Shown here one piece after another: positions 1 to 64,000 of a stretch of DNA of 64,000 nt. The position numbers were made by a program, and so were the translations under genes. The notes under the pieces were generated by a model that saw nothing but the letters and a program-made list of their open reading frames with translations, was not told the origin of the DNA and searched no databases. Origin of the DNA: Neonectria sp. B-13 (lineage: Eukaryota > Ascomycota > Sordariomycetes > Hypocreales > Nectriaceae); NCBI GenBank assembly GCA_002682825.1, contig NOKP01000010.1, positions 1,302,001 through 1,366,000 on the forward strand, in the 5' to 3' direction. Position 1 is the stretch's first letter, and each line of letters begins with the position of its first letter.

Positions 1-1
1 C

Positions 2-331
2 CCTGAGAAGTCGCCAGCGGTACAGGCCTCTATCGAGGTCAATGCCCTGCCAACGCCTTCGTTATCAGCTGGGTCAGGTCTCCGTGAGCGACGCAAGTGG
101 TGGCCAGATGAGGATGAGGATGACGAGGACGACGATGAAGAGGACGAAGACGATGAGGAAGACGAAGCGGCGTCCACAGTGCGAAGGCCACGCCGAACGA
201 GGGCAGCGCCCCCTGTTCCTGAGCAGGTTATTGCCGGCGTGCCAAATGAGCTTCTTCTTCCTGGTGCTATCGTCACGCTGGCGGTCGTTATTGTCAGTGT
301 CTTCACTATCGCGAGAGTCACCAGCCGATAG
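2..331 (+). CDS. C-terminal part of an acidic, single-TM-tailed protein (5' end outside window)
   Basis: The frame is open from the window edge to a TAG at 329-331, giving 109 residues of a C-terminus. It shows a Pro/Ser-rich stretch, then an uninterrupted Asp/Glu block of about 25 residues (about positions 38-62), a basic Arg/Pro patch (RRPRRTRAAPPVPEQ) and a hydrophobic segment (LLPGAIVTLAVVIVSVFTIA) ending in a short basic tail (RVTSR). That order suggests a membrane protein with one C-terminal transmembrane helix and a highly acidic soluble part. The family is not recognised. An ATG-started ORF in another frame over the same bases (42-362) is taken as a shadow because it lacks this organised composition. 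Confidence 0.5.
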   Translation, partial: PEKSPAVQASIEVNALPTPSLSAGSGLRERRKWWPDEDEDDEDDDEEDEDDEEDEAASTVRRPRRTRAAPPVPEQVIAGVPNELLLPGAIVTLAVVIVSVFTIARVTSR

Positions 332-692
332 AGGAGCACCCCGAGAACCTGCCTGCCCTTGATAATGACATGATGAAGCCAACAGAAACTGGAGGAAATT
401 GTAGATGTGTAGAAAATTTTGTCTCTAGAAATTACCCTCACAAGTTTAGTCCAGTTCATTCTATTCTGCAAAATTAATTTTCGAGCTATTCCTTTTTGCA
501 AAGGTCATACTCGGAGGTGTGCCAGTATACTAACCACTCCTCGTGGTCAGGTTGTGTCGTTGTGTTCATGGCGTGTTGCGGTTTAACGGGGCCGGAAAAT
601 CCCGCGCTCCGAAGCCGTTACCTTGGCCAAAATTTGGTGATGGTTGAAGAAGCATCAAGTCCTCGAGTAAAGCACCCGCAACCGCATTCGTC
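332..692. other. Intergenic: 3' flank of the first gene and promoter of the uS2m gene
   Basis: About 360 bases without a supported gene. Holds an AT-rich stretch around 400-500 that fits a 3' UTR and terminator region, then the presumed promoter of the downstream mitoribosomal gene. No clear TATA box. Confidence 0.5.
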
Positions 693-2305
693 ATGATAGT
701 GAGGAACGCTGTCGTGCGGCATGGTGAGTCAATTGAGCTCAATTGCCACAAAGATGAGTGCTAACCAACCCAGGCCGCCGCGCATTGGCGTCTCCCGCCT
801 CCAGGACGATCATCCGACAGCTTTCGACCGAGGTCACCGATACTCCGGCTGAGGCTCAGCCTCTGACAGGCCCTCCTGCACCTCCAAAGGTGGTGTCAGC
901 ATCGCGAAAGAAGCAGAGGATCGTGCAAGATGGCATTCTGTCCCTTGGAAGCGACTCGGCGCACGAGCATAGGGTCAAGTCGTGGACCATGCAGAACAAG
1001 ACGGCCGGCTCTGCAACACCCGCCTCTCCTGCCCAGCAGTTCGCCGAGTTCCAACGCATCCAGAAGTCAACCCGCAGCCTCGGATCGCGCGTTGAGCGTC
1101 GCTACATCCCCAACGAGCTGATTAACAACCCGCCCGCACCCGAGGATATCTCGCTGGAGCTCCTGATGGCCTCGCAAACCCACATAGGACACAGCACCTC
1201 GCTCTGGAACCCTGCCAACTCGCGGTACATCTACGGCGTGCGCCAGGGTGTCCACATCATTTCGCTGGAGACGACGGCGGCGCATCTTCGACGTGCGGCT
1301 CGTGTGGTGGAGGATGTCTCGTACCGCGGTGGCCTAATTCTCTTCGTGGGAAACCGGAAGGGCCAGATGGAGATTGTGACCAAGGCCGCTGAGATGGCGG
1401 GAGCCTGCCACTTGTTCACTAAGTGGACTCCGGGAGGCATCACGAACCGAGATGTGATTCTCAAGATGCAGGGCATGAAGGTGGTGGACCACTTGGACAA
1501 AGAGTTGGAAGGCTTTGAGAAGTACAGCGGTCTTGCTCGACCTCTGTTGCCGGACCTGGTTGTGTGCCTTAACCCCCTGGAGAACTACACTCTGCTTTAC
1601 GAGTGTGGTTTGAAGAGCATCCCGACCATTGGTGTGATTGACACCAACGCGGACCCGTCTTGGGTGACCTACACTATCCCCGCCAACGATGACAGGTATG
1701 TTTGTGTGATATGATTGAGAGTTGACCCAAGCTGACGTTATCCCAGTCTCCGAGCCATAGGTGTTGTTGCCGGTGCTCTAGGCCGAGCCGGCGAGGTCGG
1801 CAAGAAGCGTAGACTCCAGGATGCCACCAAGGGAAGCGTCGCGTGGAGCAACTCCGAAGACCTTGACCGTCACATCCAGAAGGAGACCAAGGCTGCCATC
1901 GAGGAAAGGAAGGCGGTCATGGGCCGGATGCAGCACAACGTCGAGGGCTTCACTGAGGAGGAGCAGAAGCTTCTCAGAACGCAGTTCTACGGCGAGGAGT
2001 TGGAGGTTACGGAGGAGGAGATGGTGGGAATGATGGGCGAGGCCGTGCTGGGCGAGACTGTGGGAAGCCCCAAGGTGGATGACGCTATTGAGACGACCGC
2101 GAGCATCAGCACCATCGACAGTGCACCATCGATTCCGCTCCCGGTTGACTTTGAGGATGAGGCTGAGCCGGCCACGGTCGTCAAGCTGGCTAGCATCGAG
2201 GAGCAGCTGGATGGACTGAAGGAGAAGGCTGTTGCGATTGAGTCGGAGCTCAAGTCCAGCCGCGATGGGTCAGAAGTCAAGCCTAGCAGCGAAAAGCCGG
2301 AGTGA
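693..2305 (+). CDS. mrp4: Mitochondrial small-subunit ribosomal protein uS2m (MRP4/MRPS2)
   Basis: Structural protein of the mitochondrial 37S ribosomal subunit, homologous to bacterial RpsB. Spliced model: 693-723, 774-1695, 1747-2305, coding 503 aa. The first exon is only 31 nt; ATG at 693 is preferred because GTGAGT (724) to CAG (773), with a GCTAAC branch site, joins it in frame to exon 2 and yields a typical mitochondrial presequence (MIVRNAVVRH, then GRRALASPASRTIIRQLST). The ribosomal S2 domain spans about residues 120-345: SLELLMASQTHIGH, YIYGVRQGVHIISLE, LFVGNRKGQ and LPDLVVCLNPLEN are its hallmark blocks. After intron 2 (1696-1746) comes IGVVAGALGRAGEVGKKRR, then a fungal C-terminal extension of about 130 residues rich in Glu, longer than in bacteria. 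Confidence 0.93.
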
Positions 2306-3268
2306 TGAGCAGGAGCAGAAGCAGTAGCAATTGTTGTACAATATGGCAATGTATAATATCCCCAAGCATGTAGAGAGACAGATACAGAGAGCCTTGTAAG
2401 CTTTGACGAGAAGATATCTACTCCACTTGAGGGTACCGAGTGTTGCGAGTGTGTTAATTAGTCCCCGATCGGAGGGTCCACAGTACGCCTTTTACATAGC
2501 AAGGTCTACTAACACTGTACAAAGTCCGAATACGCCTCTCTCGTCCTTCCTTCCCTCCTTCCTTCTCCCCGCGGCAACAAGGCGGGAATTACCCCGCGCA
2601 ATTATGTAAAGCGAGCGCCGCGCAGTTCGAGTCACAAGCAAAAATGCCCGGGCTGGAAACTTCGTCCCCTGCGCATTTCCCCTCACCAAGTAGGACTGCT
2701 CACGACCGAACATTTCAGCACAGTCCGACACATCCCATCACAGCACATCACAGCGAGGCACGGTCACGACAGCGCCGCCACAGGCCACAAAAAGAGGGAA
2801 CAGAGTCTAGGGCGTTCGATTGGCGAGAGACCCAGAAAAAAAATAACGTAGCAAAAGGCGTGTCTGCAGCTTTGTGTCGCCCTGTGGCTGGCTTGGCGAT
2901 AGTTGCCTCAGTGATCTTCCTCGGTATGCCTATTCTTTTTTCCGTCTCTCTGCATCGGAGCCGGCATAACTCCTGGTCTTTATTAATCCCCCATGTCCTA
3001 TGCCTACGCCCATGCCCTTGTTTGCGTCTGTCTTTATACTTTCGCTGCAAGTAGAGCGGGAGTATGTGCCCCGGGCATCGGCTCCCGGGGAAAAGGCGCA
3101 TTATTTCGAGGGAAACAATACGAACGGGATGAAAGATGAAAAGAAGAGAACAAATTTGAAATGATGTCAACCACGTCTGCTAATTCGACACGCGCGGTTA
3201 GTTTCGTCCGGTTCTCCCTAATACCGTCCGCGAGCGTCTGCCGAGCGAGGCACTCCCCGACAGCAAAG
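2306..3268. other. Intergenic: 3' UTR of uS2m gene and leader of SPT10-like gene
   Basis: Holds the 3' flank of the ribosomal protein gene, a CT-rich stretch (about 2538-2570) and the presumed promoter of the next gene. Short ORFs on both strands (2403-3170) have no recognisable composition and are not called. Confidence 0.5.
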
Positions 3269-5065
3269 ATGCCGGCCATTCTAGACGACCCGGCAAGCCC
3301 CACCATCTACCGAGTCTCGGGCGAACCTCCGTACCCGGACCCCAACAATCCCGGGTTCCCGGCCGACATCCTCCCGAAGCAGGTCACGCTCCGGGACCGG
3401 CAGACGGTGGCCACCATCGTGCCCTTCGCGTCGCGCCACCAGGTGCCGCCCTCGCTGCTGGCCTACCTGTGCGACCAGCTCAACAAGGAAATCGACGGCG
3501 GCGACTCGTATCCCATGATGGACCCCTTCCCTGCCGAGGCCTTCGCTGCTTACTGGTTCCAGAACTTCGGCGCCATCATGCTCCTCGGCAACATTGAACG
3601 TCCCGAGCACGTCGTCGAGGGCAAGGACTGGTCCAAGGAGTGCCTCGGCAGCTTCTACATCAAGCCCAACTACCCCGGGCGCAGCAGCCACGTCTGCAAC
3701 GCCGGCTTCATCGTCACCAACGCCTCGCGTGGCCGCGGCGTCGGCCGCCTCATGGGCGAGGCCTACCTCGACTGGGCGCCGCGGCTGGGCTACTCGTACA
3801 GCGTCTTCAACCTCGTGTACGAGACCAACGTGGCGTCGTGTCGCATCTGGGACGCCCTGGGCTTCAAGCGCATCGGCCGCGTCAAGGGCTGCGGCAACCT
3901 CAAGAGCTACCCGGGCCAGCTCATCGACGCCATCATCTACGGCCGCGACCTGGCCCCGCGCGAAAGCGACGATCTCGTGAGTGAAGAGCGTTTCGACAAG
4001 ATCAAGTTCTACCTCAAGTACGGCGAGTACCCGAACGGCGCTGACCGGGCCGAGAAAAGCAGGCTCCGCAGCGCGGCGACGCACTATAAGCTGCTCGACG
4101 GCGACAAGCTCATGCTCAAGGACAAGGAGGTCATCTCCGACCCGGCCCGCCAGTTCGACATTGCCCGCCGCGTCCACGTCCAGCACCACGGCGGCATCAA
4201 CAAGACCACCGCCACCATTGCCGAGAAGTACCACTGGAGCCGCATCAAGGAGACGGTCAGCGACGTCATCCGCAGCTGCGTCGAGTGTAAGGAGCTTGGC
4301 AAGACGCCCAACCCTGGGGGTGCGAGGAAGGCCGCCGCTACTGTTGCTGTTGCTTCTACTGCTAGCCATAGCACCAGCAGTGGAAGTAGTGTGCCGGGAG
4401 CAGGAGGAGCAGGCGGAGGAGGCGGAGGATGTGGAGGCACCCGCGATCAACACTCGTCGTCTGCTGGTGCCGCGGGCAGAGTGTTGGCGCTGCAGAACCA
4501 CGACGTTATGGACACGCTCTCACAACAAAGCCCAACCCAGAGCCCCAGCCCCTATGCCAATCCCGCCGACATCTCCCTCATCGCGCCCTCACACACCCTC
4601 CAGAGCTCCTCCATGGACCCGACCCTCCACGCCCACCACCACCAGCCGCAATCGCCTCACCAAACCCAGCAGCACCACCACTCCCACTACAGCCCCATGC
4701 TGCAGGACCACCCCGGCGTGCACCATCACCATCACCACCACGAGCCCGCCTCCGTCTACCAGCCCATCGACCCGCAGATCATCAACCAGGCGTCGCCGCA
4801 CGACCTCTCGTCCTTCGACCAGTACCACTCGCCCGCCGACTTCCAGGCGCTGCTCAATGCCACCGAGGACGTCGTGCCGGACGAGCCCAACGCCGTGGAC
4901 CGCGACTTGGATATGCTCATTGAGCAGCAAGACGACGACGACAACGACGTGGACGGGGTGGTAGCCATGGGCGGAATGGGAGGCGTTGGTGGGCAGCCCG
5001 GTCAGGAACTAGACGGCAAAGACAGGTCACTGTACGAAGTCAACTTCGGAACGCCGGGTGGTTAA
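3269..5065 (+). CDS. spt10: SPT10-like protein: GNAT acetyltransferase plus integrase-type H2C2 zinc finger
   Basis: Predicted transcription regulator of the SPT10 type; in yeast SPT10 couples a GNAT acetyltransferase fold to an HHCC zinc finger that binds histone promoters. ATG at 3269 gives 598 aa; an in-frame ATG at 3161 would add 36 residues of unremarkable sequence, so 3269 is preferred. The GNAT domain is at about residues 45-245, with the acetyl-CoA loop NASRGRGVGRLMGEAYLDWA near 152 and ETNVASCRIWDALGFKRIGR after it. The zinc finger is at about 302-341 (HVQHHGGI ... CVECK), spaced like a retroviral/retrotransposon integrase H-H-C-C domain. The C-terminal 230 residues are low complexity: Gly-rich, Gln/His-rich with a seven-His run, then an Asp-rich tail. 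Single exon, GC-rich. The family assignment rests on the domain pair. Confidence 0.8.
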   Translation: MPAILDDPASPTIYRVSGEPPYPDPNNPGFPADILPKQVTLRDRQTVATIVPFASRHQVPPSLLAYLCDQLNKEIDGGDSYPMMDPFPAEAFAAYWFQNFGAIMLLGNIERPEHVVEGKDWSKECLGSFYIKPNYPGRSSHVCNAGFIVTNASRGRGVGRLMGEAYLDWAPRLGYSYSVFNLVYETNVASCRIWDALGFKRIGRVKGCGNLKSYPGQLIDAIIYGRDLAPRESDDLVSEERFDKIKFYLKYGEYPNGADRAEKSRLRSAATHYKLLDGDKLMLKDKEVISDPARQFDIARRVHVQHHGGINKTTATIAEKYHWSRIKETVSDVIRSCVECKELGKTPNPGGARKAAATVAVASTASHSTSSGSSVPGAGGAGGGGGGCGGTRDQHSSSAGAAGRVLALQNHDVMDTLSQQSPTQSPSPYANPADISLIAPSHTLQSSSMDPTLHAHHHQPQSPHQTQQHHHSHYSPMLQDHPGVHHHHHHHEPASVYQPIDPQIINQASPHDLSSFDQYHSPADFQALLNATEDVVPDEPNAVDRDLDMLIEQQDDDDNDVDGVVAMGGMGGVGGQPGQELDGKDRSLYEVNFGTPGG

Positions 5066-5486
5066 TACGCCTGGAGTGAAGTGTCCGTGTATGGCATGGC
5101 GGATGGTTGTTGTAGGGTGTGCATGTTGGTGGGCATTGAAGAGCATACATTAAGCGAAGCGGGCATTAGGTTTCGATAGCATCCTTTTCTCATGGGCATG
5201 ACCTAGTTTTGGGCAGAATTTGACAAACGAATTATGAAGTCACCTCTTACGTGTGCTCTCAGTCGACACCAGTGCGATATTTCCATGGACGCCAGCGATT
5301 CCACAACGCCGGAGTTTCAGTGCCAGATGCCAGATTCAAAAAAGATTGAGGCCGTTCAAGTTTTTTTTCTAAAGGTCAGGAATGTCTAGGTATCATACAG
5401 ATTCCTCCAAACCCCCGCCCGTGACACCAGATCCCTTTATTATCTTGGGTTTCACTCTTGCTTCCCCAACACATTGTTCTTTTCCT
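5066..5486. other. Intergenic between convergent SPT10-like and CCT7 genes
   Basis: Short convergent spacer of 421 bases that should contain both 3' UTRs. No gene or repeat seen. Confidence 0.6.
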
Positions 5487-7446
5487 TTACCTCCGCGGCA
5501 TGCCCCGTCCTCGTCCCCTGAGCGCTCGCTGGGCGGCACCTTGGGGGAGAGCTTGGCCGGGAGCCTGGGGCTTCTGGCTCTCCTCGTTCTGGATCGTCTC
5601 GTCGACGCTGAGAATCAAGCAGCTGGCCTCGGTGGCGGCCTGGATGGCGTTGATCTTGATGAGCGCCGGCTCCCAGACGAATCGCTCCATCATGTCCGTG
5701 ACTCCCTCGTTCTGGAAGTCGACACCAGCCCACGTGGAGCCCTTGCGGTGTTCCACACGCAGCTTGTTGAGGATGTCGGTCGCATCGAATCCGGCGTTGT
5801 CGCATAGCTGGCGGGGGATGATCTCAAGCGCCTTGGCGAAGGACTTGATAATGGCTTGTTGCTTGTGAGGGATGTTCTTGTCCGCGAAGCTGTGCAGGTA
5901 GGCCGAAATCTCCATCTCCACGGCACCACCACCACCCACGATGAGGTGGTTGCGGATCGCGCGCTTGACAATCATAATAGCGTCGTGCAGCGATCGCTCC
6001 ACCTCGGCAATGAACTGCTCAGCACCGCCACGCAGAACCAGAGTGCAAGTCTTGGCCTCGGGGCAGTCCTCGAAGAAGTTGAAGCGCTCGCCTCCAATCT
6101 GGCGCTCGTCGAATGAGCCGCAGGTACCCAGGTGCTCAGCCAGGATGTCGGAGCAGGTCGACTGTACCACAGCACCAGTGGCCTGAACCACACGCTCCAT
6201 ATCCTCGCCGGCGACACGGCCGGCACAGAAGATGTCTCGGTCAGCAAAGAACTGAGTAGCCAAGTCACCAATGGGTAGCTTGCTCAGCACAACCTTGGCG
6301 CCAGTCTCGTGAATCGCCTCGAGCTTCTTGAAGATAATCTGCCACTCGGCATCGACGATGGCCTGGTATTCCGAGACTTGCTCTACGCGGACCTCGGCGT
6401 TATCCTTCTCGGCCTTCAACTCCAGCTCAACGTTCAGGCACACAATCCTGGGGTCCTTGAAGGACTTGGGTTGTTGCTCGAAACCGGCGTAAGAAAAGGT
6501 CTTCTTGAAGGCGACACCGTTGATGAAGAGAGACTCCGTTAGCGAACCGCCGGGGATTTTCTTGATGCCGATCAACTTCTCGTCGAGGTCGTCCTGGTCG
6601 AGCGACAGGACAGCATCGACCACCACTATATCATTTGTCAGCCTGGGGTCGTTCCAAAACCGAGTCACCTCACGCACTCTTGGTGAAGAAGGGAGTATTC
6701 CGCTTGATCAGCTTGCTGGTCATGGCAGTGGAAGCCAACTTGGTGAGAGTTTCGCGGCGGTTGGTCTCGTCGGTAGCCACGGAAATCTCCTTGATCTTGT
6801 TGACGGCCATCTGGGAGGCTCTTCGCAGGCCCTTGATGATGACCTGGGAGCTGACGCCTTGCTCGACATGATCCTTGACCTCCTTGAGGATCTCACCGGC
6901 GAGGACGACGACGGAGGTAGTACCATCGCCAACTTCAGCGTCTTGCGATCGGGCGATGTCGACGAGGATTCGGGCTGCGGGGTGGACGATGTCGAGGAGC
7001 TGGTCTGGTCAGTTTTGGGCGGGCTGCGGGGCCATGGCATAGGACGGCGCCGTAAGCGGATGTGCTGTGAATGTGCGAACCTTCATGACGGTGGCACCAT
7101 CGTTGGTGATGGTCTGTCTGCCATTCTCGTCGACCATCAACAGGTCGCCGCCATAAGGACCGAGAGTGGACTTGATGGTGGCCTGGACGGCGAGACAGGC
7201 GTTGATGTTGGAGACGACCTGGCCCTTGCCCTGGGAAGTGTCGGTGCCTGTGGGAGAGAAAGAGTTGTGTCAGCCGAGGAGCGCGCCGTGGGTTTTGTGC
7301 ATCTCGAGGATCTCGTGGGCAATCTTGGGCTTCATTTTCCCCTGGATTCATCATCCGCACCCACACAAGGCGGGCGGGTGGGCGGTGGGGTAAAACGGAC
7401 CTTCCTTGAGGACGATAATCGTCGGCGTTTGGCCTCCGAACGACAT
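5487..7446 (-). CDS. cct7: T-complex protein 1 subunit eta (CCT7), cytosolic chaperonin
   Basis: Subunit of the hetero-oligomeric CCT/TRiC ring that folds actin and tubulin in the cytosol using ATP. Spliced on the minus strand: 7446-7401, 7247-7081, 6999-6678, 6625-5487, coding 557 aa. The N-terminus [16 protein letters not shown] then [13 protein letters not shown] is typical of eta. The group II chaperonin ATP site [15 protein letters not shown] is near residue 95, and the apical/intermediate block [16 protein letters not shown] lies in the last exon. The protein ends in GRGRGMPRR, a Gly/Arg tail characteristic of fungal CCT7. Intron 3 (6677-6626, 52 nt) splits the ATG of [15 protein letters not shown]; intron 1 is 153 nt with a GGCTGAC branch site. 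Expected constitutive expression. Confidence 0.95.
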
Positions 7447-8412
7447 GTTTGTGACTGAAGCGGCGGATTTCCAGCAGTAGGGCGTCTCGGGGAATTCGGG
7501 GCGGTCTCTTTACTGCGAGTTTTGAGGTTTTGTTCCGACGATGGAGGGGTGAAGAAGCGAGTTGTCGTCGGGTCAAAGTGGGAGAGCTGCGTCGAAGCTT
7601 CCAAAAAAATGTGGCAGCCTCCGTTCTCATCATGTTCCTTGCCCCAGCGCGCGCACGGACCAAGTCCCCTCCTTCCGACCCAGTCGGTCAGGGGTCACAA
7701 TTCACATCTTGTAAAAGACAACCAACTTACGATCTGAGGTAAGGTATCTTAAGGTAAGCCGGGCTTTACATCAGTTAAGATGTGGTCAATGGCTGTTGTC
7801 AGTTTGTTTACGGTCTATGATCCTCAATATGTTCAAGGACCCTGGAAAAAGTCACCTGACGCAGCGCCCAAAATTTGCATCACAGAAATGCGGACAAGTC
7901 CAGGCCTGATGCTAGAATCGAAATTACTATCTGGATAGTCACCACCAGACGAACAATGTCCACACAGATCATCGATACCTTCGAAATCATGGGAAAAGAG
8001 GGAGAATGGAGAGAAAAGGGGAAAAGAGGTCTTGGCGACTCCTTTTGCGATGATGAGTCTTCGACATCCACCATCAGCCACCAAGCAAATGCCAGAATAT
8101 AAGTGGATGCAGCATGGACACTCAGAACTTCAAAGGAACGGAAATAGCGAGGTAAGAACTGTGAATTCAGCATCAAGACTAAAGTCCAACCGCCTATCGA
8201 GAAAGGCGATGCAACAACCTAGCGATTATGCATGATTGTTCAAGTTCCCTCAACCTAAGTGAACTGGTAGGTACCGTATACTCCGACCAGAAAACAAGCC
8301 AAACCGAGTGGAGGTATCCGTGGAGCCTATTCAACCTCCAACGTCCCGTTTCCTCCAACGCCTGACCGAAAGCCAAAATGAAGAAGCCGATAAATAGGCA
8401 TGAACACACCCA
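7447..8412. other. Intergenic: promoter side of CCT7 and 3' flank of the 8413-9069 gene
   Basis: Presumed CCT7 promoter (7447-7750) followed by sequence with no convincing coding potential. An 'aaggta' motif recurs at 7738-7758. Small ORFs here (7522-8235) look random. Confidence 0.45.
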
Positions 8413-9069
8413 TTATGGCCACTGCGCTTCAGCTCCCTGGCCTCCTTGAGTTCGGGCCACTTCACGCTCATAACCCAAGTCATGAAGCTTGAGCTTCAGT
8501 TTGAAGTCAAGGAATCGCAGCTTGGCAAGCCCACGAGGCCTCCCAGGAATCTCCGGTCGGTTGACCGAATACCATTCGCGCATGGTGGTTTCAAGGTATG
8601 TCACAAGGCGAAGCTCTGCATTCTCAGCATCTTCGTCTTGTTGGAAGTGGGTGTCCATGACCCTGAGCCAATGGCTCGACGCGATTCCGAGATGCATCAT
8701 CTCGTCTCTGTAGTCAGCGCGTCTTGGGAACTGGTTATCCAGAAACTTGATGAGCCTCGGAGGCTTGGAGGGCGTGAACAGCGGTCTGTAGGACGATTCG
8801 GTGTTGGTTTCGGCAGTGGCGTGCACAACGAGGGGATCGCGGACCGGCTGAATAGTCGGGCTTCCAATCCTAATGGGCTCGGGCGACTTGCGCCGATCAT
8901 TTGCGTTCGCGATAGCTGCAGCCCTAAAGTCTGGAGACTGCGGAATGTATCCGGGGCGCGATGTGCCTGAGTTTGGGCTGTTGCTGTCGCCGGTTAACGA
9001 TGGCATAGATGTATCCCTCTCTGGAAGATGCGACAGAGCCCGCTCTGCAAGTCTGTCTAGAGAACCCAT
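8413..9069 (-). CDS. Hypothetical protein, 218 aa, charged and probably soluble
   Basis: Single-exon minus-strand ORF. The ORF opens at 9219, but the ATG at 9069 (context GCCAAGATGG, protein MGSLDRLAERALSHLPERD) looks like the translation start. The N-terminal half is Ser/Pro-rich and likely disordered. The second half is more ordered, with LIKFLDNQFPRRADYRDEMM, a stretch with WLRVMDTHFQQDEDAENAEL, and a Lys/Leu-rich end (LRFLDFKLKLKLHDLGYERE). No signal peptide, membrane helix or known motif. The composition is protein-like, but I recognise no family. Confidence 0.5.
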   Translation of the reverse strand: MGSLDRLAERALSHLPERDTSMPSLTGDSNSPNSGTSRPGYIPQSPDFRAAAIANANDRRKSPEPIRIGSPTIQPVRDPLVVHATAETNTESSYRPLFTPSKPPRLIKFLDNQFPRRADYRDEMMHLGIASSHWLRVMDTHFQQDEDAENAELRLVTYLETTMREWYSVNRPEIPGRPRGLAKLRFLDFKLKLKLHDLGYEREVARTQGGQGAEAQWP

Positions 9070-10017
9070 CTTGGCCGGGCGATGATGGATGCTATCTCGG
9101 TGTTGTAGAGATGAAGGGCCAAAAACAATGTCCAAGTTGATGATGGAGCTGTATGTTCGAGGCTGTCCCAGTGATTCGCTGCAACCTATATGCCCGTGGA
9201 GTTGTACACGCATATGCAAGGCGGGTTAGATGCGAAAGGACTGCCCAAACAAGAAGCCCAAGCGCTTGACGCAGGGAAAATAGATAAAAGGTGACAAGAG
9301 AAGGAGCAGTGAAGAGGTGTGCTGAGACGGAAGAAGGCACAAGTTCCAGTGCGAGTCATCACCTGACCTGACAGGGCCTTCTTTCTGACACCTTCATGAG
9401 TAGAAAACGAGGTAGACTTTTCACTTTGCAGGAGAGAAAATAAATGAGAAGTATGGGCGACCCTGAGAGGTCCATAGTGGTTCATTGAATCAGCTGTAAA
9501 TGTGTGGATGGGCAGCCAGCCCCATTAAACGCTGATTTGTTGGCATGTAAAAACACCAACTCGCAAATACTTTTTGGCTTGCAAGGACATGCACATACGA
9601 TGAAGGGCATGCGCAGATGTTGAAATCGGCATTTGTTCTATTCTGACTTGACGGTGTGGACTCCTTACTCAGTCGTGGAGTCATTCTAGACACCGGGCGT
9701 TTACAAACAAGTAGTATGAGTAGAGTTTGCAGGACCAAAAAAAGGGTTGCTTTCAGCCTCAATCAAGGTGTCTTCTTGCGGATAGCAAACGATTGCCCAG
9801 GACTCGTCTTTCATAAAGAGAAGCATATTTGACCCATGAAAGAGCAAGCAGACATCACATGTGTTTGAACTAGGCATTGATCATTTGGAAGTTAGCCCAT
9901 TGTGGAAAGCATCGCCTATCCCATGTATCCTTGCTTCGCCGCGATAGTGTGCCGAATAAAGCACCCAGCATATATCCTTACAACCCATCTAACCAACGCC
10001 CAAATATCGCAGGACCG
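9070..10017. other. Intergenic, no gene seen
   Basis: About 950 bases. Contains the presumed promoter of the 8413-9069 gene and the 3' flank of the ankyrin gene. Minus-strand ORFs (9092-9485, 9490-9762) lack coding character. Confidence 0.45.
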
Positions 10018-10611
10018 CTACTTAGGATCAGGAGGCTTCCCTTTGCCCTTTCCAGGCGCACTTCCAAACTTGTCCTTCCACGTCTCCTCCTGATTGAACA
10101 TGGCGACGCACTGCATCGCGCTCGGTTGGCCGTAGTCTGGGTCAGCGCCGCCCTCGAGCAATATCTGTATTCTAGTAGTTAGCAAGTCAGATCTCAACTT
10201 AAGAGACGGATCAAACTTTACCTCGATGACAGCGTCCTCCTTCTTGAACACGGCTCCGGCGAGGGGGCTCTGGCCTCGGTCGTTGAGCCGATTCGGATCT
10301 CCGCCGTGTTGGATGAGGAGCTTGACAAGTTCCGCGTGCCCGTGGTAAGCAGCAAGCATAAGCTACAAACAGAAACACCAGTGGGTTAGTCAAAACTCTT
10401 CGGGGTTTATTTCGCTACCGCCTCATACCAAGGTATCGCCCTTCTCGTTGGTCAAGTTCGGCGGCAGCCCGGCGGGTAGGGCTTGCTGGAAGATGGGCAG
10501 GTCACCTGCACGGGCTGAGTCGTACATGCGGCCTGCGAAGGCAATGGCTTCTGGAGGGAGGGAGCTTAGCGAACTAGGCTCGTGAGCTGGTTGGGACATT
10601 GGGTCGCTCAT
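10018..10611 (-). CDS. Small ankyrin-repeat protein
   Basis: Spliced on the minus strand: 10611-10429, 10362-10222, 10164-10018, coding 156 aa. All junctions are phase 0. Two ankyrin repeats are visible: GDTLLMLAAYHGHAELVKLL then IQHGGDPNRLNDRGQSPLAG, and a second ending in LLEGGADPDYGQPSAMQCVA. The C-terminus is basic (GSAPGKGKGKPPDPK). It resembles short fungal ankyrin proteins of the YCR051W type, whose molecular role is unclear; a protein-protein interaction role is inferred only from the repeat. At intron 2 the acceptor AATACAG is chosen over an upstream CTAG because only it keeps the ankyrin frame. Confidence 0.82.
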
Positions 10612-11484
10612 TGTGAAGAGTTGCTGAATGGATGGGTCCAGGTGAGGGACAATTCAAGGGAGTTGATCCTGAATAGGCGGGTGTGGATCGGGCTAAGAGG
10701 TCCTGGAAGGCTTCACGAAGATTTGTCAATATCTTTCGAGCAAGATGAGTGAACAGATTCTTTATACATGGGCATGTCAGTATCCGAGCATCCGTTGTGG
10801 TCCAGTCTATCAGTGAAGTTGAAGGCGAGGAATGACGTCGAGGGGTCGGCCAATGAGGGGCCAAGCAAATCATCGGCACTTGGCTTCCGCAGCGGGGCAA
10901 TCCTATACAAGATCTTGCACACGATCATTACAGGGCTCACTCAATCAGTGGGAGAAACATCTTTGTTGTGAATGTGTCGGTACCAAGGCTGTGGGAGTTC
11001 AATTTCTCAGCCGGCTAACACGAAAGCTGCATCTCGTGTATGAGCTAAAACCAGAGTTGTGACGTAGAAAGCAGCCTCTTTTATGTTGTACTTCGTACGC
11101 CACCCCGCGACCGCATGATCCAGGGTCTTCTAGGAATACCCCGAACAAGTCAAAAGAACACAATCTGTCCCAAATACACCAGATACAACCATGAAGGTGA
11201 ACCTGCGGAAAGGAAAATGGCAAGGAAATGTGAAAATTCACAGCAAAGGCATAGCGGATCCTGTCTTTCGTCTTTCATCGCTCCTCGTACAAACTGCAAT
11301 TCGGCGAAAGGCATCGTAGTCGCATCGTATCGCGTAGCATTCCCCCGCCATATATCGTATGTGTCGTCACTCGTGCAACGTCGCACTATTCATCTTCATC
11401 ATCACTTAGCCAATCCGCGACGCCACATTGCTCGCCGACATACCGAACACACAGCTACAGGCGGCATTCCCACTCCGCCTCTTC
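10612..11484. other. Intergenic, no gene seen
   Basis: Presumed promoter of the ankyrin gene and unassigned sequence. No tRNA, repeat or coherent ORF found. Confidence 0.45.
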
Positions 11485-11628
11485 TCACGACTGGTAGTCG
11501 GTAATTCCGTCCCCCTCACCCGTGTCCGGCTCGTTCGGGATCGGCGGGTCTGGCTTGGGCGTCTCGGGACGGTGCGCAATGGCACCCCATGTCTCGGGGC
11601 GGTACGGTGCTGAGAAACACTGTGTCAT
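11485..11628 (-). CDS. Doubtful small ORF, 47 aa, Pro-rich
   Basis: ATG at 11628 gives a 47-residue protein starting MTQCFSAPYRPETWGAIAHR and ending GEGDGITDYQS. It is Pro/Asp/Glu-rich with no membrane segment. Two points favour a real gene: an AT-rich TATA-like element (ACTTATAAGC) on the minus strand near 11766-11757, about 130 bases upstream, and a clean CAATG start context. Codon use cannot be judged at this length. No family recognised; it may be spurious. Confidence 0.28.
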   Translation of the reverse strand: MTQCFSAPYRPETWGAIAHRPETPKPDPPIPNEPDTGEGDGITDYQS

Positions 11629-14600
11629 TGTTTTTCTTTCTTGTCTCTCCTGGCTCTTGCGTGTGGTTTGTAGTGAATCAGGTCGGGGAGCGAAACCAGG
11701 ATGTGAGTGAGCGAGAACTGCAAGGAGCTTGCCGAGCGGGGAGGTCGAGCGTCGAAAGCTTATAAGTGTCTGGTGGCGGGGTCCCCTTACGTCAGGTCTG
11801 CGTAGAACTGCACATAAGTTGTGTCTGCGTTTCGGAAAGATCATAGGGTGTGGACATGCGCTGGAGGTGTATCACAGGTTCGTCGGGAGATGGCGGATGG
11901 TCAGGCGATTCTACTACGCAGAGCTGAGTCGCGATGCGGCATGTGCTGCGGCCATCCGGGTGCGTGCTGCAATATGCCCGGGAGGTGGGTGGCCGCCTAC
12001 CCACGGTTTCATTTCTTGGAGGAAATATGTGTTCTGGAGATGTTTTGCTCGATATATGTCTGTAAATGGAACGGGACTACCTTTGCCCTCATCGGTCGGG
12101 AAATGATAGTGAAGCGGGCTAGCCTTGGATGAAAGGCATCGAGCCGGAGAGTCGTTGAAGATCCTGCAGGCGACAGTCGACAGGGAGGGTGATATTCATG
12201 AATGGTACTGTAATTACTGTACTGTGCTGTAAGGCAACTCGATGGGTACGTGGTACTGCACACAATACTGGGGCGTGTGTAACAGCAGAAACGTCAACGT
12301 CACCCACCATCTGAGAAACGTGTCTTGCTCGGGTTGGACCATGCTTCTCGAAACATGCTTGTCAAGGTGAGTTCTGTTCATCGATCTCGGGGTGCGTAGC
12401 GCCGGGTCCAGGGCGGCTTGAGTGAAGGACGCAGAGCAGACAGAGGCCCTCTTTTAAGCTTCCCCGCGTATTTTTCCGCGCCGAGGGGCTCTTTGATTTC
12501 TGCGCTACTCGCGTTGACATTACCAAGTCAGATCATATCATCAAAGCAAGCCCCTGCCGCTGTCAAACCGAATAAACCAGGATCTGTACTGCCGCCGGCA
12601 TCACGACTATACCTGTATTGGATCTCGGTACGAATTAATCGCAGGGGGTTTCTAGGGTTTGGACTGGAGACCGTCGAGTGAGGTCCGAAGGTTGTCATTG
12701 AGGGGCAGGACGTGCAGGTTGATCGGCATTTACAACGGTCGCGGGGTTCCGGCGTTCCGTCGCAGCCGCGTCGGCTGAACGTCGAGGGTGTTATCATCGA
12801 GATTGATACTAGTAGGTCCAATGGTACGGAGTACTTCGTACATGGGCAGTTCCTTTGCAAGCTTGGAAACCCGAGACGGCCGCGCAACTCTAGCAAGGCC
12901 GCTAATAAGCTGTTGGATCTTTCATGTGCCTTTGATAGATTGGCAGATTGACAACGTTGGGTGGGATTGTCGAAGTCTCCGTGCGAGGGTTGCTTAAGGT
13001 TTCATGACAAGGGATGGGATACCAACGCCATGGGCAGACAGGCCAAGCACCCATGTCTGATGTCTCCTTCGATGGGAAAGTCGAAGACCATGCTTGTCAC
13101 GTTTACCGACCGGGGGTTGCCTCAAGAGGAAGTTGTGCCTCGTTGCCAGCATGAGGCCAGTTGACAACGGAAGATAGCTGAGACACGATCCGCAAGAGGG
13201 GCATAGCGAGAGCGAGAGGGGAGAGAGCATGAGGGGACAGAGCGCAAGAGGGGGAAATGGTTGGACGGATAACAGTCAGCGCTGATGCAGACGAGGGGGA
13301 AAACTGAGTTGGGAACTGGCTGCATCCATCTGCATGTTGTCTTGAACCCTTGTTGATCGGGCCCCGAGAAAAATAAGCGTACGTGTGTACGTGCTGTGGC
13401 AACTTGCAAGTGGATAGTCACGTCTACGGACGCGGAAACATAGACTAGGTAGTAGACTAGCTAGAGCCTATAGCAGTTGGTTGGGAAGTTTTTTTCTTCT
13501 TCCTTCTGGCATCAACCTGGACAAATCTCCTCTCCACATGCGGAAGGAGGCTAGTAGAGGAGACAGTTGGTTTGTTGTGTTTCGTAAGAAGCGAGATATC
13601 ACATGCACCTCGAGGCCTTCAGTACCTCTCCAGTCATTGACCGCTGGAGAGGCGACCAGAGGGGTGATTGATCCATGGCATTTGGCCTGGGTGAGATATT
13701 GTAGCCAAGGAGAGCTGTTATCAAAGTCAGAAGCTTTCCAGGCCGTCGGCCAGTTTGTTCAGCCCACCACATAGTCCGATCGGGTGAGCTCTAGCTGGAA
13801 CTGGAGGGGGGGAGCGAGCAGCAGACCATAGTTTTTGGAACCAGGAAATTGGAAACCGGAAGCGCCCCCAGCAGAAGCTGGCCGCAGCGATGGGTCGAGG
13901 CGAATTTCTGGGAACTGGCGCGATCGAGATACCCAATTACTACGTAACCTGCATGAAAGTTTACAAAACCGGGTTTGAGTCTGGCAAGCTTTAGCATAGA
14001 ATGTGGAATGTGGAATGTGGAAATGTGGAGGGGAAAATACGGCTCTGTACTTAGGGTCCAAGTATCACGACGCTTCGCGCATGGCCGAGCATCAGATGTT
14101 TGGGTCGCTGATGGCGCTAGCACCCGGCAATCCGCAGGCCGGTATCCGCCACTCACTCCACTGAAGCAGCTTGGAAAGGTTTCAAGCTCCGGCCGGGCGG
14201 CCACGACCGCCGCAGCTACTTCCAGTGTACTAGTTAGCCCTGTATAGATAGGTAGTAGTAGGCGGCTGGCGTTGGAAGCTGAGGGAAGGTAGCGGCGGAT
14301 GGGAGTGTGGGTGGGCGCGTATCTCGACGCAGTTGCCAATGTTGCAGTGCTTTGCCTCAATTACGGGCGTAGAACGGGCAGGTAGGTACCCATTCGTCGG
14401 CGCCTGCCATAAAGTAGACAGGTTGACAGTTAAGGGAGCCTGAAGGTGGTAAGCAAGTGAGGCAAGCACTCAGGCAGGTAGATACCTTCTCCGGATTGTA
14501 CAGTACAATGCCTTCCTCACCCACAAGACACGGGGTACCTGCCAATCCTAAAAGATGGAACCTGGGGGTTTCTCATCCGCTCCAATCCACCCACACTCCC

Positions 14601-15770
14601 CAAGCGGGAGATGTCGACTCTTGTCTCTCTCTTCCCCTCACTTCGCAGTACGAAGCGAAGTACGAGTACAGCACAGTATAGCGTACCATCCATCCATCGC
14701 GCCGCTGCTCACCACCACAAGACACGCCGGCAGACGACGTCGAATAAGGCCCGACTGGGAAACATGCCACGCCAACTCCAGGCTCGCCCAACCAGACACG
14801 CTACCACGGCCATGCGCTTCAGCATCGCTGCAGCTCGCTCCTCTCCCCCTCCCGTGTCGCCGCCTCGGCCTGGTTTGTCCCTTGCGTCGTTACGAAGGAC
14901 GCTGCTTCAAGCATCAAGCGGGCGGTGGGAGTGGGGCCATGGAGTCGGCCGGCCATCTAGATGCCGTAGTCGAGCGTGAAGGGACTCTCCAAACATCAGA
15001 CCACCTTTCGCCGTCTCCGTCATCACCCACCCGGAGTCCAAAGCGACAGCCCGCCTGCCACATGCCCGCTGTGTGCGCGGCTGTCCCCGGCTGTGCCCGT
15101 TCTATTCGGCCCTGAGCTCTCGCGTTGACTGAGTTGACGCCAGCATCAGCGCCATGCCCGCCAGGAAATGCGAATGGATCTTGGATGACGAGCTGGATTC
15201 CCCGGCCCGTCTTCCTGGCATTCGGTGGCTTGGAATTCTTGGGTTGACCCCCCACGCACACCATCCATCCTCCTGGTCACCCTCTTGCTGTTCTGTCCTG
15301 GTCTCTTGGTGTCTGGCTGGCTCTGTTGCCCTCTCTCTCTCTCCCTCTCCGGCTCTCTGGTCGGCTTGCTTACACCGAACCCAGCCAAGCAACTTATCCC
15401 ACTCCCATGCACATCCAGGAATACATCCACGCCCATAGCACCTCATGCTGGCGTTACTGCACCTTCCAATCTAACTGCATCTGCTGATCTGACCCAGCAG
15501 CCTTGCCCTTCGGTGCCTTACTCCTCGTAAACCTGCGGCAAAGCTTGGAAGCTTGCCTCACCGCAATCCCATGGGTCCTATGTACCTCTTCTCTCTCGTT
15601 TGTCTCTAGTAACTTCCTGTCGCCGCTCTTGGCAGTTCCCCGAATCTTGTATAAGAAGCGCCCCAACGCCTAGCTCTCTTGTCCCAACCCATCCATTTGG
15701 TTCTTCCTCAGCTCTCATCCAAAGAGTTGATTCACACTTTAACTTTGTTTCCCCTCACAATCCCCCACCA
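11629..15770. other. Long gene-poor region upstream of phosphoketolase
   Basis: About 4.1 kb without a supported protein gene on either strand. Contains a short AATGTGG tandem repeat (14000-14028), CTAG-rich patches (13441-13465) and pyrimidine-rich sequence toward the phosphoketolase start. Many short ORFs exist, but none has organised composition. It could hold a long promoter, a long leader intron or noncoding RNA. Confidence 0.45.
15648..15735 (+). promoter_or_regulatory. Putative core promoter of phosphoketolase
   Basis: TATAAG at 15650-15655 lies about 120 bases before the start codon and is followed by a CT-rich tract (15661-15730), an arrangement common at strongly expressed fungal genes. 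Position only; no transcript evidence. Confidence 0.35.
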
Positions 15771-18343
15771 ATGGCTGAAGTCAAGTCCATCCAGCCCTAC
15801 GGTCTCGCCCGATCCACCGTCAAGGGCGAGCCGCTCTCTCCAGAAGAGATTGTGAAGTACAATGACTTCTTCAAGGCCAGCTGCTATCTGTCCTTGGGCA
15901 TGATCTATCTCAAGCAGAACCCTCTTCTCCGCGAGCCTCTCAAGACCGATCATCTCAAGCTTCGCCTGCTGGGCCACTTCGGCTCCGCTCCCGGTCAGAT
16001 CTTCACCTACATGCACTTTAACCGCCTCATCAAGAAGTTTGACCTTGACTCCATCTTCATCTCCGGTCCCGGCCATGGTGCTCCTGCCGTTCTCTCGATG
16101 TCCTATCTCGAGGGTGTCTACTCCGAGGTCTATCCTGAAAAGTCCCAGGATCTCGAGGGCCTGCAGAAGTTCTTCAAGAGCTTCTCGTTCCCCGGCGGCA
16201 TTGGTTCCCATGCTACCCCGGAAACTCCAGGGTCTCTGCACGAGGGTGGCGAGCTGGGTTACTCCGTCTCGCACGCCTTCGGTGCCGTCTTTGATAACCC
16301 CGATTTGATTGCTGTGACTATGGTTGGTGACGGTGAGGCCGAAACTGGTCCCCTCGCTACCGCATGGCACAGCAACAAGTTCCTCAACCCCATCGTTGAC
16401 GGTGCTGTCTTGCCAGTTCTCCATCTCAATGGCTACAAGATCAACAACCCGACACTTCTTGCCCGAATCTCGCACAAGGAGCTCGAGAACTTGTTCCTCG
16501 GTTACGGCTGGCAACCCTACTTTGTCGAAGGTGACGATATCGAAACTATGCACCAGGCAATGGCCGCTACGCTTGAGCAGTGTGTCAATGAGATCAGAGC
16601 CGTTCAGAAGAAGTGCCGTGAAAGCGGCGAGGCTGAGCGTCCCAGGTGGCCCATGGTCATCCTCCGAAGCCCCAAGGGCTGGACTGCCCCCCGAAAGATT
16701 GACGACAACTACCTCGAGGGTTACTGGCGTGCTCATCAGGTCCCCATCACGGACCCCGCAACCAACCCTGCACACTTGAAGATTCTTGAGGATTGGATGC
16801 GCAGCTACGAGCCTGAACGCCTGTTCGACAAGGACGGAAAGCCTATCCAAGCCTTGACGGACCTCTGTCCCACCGGTCTGCGCCGCATGAGCGCCAACCC
16901 CGTGGCAAACGGTGGCCAACTCAAGAAGCCCCTGAAGATGCCCGATTTCAGAGACTATACCATCAAGGTTGAAAACCCTGGAAATGTCATGGCCGCCAGC
17001 ATGACCAATATGGCCGTCTTCCTCAAGGATGTCATGGCCGCCAATATGAAGAACTTCCGACTATTCGGCCCCGATGAGACTGAGTCCAACAAGCTGGGCG
17101 GCGTTTATGCTGCCGGCAAGAAGGTTTGGATGGGCGAGTACTTTGAAGAGGACAAGAACGGTGGAAACCTCGCCAAGGCCGGCCGTGTCATGGAGATGCT
17201 TTCCGAGCACACCTGCGAGGGTTGGCTCGAGGGATACATTCTCAGTGGCCGTCACGGACTGCTCAACAGCTACGAGCCCTTCATCCATGTTATTGACTCC
17301 ATGGTCAACCAGGTAAGAAAAAATACTCTTTTGAAAACTGTTTCACGCGGCTGACAACTTCTCTATAGCACTGCAAGTGGATTGAAAAGTGTCTCGAGGT
17401 TGAGTGGCGAAGCAAGGTCGCCTCTCTCAACATTCTGTTGACTGCTGTCGTTTGGCGACAGGACCACAACGGCTTCACTCACCAAGATCCTGGTTTCCTC
17501 GATGTTGTAGCCAACAAGAGCCCCGAAGTTGTTCGCATCTACCTTCCTCCTGATGGAAACTGCTTGCTTTCTGGTAAGAACCCTCCCCCCTCCAGATTCT
17601 CCTGCCGTGGCATATAGCTAACAACATGAACAGTCATGGACCACTGCCTGCGTTCTGTCAACTACGTCAACGTTGTCGTAGCGGACAAGCAGGAGCATCT
17701 CCAGTACCTTACTATGGACGCTGCCATCGAGCACTGCACCAAGGGTATCGGCATTTGGCCACAGTTCAGCACTGATGCCGGCGAGGACCCCGATCTTGTT
17801 ATGGCATCCTGCGGTGACGTTAGCACTCACGAGTCGCTGGCGGCCATCGACCTCCTGCTCCAGCACTTCCCAGAACTCAGAGTTCGCTGTGTCAACTGCG
17901 TGGATCTCTTCAAGTTGATCCACCCCAGCGATCACCCTCACGGACTGACGGATACGGAGTGGACTAGCCTATTCACAGACGACACGCCCGTGATCTTCAA
18001 CTTCCACAGCTACCCGTGGATGGTGCACCGCCTGACTTACAAGCGTCCCGGTAGCCGCAACCTGCATGTCCGAGGCTACAAGGAGAAGGGCAACATCGAT
18101 ACGCCCCTCGAGCTGGCCATCCGCAACCAAACTGACCGCTTCAGTCTGGCAATGGATGCCATTGACTGGATGCCCAAGCTGCGCAACCGCGGCACGTCTG
18201 CCCGCCAATCTCTGCTCAATGCTCAGATTGAAGCCCGGAACCAGGCATTCGAGACCGGCTTGGACCCCGATTTCCTCAAGAACTGGACGTGGAAGCGCAA
18301 CGGGATGTGGAGGAAGACGGGCGACGGCCTAGCTTCACGATAG
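15771..18343 (+). CDS. phk: Xylulose-5-phosphate/fructose-6-phosphate phosphoketolase
   Basis: Thiamine-diphosphate enzyme that cleaves xylulose-5-phosphate (and fructose-6-phosphate) with phosphate to acetyl phosphate plus glyceraldehyde-3-phosphate (or erythrose-4-phosphate), a cytosolic shunt to acetyl units. Spliced: 15771-17312, 17369-17573, 17634-18343, coding 818 aa, the usual family length. ATG at 15771 begins [11 protein letters not shown]; upstream in-frame codons are leader. Visible signatures: [32 protein letters not shown], the [20 protein letters not shown] block, the ThDP/Mg motif [20 protein letters not shown] near residue 186, and [17 protein letters not shown] after intron 1. 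Intron 1 (17313-17368) has a GCTGAC branch; intron 2 (17574-17633) has GCTAAC. Fungal phosphoketolases are considered to be of bacterial origin by ancient transfer (family knowledge); nothing in this copy looks recent. Confidence 0.96.
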
Positions 18344-18638
18344 AGGAAGACTATGGGCTTCACTGCCAGGATAGAAAGACGATTGACTCGACTTGGAATT
18401 CTAGATGGCGGGATAGAGAAGAGTTGGAAAGGTGTCGATGGTGACAAAGCAGAAGGCTAAGGGCGTTGATTGATGAACTGCTGGGTGGCTATCGTGTGTT
18501 GTACGTAGTCTCTTGTTATTGCTTCATTCCCCTCGTTTATAGGCCCGTCTTGATTATACATGCAACGCGAATGATCTATGAATATCTGTAATGAAATCCA
18601 CCTTTGGACCACGTTCATACCAAATGCCCCTGGCTCTA

Positions 18639-19322
18639 TCAAGCACCATTGACTGATTTTGGTTTCCTCACCATGTGGAACATGTTTACCCCCAACTCAT
18701 CAAACCACGATTGTCCTACGACTTTGAACCCGAACCGCTCATACAGCGGCCGCCCTGCCTTGCTCGCATTCGTATAGGCCATCCACCCGTCCTCGTCGAC
18801 GTGGTCCACGCCGAAGCTCATGAACGCCGCGCCGACGCCACGCCGCTGGGCATCGCGGCGCGTCACGACGGTGCTCAGGAGCCAGTAGTCCCGGCCGGCG
18901 ACGAAGTTCACAGCCGCATCGGACGCGGTCTGGAAGAAGCGCGCGGCCAGGGCGGCGTCGCCGCTTGACGGGTACTTGGCCGGCGTCAGGACGAGGGGAG
19001 GCGAGACCGGTGGGGCGGCGGGGCGGCGGACCCAGCGGACCCAGCCGAGGATGGCGGAGCCGGGGACGGAGGCGGAGCCGGCTGGGACCTCCGGGCCGGC
19101 GACGGGTGGCGACGGTACGGCGACGACGATGTGGTTGCTCGGGAGGCCGATGTTGCCCTCGATTTCCTTTGTCAAGTAGGCGCGGACTTCAATCGAGTCC
19201 GGCGGGAAGCACCGCAGGCTCAGCGGGCTGCCGAAGAAGGCGTCGAAGTGGGCGTCCACCATAGCCGGGACGTCGGCGAGCGTGGCTTCGCGGAGCGTGA
19301 CTGTGGGTTTCATGGCTGCCAT
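18639..19322 (-). CDS. GNAT-family N-acetyltransferase
   Basis: Single-exon 227-aa protein, convergent with phosphoketolase (about 295 bases between stops). It begins MAAMKPTVTLREATLADVPA, the typical first beta-strand and helix of a GNAT fold. The acetyl-CoA binding motif A is RRDAQRRGVGAAFMSFGVDH, followed by AYTNASKAGRPLYERFGFKV, matching the usual motif B. A Pro/Ser-rich loop sits between strands (about residues 68-125). Fungal GNATs of this kind often act on small molecules, but the substrate cannot be read from sequence. A second Met at codon 4 could also serve as start. Confidence 0.85.
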   Translation of the reverse strand: MAAMKPTVTLREATLADVPAMVDAHFDAFFGSPLSLRCFPPDSIEVRAYLTKEIEGNIGLPSNHIVVAVPSPPVAGPEVPAGSASVPGSAILGWVRWVRRPAAPPVSPPLVLTPAKYPSSGDAALAARFFQTASDAAVNFVAGRDYWLLSTVVTRRDAQRRGVGAAFMSFGVDHVDEDGWMAYTNASKAGRPLYERFGFKVVGQSWFDELGVNMFHMVRKPKSVNGA

Positions 19323-20057
19323 GGTTGTTCTTGTCCGAGGGTGGTGCTATTCGTCGATGCTCAATGGGTTTGTGTGCTGACGATAGTCGGTTTCGGGAAT
19401 ACTGCAACTTTAGGGCGTTGTTCTTTTCAACGGGCTCGAGGTTGGCGTGAGTCACGGTGAGTCATGGGGGGCCAGCAGAGATGTCAATTGAATTGCACTC
19501 CTTGCTTCCTTCCTTCTACTAGTGCAGCCTTTTGACACGCGCCTTTTGACATGCGCCTTTTGACATGCGCCTTTGACGTGATGCCATGTACAGCTGGGGT
19601 TGGGGGTTGAACGCTCCTAAAAAAAACCCCACGAGATGTTGAATTGTTTCCTCTTCTCACATATGCCGACCCCTTTTTTCGTATCCTGGCGAATAAAAAC
19701 AGGCACATATTGTTGATTTATTATCTTTGCCGTCCAATTTGGAAGTTGGGAAAATAAGCTTACGCCTGGAATTGACCAATGGCCAAGATGCCAGGATGTC
19801 AAGCCAGACCCCTGCTTACAACACTCGTAGATACGCGGAGTACAGATACAGGCACGAACAGTTGTATCATCAATTTTCACTCAAGCAACTCTTTTGCTTA
19901 GATACTCTCGTTATTATCACTCATGTCTTGAACCCAAATCCTCCGAAACGCCCGAGCTGTCCCGTTCCCAATCTCCATTTGCCAGAATTGGTATATCTCG
20001 CCAGGTGCCCTTTCGCTGTAGTATCATCGCCATTCTTCCCCCGTGGACGTGTTCATC
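19323..20057. other. Intergenic between GNAT and MSH2 genes
   Basis: Holds the GNAT promoter, a 14-bp tandem repeat (listed separately) and an AT-rich stretch before the MSH2 stop codon. No gene seen. Confidence 0.5.
19527..19576. repeat. 14-bp tandem repeat, about 3.5 copies
   Basis: GCCTTTTGACAYGC is repeated at 19527-19540, 19541-19554 and 19555-19568, with a partial copy to 19576. Copies 2 and 3 are identical; copy 1 differs at one base. Noncoding, about 200 bases upstream of the GNAT start. Confidence 0.85.
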
Positions 20058-22954
20058 TTACAAAGTCTTGACCGACTGGAAAAACGGGTTGGCCAGTAAG
20101 TCGGCATTCGCCCCGACCAGTTCCTTGAGCGCCGCCACCTGGTCCTCCTGGCTCATCTCCCCCTTTCCGACCTTATCCTTCCACTCGAGGAGCACCTGCT
20201 TGAGCATGGCGCTGCCCTGCTCGACGTCCTCTTTGCTGTAGTTCAGCGCCAGGTCCTCGTGCTTGGTGGTAAAGTCCTCGAGCTCGTCGGCCTTGCGCTT
20301 CGCCATGCGCACGACCTTGTCCGGGAAGCGCACTAGCTCTGCGACGTGGATGCCGAAGCTCTGGTCACACACGCCGGGCGCCACCTTGTACAGCAGCGTC
20401 ACCTCGCGCTTTTGGGCCTCGGCATCGTCGCCGGTGCCGCCGATGTGCGCTGTGACGTGCATGTTCTGCACTTGCGGGTACTGGTCTGCCAGGGCCGTGA
20501 GCTCGTGGAAGTGTGTCGCGAACATGGCGAAGCAGCCAATTTCCTTGACGATGTGTTCTGAAATGGCCCACGCCAGGCCGAAGCCGTCGTACGTCGAGGT
20601 GCCGCGGCCAAGCTCGTCGATGATGATGAGTGATTCCGAAGTGGCCGACTTGAGGATGTTGGCCGTCTCGAGCATCTCGGCCATGAAAGTCGACACTCCC
20701 TTGAGCTGCGAATCGCTGGCACCCACACGAGCAAGGATGGAGTCGAAAATAGTAAGTTCAGCCTCGGCACAGGGCACGAAGCATCCAATCTGGGCTAGAA
20801 GGGCAACAACACCAGTCTGGCGGATGTATGTCGACTTGCCACCCATGTTGGGACCAGTGATGATAAGGAAGGATGACTTGTCGCGCGTGAGCTCGATATC
20901 GTTGGTAATGAACTGCACGTCGTCTTGTAGCTCCATACACGGATGGCGGGCTTCCCGAAGTATCGTCTGGCCCTCGCCGCGAGGGTGCATCTTGGGTCGG
21001 ACGTAGGGCTCAGGGGCGTGAACTGAGGCATGGGCGAGAGACACAATGACATCCAAGTGGGCGAGAACGCCTGCGAGTCGTTCAATGACGGGGCAGTAAG
21101 AAGACGCCACCTGGACAACTTCGTGGACCAGACTGCTCTGGGTCCGGTTGTAGTTCTGGGAAAGCTGATCGTGCTCGCGGCGGTAGGCCTGCAGTTTCTT
21201 CGTGGTGAAATAGACGCCGTTTTTCTGCGTCGAGCATTCCTGATAACCGGATTTGTTGCGGATGCAGCCAGCTTCTTGCCGGGTGAGACGCATACACACG
21301 CCGTGGACCTTGTGGCTGGTCTCGAGAAAAATCTTCTTGTCTGGGTCCTGGCCGAGGTCGTCGGCCGCAGCCAAGAACTCGGAGCGGATGTCCCGGTCGA
21401 CCTGGTCGAGCTTCTTACGGATAATGCGTAGGCTCTGGTCAAAGTCGGCCTTGATGATGTACTCGTGGCGGTCCAGCGCGTCGAGGTCGACTGTCTGCTC
21501 CACCATGTCCTGCAGCTTACCAAGATTGTCGGAGAGGTCACGGAGCTTGGTGGTGTAAGCCTCGTCGAGAGGGTCACGGTACGCCTCATCCATGACTCCT
21601 TCAAACGTCCCAATAAACCCGGGGAGGCGAATAACGACCTGGTATGCTCGAACAACATCTTCGAGATTCGCCTTGCCGCGCTGGAACCTCTTGGAAAGTC
21701 GGTACAGGTCAGGAATCGAGCGGAGGTGTTCCTCTTGAAGGGTCTGGCGGAGTTCAGTATCAACAAAGAAGGCCTCGACCAGCTGCTGACGCTTTTCGAT
21801 TTCTTGCTTGCTCATCAGAGGTTGCTTCAGCCACTGGGCAAGTAATCGACTGCCAACCGGTGTTTTGCAGTGGTTGAGCACGCCAAAGATGCTCATTGTC
21901 TTAGACCCATCCCGCGGGCCGGGCATGAGGTTGAGGGCTTTGAGGGCAGCAGCATCCAGCTTCATGAACTGTGCTAGATCATGCTGGTAGAGCTGGTACT
22001 GACCAAAGTTGGATGGGTCTTGGAGGACGTTAAGGTACTTGATCAAAGACGCGGCAGATCCCATGGCCAGCTTGAGATCTGTCTGGGGCAGCAGATTGGT
22101 GGCCCGCTCGTCCTTGAGCAGACGCGTGAGGTCCTGCTCGATATCGCGAATGCCAAAATCCCCAGACGGCCGCTCAGCAATCGCCACGCCGCAGTTGTCG
22201 ATGATCTTCTTCAGCTTTGCGAGCTCGGGATCCTTGTCCTTTTCACCCTTATCGTACTGTATCAGACACTCGCGGACACCGAGCTGGATGAGGAGGGCCT
22301 CGAAGTTGGAGTAAAGATCGTTGTCGAGGAACTCGCTGACGCCGAGCTCCCGGACGCTGGCATCGGCGAAGCAGACGCCCACGTTGCGCGCCTCGGAAGC
22401 CTTGGCAGAGATCTTGACGGCCAAGATCATGGGAGCTGCATCGATCTGGCTTCCGAGTTCTTCCTCGACGTCCTGCAAGTTGCCTGGTGAGGCCTGCTTC
22501 ACGCACTTCCAGTTCATGCGGCCGGAGGCGCTCTGCCAGATCTCTATCCTCTTGCCGAGCTTCAGAAGTGCCTCTCGGAGGAACTGGCGGAAGACGGTCA
22601 TGGTCATGGTGACGGACGGGAGTCCGGTGTGGTCGTTTCGGCCGAGCTGTCGAACGACGGAGGTCGTCTTGTAGACCTAGGAAACGTGTGAGGAAGCAGC
22701 TTCGACAAAAGTAGGTAGAGGCACTCACGGTCTTGGCGATGAAGTTGGCATCCTGGCCGTGAGCGGTGTACCAATCGCCTCGATCGAAGACACGGATCGA
22801 GTCCCCGTCGACTGGTGGGAGTGACTTGAAGAAGCGGATGAAGCCGCCCTCGTCGTCGAGCTGTGTGCACACGAATGTCAGTCGGGTTCCAGGTCAGGTT
22901 GCACTGGTGAGAGAGATCTGGAGCACAGACCTTCAATTCTGGTCGTGAAGCCAT
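20058..22954 (-). CDS. msh2: DNA mismatch repair ATPase MSH2
   Basis: MutS homologue that pairs with MSH6 or MSH3 to recognise mismatches and loops in nuclear DNA. Spliced on the minus strand: 22954-22931, 22860-22729, 22676-20058, coding 924 aa, full family length. The first exon is only 24 nt (MASRPELK) and joins in phase 0 to LDDEGGFIRFFKSLP. The mismatch-binding domain I contains RGDWYTAHGQDANFIAKT. The ABC ATPase domain is intact: Walker A TGPNMGGKSTYIRQTG near residue 660, the GVSTFMAEMLETANILKSAT block, and Walker B LIIIDELGRGTSTYDGFGLA near 740, followed by FATHFHELTALA. The C-terminus carries the helix-turn-helix and dimerisation region. Divergent from the zinc transporter at 24911. 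Confidence 0.96.
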
Positions 22955-24910
22955 GGTGGGACGTTGTGTATTTGGTAGCTGCACAATGGTAAATTGACCA
23001 GATTCTGGAGCTCGCAAGAAGGAGAATCGAGGCCACGGCAAAAGGGCTGGCCGACGTCAATGTGTGGCGGAGAGTCGCGTGGATGGCCCCCACAGCACCC
23101 TGGGAGACGCGTTTTCCGGCGTTCTCAATTAAACCCAGCGACGCGAAAAAATGGTGATGGGCGGTGCGCAGCTGATGGAGGGCTGGCAGACAGCTGGCCA
23201 CCTAAATTTGACCCTGTAGGGCCTGCGCTCTGGTGTTAGTCCAGGACTTAGGCAAGATGTGTATCGAAGTACCAGGCAGCGGTTTAAGCACGTCAAGATA
23301 CCAATCTTGTATGTACCTCACTATGTAACATTCGGCATCAGGCATCTATCTGTTCTAGAGGCTTGCATCTCCTGTCGGCTTCCCCAAAGCTTGAGGGCAT
23401 CATCTTAGCTCTTACAACGTCAAGCAACGATTTGTTATCCACCAAAAAAACAATCTCACAAACTTGTGTTCATCGGTCAAAGCAGACACGGACGTTATCC
23501 TCGGGTGATCAAGAGGATCAGAATATACTAGGATGGATTGATTGACCTCGGGCAGATGCGAAGGCAGTCCAAATTCAATCACGGTCCACCAAGCAAATCA
23601 CATTTCCGCGAGGCCGTCTAGGTGCATCTGCAGCAGAGTCATGCACGACCTGAAGACACGCAGGAAAAAGACTGAGAGACCATCAATGTCTTGACTGACC
23701 ATCAGCGCGTCTTCTCCGACAGCCACGGCCCATGCACGGGATTAGATGCTCACAGCCACACGATGTACAGCAGCTCCGCCCGCAGGCGACGGCCGATTCA
23801 AGATTCGTTAGTCATCGAGATTCTGATAGGATTCCGCAAGTCGAAGCCATCAAGCCCTAGTTCTAGGCAAAGAATGCCATTATGATCCCTTACATTGGTC
23901 GTGGGTAGTGGATAGGTATGTGATGTGGTTTAGCGAATCCCCCACGCTTGGCCCTGCGAAGAAGGCAGACAATGGCGTTGCATTTCGACCCAATAGCGAC
24001 AACGTTCGGAGTACCACCTACGGAGACGGGACCTCGATACGGCACCTTGAGAATTGGGTTCCGGGCAGAAGTTTGGCCATGTTCGGGGTGGCAGAAATGG
24101 GACTTTTGAGGACATATTCCGCCGCCCGTTTGCGGATCCGCTGGAGAAGCCCTGAGATGAGCTCCCGTTCGATGTATCAGCCTCTGATTCACAGTCTCAC
24201 GCCATGGCTCCCGCTCGACCAGCTCGTTCAAGATTACACGCCATTTGAGCACTTCTCCATCCTCGAACCTGGCGATTGTCGTGCTAAGAAGTCGAGAAAA
24301 CAGCCCCGAGGACAAGGCGCAACATGCTTGATCCCAGAGCGCGGCTGGGCCCAAGCCTTGGCGACAGGGTTCGTGTGACCATCAAGGTGCTCGTCGAGGT
24401 ACGAAGTACTTGGCCGCTGGCCATCAAGGTCCTCAACCTCACCTGGATGGATCTAAGTTGCCAGCCTTGGCACAGTGAAGGGCGGCCTGACGCCAGAGCA
24501 TTTGCCAATGACCATGGCCCACGGAGAACTCTGCTCCTCTTTTCCCTCCTCAGGGTGAATCAGGGTGTCGTCCTCTCAAGTCCCAAGTCTCAACTTCCAG
24601 CTCTCTCTCCTCCTCCAGACCAGGCTCCTTCTCCTGCATCATCTCGGATCTCGTTGCCGATAAAACAAGGACACGGACTTGACGCTTGGCGATTCTGCTA
24701 CTACGGCTCTTGCGACTACTGCGACTACTGCGACTACTGCGACTACTACATATGCTTACCTGTTAAGCTTAATCTTGACACTGCCCCTTGGCCTCGGGCC
24801 TTAGATCGCGATCTCCCTCGTGGATCACCCCCAGAATCTGTTTTACCCGCTGTCCCAGTCATCGCCATCGCCATCACCACAACCACTACCCCCATCTTCC
24901 GACGCGAGCC
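22955..24910. other. Divergent intergenic region between MSH2 and the zinc transporter
   Basis: Nearly 2 kb shared upstream region. Overlapping ORFs of about 155 codons on both strands (23890-24378) have no recognisable composition and are not called. A 9-bp tandem repeat lies at 24712-24747. No zinc-responsive element could be assigned by eye. Confidence 0.45.
24712..24747. repeat. 9-bp tandem repeat, four copies
   Basis: GCGACTACT is repeated four times without mismatch at 24712-24747, about 165 bases upstream of the zinc transporter start, so probably within its promoter or leader. Confidence 0.9.
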
Positions 24911-26743
24911 ATGTACGCAGCCGCACCCTTGTCCCTCGCCGGCTGGGGCTTCGCCGCCGTAGCCGGTGCCGCAGCCGCTGGCCTGGCCCCAAGACAAACC
25001 GATGCTGCCACAACCACGGCTGTAGAGCCCGAGGTGACCGCCATCACAAGTTGCCATCTCCATGAATCTAGCGTGTTGGTCTGCCCTTTACTCCCAGCTT
25101 GTGTTATTCCTCACACAGCATACTGATCATGAACAACTAGCTACTGCTTTGCTGGTGAGACGGAGTATCTTGTTGACGTAAAGATCACTGCTACCAGTGA
25201 CGTACCTTCGCGGTACACCGACTGCCATGCCCATGACTCGGACATGTGAGACTTCAACCTCAGACACTCCCTTGGTCCATGCTGACGCTCCGTTCTTAGG
25301 TTCTGCGTCGACTCTGATGGGGAAGATGTTCCTGTCCAGGCTGAAGGCGCCGAGGCAGAGGAGGATCACGACCACGAGAGCGAGACTGAGCACGATCATG
25401 AGTCTGAGTCCGAAGCCGAGAGTTCCAGTGAAAATCAGCATTGTCATTTCCATGCTGGTGTCGAGTAAGCCAACTCTCCTCCTCAAATGTGACCCATTCG
25501 CGTTAGCTAACCTTTTCCAGACACTGCACAGGCGGTGATAGCGAGTCGGCGGAGTCAGAGTCGACTTGCGAAGCCCCAAGCAGAGACTTTAACATCGGTC
25601 TCCGCGTCGGTCTGCTCTTTGTCATTCTTGCAACCAGCGCCATCGGTATATTCTCACGTTTCTCTAAACTCGACGGACTTGACCTAACTTCTCACAGGCG
25701 TCTTCGGGCCAATCCTACTCCACAGGATGATGCCTACTAAGCTGAACCTGATATTCATTATCCTGAAGCAATTCGGCACTGGTATTATCGTTTCCACTGC
25801 CTTTGTTCACGTATGTCGTCCTATTTCAAGGTCTATCGCCCTGGTGATACTAACCTTTCGGACAGCTTTTTACCCATGCCTTCCTGATGTTTAGCAACGA
25901 GTGTATGGGCGAACTGACCTACGAAGCCACCACTGCGGCCATTGTTATGGCTGGCATCTTCCTCTCGTTCCTCGTCGAGTTCATCGGTCAGCGTATTGTT
26001 TTGGCCAAGGCCAAGTCCTCAGCTGCCCTAAGCCAGACCCAGAAGGCCAACTCGTTCCTATCGATCGAAGTGGTTAGTATTCTCGTCATGGAGGCTGGCA
26101 TTATCTTCCACTCGCTCCGTAAGTCAAACCCTCCCGGAATGAAACCAGTTCCGAACGCAGCTAATATTCCAAAGTCATTGGTTTAACACTGGTTGTTTCT
26201 GGCGATGAATATTTTATCACCCTCTTCGTCGTCATCCTCTTCCACCAGATGTTCGAGGGTATTGCCCTCGGTAGCCGTATTGCCACCATCGGCACCACCA
26301 CCGATGTTCACGTCGTCCCTGAACCCCAGTCATCCCGAGAGACCATTACTCAAAGCTCAGATAAGGCCGTCACTCCCAGTGATTCCGCCTCCAGCGATGA
26401 CACGATTGTCATTCCTTCTGGTCTCAGCACGAAGAAGAAGCTCGGTCTCGCCACCCTCTTTGCCTTCATCACCCCAATCGGCATGGCCATCGGTATTGGT
26501 GTTCTCCAGCAATTCAACGGCAGCAACCGCTCTACTCTCATCGCCATTGGCACCCTCGACGCCCTCTCCGCCGGTATCCTCATCTGGGTCGGTCTCGTCG
26601 AGATGTGGGCTGCCGACTGGATGGTCGGCCCTCACGGCAAGCAGGCTGAACTTGCTGATGCCGACATACTTACGACTACCCTCGCCGGTTTTGGTCTCAT
26701 CGCCGGTCTTATTATCATGAGTCTGCTAGGAAAATGGGCATGA
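24911..26743 (+). CDS. ZIP-family zinc/iron transporter
   Basis: Membrane transporter importing zinc (family: ZRT/IRT-like). Spliced: 24911-25074, 25141-25245, 25300-25464, 25521-25645, 25698-25810, 25866-26118, 26175-26743, coding 497 aa. The N-terminus looks like a signal sequence (MYAAAPLSLAGWGFAAVAGA) followed by a Cys/His-rich extracellular part: CHLHESSVYCF, DCHAHDSDMFC, a Glu/His/Ser-rich run (EEDHDHESETEHDHESESEA) and CHFHAGVEHC, probably metal binding. Membrane helices follow; the ZIP signature FHQMFEGIALGSRI is in the last exon, with FHSLLIGLTLVVSGD before it. Six introns of 52-66 nt. Intron 1 requires a weak donor, GTTGGT (25075), because only that keeps frame into YCFAGETEYLVD. 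Confidence 0.92.
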
Positions 26744-27238
26744 GATGGAGAAGTGTGGTGTTTTTTTTAATGCGACGTAATGAAAGAAGAAATGTTTTTG
26801 GTTTGGTTGGTTTATGACAGGGTTTGGTTATGTGGAGGAGATACCAAGATCGAGTGCTGCGAGGGACAAGCTCTCGTGGACCGGCGAAGTTGCTTAAATC
26901 TGGTTATAGACGGTTCCTCATAGAATTCTAAAGGTTCAAAATCAAAACAAACAAAAAAAGATTAGAACCCAGTATAACGTGCCTCCAGCATGCCGGGGAT
27001 ATCTACAAACTATCCTCGGTAGCAGATTAACACCTGAGGCTTTACTTAAACGAGGCATTCTTGGGGCGCTTATCTCGTGAACAAGTCAATCAGGTATGCA
27101 GAGAGAATTCAAAGTATGAGTATCTGTAGAAGCGAGCTATCCACGAGACTCCCACCCGACTTCCAATAACCGACCATGGGTTGATTAAGCGTTCCACCCC
27201 CAGACCAGCGTTCCACACTCAACGAACCCAGTCCCAGA
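26744..27238. other. Intergenic between convergent transporter and protease genes
   Basis: AT-rich spacer of 495 bases with runs of T (26760) and A; presumably both 3' UTRs. No gene seen. Confidence 0.6.
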
Positions 27239-30151
27239 TCAACGACGAACTCGTCGATACGTCTGGGTCGAGTTGGTAGTGGCGGTGATATTGTACGGCA
27301 GGACCTGGATGTTGTCCACTTCATTGTACATGACATCCCAATGGTCCGAGATATTCGGGTTGCCATACGGCCGCAGAGCTGCGAAGCGCAGGCTTCCGAC
27401 ACAAGTTAGCAATCCTCTACAACCACAAACCGATATGTTACTCACGTGTAGTTTCCAGGGGCGATCTGCGTCCCGTTAGCAAGCTTACCGAACCACCAGA
27501 ACAGGCGGAACCCGCGGGGTATCCGCGTCAGCGGGAAAGGAAGCGTGTCTTCTATGTCGTTGACATCGGGGTTGAAGAACCAGTACTGGTCCGAGTCGCG
27601 GTACGTGGTCGCGGAGCCTACGTATCCTCGTAGGCCAGCCTCGGGTGGGTAGTGCCAAAGGTTTTCGGACCAGCTGGCATCAAAGATCTGGCATAGCAGG
27701 TTAGTTGGGGGATGTGAGATGAGCAATCGGGGAAAGGCGGAACTTACGTCCCAACGAAGATTTGTGCATGGGTATGAGAGCCTTGCACCGATTTCGATGA
27801 AGTCGTTGGCATTTTTGTCCACATTGAATGACCATCTTGGTTTTGTCAGTCTGGAAACAAAGCTTCCGGGAATCATCACATACGTCCAATCTCCGTCGAG
27901 CTCTGTTATAGATGGCTCCGCAATGAACATGTTGTCAAATGCCTTTTCGGTGTCGTAGGCTGCTCCTGAAAAGCAAGCACCATTAGCTACAGACGATCAA
28001 AGACATATATGCATGGACCAACCAACCTCCGTATGGAATTGCGAGCCTCTCCCCGTGGTTCGACACAACCCAGACCTTGCCCCCGTACAGGGGAAGATAG
28101 TCGTCGTCGACATCGGGTAGAGCAAACGTCACCCTAGGAACAGGCATGAGCTAATGAAGCAGGCGGGTTTTGTTCTGGGAGACTTACTCGACCTCCTTCG
28201 TGTTTCCCGGGCGTATGATGACGGGGTCTGGAAGAGTAACAGGCGGGACAATGCGTCGTGGCTCGAGTTCGTACAAAGGCAAGACTCCGTAGTAAGCATC
28301 CGAAATATCGACACCAGCTTGAGGCTCGAGCTCGAACGTGTACCGGTGCCGCTTGCTTCCGTTGTTGGTGATGTTGAACCTCCATCGTGGGACGAACAGC
28401 TCAGTGTCCAACAGAGCAATCGGTTCATAGTCCAATTGGGTGTCGTAACTTAGAACCTTCCACGCATCAACCAAGCCCGTGCCAACCTGGAAGGGAGGCG
28501 CGGTGAAGTTGCGCCAGGGGTGGTTTGATACCCAAGGGAGACTACTTCCACTGGAAGCGATACGATCATGGAGCATCTTGCCGAGCCCTGCCCCGTGGAA
28601 CTCCCGTCCTCCGTGCTCCCCAATGAACAATGCGGCGATGCCTGCAATGTATGGGGCAGCCATGGAGGTCCCACTCAGCTCTTCGTAACTCTGGTTTAGT
28701 ACTGTGCTCACCACGTCGAAGCCAGGGGCTGCAATGTCAGGCTTGAGGAGGAGCTCATTCGATGGGCCCCATGTTGTGAAGTAGACTGGCACCGGTGCTA
28801 CACTTTCGTCGGACTTTTTGGCGTTGGGGTCCGTAGAGACATTAGCTGCTGCGACTGCGAGGACCCCTTGGCCCATAGCGCCGCTGCTGCCGTAGAAGGG
28901 CCCAGTTTCTCCTTCGTTTCCAGCCGAGGCGGTGATAACGACGCCTTTGTCCACGAGGCGGTTAGCAAGAACCGCCCATGGATTGTCGGAGAAGCCATTT
29001 GGCTGGCCGATACTTGTGGAGATGACATCGGCCTATGTGTCGGTCAGAGAACTGCCAAGTCAAAGAGAGTAGAGACAAACCCCTGCGTTATAAGCATCGC
29101 ATAGAGCTTGCATAATGGTCTCTTCATCGGTCTCCCAGGGGTCCTAGAAAGCCCTAGTCAGCAAGAGTATTCCACAGACAGTTGGGCCAAACTCGTACGT
29201 CAGAGAAGACTTTGTAAATCAGCAGCTCCGCGTCTGGTGCAACTCCAGTAAGCCTAAAGTTTGGTTAGTCTCATCAATTTCACTCCCATGGGCTAGGGTT
29301 CGCAGCTACTGCTAAGCAGACCTACCATTTGTTTTGGGCGGCAATGATGCCCGCAACGTGTGTTCCATGGCCGTGATAATCCATAGGGTCGTCGTCCGGT
29401 CGTTTTGGGAACTGGTCTTCGTTCTTCGTGTCCCCTGGCAATGGAATAAGCTCAGTGACTGTGACAAGCATACTCAAAGAAGCTCACAGTCTGCCCCGAC
29501 AAGATCGTATCCACCAGCAACCTTACACCCAGGACCAAAGCAACCACCAAGCTGGAATCATTAGTAAACAGTGCGTTGCACAACCGCCAGTCCAACTGGG
29601 ATTCATACCGCTTTGTGAGTGTAGTCGATTCCGGTGTCTATTATTGCCACAGTGGCCCCCTTACCCCGGATACCCTTGGCATGCAGCCTGTCAACACCAG
29701 TCCATTGGTGGATGGAATAGTTGTGTCTGGCGTTGGAGGAGAAATGCGAGGACTTTTCGACTTGTGGCTTTGGCACAATGCTTGCGGGCCATACATTGAT
29801 GACCCCATCCATCTGACGGAGAGTATCAACGTTGTCGGTGTCGGTCTCAAGTGCCATGCCAGAAAACACGTCGCTGCAGTCAAACTCCTTGTAGTAGCCA
29901 CCCTTTCGGTTTGGCTTTGACAGAAGCTGGTGAGATACATAGCCTAGGCTCGAGCGCTGAACATGGTGAGTTCGGGTTCAAAGTGCTAATAGCTGCAAAA
30001 ATACCTGTTCAACTTCAATGATAAATTTCCGACTTCCCCCTGAGTGCACTCGGTCACTGGAAGCACCACCTGGCCCGATGAGAAGTCTCTGATCTTTGGC
30101 GGCCACAGATATAGCCCCCAAGAGGACGTTTAACGAGTGAGAGAACTTCAT
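27239..30151 (-). CDS. Secreted subtilisin-like serine protease (S8A), 11 exons
   Basis: Extracellular endopeptidase resembling fungal 'minor extracellular protease Vpr' subtilases. Spliced on the minus strand: 30151-30005, 29956-29609, 29551-29488, 29434-29326, 29253-29199, 29143-29081, 29032-28188, 28133-28027, 27965-27748, 27687-27446, 27392-27239, coding 783 aa. [18 protein letters not shown] is a signal peptide. A prodomain ends near the junction with the catalytic domain ([20 protein letters not shown]). Catalytic residues: Asp156 ([12 protein letters not shown]), His209 ([14 protein letters not shown]), oxyanion Asn301 ([10 protein letters not shown]) and Ser385 ([14 protein letters not shown]). 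The C-terminal 350 residues have beta-rich Fn3/DUF1034-like composition. An AT-rich TATA-like element (minus strand, about 30230-30224) lies some 75 bases upstream of the start. Ten short introns are unusually many for this family. Confidence 0.92.
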
Positions 30152-33100
30152 GGTAGGCAGCTACGATTCTGCCCGTCTTAGAATGAAGAGAAACAAGGGA
30201 AGTCTCAACTCCAGAATGTCACGTATTATATGGAAGCTTGGTGAACCCATATCACCTTGGACGACTTCGTTTGGTGCACTTCGGAAGATTGATCAAGATT
30301 GCGTTGTCTCGGGAAGATACATAATCCATGTTGCAATCCGTGTGTATCTTTGACACGGCAGTAACAGGGTAGCCAATTCGCCAGGCAACATCGTGGCGCG
30401 CATTTGTAGGCCGTTGAATTCGCTTTCATGTCACATAGGGGTCGTGGACATTCACAACTTGCCGTACTTGCCGTCTCAGATCGAGACAGGTCTCGGCAGG
30501 TGTCTGATACACTAAACACCAATGCTGCTGTGTAGATTGCGCCACATTCCCCGTCGGTCATTGTGAGTTGTAACGGCTTCGATCATCATGACCAAGCATG
30601 GCCTTGAGGTCTTGGCGTGGGCTCTCAACTCGGGCCGTTTGATTCAAGGCGAGAGTTGGTTTGCTATAGACGTCGTTCAGGGAAAGTGTCATGGCGAGAA
30701 GTTGCCATGTTGTATGACGGTCAATTGGCCTCAGCCTGGCATCCGAGATTGGTCTCTCCCGGTCCGTTGTGGTGCAACGCAAACGATCTTGGGTTGCCGT
30801 GGTCGTAGTAGTACATATGCTGGTGCATGAAGAACAGCATATGTCCTCGAGACGACGATTTGTAACCTCGCGGCTGTGCGACTGGAATGGGATAGTCGTA
30901 GCGAGAGTCCCGACGGCACGGAGGGATAGAGACAATAATACGAGGATGAGATTGTTGAGTGCTCGGTCACAACTTGTGCTCGTCAAACAAGGGGGAAGTT
31001 GTCATAAGTCGTAGCACGAGGAAGGTTAGCTTGTGCGCACTTGTGTCTATGGCAGTTGTGGAACTTGAGTCATGATAGAACCGGATGGAGAGGCTGAGAG
31101 AGGTAGCAAGATGGGTTGGAGGTGTAGTCCATGTCACGGAGATGGAGGTTGTGAGAACAAGGCCGGGCGCTTCACGTGAATGACGAGTTCGGAGCCGAAA
31201 CGGGAAGGAGTAACTTATGTTAGCTAGGGTCATTGAATATTGAGAGCTTTCATAAAGAGCTCTCACAACCCATGTGGCACAGGGACTAATCCATCTGCTA
31301 GGCCTGTCCTGGCTTCATGTGTAAATTGGAAAGCCATTCAGAACTTTGATTTGATGTTGGCGTCACAATTTTATTAGATGGGCATCTAGTGGGAGCAGCC
31401 CTAGTTCGCTTTGACGCAGTACTAACACAGTAGTGTATTGCTACATAGTAGTAGATATTACATAGGTAGCTAGCATTTCGATGTGATATTGTCAACTGAG
31501 CGTTAGCTAGCCTCGTGAGCACTAATGAGGATCTCCAGCCGTTTGGTTCCCAGATGATGATGATCCCCAGCCGAGGTTAGCGCGATGGAATCCAAACCAC
31601 GGTTGGCGATGGTTCGGATTGGTATCTGACAAGGCCATCTGCGAAACTCTTGGTCTGGTGAGAGAACTGCTGCCGATGATAAGAAACTACTGAGCAGTAG
31701 TCCATCGCCCTTTAGCCTGAAGGGGCTACGCCGCCAGTAGTGACTGGATGGAGGAGTAGCCGGACCCAAGACCGTGCCTGGCGATCGGCTACTACGTGCA
31801 GAATATACTTGGCGTGGAGGTATCTGACTCGCTCCACACCGTGGACGCCGCCCAGAGGACGGATGGGGAGCGAGTGGCATGTCTCGCCAGCCACCCGGGA
31901 CGATGAGCTCGGCTAAACAGTACCCGTAAACTTGTGAAAGTTCGTTTGCAAGCGAGATGTTTGCGTGTGCTAATACGAATACATAGTAGTAAGTCGGTCA
32001 ATAAACAGTCAAGCAGTCAACTCGAAGGGTATCCTCAACAGAGCTGTTTCGTGCAGCAGCGATGCGTATTCGGATCTCCCAGTCGGTGGTGCTGCGCGCA
32101 GGTGCAAGGTGCAGGTGCGCATGCAGATGCTACCGATACCGTGCCGCACTCCAAGAGCCAAGAGGGCTGGAGAAGAAGGAGGGGAAGCAATGGAAAGGAG
32201 ACAAGGAGAGCCTTCGGTGCCCTGAGAGGACGAAAAGGTGGGCAGAAATGCACGTGGAGGCTGGGATCGCGCGATGGAGGTGGGTTTATTGACTGACTTG
32301 GGCCGTTGGTGCGGCGAGCCAAGCCTGATGCAGCATGTGGGATGAACCATGCCATGCATGTTAGCAGGGCAGGGGTGGTTGAGGGCGTATTCGCCACTGA
32401 AGAAGGCGTCGTTGGGACTGGATGGGTGGTGAGATTGACTGGGTTGATGAATGGATGGATGGGATGAGATGGGACTTGGATGAGATTCCCTGGAAGCCGT
32501 GGGAGAAGAGTCTGTGCGTTGCAAAGGACTGTGAGATTAGTGGGTGGTTGGTGGTGATGAGGATGGACGGCCCTGAAGATCCCCTAAAATCAGATCAGCC
32601 AGCTCCAACTTTCAAGTGGCATCAATCGTCAAGCCCATTCTGCGTAACGTTCTGTTCACCTCGCTCGGACGGCATCTTCAGCAGGATCTGCCCTTGGGCT
32701 CGCGCAAGCGTTGTCCAGCATTATGCGATTCATATCACACTGGGCACTGACTCGCTATGCGTCCATGGGTCACCGACCACTGACCACTGGCCGCTGTGGT
32801 AGCGATGGCAATCCATGACCGGCCCCAAGCCCCAATGGAACTCAGACCCTCAGAACGGCGCCCCCTGCGTCAACCCGCCAACGCCAACCCGCCCGCTAGC
32901 GCTCCTGGCGTTGACGATGGAGGATGCAGGCCCGTGGTGGTGGTGTGTGCCCTTCTGAAAGAGAACAGAGAGACCTGGATTGAAATAGCGCGAGCCCTGG
33001 TAAGAATGCGACCATGGCACCTGGGGAGAGGGGCCGCCGGGGGCTGGACGCACAGGAACCGCAAGAGCCCACTGCTGCGCCCAGCCGTTTACTGCTATGT

Positions 33101-34775
33101 ACCATGCAATTACTAGCGACTCGTGCTATGGCCGTCTGGTGCTTTTATGCCGTGTCGTGCTATGCCGCCCTGGGCTTAACCGCCACGCGAGCCCGTGAGG
33201 CCCTGAAGGCGAGTGAGTGGGGAAGGACAAGGAGAGATTCCTGGCGGGTTGCTTTTAGTCAACGCCATACGAGGTTGATGGACAAAGCAGCAAGAGGCCC
33301 GGACCGGGGATGCGAAGAGACTGGCCCCTTGTCACGAGCCGAGCTTGGACGCGCGTTTAATTGCCATTGATGGTTGAATTGATTGAGAGACAGACTCCCG
33401 TCAGTCAGTCAGGCCCGCGTGATTTCTTCATTGCCGCTCCAAGCCGTTTGTGACGTGATTGATTTACGACGGATGCTCCGTACAAAGAAAGCTCTGACTC
33501 GAAACCACCATATCCGTATCCGTAGAAGTATCGTAGATCTTGAGAGCGACTCCATGACACACACTGCATGAAGAAACAGAGCGCCCCTCTCGGTGCTTCC
33601 ATGGACGCGTTCTAGAGCCAAACTCGGGCCTGTAACTGATGGGCCAATGCCATGGACGCCCACCTGCCATCCCATCCCATCCCATCCCATCCATCACAGA
33701 ATGCACCTCTGCACTGCAGTGTCTGAAGATTCAGTCCAGTCCACCTACTACCTCAGCCATGGATGCCAGGGGAACGCGTGCTTGGCTTGGGTGCTATGCA
33801 GCCCGCCAGGAGAACCCACGACGGTGCGGGCGTGGGGCGGGTGTCGGGTATGGGGCCCTCTGTTGCCCAAGTGGGTATCTGCCCTGTGCTTTTAGCGGGC
33901 TTCTCCCCCAAAGCCGTCCATTCAGCGCCCCGAGTCGCCCCCCATATCCCCCCTTCCGGGCCTTCCCCCTGTTGTTCCGTCCCCCAGGGGCCCAGCTGTT
34001 GAAGGAAGCCCCCCAGCGCCCAGCGCCCACTGCAGAACACCCTCCGGGCTACCTACCGTTCAGCGGCCGGGGCCAGGGACCGCCACTGGGCTGTCGTTCC
34101 TGGCTCCCCTAGCTCCCCCAAGCCCACCCTAGCGGAAGTACCTGTTTGCCTCCCCCCCTTGGCTCAACTGGGCAGGTTCCTCTCAGCCAGGTACCTCCAT
34201 GCCTGCTGAATTCCCTCCCATCGTCCAAGTCTTATCACTAGACGCCTGCTACGGGAAGCATTGCGGGCACTGTGGAGGGCTCCATCTCCTCTTCCACTCT
34301 TCCAAGTTCCGTCTTCCATCCCTCCCACTCCAGCCATCTCAATCCTCTTCCTTCTTCTACCCCCCGTCTCCCACCCACTTCACTCATTCGTTTGGATCCT
34401 TTTCTCGGACGATCAAGAACGGATTTCCAGGTGTTTCCCTTCTCTGTATCTGCGTCCTCTACTCTCCTTTTATAGTTACGACACCCGTCACCCGTCACCA
34501 AAGAAACCCCCGTGTAATCGTCGCACATATTCCGCCCCCTTTACCAGTGACGACACAAGACACAACCCGAGACATCACCCTCGCCAACTCGAGACCGACG
34601 ATCTGCATTGAGTGCCAGATCCTATCAACCTAATCATCCTCATCCTCATACTCCTCCTATTCCCACGCGCCAAGCTGCTCTTCTCACCACGCAACTCGTT
34701 GCCGACCTCGATCAAGAAGCCCTAACACACGCTTCTCTACATCACACCAACCCACTACAACTCTCAACCGTAATC
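30152..34775. other. Gene-poor region, 4.6 kb
   Basis: No protein gene is supported on either strand. Contains a CCCAT pentanucleotide run (about 33668-33692) and a pyrimidine-rich stretch (34290-34500) leading into the 34776 gene, with a TATA-like TTTTATAG at about 34468. Longer ORFs (30558-30986 minus, 32009-32524 minus, 33639-34112 plus) have low-complexity, random-looking translations. Confidence 0.45.
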
Positions 34776-35177
34776 ATGGGCAAGAGCCTTATGGACAAGA
34801 TTCAGGCCAAGTTGGAGCTCTTCCGTCTTGAGCAGCGTTACACCCGCCGCCGCCATCGCCGCTCCACCTTCGTCTCCAACGCCGTCTACATGGATGGCGA
34901 GTACGTCTACCAGACCCCCAACAGCACCGGCTCCTCCACAGGCTCCTCCAACGTCAACGCCCTCCACGGCGAGAAGGCTGTTTCCGCCAACACTGCCGTC
35001 ATCCCTGGCCCTCTACCTGACCGCATCGCCGAGGTCGATGCCCCCGTGGAACAGCCTCTCCCAGACCGCGAGCGCAAGAGGTTGAACCGCTTCAGCTCCA
35101 TCCCCCACTTCAATGGCTTCAGCAAGGACATGTCCTTGTCCACAATCAAGGAGCGACGAGCCAGCATGATCCGATAA
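34776..35177 (+). CDS. Small basic hypothetical protein, 133 aa
   Basis: ATG at 34776 sits in a strong context (GTAATCATGGGC) after a long CT-rich leader; the open frame extends upstream to 34608, but that part reads as leader. The protein starts MGKSLMDKIQAKLELFRLEQ and continues with an Arg-rich RYTRRRHRRSTFVSNAVYMD, then a Ser/Thr/Pro-rich middle and a basic C-terminus ending in STIKERRASMIR. No signal peptide or membrane segment. The N-terminal 45 residues look structured and conserved-like. I recognise no function. The leader type suggests good expression. Confidence 0.68.
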   Translation: MGKSLMDKIQAKLELFRLEQRYTRRRHRRSTFVSNAVYMDGEYVYQTPNSTGSSTGSSNVNALHGEKAVSANTAVIPGPLPDRIAEVDAPVEQPLPDRERKRLNRFSSIPHFNGFSKDMSLSTIKERRASMIR

Positions 35178-36603
35178 ACAACCAAACAAGACAAACAAGA
35201 AATTTTAAAGCAAGAAAAATACCCCAGTCCCGCCACGATCCGGGACACGGCATCTGTACGATTGACGGACTCGGCGCGACGGCCTAGGCGTAAAGTAGGC
35301 GCAGGCGTAAGCATGGAACGCAGCACATGAGCTGAATGGATTGATTGATGGATGGATGGATTCCATTCGGGCTCACTGATGACGAAGTCTCTCCCGACTG
35401 CTCATGGTTGTCGGGTGCGTCTTTTGACGAATTCTCACCTTCTTGGATACTCTTTTCCCGTCCTGTCTCTCCCCCCATTTTGGATATTTCCATGCAAAAA
35501 GCATTGGAAACTGGGGGGCTTTCTAGAGCATACAGTTGGACGCGTCATCGGTATTCACCGAAACTAATTTCTTTAAGGCGTTGTTTCCCCTTGGTTGGAT
35601 TTTCTTTACTTGTCCATGACTATCTACCTTCTAGAGCTGGCGGGCGACTGTCGAGCGCTGCTCCTGTACATAGCAAATGCAGGCGGTTCACGGTTGGAAT
35701 GAACCATTACAAAAAGCAATTACCACGTCAACCTGTCTCTCCAATGCTGTCTACTGTGATTACTACAAAGTACGTAGAACCCGAATGCCTGTGGAGAATC
35801 ATTACACATGTCTGTCAATGGAGACCTTAATCCATTCCGAACTGGCTCACGCAGCCGTTTCAGGTCAACCCCACACCAGACAAATCGACGACGTCGAATC
35901 GTCAGCCGCCGAAACACACTTGAAGATTTGATTTGATTCAAAGCAATTTGGAAGGAATGAGCTGCAGGAGGCAAACGTGGGTCGCACTCAAGTCGGCGTC
36001 TCGCCTCATACCATGGGCGGCTAACATATGCGAGACACGCAAGAAACTAAAATGTAAGACAAAAGGCAGCCCATAGAGATCTTTACCTTTCCATGCGGAG
36101 TCTGATCATCATGCGACTCCTGATCATCGCCTTCGGTCTCAGCCATTCAGGTTGTCGGGACAAACTAAGAAAAGGACTGCATTGCTGAGGCATGATTCTC
36201 AGACATCGACATTCGTCATGGCGTTGGCTCGACGGCTCATCATGACAAAAGGGTTGGTGTCGCATCTGGCACTCTAGTCCAATCACCACGGAAAGCTATA
36301 AATATCTGCTACCTCAGAAGTCGCAGACCCAGAGGAAGTCTAAACTTGTTTGCCGCCACCATCGCACCGATCTGTGACGTACGTGCCTTGAAAGACATTA
36401 TGTGTAAGTATTAATTAAGGCTACCTTTTTCTTAATAGGTAAGGTACTTACTTAGGTATTGAGTGTCCGGGTAAGCCACTTCAAGTCTAAGGGTGCCCGA
36501 GATCTTATTGCCTCAGGGTTTTTCCCCTAAAGTCTTAATGCCTGAGGTAGGTCTACTCCTGAGGCCACAGCAACCCTTCCACAGAACACCAAATGCTTTG
36601 TTA
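35178..36603. other. Intergenic, border of the accessory patch
   Basis: 3' flank of the basic-protein gene, then unassigned sequence. From about 36400 the DNA is rich in CCTTA/TTAAG/GTACTTAC-type words, typical of low-constraint fungal intergenic sequence. No gene seen. Confidence 0.45.
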
Positions 36604-38350
36604 TTAATCATCCGAGTCTGAGCCAGAATCATCTGAATCGCTACTCTCCTGTCCTCGCCCCCTAAGATCAAGCTTTGAGAGCCCTGCATCATCATCCAGG
36701 TCGTCAACGCTCAGGTCCTCCCCCCAACCATCAACTTGTTCTCCCACATACAACTCGATGAACTCGTAGGCACGCTCCTCCAAGACTGATTTGAGGGAGC
36801 ACATGTCTGTAAGCACCAACTTGACGGCGGCATCGACATCGTGAAATGCCGTCAGCAGTCCATTCAGCACCGCCTCCCGCTGCTCCCGGCTTCCTGGCAT
36901 GCGCGACAACGAGTCGAGGACGATGAAGACGTTGTCCTGCTTAGATAACACGCGCAGGATCTCACGGGAGAGTCGAAGTGCCCTGGATAGTTTCTTATGG
37001 CACTTTCTGCCTCGTTCTGAGACGTCGAACGGGGGTATATTATCGTCACTCTTGCTTCGCAGAACCTACGTCAGTAGCTGCGCGTTGAGCGAGTTGAGCA
37101 TCCCCAGTGGGCCCGAGATATTCTCATCCAGCGATTCCACGGCACGAAGACCACAGTAGAAGGACAGCACAGTTAGTTTGGCTTGGTTAGCCCTGAGGCT
37201 CTTGGCCAGGAGCGCCGCTACAAAAGTGAGCGGGTTGAGAATCTCGTCCGGCGCATTTTCCGGCTCGATAACCAGCACCTGCGACTGCTTCTCCTGCAGC
37301 CAAGTCTGGATCTCCTCCGAGACTAGAATGTACCTGACCTTGTCTTTGTCGGTTGCTGAGAACAGCCCGAAGTTGTCGAGGCACTGCTCGATATCGCGCG
37401 ATGGGGCTGCGAAGTCCATACCTGGGAACATTTCTTGAATGAGCTCCAAATCGTCTCTCTCAGACCGACTGCTGTGTTTGCTCAGCGTCGACGCAGGTGC
37501 CCCCAATAGCTGTGGTCCTGGAGGTGCAGTGAGATATCGAGGAGTCTCGGCCTGATCAGGGTCCACTGGTTAACATTAGCCTGAGTGTTCTCTTAGGAAG
37601 CTTAGGAGATGTTCGCAAGCACCTCGTTTTATGTCGAAGCAGGGACTGCTGTTCAGGAAAGTGTAGTACTCGCTCACAAACCTTGCTTCCGAGTTGGACG
37701 CCAGGATTTTCTGCTGTATCTCCATCCTTCGAAGCAAGCGACGACTTTGGACACCGAATTCGTTCAGAACCGCTTGTTGCCATTCTCTGGTCGTCTTCTC
37801 ATTTTCTTGTTCGCTTTTCTCCATGTCTGGACACTTGTGAGTAAATATTAGCCACCCTTGCGAATCGCGGGTCCTCCCTCACCTGCAAGCTTTTGTTGGA
37901 TTTTGGAAATGTCAACACGTCCTTCCATTGTATTCTCCTCGATCCTACCCAGTCTTTGAGCAGCGCATAATTGACTCTCCGTCTTGAAATCGGCAAGGGC
38001 TGTGTCCAAAGCCGCAATTGCTTCGCTCACGTCGTGACCATATCTGCCGGCTTTAAGTGTCGCGGAGAAGCCCTTTTCTGTTTCAGAATCAGTGATCAAG
38101 ACAAGTCGCACCTCTGATGGACAAACGCACTAGCCATGCTCTTGTCAAGCTCCTTTACGATACAGTTCATCAGTGCGAAGACAGCAAGGAACACTGAATC
38201 GGCGCAGAAGTGCAGCCTTGGGGACTTGTACACTCCTAATACGACGCGGGTATTCTCAAGCTTCTGTAGAATAGCCAACACCGCCGTTGCTATCTCTTGG
38301 CGAAGACTGTCCGCTTGATATATGGCCTGTGATGGGTTCTTGCGCGCCAT
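36604..38350 (-). CDS. STAND/NACHT-like protein with degenerate, P-loop-less NTPase region
   Basis: Spliced on the minus strand: 38350-38131, 38077-37883, 37826-37623, 37565-37070, 36982-36604, coding 497 aa; all junctions hold frame, with one weak donor (GTGCTT at 37622). The N-terminus resembles the N-terminal domain of fungal STAND proteins: a helix, then VVLGVYKSPRLHFCADSVFL and AVFALMNCIVKELDKS. Where STAND proteins normally carry a P-loop after EIQTWLQEKQSQ, this one reads VLVIEPENAPDEILNPLTFV and has no GxxxxGK[ST]. A Walker-B-like strand remains (NVFIVLDSLSRMP ... AAVKLVLTDMCS). The protein ends in a Ser/Asp tail (QESSDSDDSGSDSDD). Full-length STAND sensors are longer and carry C-terminal repeats; none are here. 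It could be a regulatory decoy, a degenerate immune-type gene or a family with altered nucleotide binding. Its first 29 bases overlap the head-to-head AAA fragment. Confidence 0.6.
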
Positions 38351-39086
38351 AGAATACTACCAGGGTATTCTTTTCATTACAACAAATCGTGTCGGCGCTA
38401 TTGACGACGCCTTTCGTTCCCGGCTCCACCTGACGCTATACTACCCACCCTTGAGTAAGACGAAATCCCTCAAGATCTGGAGGATGAACCTCCGCCGGCT
38501 CAAAGAGCGAAGCGAAGCACGGTCAGATGAAGGGAAGCCAGGGATTGTTGTTCAACAGAAGAAGATTCTCGCGTTCGCGGACGCTTCGTTTGATGTTCTG
38601 CACTGGAATGGCCGGCAGATCCGTAACGCCTTCCAAACGGCTCTGCCCCTCGCCGAGTTCAATGTACGCGATAACGAGAACCCGATGCCTGTTGTCGGTA
38701 AGGACGAGTTTCGCACCATCGGGATCTCCCTGGAGCAATTCGACATGTACCTCAAACAGACACACGGTCTGGACGAGGAGCACATAGCACAGCGCGATCG
38801 CGTTCGGGTCGATACCGTCAACCTGAAAGGCTGCCTCGACAAAATGTTTGACTTGGAATCATCTGATTCAGACTCGGATTTGGACTTGGGTGATGAAGAC
38901 GATACAGACTCAGACAGGAAGGGCGATAAGGATGGCGATGACTCGGGCTCTTCAGATGAGTCCTCGCATAGCGATGCGAAGAAGAGAAGGAAGAAGTCCA
39001 AGAACAAGGGTAAATCAAAGGCTGATACGAGCGACAAATTGAAGGAGAAGAAAGAGAGGAGGAGGAAAAGGAGCGGTTCATCATGA
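38322..39086 (+). pseudogene. C-terminal half of a fungal AAA+ ATPase, 5' part missing
   Basis: Open frame of 254 codons from ATG at 38322. From about codon 6 it matches the second half of large fungal AAA+ ATPases: FLRAIEYYQGILFITTNRVG (sensor 1 region), AIDDAFRSRLHLTLYYPPLS (arginine-finger region), then the helical lid with WNGRQIRNAFQTALPLAEFN. The Walker A and Walker B segments that should precede this are absent; the sequence upstream belongs to the opposite-strand gene and an in-frame TGA lies just before the ATG. The C-terminus is an Asp/Ser-rich stretch followed by a Lys-rich tail (KKRRKKSKNKGKSKADTSDK). As it stands it cannot bind or hydrolyse ATP. A truncated remnant left by rearrangement is the simplest reading; expression as a stand-alone lid protein is possible. 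Confidence 0.65.
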
Positions 39087-39831
39087 TGAGTGAGCACTAA
39101 GACTTGGGGGTCCTTGGGCTTGTGCCCTTAGACCTTACGTCCTTAAACCCAGAATTTAAGCATAAATCCTTAATCGACATCATGAACAGTTTCTAAACCT
39201 ACTAGCCTTAGTTAAATATAGCTTTACTTTATACAATTCCAAAGTACTCAGTAAAGTCATTGTATTAATTCCTGTCTTCGGAAGTTTATTTATTTCATTC
39301 GCGCATGTGTTGTCTCGGAACTAATAGACTAGTGCTGAGGTTGGTTTGCAGGACTGGTAGTTGTGCCAAATATTATCACAACTAAGTCAATCATTATGCT
39401 ATTCCTTGCTGTTGATCATGTTCGAGCTTATACGAATGCATATACCCTACTTCCTTCCATCTTAAATATCAAGACCCACAACTAGCCAATAGCACTTTAA
39501 ACCCGTGGGGTGTAAAATGGGTGGAAGTTTTTGAGATGGAGCTTACCCTGAACCTCATCACAAATAAACCCATCTTCCATCTCAATGTCTACCCACAGCA
39601 CTGCTCGGAGGCACAAGAACTGCTTACGAGTTCTTCATTTCTTCGGTTTTAAATGAATGCGCAAGTCGATTAATAGATGGGAATCTCTTAACGTTGAAGC
39701 ATGAATAGCAGCTCCGCTTGCTGTATATAAAACACCGCCCAATGCAACCTGAACCAAACCCACCACCGGTCCAAAAACGCCCGTTGCCAGAAACCAAGCA
39801 ACACCTTGCAAACCAAAGCCCATCAGTTCAT
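39087..39831. other. Intergenic, AT-rich
   Basis: Spacer of 745 bases between the AAA fragment and the kinesin gene. Noticeably AT-rich from 39150 to 39500, without repeats or coding potential. Confidence 0.5.
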
Positions 39832-42017
39832 CTACACTACGAGTCCACCATATGCTTTTTCCACGGTGCGGCTCCCCATGCCTGGCACGGTGATAAGCTG
39901 CGCGAGGCTCTCGACGCGACCGCCATCTTCAGCGCTGACGAGTTCGAGGTGGTCGACGAGGTCGCGAGCCTTCTTGGCGCCAAAGCCAACGAGTCCCCGG
40001 ATCAGCTCGAGGTCACGCGAGTTGACAACGTCGAGAAGATGCTTCGTGCGTGGTGACGCAGGGCCGTCTTGCTCCGGGAGGAGGGCAAGCGTCTTGACCT
40101 TCAGCTTACGAGACTTGGGCTTGGGAGCAGGACGCACGAAAGACTCCTCGTCGACGTCAGCCTCGCCATTGTGGTAGTCACCCTCTTCGTCTTCGTAGAC
40201 GGGGCGTCGCTTCTTCTCAGTTCGGGGCTCATCACGATGCTCGGACGTGGCGGTGGCGGATACGTTCAAGCGAGTCCTTAACCTCTCGATCTTGGCCACC
40301 AGCTTCGCTTGGCCGGGGAAGTACGGCAGAGCCATCTCGTACATCTTCAATGCTGCCACGCCATCGCCTCGCTCCTTGTGCTGCCGGGCAGCCAGCAGAA
40401 ACCTCAAGCCATCCGACTTGGAATCGTCGCGCCACTCGTCACTATCGATGCGCTTCTCGAGGGCATCCAGACGTCGTTGCACGGCTTCGGTCATGTCAGG
40501 CTGAACATGCACTGGGGGATGTTGCACTGCCTTCTCAGCCGCCATCCGAGCAGCTAGGACCTCGCTGACTTTCCTCTCAACCATGGCCTCGATCTGAGCC
40601 GCAGACACCGTGGCAGGTGCTGCGCCTGTCGGTCTTGAGATCTTACTCGGCCTCGTAGTGAACTCGTTCTCAGAAGGTCGCTTGTTGGAGTTGGATCGGC
40701 GAACCAGGCCAGAGTTGGCGATGGGTCGCGTGGCGAGCGTGGGCTTTGTCTTGTCCGTGTAGACGCTGAACGCCTTGACGGGCTTGCTGGTCTCGGCAGC
40801 CTTGGTGGCTTCGGCAGCCTTGGCCGCGACGTTGCCGGTGTGGACGTTGTGCACATTGGCGATGGGGCGAAGAGCTTGTCGAGCGGCGGTGGCCCCCCCT
40901 AGAAGGCTCGAGTTCGTTCTAGGAACTTGCTTGAAGACGACTTCGTTCTCAATCTCCCGGACCTCGATTCGCTTCGCGCGAGAGCTGACGTTCAGACTGC
41001 TCAGAGTATCGAGATGGTAACTTCGCATAGGAGCGAGATTCAGAATCATGACGGTGATGCCCTTGTTCTGGCCCAAAGACAGGATACGCGTCATCTTCGA
41101 TTCGCGATACGGTATCCTCTTGTCGCCGCGGGAGATGGCATCGATACATTGGCTGAGGACGAATAGACTCTTGTTGATGGCAGCCGACTCGACCAGTCTC
41201 TCCTTGTCATTGTCGGTACGACGGTTATCTTCTGAGCCAGCCAGATCGATGGCCGAAGCTGTGCTCTCCTGCACCATATCCCCGGTGGTCTGCGTCAGCT
41301 TGACCCGTAGGATGGCATGGCTGCGACTGCTGTGGGCGTTGAGCTTGGTGGCGGCCGTGATGCGGTTGTTGTTGGACTCGATGTACAGCTTCTCAAAGTC
41401 CTTGAGGTCCTCGCACGACCGCTCCGACAGGCCGACGACGACAGTCCTTCCGTTGGCCTCAGCCCGCAGAGGCAGGCCCGTGGGGGTGCGCTTATCGAGA
41501 GGTTCGAGTAGGTCGTAGACCTTGTCGTTGTAGATTTCGTAGTACGACAAGGTGACCTGCACAGTTGTTTCGCCCTGGGAATCCTTCATGATCTTCTTGC
41601 CTCTCCGGAAGACACCGCTAAGTAACCGGGGAATCACCCCACGGTCTGCCAGCTTCAGCCCGCCTCGCATTGTGTGCGTCTTGCCGGTGCCGGTGACACC
41701 GTAGGCGAAGAGCGTGACATCGATGCCTTGGAAGAGCGACTTTAGATACGGGGCCACTGCTCAAGTCAATACACGATACACTACCAGCGTACCCAAGATC
41801 TCGCACCTTCTGAAGTAAACAGTCCCTCCTGGGTGGTGGACTGGTCGTAGACGCCATTGAAGGCGAACGAGAACTCCTCGGCCTCCTTCTTGGGGTTTGG
41901 GATCTTGACGATGGTGTTGGGTTTGCTGGGATCGACACTTTCGGCACGGACAATGATGTCCTTGTCGAGCTCATTCTCGAGGAGCGGCCGTATTCGTGCG
42001 ACGACGCGAACAGACAT
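39832..42017 (-). CDS. Kinesin-10 (KIF22/Kid/NOD-type) motor with C-terminal helix-hairpin-helix
   Basis: Microtubule motor probably acting on chromosomes in mitosis. Spliced on the minus strand: 42017-41807 and 41756-39832, coding 711 aa. The motor domain is N-terminal: MSVRVVARIRPLLENELDKD, P-loop GVTGTGKTHT at about residues 90-99, switch I NAHSSRSHAIL, switch II IDLAGSEDNRR and the neck-proximal block RIPYRESKMTRIL. The middle is basic and low in order; a short coiled coil lies around VQRRLDALEKRIDSDEWRDD, and a TPR-like segment follows (RFLLAARQHKERGDGVAALK). The C-terminal 65 residues form a helix-hairpin-helix DNA-binding region (LIRGLVGFGAKKARDLVDHL, then LITVPGMGSRTVEKAYGGLV), the domain arrangement of animal KIF22/Kid. 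Divergent from AIM24 with 522 bases between starts. Confidence 0.9.
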
Positions 42018-42539
42018 GGCGGCTGAATTGATTGAGTGGTGGGCGACAGCGGAGGAGAGACGCAGGAGAGAGCGTAGCGGAGAGAAGGTTTCGGCAGCGT
42101 CGCGGGAAAGAAGAAGTCTGAACCTACCAATCTGGCCGCATGACAGGTCTGGATGGTTAGTAGGCGAGTTACTGCAGGTTTGCTATAGCCAAGGGTTTGT
42201 GGTGGTTGCGGTCTGCGCTAGCCGAGCATCGAAGGCGATACAACAGAGACAAAGACGGTGAGGTTGACCCGGCAACGGCACGTGATAGCTAAGCTCAGGC
42301 TACTAGTAATACCTAAGCTCAGGCTACCTACTTACTTACTACTATACCTAAGTAGTCTAGCGCACACCGGGCACCCGCCGCAGCGAATGGTGACGTCGGA
42401 GCACGGGAAAAGCCGTCCTGCGGCTATCACGCTTTTCTGGCGCAATCACGGGCCGTGCCAAGTGCAAGCTGGAAGGCGAAAAAAAAAGGCCAATTCAACA
42501 TCCCCACGATCCAAGAAGTTCCAGCTTCACGCCGACACA
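42018..42539. promoter_or_regulatory. Divergent promoter region, kinesin-10 / AIM24
   Basis: 522 bases separate the two start codons, so both promoters must lie here or overlap. It contains a 15-bp perfect direct repeat CTAAGCTCAGGCTAC at 42289-42303 and 42313-42327 (24-bp spacing) and a short TACTTAC-type run after it. Confidence 0.55.
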
Positions 42540-43845
42540 ATGCGAGGCCAATCGCCGCTTCTGAAGACGGCACGCGGCCTGCAGCTGCGGCCACGCTCGG
42601 CGCCGTCGTACGTCTGCCGGCAGTGCAGGGCCATCCAGATCAGCGCCGCGCCGACCACGGACTCGCCCAAGGCCGGCGGCGATGCCTTTGGAGCTCCGGC
42701 CGACGCGCGGGATTCCGCCGGTAGGCCTGCGCCCTGCCATTGACTTGCGGGACCACGACGATACTGACTGGATCTTGCTGCAGATGCCCGCTTCGAGGTC
42801 CTCGGCGCCCCGTACTCGCTGCTGTCCGTGACGCTCTCGGCGTCGCAGAAGCTCTACACCAGACGAGGCACCTTGGTCGGTGTTGCTGGGAAGCCCGAGA
42901 ACGTAGGCCATTGGATCACCAAACCTCGCCGAGAAACTGTCTGACCCTTCCTCGCAGGCCCAATCCACCCTCTCCGTCCTGAACCCTACTACGCGAGCTC
43001 TCCTCGGAGTGCCCTTCCTCTACCAGCGAATCTCCGCCACGGCCCCAATCACGGCCCTCATTTCGACCAAGTCGCCCATAACCTCATTCTCGGTTCTGCG
43101 CCTCGATGGTACGACGGATTGGATGGTCGCACAGCGAAACGCACTGCTGGCGTGGACGGGACACACGCTCTCGCCATCGATGAGGATCCAGAGGAACCTG
43201 TCGTTGGCGCACTGGGGCAGCACTCACCTGACAGGTCGAGGCCTAGCTGCTCTCTCGGCGCCGGGACAGATCTATAAGCTTACGCTGAAGGAGGGCGAGG
43301 AGTTTGTGGCGCATCCCGGAAGCGTGGTGGCTTACACGGTGTCAAGAAACCCTCCGCAGCCATTCCGGTTCAAGAGCTCAAGCTTGCGCCTCCAGGTCCC
43401 CTCGCTGACTAAATGGATCCCGGAGACGGAGTTCATGACGACCATCCGCAATTCCAGCGCCTACAAGTATGCTGCGCGTGTCCTCTACAACTTGCGAACC
43501 ACAACGCGGCGGACCATTTGGGGCGACCGCCTCTTCCTACAGTTCCACGGCCCGAGCACCATCCTCATGTCCAGCCGGGGCGTCCGCGTGTCGGACGTGC
43601 TGACCAAGGAGCAGGTGAACGAGATAGCAGATGCTCCCGCGGGCGTGCTTGCAGAGGCTTTGGAGCTGCCGGACAAGCCCAAGGCACTGGAGGCCGCAAA
43701 GGCGACTGAGACAACTGCGGAGACGCAGACGACGGAGTCGACCAAGCAGGAGCAGAGCGTGAGTGCCATCCACGTGGCCGCGGTGCACCAGGACGGCAAG
43801 GTGACGTTTGAGGACTCAAAGGGGCTCAAGGAGTTCATCCGATGA
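42540..43845 (+). CDS. aim24: AIM24 family mitochondrial inner-membrane protein
   Basis: AIM24 (Fmp26) is an inner-membrane protein that in yeast helps stabilise MICOS and normal cristae. Spliced: 42540-42720, 42784-42902, 42958-43845, coding 395 aa. The start [20 protein letters not shown] is Arg-rich and lacks acids, a mitochondrial presequence. The AIM24 (DUF124-type) beta-helix fold begins at [20 protein letters not shown] (exon 2) and continues with [37 protein letters not shown] and [19 protein letters not shown], later [20 protein letters not shown]. The C-terminal 90 residues are Ala/Glu/Thr-rich and variable. Both introns are short (62 and 55 nt) with standard borders. Confidence 0.9.
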
Positions 43846-45874
43846 GGAGATGCGAGAATGAGCAGGTTAAGCCATGCTCGATGTGCCATCGTATCGTGAT
43901 AGAGGAGGCGGTTCCTGTGTACCAATAGTCATACCTATGTCGACAAGATGTTTACATGATATCACATGCCATCCCACTTGAATCATGCCACATGAGTTAG
44001 ATATCCCACTCCTTAAGTGCCAGCGGCGTACCTAACAGGGATCAAAGCCAATGGAAGTACATGAGATAGGCGGTACTCCAGTTTGTGTTGATAGATGGTG
44101 TGAGCGGAAGTACTGTCAATCACTCTGGCTACATTTTTCTCTCTCTGCGCACCTAAGGAGATAAGTCAGCATCTGATCCAAGTGAGTTGACCCAAGTAAC
44201 GTTAGTTAAGCTTCTGATCCAATAAGCATCTGATCCACATTGGGTATAACATGGCATGTGGTCTTGATGACGACAACGATGGACTCCTAGCAACACGCCC
44301 TAGACTAATTTGACAGGCAAATGCCTACTCCGATCGGATCGGATCTGACCGGACAATTGAAACGGACGGACAATTCACACTTCGGCGTGCCACAGAACAG
44401 CCCCGTAAATTAGTTACAACCTGGCGGGTGCCTTCCGTCTCATACGTTGCTTATTCAATCACTATGCAACCATGCTGATCCGTAAGCACTTGTCTCCTCC
44501 CCGGAGTCTGGTCTAGGGAAAAGGGCATTTTCCTCAATAGAGAGAAGCGTGATGTACTACGCTATTCGTGCTGTAGAGCCCAGGTTCCCAGAGCATGTAC
44601 AGCACGTAGTCTACTCTGTGTGGTTTGTGGTGGTGTGGATCGTCCGTTCGTTCGTTCGTTCGTTCTGCGTTGGGTTTAGGTCCGTCGCGGCTCGGCCTCT
44701 CGCCCTTAACTCCAGGAGCCGAGATGGGAATGCGATCGGATGGGCCTTGGTAATTGGGACAGGGGGCAGCCCTATAGATGGGCCCTGGGTTTGGCCTGGG
44801 GAAAAGAAGGGACGACGGATGCTTGAATGTGTGCATTGAATTCCAGTAATTTGGTGTTTGGAGGAGACTCAAGATGGAGGATGTCTGTCAAGTTGTCAGT
44901 TTAGCTAGTTAGTTGGGTGTAAGTGGAAAAGGAGATGGAGATGGCATCCAGCAACTCAACATTGTTTGTTCTCTAGCAAGCCAAGAGACGGCCAGAAACA
45001 CCGTCCAAAGCCGTAGAGAAAAGTCTTCCTCCTCAACATGCCATCTCCATTGCGAGATCCAAGCTGGCTCGATCCACGATGACGATGAGGCTCGGCTTTC
45101 CGACACAAAACACCATCAAACTCCGACCATTCTCACCAGGACCAGGACCAGGACCAGGACCCTTGAAACAACCCTGGCCTGACTCACGCCGACTGGCCAA
45201 AGGAGAGCCAGCCTGTCCCGCTCCCGTCCTTTTTCCCAATCAAGCAATTCATTAATTCCGGGGATAACGTTGAAGCTCACGTTCTTTTGCGTTACGATCC
45301 AAAGGCCGAAGCCGAAAATGAGCAAGCAGCACACACGCGCGCAAACGCCCGCCAAACAAACCGACCTACTCCCCTTAGTCTGCTTATTGCCTTGGGAACA
45401 GCGGGCTAAGTATGCAATCGCCGCGAGGTGAAGAGCGAGCCGAGCGACAACTGGGGAATTAAGTATCAAGCCCGCCATTTGATAAATATCTGGGGCGTCT
45501 CGTCTCCTTTTGCTCCAATACCACCCTCGTGCCAAGCCAAACATCGTCGACGCCCGTCAAACATCCCGTCAAACCTCCCCGTCCTAACAATACTTGGGGA
45601 TTTTTCATTTTCTCCATTGATTGTTAGCACCCCCAACACCGCCATAGTTGAATACCCCGGCCTGGCGCGCATTACAGGACCGGCCTGGACTTTTCGCACC
45701 TTGTCGCCGCCACTCACTCGCTCACTCACAACTCACTCACACCTCACTCTACCGTTCACTTCAGCCTCAGATCTTCAACAGAGGGAAAAATATAAAAAAG
45801 GGAGAAGACCTAAGAGAGGTCATCTTCAATTCTCAACCTCACGTCCTCCTCCCACTGCTGCACCCTCACACAAC
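43846..45874. other. Intergenic, 2 kb, with two microsatellites
   Basis: No gene seen. Contains (CGTT)n at about 44645-44665 and four copies of ACCAGG at 45135-45158. The 3' part is the MFS gene promoter and leader: TATAAAAAA at 45791 lies 84 bases before its ATG. Confidence 0.5.
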
Positions 45875-47480
45875 ATGCGTCGCTCAACAAGTTCATCGTC
45901 CTCGGAGACGGTCAACGAGAAGCTCCCGATCCCTCCTCCCACCACGACCAATGGCGAGAAATCCGACGCCCGGCCCTACTCGATACAGCGCATCCCCTCG
46001 CAGAACAACGAGACCGACGCCAACATCTACCCGGAGCCCGCCAATGCCGTACAGGCCGACCTCGAGCGCGGCGGCTTCGCCACTCCGGAGCCCGCCAAGC
46101 CCGGCGCACCGGCCGGGCCGCCTCCCGGCATGGCTCCAGCCGACTTCCCCGACGGCGGCCGCGAGGCCTGGCTCGTCGTCTTCGGCGGCTGGTGCGCGCT
46201 GTTCTGCACCTTTGGCCTGATCAACTGCGTCGGCGTGTTCCAGGCGTACTATGTGCGCGAGCCGCTGAAGGAGTATGACAGCTCGACGGTCAGCTGGATC
46301 ATGTCGGTGCAGGTCTTCTTCATGATCTTTTCCGGGTCTGTCGTAAGTCCACCCTCACTCTTGTTTCCTGGTGTTTCCGGCTAACTCCTCGTGTGAATAG
46401 TTCGGCCTCATCTTCGACAACTACGGCCCAAAATGGCTCCTCTGGGGCGGCTCGGTGGCCTACGTCTTCGGCCTCATGATGGTCTCCCTCGCATCCGACT
46501 ACTACCAGTTCTTCCTCGCGCAGTCCATCGTGGCCTCCATCGGCTCCAGCGCCGTCTTCAACGCCTCCATGTCGTCGCTGGTCACCTGGTTCTTCAAGCG
46601 CCGCGCCACCGCCTTCGGTATCATGGTCTCGGGCTCCTCGCTCGGCGGCGTCATCCTGCCCATCATGATGGACAAGATGATCACCCAGGTCGGCTTCCCC
46701 TGGATGATGCGCACCATGGCCTTCATGTTCCTCGCCCTGTTAACTGTCGCCTCCCTGACTGTCAAGTCGAGGCTGCCGCCGCGGCCCCGGACCTTTGTCT
46801 TAAAGGAGTACCTCGACGGCCTCAAGGACATTCGAATGTCCGTCACCATCTTGGGCTTCTTCCTCTTCATGTGGGGCATGTTCCTCCCCTTCAACTACGT
46901 TCTGCTGCAAGCCGAGGCTGCGGGCGTGTCGCAGACTCTCATCCCGTACTTGCTGCCCATCCTCAACGCTGTGAGGTACGTTCGCCCCCAAAGATCCTAG
47001 ATCCCAGACAACTCCCTATTGTCTTGATCAGTTACTGACTGACCTCTTTGTAGCATCTTCGGCCGTATCCTCCCAGGTCTCGTCGCCGACAGGATCGGTC
47101 GATACAACGTCATGATTGCCATCATGTTCATCTCGGCCCTGTTCTGCCTTGTCGTCTGGATCCCCGTCAAAGACACGGCGGGAATTCTCGTCTTCGCTAT
47201 CATCTTTGGCTTCTCATCTGGTGGCTATGTCAGTCTGTCCCCCACCCTCATCGCCCAGATCTCCGACATTCGCGAGATCGGAACTCGCGTTGGTACGGCA
47301 TTCGCCATTCAGTCGTTCGGTGCGCTCACCGGAAGTCCCATTGGCGGCGCTATTGTGAAGGCGCAACACGGCGATTACCTGGGTCTCCAGCTGTTCTCCG
47401 GCTGCACCATGATGGCCGGCGTTTTTGTTATCCTTGCCGCCCGCTACATCCAGGTCGGATTCAAGTGGGTAAAAATTTGA
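45875..47480 (+). CDS. MFS transporter, monocarboxylate porter (MCT) type
   Basis: Predicted 12-helix plasma-membrane transporter of the fungal MCT-like MFS group (substrates in the family include monocarboxylates, riboflavin and others; the substrate here is unknown). Spliced: 45875-46342, 46401-46975, 47054-47480, coding 489 aa. A cytosolic N-terminus of about 95 residues is Ser/Pro-rich; the domain starts at [20 protein letters not shown], whose PDGG[RK]xAW motif is diagnostic of this group. Later blocks are [40 protein letters not shown] (the motif-A-like loop between helices) and [20 protein letters not shown]. The C-terminus ends QVGFKWVKI. Both introns (58 and 78 nt) fall between membrane segments. 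Confidence 0.9.
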
Positions 47481-48080
47481 TGGAGAAGGTCCCTTTGGTT
47501 GGGACGACGCAAAGAGGGCACTCTTGCATTAATGCTTGCTGATAACGAGCTGGAGGATTGAATGCAACACGCATGAAATAGGGGAGGACAGCCACTGACT
47601 TGCTCAGTCTCCCCGCGAGCATCGTTGCACTCACGCAAAACAAGGTCGGGCGGATACATATCACATGTCACGGCGACGTTAGAATGAACAAACTACTCTG
47701 TATAATAAATATTTGCTCACTCTTCAAGCATGGCGCTGTAGCAAGTGAATGATTTGGTTGCTATTGGCGAGCGGAATATAAAGTGTACAGAACAGAGACC
47801 CGACCCCTTTCTCTCTCATCCTAGGTGAATCCGGAACCCGGAGCCTAACCCGATGGACGCATCCTTGAATTGAGTGTGGCGTGGGCATACAGGTGCAGTA
47901 TTAAAGCCAACCTGGCTGGACCTCAAGGTAGTTCCAGTTCACACGGTTCATCCCACGTAGTGACGTGAAAGTACAAATAGTTCAACATTGAGGGTACAAA
48001 TATGCACATGGGCTAAGGTCACGTAATTCTTTTCTGGGGAATCGTAGTTTTTATCAGCTCAACTAGCTATTTTATCTTCG
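47481..48080. other. Intergenic, 3' of the MFS gene and last exon/3' flank of the minus-strand array
   Basis: Convergent spacer. The minus-strand exon that begins at 48080 runs into this region. A TATAATAAATATT-type AT-rich patch at 47701 may be a polyadenylation region. No other gene seen. Confidence 0.5.
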
Positions 48081-49199
48081 CTGGGTTAGCGATTATGCAA
48101 CCAAGAGCCAAACAAGTCAAGGGCATGTACAGGGTTCTCAGTATGTAGATATGGTGAGTTTTTGAATCATAGAGATCATAAACAGCCTCTCAATATATCA
48201 TCATTGAACGGGAAATCAAGGGATAAGCAGGATACGTACCTTAGTAGTAAGGAGCCGTTTTCACGATCGGGTATAAGACTCAAACGTCAACTAGGCTTGG
48301 TTAGTAACCATGGTACCAAGATATAACTGATATAGCACAGCATAGACAGGGAAATGTTCTCAGGATGTAGATTGGTGAGTTTTTGAATCATGAAGATCAT
48401 AAACAGCCTCTCGATGTGTCATCATAGAACGGGGATTGTTGAAAGACGCATTGAATGAAATAAGGACAATCATAGTACGTACCTGATCGATGCGATAATA
48501 ATGTACAGCAGCAGTACGAGGGCAAGGTGCACCTTCTAGGTCCTGTTAGCGATCGATTCATCAAGCCAAACCCGACGTAGCATAGAAATGTGGGCAATTG
48601 TTCTCAGGATGTAGATTGGTGAGTTTTTGAATCATGGAGATCATAAACAGCCTCTCGATATATCATCACAGAACGGGGAATGTTGGATTGATAGCGCAAA
48701 GGGGGGAGAAAGCAGGATGCATACCTGACAAGTGTCAAATTTGTAGTGATCGAGTCCGAGAGTGAAAAAAATAAAATAAGGCTCTCTAGTCTTGATTAGC
48801 GGTCATGTCAACCAAAAAGATTGGCATATCAAGGGAATTGTTCTCAGCTTGTAGATATGGTGAGTTTTTTGAATCATATAGATCATAAACAGCCTCTCGG
48901 TATCATCATTGAACGGGGAAGATTGGGGTTACCGGGAAGGGAAAATGCAGAATGCATACCTGATGAATAGCAGCGTGCTTGGATCGAGTCCGAGATTGGG
49001 AGGAAAACTTGCTTTCTAGAGTCTTGATTAGCGACCATGTCAATCAGAGTAGACCGGCGTAGCATAGTGTATCAAGGGTAGTATTCTCAGCTTGTAGATA
49101 TGGTGAGTTTTTTGAATCATATAGATCATAAACAGCCTCTCGGTATCATCATAGAATGGGGTGGGTTTTAAAAGCGGAGGAAGGAAGAGCAAAACATAC
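48081..49199 (-). repeat. Tandem array of five intron-like units separating short divergent exons
   Basis: A conserved core of about 76 bases occurs five times (48135-48210, 48357-48432, 48601-48676, 48841-48915, 49084-49158), spaced 222-244 bases apart. Copies 2 and 3 differ at 4 of 78 positions; copies 4 and 5 at 2. On the minus strand every core lies inside a sequence with good splice signals: introns 49199-49016, 48959-48786, 48724-48536, 48482-48291 and 48239-48081 (184, 174, 189, 192, 159 nt). Donors are GTATGT, GTATGC, GTATGC, GTACGT, GTACGT. Branch sites are GCTAAT, GCTAAT, GCTAAC, ACTAAC, GCTAAC, each ending in CTAG, or CCAG for the last. The 51-61 nt blocks between introns are far more diverged than the introns; exons 2 and 3 share only CTCGGACTCGATC clearly. 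The units look like genuine introns. Confidence 0.85.
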
Positions 49200-49214
49200 C
49201 AATTCGCAAGCCAT
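48287..49214 (-). CDS. Hypothetical microexon protein, 62 aa, from the tandem array
   Basis: Splicing the array on the minus strand as 49214-49200, 49015-48960, 48785-48725, 48535-48483, 48290-48287 gives an open frame of 62 residues. Exon products: MACEL; KASFPPNLGLDPSTLLFI; Arg at the junction then EPYFIFFTLGLDHYKFDTCQ; KVHLALVLLLYIIIASI; then Ser and stop. Intron phases alternate 0, 2, 0, 2. Two exons share an LGLD motif; the last coding exon is a hydrophobic helix. Skipping exon 5 would instead end in SEDKIAS. No family recognised. The start lies about 150 bases downstream, on the same strand, of the complex I subunit stop, so the exons could belong to its 3' UTR or a read-through transcript. 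The exons are too short for codon statistics; the splice signals are the main evidence. Confidence 0.45.
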
Positions 49215-49360
49215 CTTGTCCAAGCTCGAGCTGGCACAAGTTCAAGAGTCTCACATGGAAACAAACAAAAACTCCAATTCTCTAGTGTAGCATCTCTTCC
49301 CCGCCCAGAAGAGTTATGTACAATCGCTTAAGCCCCGTTCGCCCGCGCGGAAAATGCTGC

Positions 49361-50154
49361 TCATAGGCTGCCCTCAACAGTAGCGTTAACAGGGTTGACC
49401 TCAAACCCGTACTTCTCCTTGAGTCGCTCGGCTCGTCGCTCCTCGTACCCAGGGGGTCGGATTCCTGTGGAAGATTAGGACCTCTGCTGCTGCGTGGGGT
49501 GATGATGTGCGCGACTTACCTCGGCCCTCGCCAATCTCCGACACGGTCTGCTCGATCGGCAGTCGCGTTGTCCTTCGGAGAATTTCCTTGCGCGCGAACT
49601 CGTCGTCCTCCTTCTTAAAGGAATCGTATCGGCCACCAAGGTAGAAGAACATGCCCTGGAAGAAGCCGATACCAGAGCCGAGACCCACCACAACGGGAAT
49701 TCGCCGCGCTGCTCCAAGTTAGAACATTGCATCCCTCGCAAACTAGGGGATAGAAGGCGTACAGGGCATGCCGAGAACAGCACCCATCATGAAGCCACCA
49801 AAGGCCGCAGACCAGGGATCGTCCTGTTCGCGCAGGTTCATGGAGCTTCGCGAGAAGAAAACGTAGGCGGCGGGAGCGGCGGCTAGACAATCCAATTAGC
49901 ACCGGGACATCCCAATTGGCACGGGCGAGTTCGGGGAGCGTACTGGCAAGGCCGATGATAGGGGCGCCGCGAGTGAAGACGCTCAGGGCGCCGACATTCC
50001 GCTTGGACAGGGCATTGCGGATGGAGGCGATGAAGAGACCACTGGCACCACCGACGACACCGGCCTTCGCGGTGTCGCTGAGGGTGTCGTAAGGCTTGAA
50101 GACCTTCTCACCCTCATGGTGATCCTCGCGGGGAGCGGACGTTTGGCGTTCCAT
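49361..50154 (-). CDS. nuo21.3b: Complex I 21.3 kDa subunit (NDUFA11/B14.7 homologue)
   Basis: Accessory membrane-arm subunit of mitochondrial NADH:ubiquinone oxidoreductase, related to the Tim17/Tim22 fold. Spliced on the minus strand: 50154-49944, 49882-49763, 49708-49520, 49464-49361, coding 207 aa, close to the Neurospora 21.3 kDa subunit. It begins MERQTSAPREDHHEGEKVFK, then PYDTLSDTAKAGVVGGASGL; helices with small residues follow (GLFIASIRNALSKRNVGALS; AAPAAYVFFSRSSMNL; FGGFMMGAVLGMP; VVVGLGSGIGFFQGMFFYLG). The C-terminus is charged and matrix-type (YEERRAERLKEKYGFEVNPV). Introns of 61, 54 and 55 nt. Divergent from TRM10. The splice array 48081-49214 follows on the same strand. Confidence 0.9.
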
Positions 50155-50761
50155 AGCGTTGGCGGCTGAGGACGGAGCTGTTTGGGTTTCTTGGGATCCT
50201 GAGGTGCAAAGCCGAAGCTTTGGCGAATGGAAGGATTGAGAGGAGAGAGAGCCTCCACCGCAGCACGTGACTCTGGTCATTCAATTGCCTCGTGCCCATT
50301 GGCCAACGTGCGCCGAGCGAATTTTCGAAGCAGATCGGAACAAGCTGAGGTACGTACCTGCTGCTCTGTCCAAGGACCCCACTCCCCACTAAGAAGAAAA
50401 AACACCAAAGTCTCTCTCACTGAGAAGACCTCGTTTCGTGTTGCTTCTCCAGATATTTATACATCGTAGCGTATCGGTTTTTCTTCGACAACCAACTCGG
50501 CACTAGAGGACTCACTCAGCTCATCCATCACGACCGTTGCTTTAATCCGGGATCATAGTCTCGGCGAGAAATCGCTTCTTGCATGAATACGCATCGTTTC
50601 TAGCATACAGCCAGCTAGGCAGCCAGCCCTAGGGGAGATATCTCAGGTGTTAGTCAACTCACTCGGCCAGAACGCCAACCTCGAGAGGGCGTCTCTGAGA
50701 CAACACGGTTATCCAGGCCCAGAAGTGACACCAGTCTTCTTGGCCTTAGCAGCATCTCAAA
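50155..50761. promoter_or_regulatory. Divergent promoter region, complex I subunit / TRM10
   Basis: 607 bases between the two start codons. No TATA box stands out; no repeats. Both genes are of the housekeeping type. Confidence 0.45.
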
Positions 50762-51985
50762 ATGGCGTCTCCCCAACCTGACCAGGTTTCACCCCCGGCT
50801 CCGATGGAAGGCGTCACCTCCTCCACTCCTCAGCAAGCCTCCTCAGAACCTCAGAACAACCCCGCCGTCTCATTCCCTGCCGCGGCGGAATCCGGCACAT
50901 CCACGCCCGGAGATGCCCCCCAGCCACCTCTCTCCAAGAACGCGCTGAAGCGCATGCGCAAGGACAAGGAATGGGCAGACGGCCTGGAGGACCGGCGGCG
51001 GCAGCGCAAAGAGAAGCGCCAGGACCGCAGAGTTCGCAAGCGCGAGCAGCGGGCTGCCCTCGTCGCCCAGGGCCTGGACCCCTACGCCCTCACCCCCAAG
51101 AAGCCGGCGTCCATTAACGTGCCCATCTCGCTCATCTTCGACTGCGAATTCGAGCAGTATATGCTCGACAAGGAGCTCATCTCCCTGGGCAGCCAGATCA
51201 CCCGCGCCTACTCAGAGAACAAGAACGCCACGTACCGCACGCATCTGTGGGTGTCCGGGTGGGGGGGAAAGCTGGCAGCGCGCTTCCGGGATGTCCTCGA
51301 CGACATGCAGAAGAACTGGAAGGGCGCCGAGTTCATCGAGGGTGACCTGCTCGAGTGTGCGGTGAAGGCCAGGGAGAAGATGCAGACCAGGGGAGGGATT
51401 ATTATCGCGCCCCTGCAGAAAAGCCTCGACGAAAAGGTCCCCTGGGTCCGCGATGAAAGGGACCCCTTTCCCATGGCCGATCCGGAGCCGGAGCCGCGAG
51501 AGGAGTACAAGGACGTCGTCTACCTCTCCTCCGACTCGCCCTACACGCTGGAACGGCTCGAGCCCAACACAAGCTACATCATCGGCGGCCTTGTCGACAA
51601 GAACCGTGAGAAGGGCCTTTGCTACAAGCGCGCGCGGGAGCTGGGCATCCGGACGGCCCGGCTGCCCATCGGCCAGTACATGGAGATGCAGAGTCGATCG
51701 GTGCTCGCGACGAACCACGTTGTCGAGATCATGCTCAAGTGGCTCCAGTATGAAAACTGGGGCGATGCCTTCCTCGACGTCATTCCGAAGCGCAAGGGCG
51801 GGCAGTTGCGAAAGCAAGACGGCGCTTCTGGGGAGGGCGAAGAGTATGAGGGGGCCGAAGAGGAAGAATATGAGCTGGAGGAGGAGGGCGTTGCTGAGGA
51901 AGTTGCTGATGCGGAGAGTGCAAAAGAAGAGAAGAAAGCCCCTGAAGTTGTTGCTGAAGTCGAGGACGCAACTGTGAAACCGTAG
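50762..51985 (+). CDS. trm10: tRNA (guanine-9-N1)-methyltransferase TRM10
   Basis: SAM-dependent SPOUT methyltransferase that makes m1G at tRNA position 9. Single exon, 407 aa. The N-terminal 60 residues are Pro/Ser-rich; a very basic helix follows (LSKNALKRMRKDKEWADGLE, then a run with RRRQRKEKRQDRRVRKREQR) that binds tRNA. The SPOUT domain spans about residues 118-345: INVPISLIFDCEFEQYM, GSQITRAYSENKNATYRTHL, VVYLSSDSPYTLERL and YIIGGLVDKNREKGLCYKRA, with the conserved Asp at residue 279 in GGLVDKN, then LPIGQYMEMQSRSVLATNHV. The last 60 residues are an acidic tail longer than in yeast. Confidence 0.95.
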   Translation: MASPQPDQVSPPAPMEGVTSSTPQQASSEPQNNPAVSFPAAAESGTSTPGDAPQPPLSKNALKRMRKDKEWADGLEDRRRQRKEKRQDRRVRKREQRAALVAQGLDPYALTPKKPASINVPISLIFDCEFEQYMLDKELISLGSQITRAYSENKNATYRTHLWVSGWGGKLAARFRDVLDDMQKNWKGAEFIEGDLLECAVKAREKMQTRGGIIIAPLQKSLDEKVPWVRDERDPFPMADPEPEPREEYKDVVYLSSDSPYTLERLEPNTSYIIGGLVDKNREKGLCYKRARELGIRTARLPIGQYMEMQSRSVLATNHVVEIMLKWLQYENWGDAFLDVIPKRKGGQLRKQDGASGEGEEYEGAEEEEYELEEEGVAEEVADAESAKEEKKAPEVVAEVEDATVKP

Positions 51986-52075
51986 AACCTGTATTATACC
52001 ACAGTACGCCAACCAATTACACCCAGATACCAAGTTTATGTACAGTGTCATGACTCTTACCCATTCGTTACGTCT

Positions 52076-53734
52076 TCAAAACTCCATCGAGTCCTCTTCC
52101 CTCTCCCTCTTCACCTTCACATCCCTTTCGTCCTTCATTAAGCCGTTCACAAACAGCCTAAATTGATCGATGTATGGCTTCAGACTCGTCTTCTCCCAGT
52201 CCGATATGTTCTTCGCAGCCTCGTCCTCTTCGTCTTCCTTCCACGCGTCAATCTCCGCGAGGAGCCCCTGCACTGTCGGGACGCCGAGAGGGTCAAAGTC
52301 GTCGAGGTTTTTGGTGTTGATGGGCACGCACACTCGTCCAGTGCCGGGGTGGACGACAAAGGGGCTCTTGAGCAAATGGTTCAACTTCTTGCTGACCTCG
52401 ATATCGAGTCTCGGATAGGTGTACTCCAGGACGATGTCCTGCTTGGCTTCCCGTAGAGCCTTGGTATCGAGATTCTTGCTAGCACCAGTCTTGGCCACCG
52501 CGTCGATGTCGGCCCACTTTGATGCGGACGAGCGACCCGGGGCAGCGTCCCATTTCTTGCGAAGAGATTCGTTAAGGACCCGGTCTGGGAGAAGTTGCAG
52601 AAGCTTCTCGGCTTGCTCGGAGCTGGCCCAGGGGTCTTGTTCCGATAGGACGTCGTGTTCAAAGTGGTCTTTAAGAATATCGAGACTTCGGCTGCGGGGG
52701 GTTAATAACTGCCAATACCACAATGGCTGGGGTTTACTTACGACAGATGAGGGTGCAGTGGCCGCCAGAGGTTGACCTTCTTGCCACTCTGAGCACCTCC
52801 CTTCACCACTTCCAGATAGCCTGCAATGGCCCTCCGCTTCTGATCATCCATACTCCGCACTTTCTTGTCGCACACCCAGGCGTGGGCACCTCTTCGGCCG
52901 GAATACACCCACATGATGTGCTTGAAGCCAAAGTCCTCGCGCAGCGCGGCGTCGACAACCTTGATCGCCATCGTCATGAACTGCCAGCACTTGATGCAAA
53001 TGTTGGCCTTGGTACAGCAGGTTCGGACGTCATCGTAGTCTGTCAAATCGATATCGAAGCACAGCTCTTTGGCGAGCGGCTTGATCTTGACGGCTTTCCG
53101 GTCGCGGGGATTGGCAGAGTACACAGGGCCGATTTCGAAACGGGACGGCATCAGGCGGAGGACGTCTTTGCGCAGGCTATAGCGTGTGAGCAAGGAGAGA
53201 AGAGAGAAGGGTCTTATCAGGGGCACGTACAGGTCAGCCGTCGTGTAGGACTGGTATCGAAGGTAGGCATCGCTTTGGAGGGTCAAGGCGAACTCTCGGT
53301 TGGCAAAGTCGTTGGTAGGCGTAGGGCTGTGGTTAAGCCACTGGAACAGATATCGCCAGGGAAACAGACGTTGGTAGAAACTGCGCATCACCTCCGGGTC
53401 CGAGGCGTCCATGGCTGTCTTGTCACTGCCCCACGAGTTAGTACTTCTTCTGCTGCCGTACTTTAGAATCCAGGGGGGCCTACGCTGGTGATCCCGGTAC
53501 CATCTGCGAGCTCGGCTGGACAGGCGCAGAGCTGGGGAATTCATCATCCGAATCAACATCATCAAATAGATCCTCCAGCTTCTTGATGTCCTTCTTGGCG
53601 TCCTCAGGCGCGGCCATCTCGACGTCGGCGGCTGGAGCTGGGGCTGTCTCGTCGGGGGTGGCCGTGTCCTCCATTGGCTCGTCCTTAACGGCGCTTGGGG
53701 ATGGCATGGCTTCCGGGGTGATGGAATGGGGCAT
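52076..53734 (-). CDS. pri1: DNA primase small (catalytic) subunit PRI1
   Basis: Catalytic primase subunit of the polymerase alpha-primase complex, which makes RNA primers at replication origins and Okazaki fragments. Spliced on the minus strand: 53734-53484, 53425-53231, 53176-52742, 52691-52076, coding 498 aa. ATG at 53734 (MPHSITPEAMPSP) is the first in frame. The N-terminal 83 residues are acidic and variable. The catalytic core begins at FYQRLFPWRYLFQWLNHSP; metal-binding acids are Asp190 and Asp192 in ELCFDIDLTDYDD, a Cys-rich element follows (TCCTKANICIKCW, about 201-213), then MWVYSGRRGAHAWVCD with His247. The C-terminal part includes HLLKSPFVVHPGTGRVCVPI. It ends KREREEDSMEF. Three introns with standard borders, the first with a TACTAAC branch site. 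Confidence 0.95.
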
Positions 53735-53929
53735 TTTCCCTTCGTTCGGTATCGTGAGGGTTTCTGGCTGCGGAGATCCAGTGCTCGCAGACGGAGTTGG
53801 CGTTGGAGTTGCTGGTTGTCGCAGTGATGGGATAGTGGGAGGTTCGAAGTGGAAGCGGGACGAGGCGCGTTGAGACGCGTCTTTTCGCGTAAAGCGAATT
53901 AGGGACTTGGCATGGAGGTGGTGGTGCAA

Positions 53930-54320
53930 GGTACGTACCTCGGTGGGGCTACTCCGTGCTCCGTCCGGACTCCGGCCCCGTACCGAGAAAGGATACGGAG
54001 CAAGAATATATTTAAAGAGAGGGTGACGTCGGCCATCATATGGAGGACGCAGCCGAGGAACGTCCAGAAGAGCGCCACGTACTCGAATTTGGGCAGCACG
54101 GTAAAGGCCCTATGGCGTGCTCGAGCACCATGATGGTCGTGTCGAAGCAGCGGATGATATGCGGCCGCCGCAGGGTGTTGTCCCGCGGGCTCTCGATGAT
54201 GCCCTGCGGATCCGAGTTGCAGTCCTGGTAGAAGCTCTCAAACGCGTTGCTCCGGGATGCCGCTACCGGGGAGGCGAGCACGGCGAGGACGATGGCGGTA
54301 CTTGGAATCTATTCTCGCGC
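53930..54320 (-). pseudogene. Possible frameshifted remnant of a membrane/secreted protein
   Basis: Two adjoining minus-strand frames look coding but do not join. Frame one contains a signal-like stretch (TAIVLAVLASPVAASRSNAF) followed by FYQDCNSDPQGIIESPRDNT and TIMVLEH. Frame two picks up within a few codons with RAFTVLPKFEYVALFWTFLG, CVLHMMADVTLSLNIFLLRI and LSRYG, a strongly hydrophobic block. No intron with acceptable borders joins them (the only GT...AG span is about 19 bases). No start ATG is seen near the signal-like segment. It sits in the upstream region of PRI1. Either a decayed gene or two unrelated chance frames. Confidence 0.27.
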
Positions 54321-55264
54321 TGATCTCGTCGTTGCAACTTGCAGTCCGCTACGTAGGATTAGAAAGATGGTCAAATGGACCAGAGCCTATACGGACTATA
54401 ACCGCCAAACGACCCTCTCTCACCCTTCCGCGTCGGAGCCGAACGGCGGTAGGTTCTCGGAAGAGTCCCAGCTACTGCACGTACGGTGGTCCGTACGCAT
54501 CACTTCTACTCCGACGATCTGACTATATCGAACACTCTTCTTTATCAACACCATGTGCTTCGACTGGATTTTCCTCAGTCAACCCCGTACGGCCTATCCC
54601 GTGCCGACAACGCGGCTGAAATGCTCACTGCCGGCAAACCCCCTGCATCTTCCACCAAAGCAGCCATGATCGCCCCTTCAATTAGACTAACTGTACCGCA
54701 CCCACCTTAACACGAAGCAAAAGTTCCGAGGACGAGTCAACACGTCGATCCCAATGCCTTCTTTAGCACAGGTATTCCTATGCTCAGCTTCAGCATCTCA
54801 AAGGTGTTCTCTCTTTTCTTTCGAATAAGTTTGTTATGGTCACGACAACGACAACCTGCGGCGCGTGGGCGCGTTGTGCGGGTTAACTGGACGAGCTCTC
54901 ACGTCTCACACCATCTAGCAGCAATGCTGTATGACCACCACCGTTTCGAGCTGACGAAAAGAGTATCAATGAGTTATGCTTTGAACCGTCCGTTTCCTCT
55001 GTGTTCCACGCGGGTGGGCACGTATTGTACTATAGACTACCAGCTGTTTCCTTCAGCCCAGAGAGCCAACCAACAACCACAGCCATCCCAGCAAGCTCGG
55101 CTGTGGTGCTGACGGCTTCACAACATCTCATCTGTGCCACTGGACGTGAGGACACCAAGATCCCAACCTATAAGTTAAGCCCTTCCTTTGCCGGCCATTT
55201 CCTTCTTCTGTGCGGAGTCACTTTCCCCATACCATGCCTCGTGCTCCTCACACCATCTATGGCT

Positions 55265-55320
55265 TTCTAGCCCAGATGTTCTAGCCCAGATGTTCTAGCC
55301 CAGGTGTTCTAGCCCAGTCC
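55265..55320. repeat. 14-bp tandem repeat, four copies
   Basis: TTCTAGCCCAGATG occurs at 55265-55278 and 55279-55292, then with small changes at 55293-55306 and 55307-55320. Noncoding. Confidence 0.9.
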
Positions 55321-56223
55321 ATGGCCGTCATAACTCCCAAAGGAACCCTCCCCCCTGTTGGTGCAACCGCACCAAGGCCACCCCCGGTCGTGTTTGTACA
55401 TAGTAGTACGCACGAGTCGTCCAAACAAAACGTCATTTGCCATTCAGCCAAGCAAATCTACCGGAATCCAGAATCGCGACGTCCTTTTACGCGGTAAAAT
55501 CCCCACCACCGACCCCACCATTTGAACGGTCCAGAACTCCATCGACCTGCACCTCTTGTGCCACACCCAGGATGTCGAAAGGCCTATAACTTGCGGCCAC
55601 TCCGCCCTTTCCGGTCGACCATTCTGGCCGGCCTTTCTGCATTCTCTCTTTCTTCCTCTGCCTCACTCCTTGACCTGGTTAAATTTTCCAATCCACTGAG
55701 ACTCTCTTCTTGTGATGCTCAGTGATTCTGCCAAGGTCCAATTCTGGAGATGCATCCCCCCCGAAGCTTGACATCCAATCTAGCACCGAGCCGCGACGCA
55801 AACCTCAACCACAATTAATACATCCATTCGAACTTTCAATCGCATTCAGATCGTCTTGGAAATCGATACACGCTTTCTCGGACTTGCCGGGCTAGCTCGG
55901 CGCCCAAATGGTAATGATATTATGCTCAGGTATCAAACAGGTTCGTCACATATGCGAAACCCCCCAAAAAGTCAGACCCTACACGCCGCCGGGAGCCTAC
56001 TTTCCCAGTCGCTTCCCTCCCCCCGTTCGGCCACCGCCTTGGTCATGAATCGAATTAAGGCCCCTTCCGAGTCGTATACGAAATTGCCGCGGGAAAGCTC
56101 GCTGACCCAGCAAAGTGATGGCCCACGCCATCCCACCAAGAACACCAGACTCCATGTGACCTAATAGTCAACAATGTAAATCAACAACAAAAGACTGAGG
56201 GTACCGTCCGTCGTCCAGCCTCG

Positions 56224-58356
56224 TCACGCATAGGTACGCTGTCGCTTTTCCGGCGGACTTTGACCATCTATCCGTGCTTGGCTGTTTTGCGGTGCCTGGG
56301 AAATACCCCCTGGAAACGTGGCTCGAGTCGCGCTGCTGGGGGTCATGCCATACGGGCCTGCCCCGTTGACCATGGCGTACCCTTGGTCCATTCCGCTGTT
56401 CATCGGAGAGGCCTGTGGCATTTGGCCTGGTGACCAAGTCGATCCTGTTGCCGGAGGAGTGGGTGTCGTCTCGAATTTGAAGGGCGTTCCTGACGCGGTC
56501 AAGCTACCTGGCGGGTTCATGTAACCCGCACCACCGACTACATAACCTGACCCGGATTCCTGCTGGGTGGCCGGGTCGTAATTCTTGAGTAAGTAGCTCA
56601 AGTGGTTCTCTACGATCTTGAGCATACCGCTCTTGGTGAACGGCTTGGCCAGGACTCCGTTCATGCCTAATTCGAAATCAGCTTCCGTCTCCCCCATCAT
56701 GCAATTTAGCCGGCCAGTACTCACCATGTTCAAAGTAGCAGTGCACTTCATCTGACCGGATGTTTGATGTCATGGCGACAATGGGAATGGAGGGACAGTC
56801 CTGGCGAATATACATGGTAGTCGAGACACCATCCAACCTGGGCATGATGATGTCCATGAAGATCATGTCAAAGTGGTCCCTACCGACACTCGTGATTCGA
56901 CTATAGGCTTCCGCACCATTTTGCTACAACGACACGGTTAGTGACGGGGCGAAAACACATACCCGCAGTACGGAGTCACTTACAGCATGTTCAACTTCAC
57001 ATCCCATAGACTTCAGGAACTTGATACCAATCTTGGAGCAGGTGGGGTCGTCTTCAACGAGGAAGATTCTCGGTTTCCTGGCCCCCCACTGTAGGGCTGA
57101 GGTGTTGTTGGAGCTTGGCGGGGCGGTTGTCGTGTTTATCGGCTGAGGAGCAGGAACCTCCTGCATGGCACCAACACTCGAATCGTTGGGCATGGCGTAA
57201 GGAATCTTATGAATGTGATCGGAATGGAAGGGATCGATGCCGACGGTCTGGCCTACTGGGTACACGGGATATCGGTTGATGTCGTTCATCGGGTCATGCA
57301 TCAAGGGCATCGAGGCCTGAGGAATCACAACAGCAGAGTCCGCCGGGGATCCATAGACGCCCTGGAGGCGTTCGAGTTCCCTGTCGGCAATCGAGTCCGG
57401 TGTCACGCTTGACAGAAGCTCCCGAGCCCGTCGCAGCTCAGGCGCCGACTCGTCTCCATCCAACGGCGAGGCTCCAACGCCGAGGTGGAGCGACTGCTGA
57501 TGGCGGGTGTTCCTGTCGCTGGAGGAGAGAAAGTTGAGCATCTCATGTTGGGACCCCTTCTGGGCGTTGAGCATCTTTTGAAGCGTCAAGACCTCGTTGA
57601 CGAGCAGCCGGTTTGTTTGGGAGACCTCGGTGAACAACTCCTGAAGTTGTTGCACCTGCTGTTGTGTTGCCGTGAGCTGCTCGGTCAGGACACTGATATG
57701 ATGGCCTGTGGTGAAGTCCTCGGTGGCCTGGGTTCTTCTCGGTGCAGGTGCTTTTCGGCGGATGTTGTCGAGGTCATCTTTGCTCCCGACTCTGAAGTTG
57801 GGATGCTTAAATTCAAGAGTCTATGCCAAAGTGTTAATACTCGCGGGGTAGTCACAGCATATGGGTACGGGATGGACTAACGTTTGCGCCGTTTGCGGCA
57901 GAGCCGCTGTCATTTGTCTGCCTCACTTTGTGGAAGTCATACTTGTTAAGCTGACGAACAAAGCTGGCCATGTTGCTGTGCTTGAAGTGCTTGGGGAGGA
58001 TTGATCGAGTGAATTTTTCATTCTAAGCTACGGTATTAGCATCTCCATGAACGCGGGGCGGGGATACAAATATATCATACCTCGACCACCACAAATGTAT
58101 CGCCATCTTTGCCCCATCGGGCGACTTCCTGATGCGCCGGGTCCTCGAGCATTCTAGAATACAGTCAGTAGAGGAACTATCAAAGGATTTTGGAGCATGC
58201 GTACCGATACAGTTTGCGGACCTGAAAAAGGGGTGAGGGGGGTTAACAAGACGTCCAGATGGAGGGCCAAGATGGGGGGTTGATTGAGCCACTCACAAAC
58301 TCGCTGGCATTGCTGCCGCCGACCCCCGGGGTTGGGGTGACCTCGCCTCCAGACAT
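56224..58356 (-). CDS. skn7: SKN7-type transcription factor / response regulator
   Basis: Terminal response regulator of the fungal osmotic/oxidative-stress phosphorelay; binds DNA through an HSF-type domain. Spliced on the minus strand: 58356-58297, 58221-58205, 58153-58081, 58022-57882, 57820-56984, 56923-56725, 56666-56224, coding 589 aa. Exon 2 is only 17 nt (VRKLY plus two bases). The HSF domain is at about residues 18-120: [54 protein letters not shown] Gln/Leu-rich coiled coil follows ([20 protein letters not shown]). The receiver domain starts near 347 ([20 protein letters not shown]), with acidic Asp354/355, phosphoacceptor Asp400 ([11 protein letters not shown]) and Lys450 ([11 protein letters not shown]). 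The C-terminal 120 residues are Pro/Ser/Gln-rich. Histidine-kinase partners are not in the window. Confidence 0.95.
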
Positions 58357-58861
58357 GGCGAGGTTGAGGTCTAGGGATGTGCACTGCGTGGGCGGGTTGC
58401 GAGACTGCGGGCTTGGAGCGATAGAGGAGGCGCTGGCGAGAGTTGCGAGAACCACGTAGTCGGCTATCGAGCCGTCGGGCCGAGACGAGTATATCGGGTC
58501 CAGTTGTGATCCGATCAAGCAAAGCGCTTTAGGGGAGGGCTCTCGGCGGCGGGTGCCCGTCGGTCGAACAGAGCAGCGCGATGGCCGGGGCGAGGGAGAC
58601 GGACGGGACGGGCGATGGTTCGGCGTCGCGGCGAGGTAGGACAAAGGTCGGGCGATCGGGAGCGAGGCGGAGCAGGTAGCGGAGGCGAGAGGCAGGTCGG
58701 TAGAGCCCAGGTGAGCGTGCGACAGGTGAGCGGAAGCTGCGCGGAAGCTGTGCGAAAGCGAAAGCTTGATGCAGATATCTCTGAGAGAAGCCCCTGGTGA
58801 GAGGCAGGTCGCCGGAGGAGGAGTGACGCTGCGACGAAGGACGGGCGCAATTGGAGGGACA

Positions 58862-58932
58862 GGGACGGGGAACGGGGGACGGGGAACGGGAGACGGGGAA
58901 CGGGGAATGGGGAATGGGGAACGGGGACAGGG
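58862..58932 (+). repeat. G-rich imperfect repeat (ACGGGG-type)
   Basis: About ten imperfect copies of a 6-8 base unit around ACGGGGA. The plus strand carries many runs of three to five Gs with short loops, so a G-quadruplex is sterically plausible. The tract lies about 510-580 bases upstream of the SKN7 start codon, with the G-rich strand being the SKN7 template strand. Confidence 0.8.
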
Positions 58933-59000
58933 CCTGAGTTGTATATCAGGATCGAGGCTGGGCGTGTGTGCGAGTTGGGCGGGCGGGCGTGAGTGGAACA

Positions 59001-59033
59001 GAGAGACAGAGACAGAGACAGAGAACAGAGACA
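59001..59033. repeat. GAGACA microsatellite
   Basis: GAGACA is repeated about five times with one AGAACA interruption. Confidence 0.85.
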
Positions 59034-60008
59034 ATGACCGAACAAGGTGACAAGTAGTTAACTGACAGCCTGACAGGGCCAGCAGGTGCCCGGCGGTAGT
59101 GGTGGTAGTGGTCCTCAGCGACGGTGCTACTACTATGTACTAGTAGTACTAGGGACGGACAGGACGGTCCAGGGTACGGTTCAGCTGCGGTACCGCGCCG
59201 GCCGGGGACGAGGCAGGACAGGGCAAATACAGGGCAACAAAGACCAGATTCGGTACTCCGCTCCGCACGTACAAGGTACATGACCAGCTGCAGTTCCGGT
59301 GGCCACGGCCTCTATGACCCGTCGAGCCGTTCACCCATCCGTCCTGGGCTGTATCCGTACGTCGTACCTCGTAGTCGGGTCCGGGGCTTCCAGCTCCCTT
59401 CCCTTGCTCCAGCAGGGCAGCCCGCGAACCTCCAATACCGGCGGGCAGCAGGTTCATCCATCCCACAGCCGTAACCACCTGGGCGCGGGTAGGGAAGCCC
59501 CGGGAACAGAACTACCTGCCACCACCACCACCAGCCCGCCCGCGCCGCCCGTCGATTGAAGAAGCCCAAGCGGCCAAGCCCCCAAAAAGCCCGAATCCCA
59601 CGACCAACCAAGCCAAGCCCAGGAAGAAGGAAAAAGCTTGAGTCTCTCGCGCCGGAGAGGAGGGGGGGGGCTTCCCGGGGAGGGACTAGCCGCAAGCGAT
59701 CGCGGTGGGAATGGAGCGCTATCGCGAGAAGAAGTTTGGCGGCCGGCCGTGGGGGGTGTGTGTCGCGGCGACCGGGGGAGGGGTTGGAGGGCTGGAGAGG
59801 GTCACTTTCCAGGGCTATTTGCCCATAGCGCCGCCCGTCATCTTCCGTGATTGGCTGGAGTACCAAGAAGATCGCCCCCCGGACTCAAGTTGAGTGGCGT
59901 CGGGTGGGCCACGGTCGAGTGAGATGGGCTGGCGATGGCCCAGTGCCAGTGAGCGGACCAGTGAGCGGTCCAGTGGACAGCAGACTCCTTGGTCTCACTT
60001 GTAGCCCA

Positions 60009-60058
60009 CTGCGCACTGCACACACTGCACACTGCACGCCGCACGCCGCACGCTGCAC
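60009..60058. repeat. CACTGCA/CACGCCG short tandem repeat
   Basis: A 7-base unit (CACTGCA, drifting to CACGCCG) recurs seven times with variation. Noncoding. Confidence 0.75.
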
Positions 60059-60852
60059 CTCAGTCTCCCACTCCCAGCTCCTAGGTACCGCCGATTAGGG
60101 ATAGGTTTAAGGTAATTACGAGGTCCCTCCCCGTAGCAGTCAGTTGTTGGGAGCTGGGGCCCCTTCGAGCCTTCTTTGGGCCACCTCCATGTGATGTTGA
60201 AGTGCTGGAGACGCCACCTGGATCGCGGTTGCGCAATGGACAGGGCGGGCTCAGCCATTCTCTTCACTCGCTCGCTAGTAGTCACCCACATCCCGTCCGT
60301 TTCTGACTGCCAGACTACTCACTAAGTTATATCTCAGTCGTCACCAACCCCGAATAGTTCCGGCGTCGGTCCTTGCCTGTTCCGAGAGCGCTTCTGAGTG
60401 TTGAACTTGGGCGACATCGTATCCATCCCGTACCTTGCCCAGTAGCCCACGCCAACCCACCCGCGGGCAAAAAGCCAAAGTCAAGCCATCTGAAGCCATC
60501 TGCAGACGTGCCATCCCAGGTCATGCTCCGCCATGCATGCAGGGAGACCGATGCGTGCGGGCCCTGTCGGGACGCGCTCGCAGTTACCCAAAACCAAACG
60601 CCAGGCCCGTTTAAACTTCAGACTTGGAGGTGAGGGCGGCCCAAACCGAACAAGCGAGGGCTTGCAGCCTTGCTCGTGGGCTCGTCGAATCGTGGAGCCG
60701 CTGTCCTGGCTGGGAATCCAATCGGTCCCAAAGGAATGCCGACCAATTTCCCCGACCTCATCGTCGCTCGATGAGCATCGAGACCGGACCCAGCTGTTCG
60801 GGCCCCGTTTGCCCCGTCCCTGGAACACCGGCGCCCTGTTTGCACACTTGCT

Positions 60853-60949
60853 CTGGAGACCGGAGACCGGAGACTGGAAACTGGAAACTGAGAACTGACA
60901 ACTGGAAACTGAAAGCTGGAAACCGGAGACTGGAAACCGGAGACTGGAG
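60853..60949. repeat. Degenerate 7-bp minisatellite (GGAGACC/GGAAACT)
   Basis: About fourteen copies of a 7-base unit GGARACY with mixed variants; two longer blocks share AAACCGGAGACTGGA. The variant mix suggests expansion of a short unit and then divergence. Noncoding; not a known fungal telomere sequence. Confidence 0.8.
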
Positions 60950-63238
60950 GCGCCCAGCAATTTGGCACATCGATCCAATCACCTCCATCGGGTCCAAGCC
61001 GGCACTTGGATGTGGCCTGGACGTGATAGACTATTCCTTCTTCGTATCCGCACATACGGCGGTAGTGAATGTCAGTCAACCCATAATCCCTGCCGTTCCA
61101 TCATGTCTCTTATTTCTTCTTTTCCTCCTCAACCATCATGCCACCCGTGGTCCTCCTTGGGCAATATGATTCATGCTCCAGGTCTTCATAGACAGGCAAT
61201 TACTCATTTGCTTTTTATCGGACCATTAATCTTGTCACAGACTGTGCTCGCTGTGACGCCAACCGTGCTTGTGAGACCTGTTTGACCCAGCAGCGGCTTC
61301 GAGAACGCGGGCTCTTTTCAGGCTTGGAGGCGTCAGCGCCACACACTTCCGACGCCCGAAAGAACTCGGGGATTCAGCCGTCAACAATGTAGGTCCATAC
61401 TTTGTAGTAGGGAGGGCATTAAGGCGTGAACTTGTCAAGGGGCAAGGGAAAATTAGTATGCCCACGAGAGGCACCGCCATTGCTTGGTTCAACACTATTT
61501 GGTTCGGCACTAGTTGAAACGGGACAATCGTCCCGGATAAGAAGCTGCAGAGTCGACGCCGATAAGCTCACCGTCCAAATTGGGCCGATGAACCACCAGT
61601 CCACCATGCAGAAACCCCATGCCGCCTTACCTTCAGCTTGCCTCTCACTGCCGCGATCGTCCTGGGGAGAATGCCGGTTGAAGTCCACTGTCCACTGTCC
61701 ACCGTCTACTGTAGGGATTTCAGATCTCAATCCCATGCCTGTGGATCTAGCCGGCCGAAGGAGTGATGGACCAGGCTGTGAGAAACTAGGCGATGGTGCC
61801 GACAAGGATATGGCGTTTTCCCTCACCCAGGGCCACCGTCAAAATTGCTCCTCGCATACCGCTGGCGGGTGGGTGGCTTCTGCTGGCCCAACGCCGGGGC
61901 CGAATGTAGATTCGAGGATTCGGCTAGCACCTTGTGCCGAGGGTATCAGTAGTATGTATGGCCACGTACGACGTACAAATACGGACTATGTGGAATCGAG
62001 CATGCGGGAGTCTTTGATCACGAATGCGAGAAGGAAACGGGCCGAGGCTGATCTTACGAGGGGCAAAATATCCCCCAGGCCATTATGCTGTCGAGCATGG
62101 AGAAAAACGAGCAGAGAAGCCCTGAAGGTACAGGGCCAATACGGACGGTGAGTGGCTTGTTTAGTTGCGCCAGGGAAACGACGCTCTCGCACCGTCTTCG
62201 ACTTGCACGTTTTGGGAAGGTCTGCAGGCAGGTCGACTATCAACGCGGCAATTTACAATCCGGAGCCGGAAGCATTGACATCCGCCTTTAGGTATCATCA
62301 ATCATGTCTCGGCTGTGACAGCGACCATTCCATGTTCCAATATGATCGACCTCCACAAGCACGATCTGCCTTCGCTTGCTCCGTTCATTAGTGGATGATG
62401 GGTCCGACAAATAGACGGACAACATGGAAAATGCCACGTTTCCAGCCGCCACCGGGATCTGTTGGGCCAGTCCAAGTAGTAGCCTACCCCAAAACAAAAC
62501 TGCACAAAGCAAACAGATCAAAGCAAACAGATCAGGGTCATGAAGCCGGAAAAGCAAGATGCCAGTCACCGGACTCGCCGACGAAAGCCACGGCAAAAGC
62601 ATGGCAAACCTCCCCAATTGGGCCCGCGGCGTCCCAGTCGGGCTTTCGGTAGAATTGGCTACCGGTACTCTAGGCGCCATTGCGCTCTGGCGCCGTCGCT
62701 ACAGTGCTGTCTATCTATCAAATTTGTCGTCTTTTTGGCTGCCACGCGGTTGGGGCGGATAGCCTCCATTCGGCGCACCGTCAACGGGCGGGTCGACTTA
62801 CACCACTCGGCTTGGCCTATGTCAGCGCCGGATTGGTACACGGCCCCACTTATTGTACACACACAGCCACAACCTATCATCTTGATTACTGATTACAGTT
62901 GCACAAGACCTTCAGCTTTGAGGCGGAAGTGCCGGTCAGGAATGTTGCATGAAGTCTATCACTTTGAGTCGTGCATACTGCTGCTCCACAGAACCGGATA
63001 GGGTAGTCTAACAGCTTGGCAGCTCGGCTTACTAGCTTACCTAACCCCTTGCCTGGGCTGCCTTGGCCAGAGTACCCCGCATACACCGAGCCTCACCGAG
63101 CCTCACCGCGGTGGGAAATTTCCCGTGGATGCTCCAATTGAGTCACAGGCCGGAATTTTGTCCTCGCGCCCAAACGCCCTCACACCACGGAAACCCACCA
63201 CTTGGCCCACCTCAACGCACCATTTCCACCTCTTGGCG

Positions 63239-64000
63239 ATGTCGCATAAAGGGAACAAGGGCAAGAAGTCCGCCAAGGCGGGCGCTGAGAGCAAGAGCGA
63301 GGATGTTCTGCAGGCAGTTGTAGGTGCCATCGCGGGGTACCTTGAAGGCAGCGCGAGCTCACGATGCGTCACAGGTCCTCGCCGATTCGTTCCAAGAGCG
63401 ATACCGACCCTTCACGACAGAGAAGCCAAGAGTGAGACCCCATCCCGACGATCGGCTGCGGTCGTGTCCATGCTAATGCCGCTATGTTCAGTGTCTCCTT
63501 CCCCTCGCCAACACCCCTCTCATCGAATACACCCTCGAGTTCCTGGCCATGAATGGCGTCAACGAAGTGTACATCTACTGCGGCGCCCACACCGACCAAG
63601 TTGAAGATTACATCAGTCGTTCGAGGTGGTCCACCGCATCCCGGACCTGCCCCTTCTCCGTCCTGCAGTTCGTCCGAGTTTCCGACGCTCGCTCGGTTGG
63701 CGATGTCCTTCGCGACATGGACAAGCGAGCACTGGTCGACGGAGACTTTATTCTGGTTCACGGAGATCTAGTCTCCAACATCATGCTCGACGGAGCTTTG
63801 GCGGCGCACCGAAAGCGAAAGGAGACGAGCGCGGCCAACATCATGACCATGGTTCTGCGCAGCGGAGGACAGGATGAGCATCGGACTAAGACGCACGGAA
63901 TCACTCCCATCTTCGTCGTCGACACCAAGACCCAGCGATGCCTGCACTACGACGAGATGAGCCCCCTCAACAGCGACCGATACATGTCATTGGACCCTGC
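63239..64000 (+). CDS. gcd6: eIF2B epsilon subunit (GCD6), N-terminal part, runs off window
   Basis: Catalytic subunit of the guanine nucleotide exchange factor for eIF2, a control point of translation initiation. Visible exons: 63239-63319, 63375-63431 and 63492 to the window edge. ATG at 63239 begins MSHKGNKGKKSAKAGAESKS. Exon junctions read QAVVLADSFQERYRPFTTEK, then CLLPLANTPLIEYTLEFLAM, which is the nucleotidyltransferase-like domain of eIF2B epsilon; GVNEVYIYCGAHTDQVEDYI, RDMDKRALVDGDFILVHGDL and ITPIFVVDTKTQRCLHYDEM follow. The C-terminal hexapeptide-repeat and catalytic W2/HEAT domains lie outside. Introns of 55 and 60 nt. Confidence 0.93.

Follow-up and report, generated by a model that had tools for sequence, protein, structure and literature searches.

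The array described here lies on the minus strand of the window, i.e. the whole 64-kb stretch of DNA that was analysed, in a fungus of the family Nectriaceae. It is flanked by a convergent MFS transporter gene (window 46401-47480 (+), frame end 47480), and a minus-strand protein gene, running from 49361 to about 50150, lies just upstream; the first open piece of the latter has no Pfam match. The flanking tRNA (guanine(9)-N1)-methyltransferase gene shows 84-85% identity to Neonectria proteins, which are the top matches among the best 120 of 2048. Imperfect tandem repeats with 7-base units also occur in the window, ACGGGGA in 9 copies at 58865-58927 and CTGGAAA in 13.7 copies at 60853-60948.

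The array comprises five units with a start-to-start spacing of 221-244 nt (Table 1), which confirms the five-unit minus-strand tandem repeat described in an earlier note on this DNA. Donor, CTAAY branch site and acceptor are found in every unit, and the donors and branch sites are intact in all five. An invariant 18-mer of the repeated core has five occurrences in the window, against 0.00 expected by chance. The donors and acceptors proposed earlier are all present at their positions, with one reservation: the intron 5 acceptor CTAACCCAG (window 48081) is doubtful, because the distance from branch A to AG is just 5 nt, compared to 10-12 nt in the other four introns. Use of an alternative AAG at 48076 would give a distance of 10.

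Table 1. Predicted features of the array, in upstream to downstream order on the minus strand (window positions). Splicing is predicted from signals; exons 2-5 are probably non-coding; Rfam matches given are sub-threshold.
Feature	Position	Strand	Length (nt)	Details
First exon, 3' part (predicted)	49200..49300	-		Between upstream stop codon and first donor; upper limit arbitrary
Intron 1 (predicted)	49016..49199	-	184	GTATGT...CTAG, branch CTAAT
snoRNA copy 1	49083..49157	-		Box C 49151-49146, box D 49090-49087; terminal stem ATTC/GAAT; SNORD107 and SNORD95 matches
Exon 2 (predicted)	48960..49015	-	56	
Intron 2 (predicted)	48786..48959	-	174	GTATGC...CTAG, branch CTAAT
snoRNA copy 2	48840..48914	-		Box C 48908-48903, box D 48847-48844; stem GTTC/GAAC; SNORD107 and SNORD95 matches; 97% identity with copy 1
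Exon 3 (predicted)	48725..48785	-	61	
Intron 3 (predicted)	48536..48724	-	189	GTATGC...CTAG, branch CTAAC
snoRNA copy 3	48600..48674	-		Box C 48668-48663, box D 48607-48604; SNORD107 match
Exon 4 (predicted)	48483..48535	-	53	
Intron 4 (predicted)	48291..48482	-	192	GTACGT...CTAG, branch CTAAC
snoRNA copy 4	48356..48430	-		Box C 48424-48419, box D 48363-48360; SNORD107 match; 95% identity with copy 3
Exon 5 (predicted)	48240..48290	-	51	
Intron 5 (predicted)	48081..48239	-	159	GTACGT...CCAG, branch CTAAC; acceptor uncertain, 48081 or 48076
snoRNA copy 5	48134..48209	-		Box C 48203-48198, box D 48141-48138; SNORD107 match

Within each of the five introns the conserved block is 75-76 nt long and has the layout of a box C/D snoRNA. 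On the minus strand the block starts with GTTC-N-R-TGATGA and ends with CTGA-GAAC, except for the different stem of copy 1. All copies retain an intact box C, RUGAUGA, close to the 5' end and an intact box D, CUGA, close to the 3' end, and the internal boxes D' (AUGA) and C' (AUGAUUC), both degenerate forms that were assigned by eye, are invariant. The terminal stem of 4 bp is paired in 5/5 copies; in copy 1 its outer G-C pair is replaced by A-U through changes on both sides, which 110 of 500 shuffles equalled, so that this is not significant. The stem begins 30-52 nt past the donor (41-60 nt in four of the five copies), and 57-71 nt separate the end of box D from the acceptor. The snoRNA-bearing introns of Neurospora mostly carry one snoRNA each, at 5' distances that are mainly 41-60 nt (PMC2780460). 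Single-strand folding energies of the copies are unremarkable (z -0.45 to 1.11). From these features, one and the same box C/D snoRNA is most likely repeated through the five introns, one copy in each.

Both strands of the 64-kb window were scanned for RTGATGA, followed 45-110 nt on by CTGA, together with a 4-bp terminal stem; this general layout, composed after the copies had been seen, gave six matches, five of which are the array copies, while 20 base-shuffled windows averaged 0.1. The sixth, at window 36147-36243 (-), is a lone box C/D-like motif whose 4-bp stem is mostly G-U, and is probably due to chance. Rfam yielded nine matches at E<=10 in 47400-49800, every one to a box C/D snoRNA family and on the correct strand. 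SNORD107 matched all five copies (18.2-27.3 bits, far under its gathering score of 50), SNORD95 (RF00189) matched copies 1 and 2 (18.9 and 17.6 bits, not reaching its gathering score of 55), and ceN113 matched the same two copies (19.7 bits, again far under the gathering score); no family reached its gathering score anywhere in the 64-kb window. These matches support the box C/D class, not any one family. SNORD107 was set aside as an identity for the array snoRNA, because 18-27 bits fall far short of its gathering score, 50. As for models of other snoRNAs, U14 has at least one place in this genome; SNORD24 has none, and matched no control either.

The 60.9 Mb assembly was searched at the DNA level with the intron core, as the earlier note had suggested, and with the whole of intron 1; both searches returned the five array copies and no others, at a first-look level that diverged relatives could escape. 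The proposal that the intron sequences multiplied in place is supported. The combination of box C and guide occurs at six places in the assembly, the sixth being inside an open protein-coding frame. Intron 1 matches another copy over at most 131 nt, at 83% identity. No exact copy of the snoRNA 18-mer was found in the viral contig set.

Alignment of the five introns shows that strong conservation stops at the terminal stem, giving the blocks sharp edges. Identity of the snoRNA core is 86-97% (10 pairs among the five copies), total identity is 47-71% for the 5' flanks and 54-67% for the 3' flanks of the introns (10 pairs each), and that of inner exons 2-5 is 45-61% (6 pairs). The earlier figure of about 95% between neighbouring cores holds for two of the four adjacent pairs, which in order have 97, 86, 95 and 88%, and the conserved intron of that description shrinks to the 75-76 nt core, the remaining intron being far less alike (47-71%). 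The intron flanks do align detectably (z 2.0-8.4 over shuffles). Five of the six inner exon pairs do not align (z 0.2-1.8), in line with the nearly unalignable blocks of the earlier description, but exons 2 and 3 do (z 5.5) and have in common a stretch of 14 bases, TCTCGGACTCGATC. The reported reversal of the usual exon/intron pattern is borne out (core 86-97%, exons 45-61%); its main contrast is between the snoRNA and everything else, and a weaker intron-exon difference remains. The conserved look of the introns comes from the shared box C/D snoRNA inside each of them, and the drift of the exons from a host transcript that most likely does not code for protein. Among 77 aligned columns, 15 are variable, 4/53 in boxes, stems and guides and 11/24 elsewhere (Fisher p = 2e-4, with element limits drawn when the alignment was already known).

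The D' guide, AGAGGCTGTTT, which precedes the box ATGA, is identical in all five copies. Written as AGAGGCTGTT, it resembles the SNORD95/U95 guide, and it overlaps the SNORD95 guide segment in the Rfam alignment of copy 1; the same stretch is involved for copy 2. The D guide, next to box D, comes in three variants, TATCTACAAG in copies 1 and 2, AATCTACATC in copies 3 and 4, and TATCTACATA in copy 5. For guide pairing, six rRNA contigs of other eukaryotes stood in for the organism's own rRNA, as exact patterns did not locate its main rDNA unit in the assembly. The 5.8S model has one weak, isolated place (C32:277588-277739, 52.7 bits), near a 5S rRNA gene; no LSU rRNA reaches the Rfam gathering score in the 8.5 kb around it.

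The D' guide forms 10 Watson-Crick pairs with the LSU rRNA of contig L009, but equal or better matches lie elsewhere in the foreign rRNA, including 11 Watson-Crick pairs at L009 LSU 884 and at L010 SSU 600. By duplex energy, over 7/10 rRNA pieces, L010 SSU is best (-20.8) and L009 LSU second (-18.3). The full AACAGCCTCT is present in L009 alone of the six contigs, the other five differing inside it. The D' site is contained in a published metazoan 28S primer, AGGTGAACAGCCTCTAGTCG (PMC3950420). With this primer site the guide forms an 11-pair duplex of -18.1 kcal/mol. Mainly from the resemblance to U95/CD28, the D' target is likely the U95/CD28 site in LSU rRNA, which we take to be A2802 in human numbering. 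The snoRNA probably works like U95; it is not placed in the Rfam family SNORD95, because it scored 18.9 and 17.6 bits against 55, in 2/5 copies.

For the D guide of copies 1, 2 and 5, the top site by matched bases among 15,987 rRNA positions is LSU AATGTAGATAAGGGAAGT, with 13 and 14 of 18. The next sites for copies 1 and 2 are at a different place and have 12.5, a margin of 0.5, and for copies 3 and 4 the LSU AATGTAGATAAGGGAAGT site ranks only tenth. By energy, over 7/10 rRNA pieces, the D-guide site of contig L006 ranks 5th for copies 1 and 2, 7th for copies 3 and 4, and 2nd for copy 5; contiguous pairing is 8-9 bp. In six of six contigs the LSU AATGTAGATAAGGGAAGT site follows the D' site at a distance of 23-26 nt. 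We tentatively propose the U of ATGUAGAT in LSU rRNA as the D target. The U34/snR62 site is a neighbouring one, and the D guide would be displaced by about 9 nt from the Am1859 listed for CD28, assuming that our mapping of the Neurospora numbers holds.

Several other readings of the array were weighed. The predicted splice product of exons 1-5 does contain the open 62-codon frame reported earlier, which is ATG-started, spans four junctions (186 nt) and is the longest there. On it rests the proposal of a microexon gene for a 62-residue protein, with exons under diversifying selection and introns homogenised by conversion; the somewhat greater similarity kept in the introns (flanks z 2.0-8.4, exons z 0.2-5.5) also speaks in its favor. 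However, frames of that length arise in 11.7% of 2000 shuffled exon sets, and in 6.3% of 5000 with the ATG fixed, so that the frame is within chance, and it has no Pfam match. Whole-intron conversion would not, moreover, produce a snoRNA at 86-97% set between flanks at 47-71%, and we give a protein gene of this kind almost no credence. Local multiplication of an intron, whether introner-like or mobile in some other way, would account for similar cores in five adjacent introns at one place, and introner elements had been offered as an analogy. Yet the near-identical introns are not dispersed across genes: the first-look searches with the core and intron 1, which diverged copies could escape, found only the array's five in 60.9 Mb, and the sixth place with box C and guide is a protein-coding frame. 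The TCTCGGACTCGATC shared by exons 2 and 3 further indicates that the unit of duplication was an intron plus an exon, and mobility of the intron by itself is extremely improbable.

Tandem repeats that have no evident coding capacity also agree with a plain noncoding satellite, or with a row of snoRNA pseudogenes whose expression has been lost. This we regard as very unlikely, given that variable columns avoid the functional elements (4/53 against 11/24) and that boxes C and D, donors and branch sites are intact in 5/5 units. Appreciably better placed, although still the less probable arrangement, is read-through from the upstream minus-strand gene, by which the introns would sit in its 3' UTR with no separate host gene. 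Its reading frame has a stop codon at 49363-49361, just 161 nt from the first donor, and a Drosophila coding gene and the adjoining snoRNA host, RpL23A/Uhg7, can share one spliced precursor (PMC5932544). Neurospora clusters I-V, in non-coding UHG-like hosts (PMC2780460), argue against this, though not decisively. The host promoter may lie in the 161 nt after the upstream stop, or the host may be a 3' extension of the upstream gene; read-through alters the promoter, not the snoRNA function, and is compatible with the core of the explanation that we prefer.

That explanation, which we hold with high confidence, is a non-coding host gene like UHG/Gas5 in a Nectriaceae fungus, with five introns that each contain the same box C/D snoRNA. 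It is based on the anatomy of the snoRNA copies, on the splice signals, on where conservation stops, and on the finding of no further copy in first-look assembly searches. Transcription, splicing, snoRNA processing, targets and methylation, as we infer them from sequence, would run as follows. RNA polymerase II would make a minus-strand transcript that is spliced at five short introns; the excised introns would be debranched and trimmed to one 75-76 nt box C/D snoRNA each, leaving the joined exons as a by-product. The mature snoRNAs would guide fibrillarin to 2'-O-methylation of 25-28S rRNA, with the D' guide setting the A of AAC-A-GCCTCT at +5, probably the U95/SNORD95 and Neurospora CD28 site, and the D guide, less certainly, setting at +5 the U of ATG-U-AGAT, which comes 23-26 nt after the D' site. 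The array itself would have arisen by serial tandem duplication of one intron-exon unit, after which the exons and intron flanks drifted and selection retained the snoRNA. The nearest copy pairs, 1-2 (97%) and 3-4 (95%), and the 14 bases shared by exons 2 and 3 fit such a history. Repeat-induced point mutation (RIP) is said to require roughly 400 bp (PMC2780460), and since the 131 nt match at 83% is far under this length, RIP need not have blocked the duplication.

On this reading a snoRNA host gene resolves what had seemed paradoxical, introns that are conserved next to exons that drift, and its fungal snoRNA is one that no Rfam family recognises at threshold. If expressed, the array would allow the reason for tandem amplification of a single snoRNA to be studied in a tractable fungus. 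It is conceivable, though rather improbable, that the D' guide keeps one housekeeping rRNA methylation at high dosage while the D guide diversifies, leading to variable ribosome methylation. If true, this reading of dosage and diversification would provide a non-mammalian counterpart of SNORD115/116-type arrays, and the array would be one that evades RIP, its near-identical blocks being just about 75 nt.

The earlier note knew of no described gene of this shape in ascomycetes, but the kind of gene, intron-encoded C/D snoRNAs in a non-coding host, is already known. As described in PMC2780460, Neurospora clusters I-V have UHG-like non-coding hosts with short ORFs of 159-267 bp, a size range into which the 186-nt frame of the array falls. 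Luo et al. (PMC3596301) report poor conservation and a lack of long ORFs for the spliced products of polycistronic snoRNA hosts in fungi. The array shares with these Neurospora clusters, and with mammalian UHG/Gas5, a multi-intron host, intronic C/D snoRNAs, short ORFs and poorly conserved exons. The fungal clusters presented in the two papers hold different snoRNAs per cluster, whereas here the same snoRNA occupies five introns. U95/SNORD95 is tied to the array through the SNORD95 model, whose matches to copies 1 and 2, below threshold, cover their guide segment. The closest fungal relative may be Neurospora crassa CD28, for which Table 1 of PMC2780460 gives an intronic location, a length of 78 nt (75-76 nt here), a D' guide for 26S-Am1845, and U95 and Arabidopsis snoR33 as homologues. 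The table lists one CD28 gene, in contrast to five tandem copies here, and the D-guide site seems different, Am1859 there and the U of ATGUAGAT here. Homology to CD28, drawn from its description and not its sequence, is a lead.

What looks unusual is the combination of a fungal genome, a predicted rRNA-guiding snoRNA and five tandem copies. In the literature searched, outside of which lies the fungal snoRNAome survey (Canzler 2018), we found no account of a fungal array that repeats one snoRNA in tandem. Five tandem copies stand out against Neurospora, whose snoRNA genes are mostly single-copy, a state that the authors connect to RIP (PMC2780460), and against a 2024 review in which large tandem C/D families are recent eutherian innovations (PMC11028025). 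The precedent for the arrangement is SNHG14, in which consecutive introns each yield the same C/D snoRNA, 29 introns for SNORD116 and 48 for SNORD115 (PMC11608373). The likeness is in consecutive host introns with a copy of the same C/D snoRNA in each; SNORD115 and SNORD116, as portrayed there, are mammalian, have no known targets and belong to an imprinted locus, whereas the array here is fungal, has a predicted rRNA target and consists of five copies.
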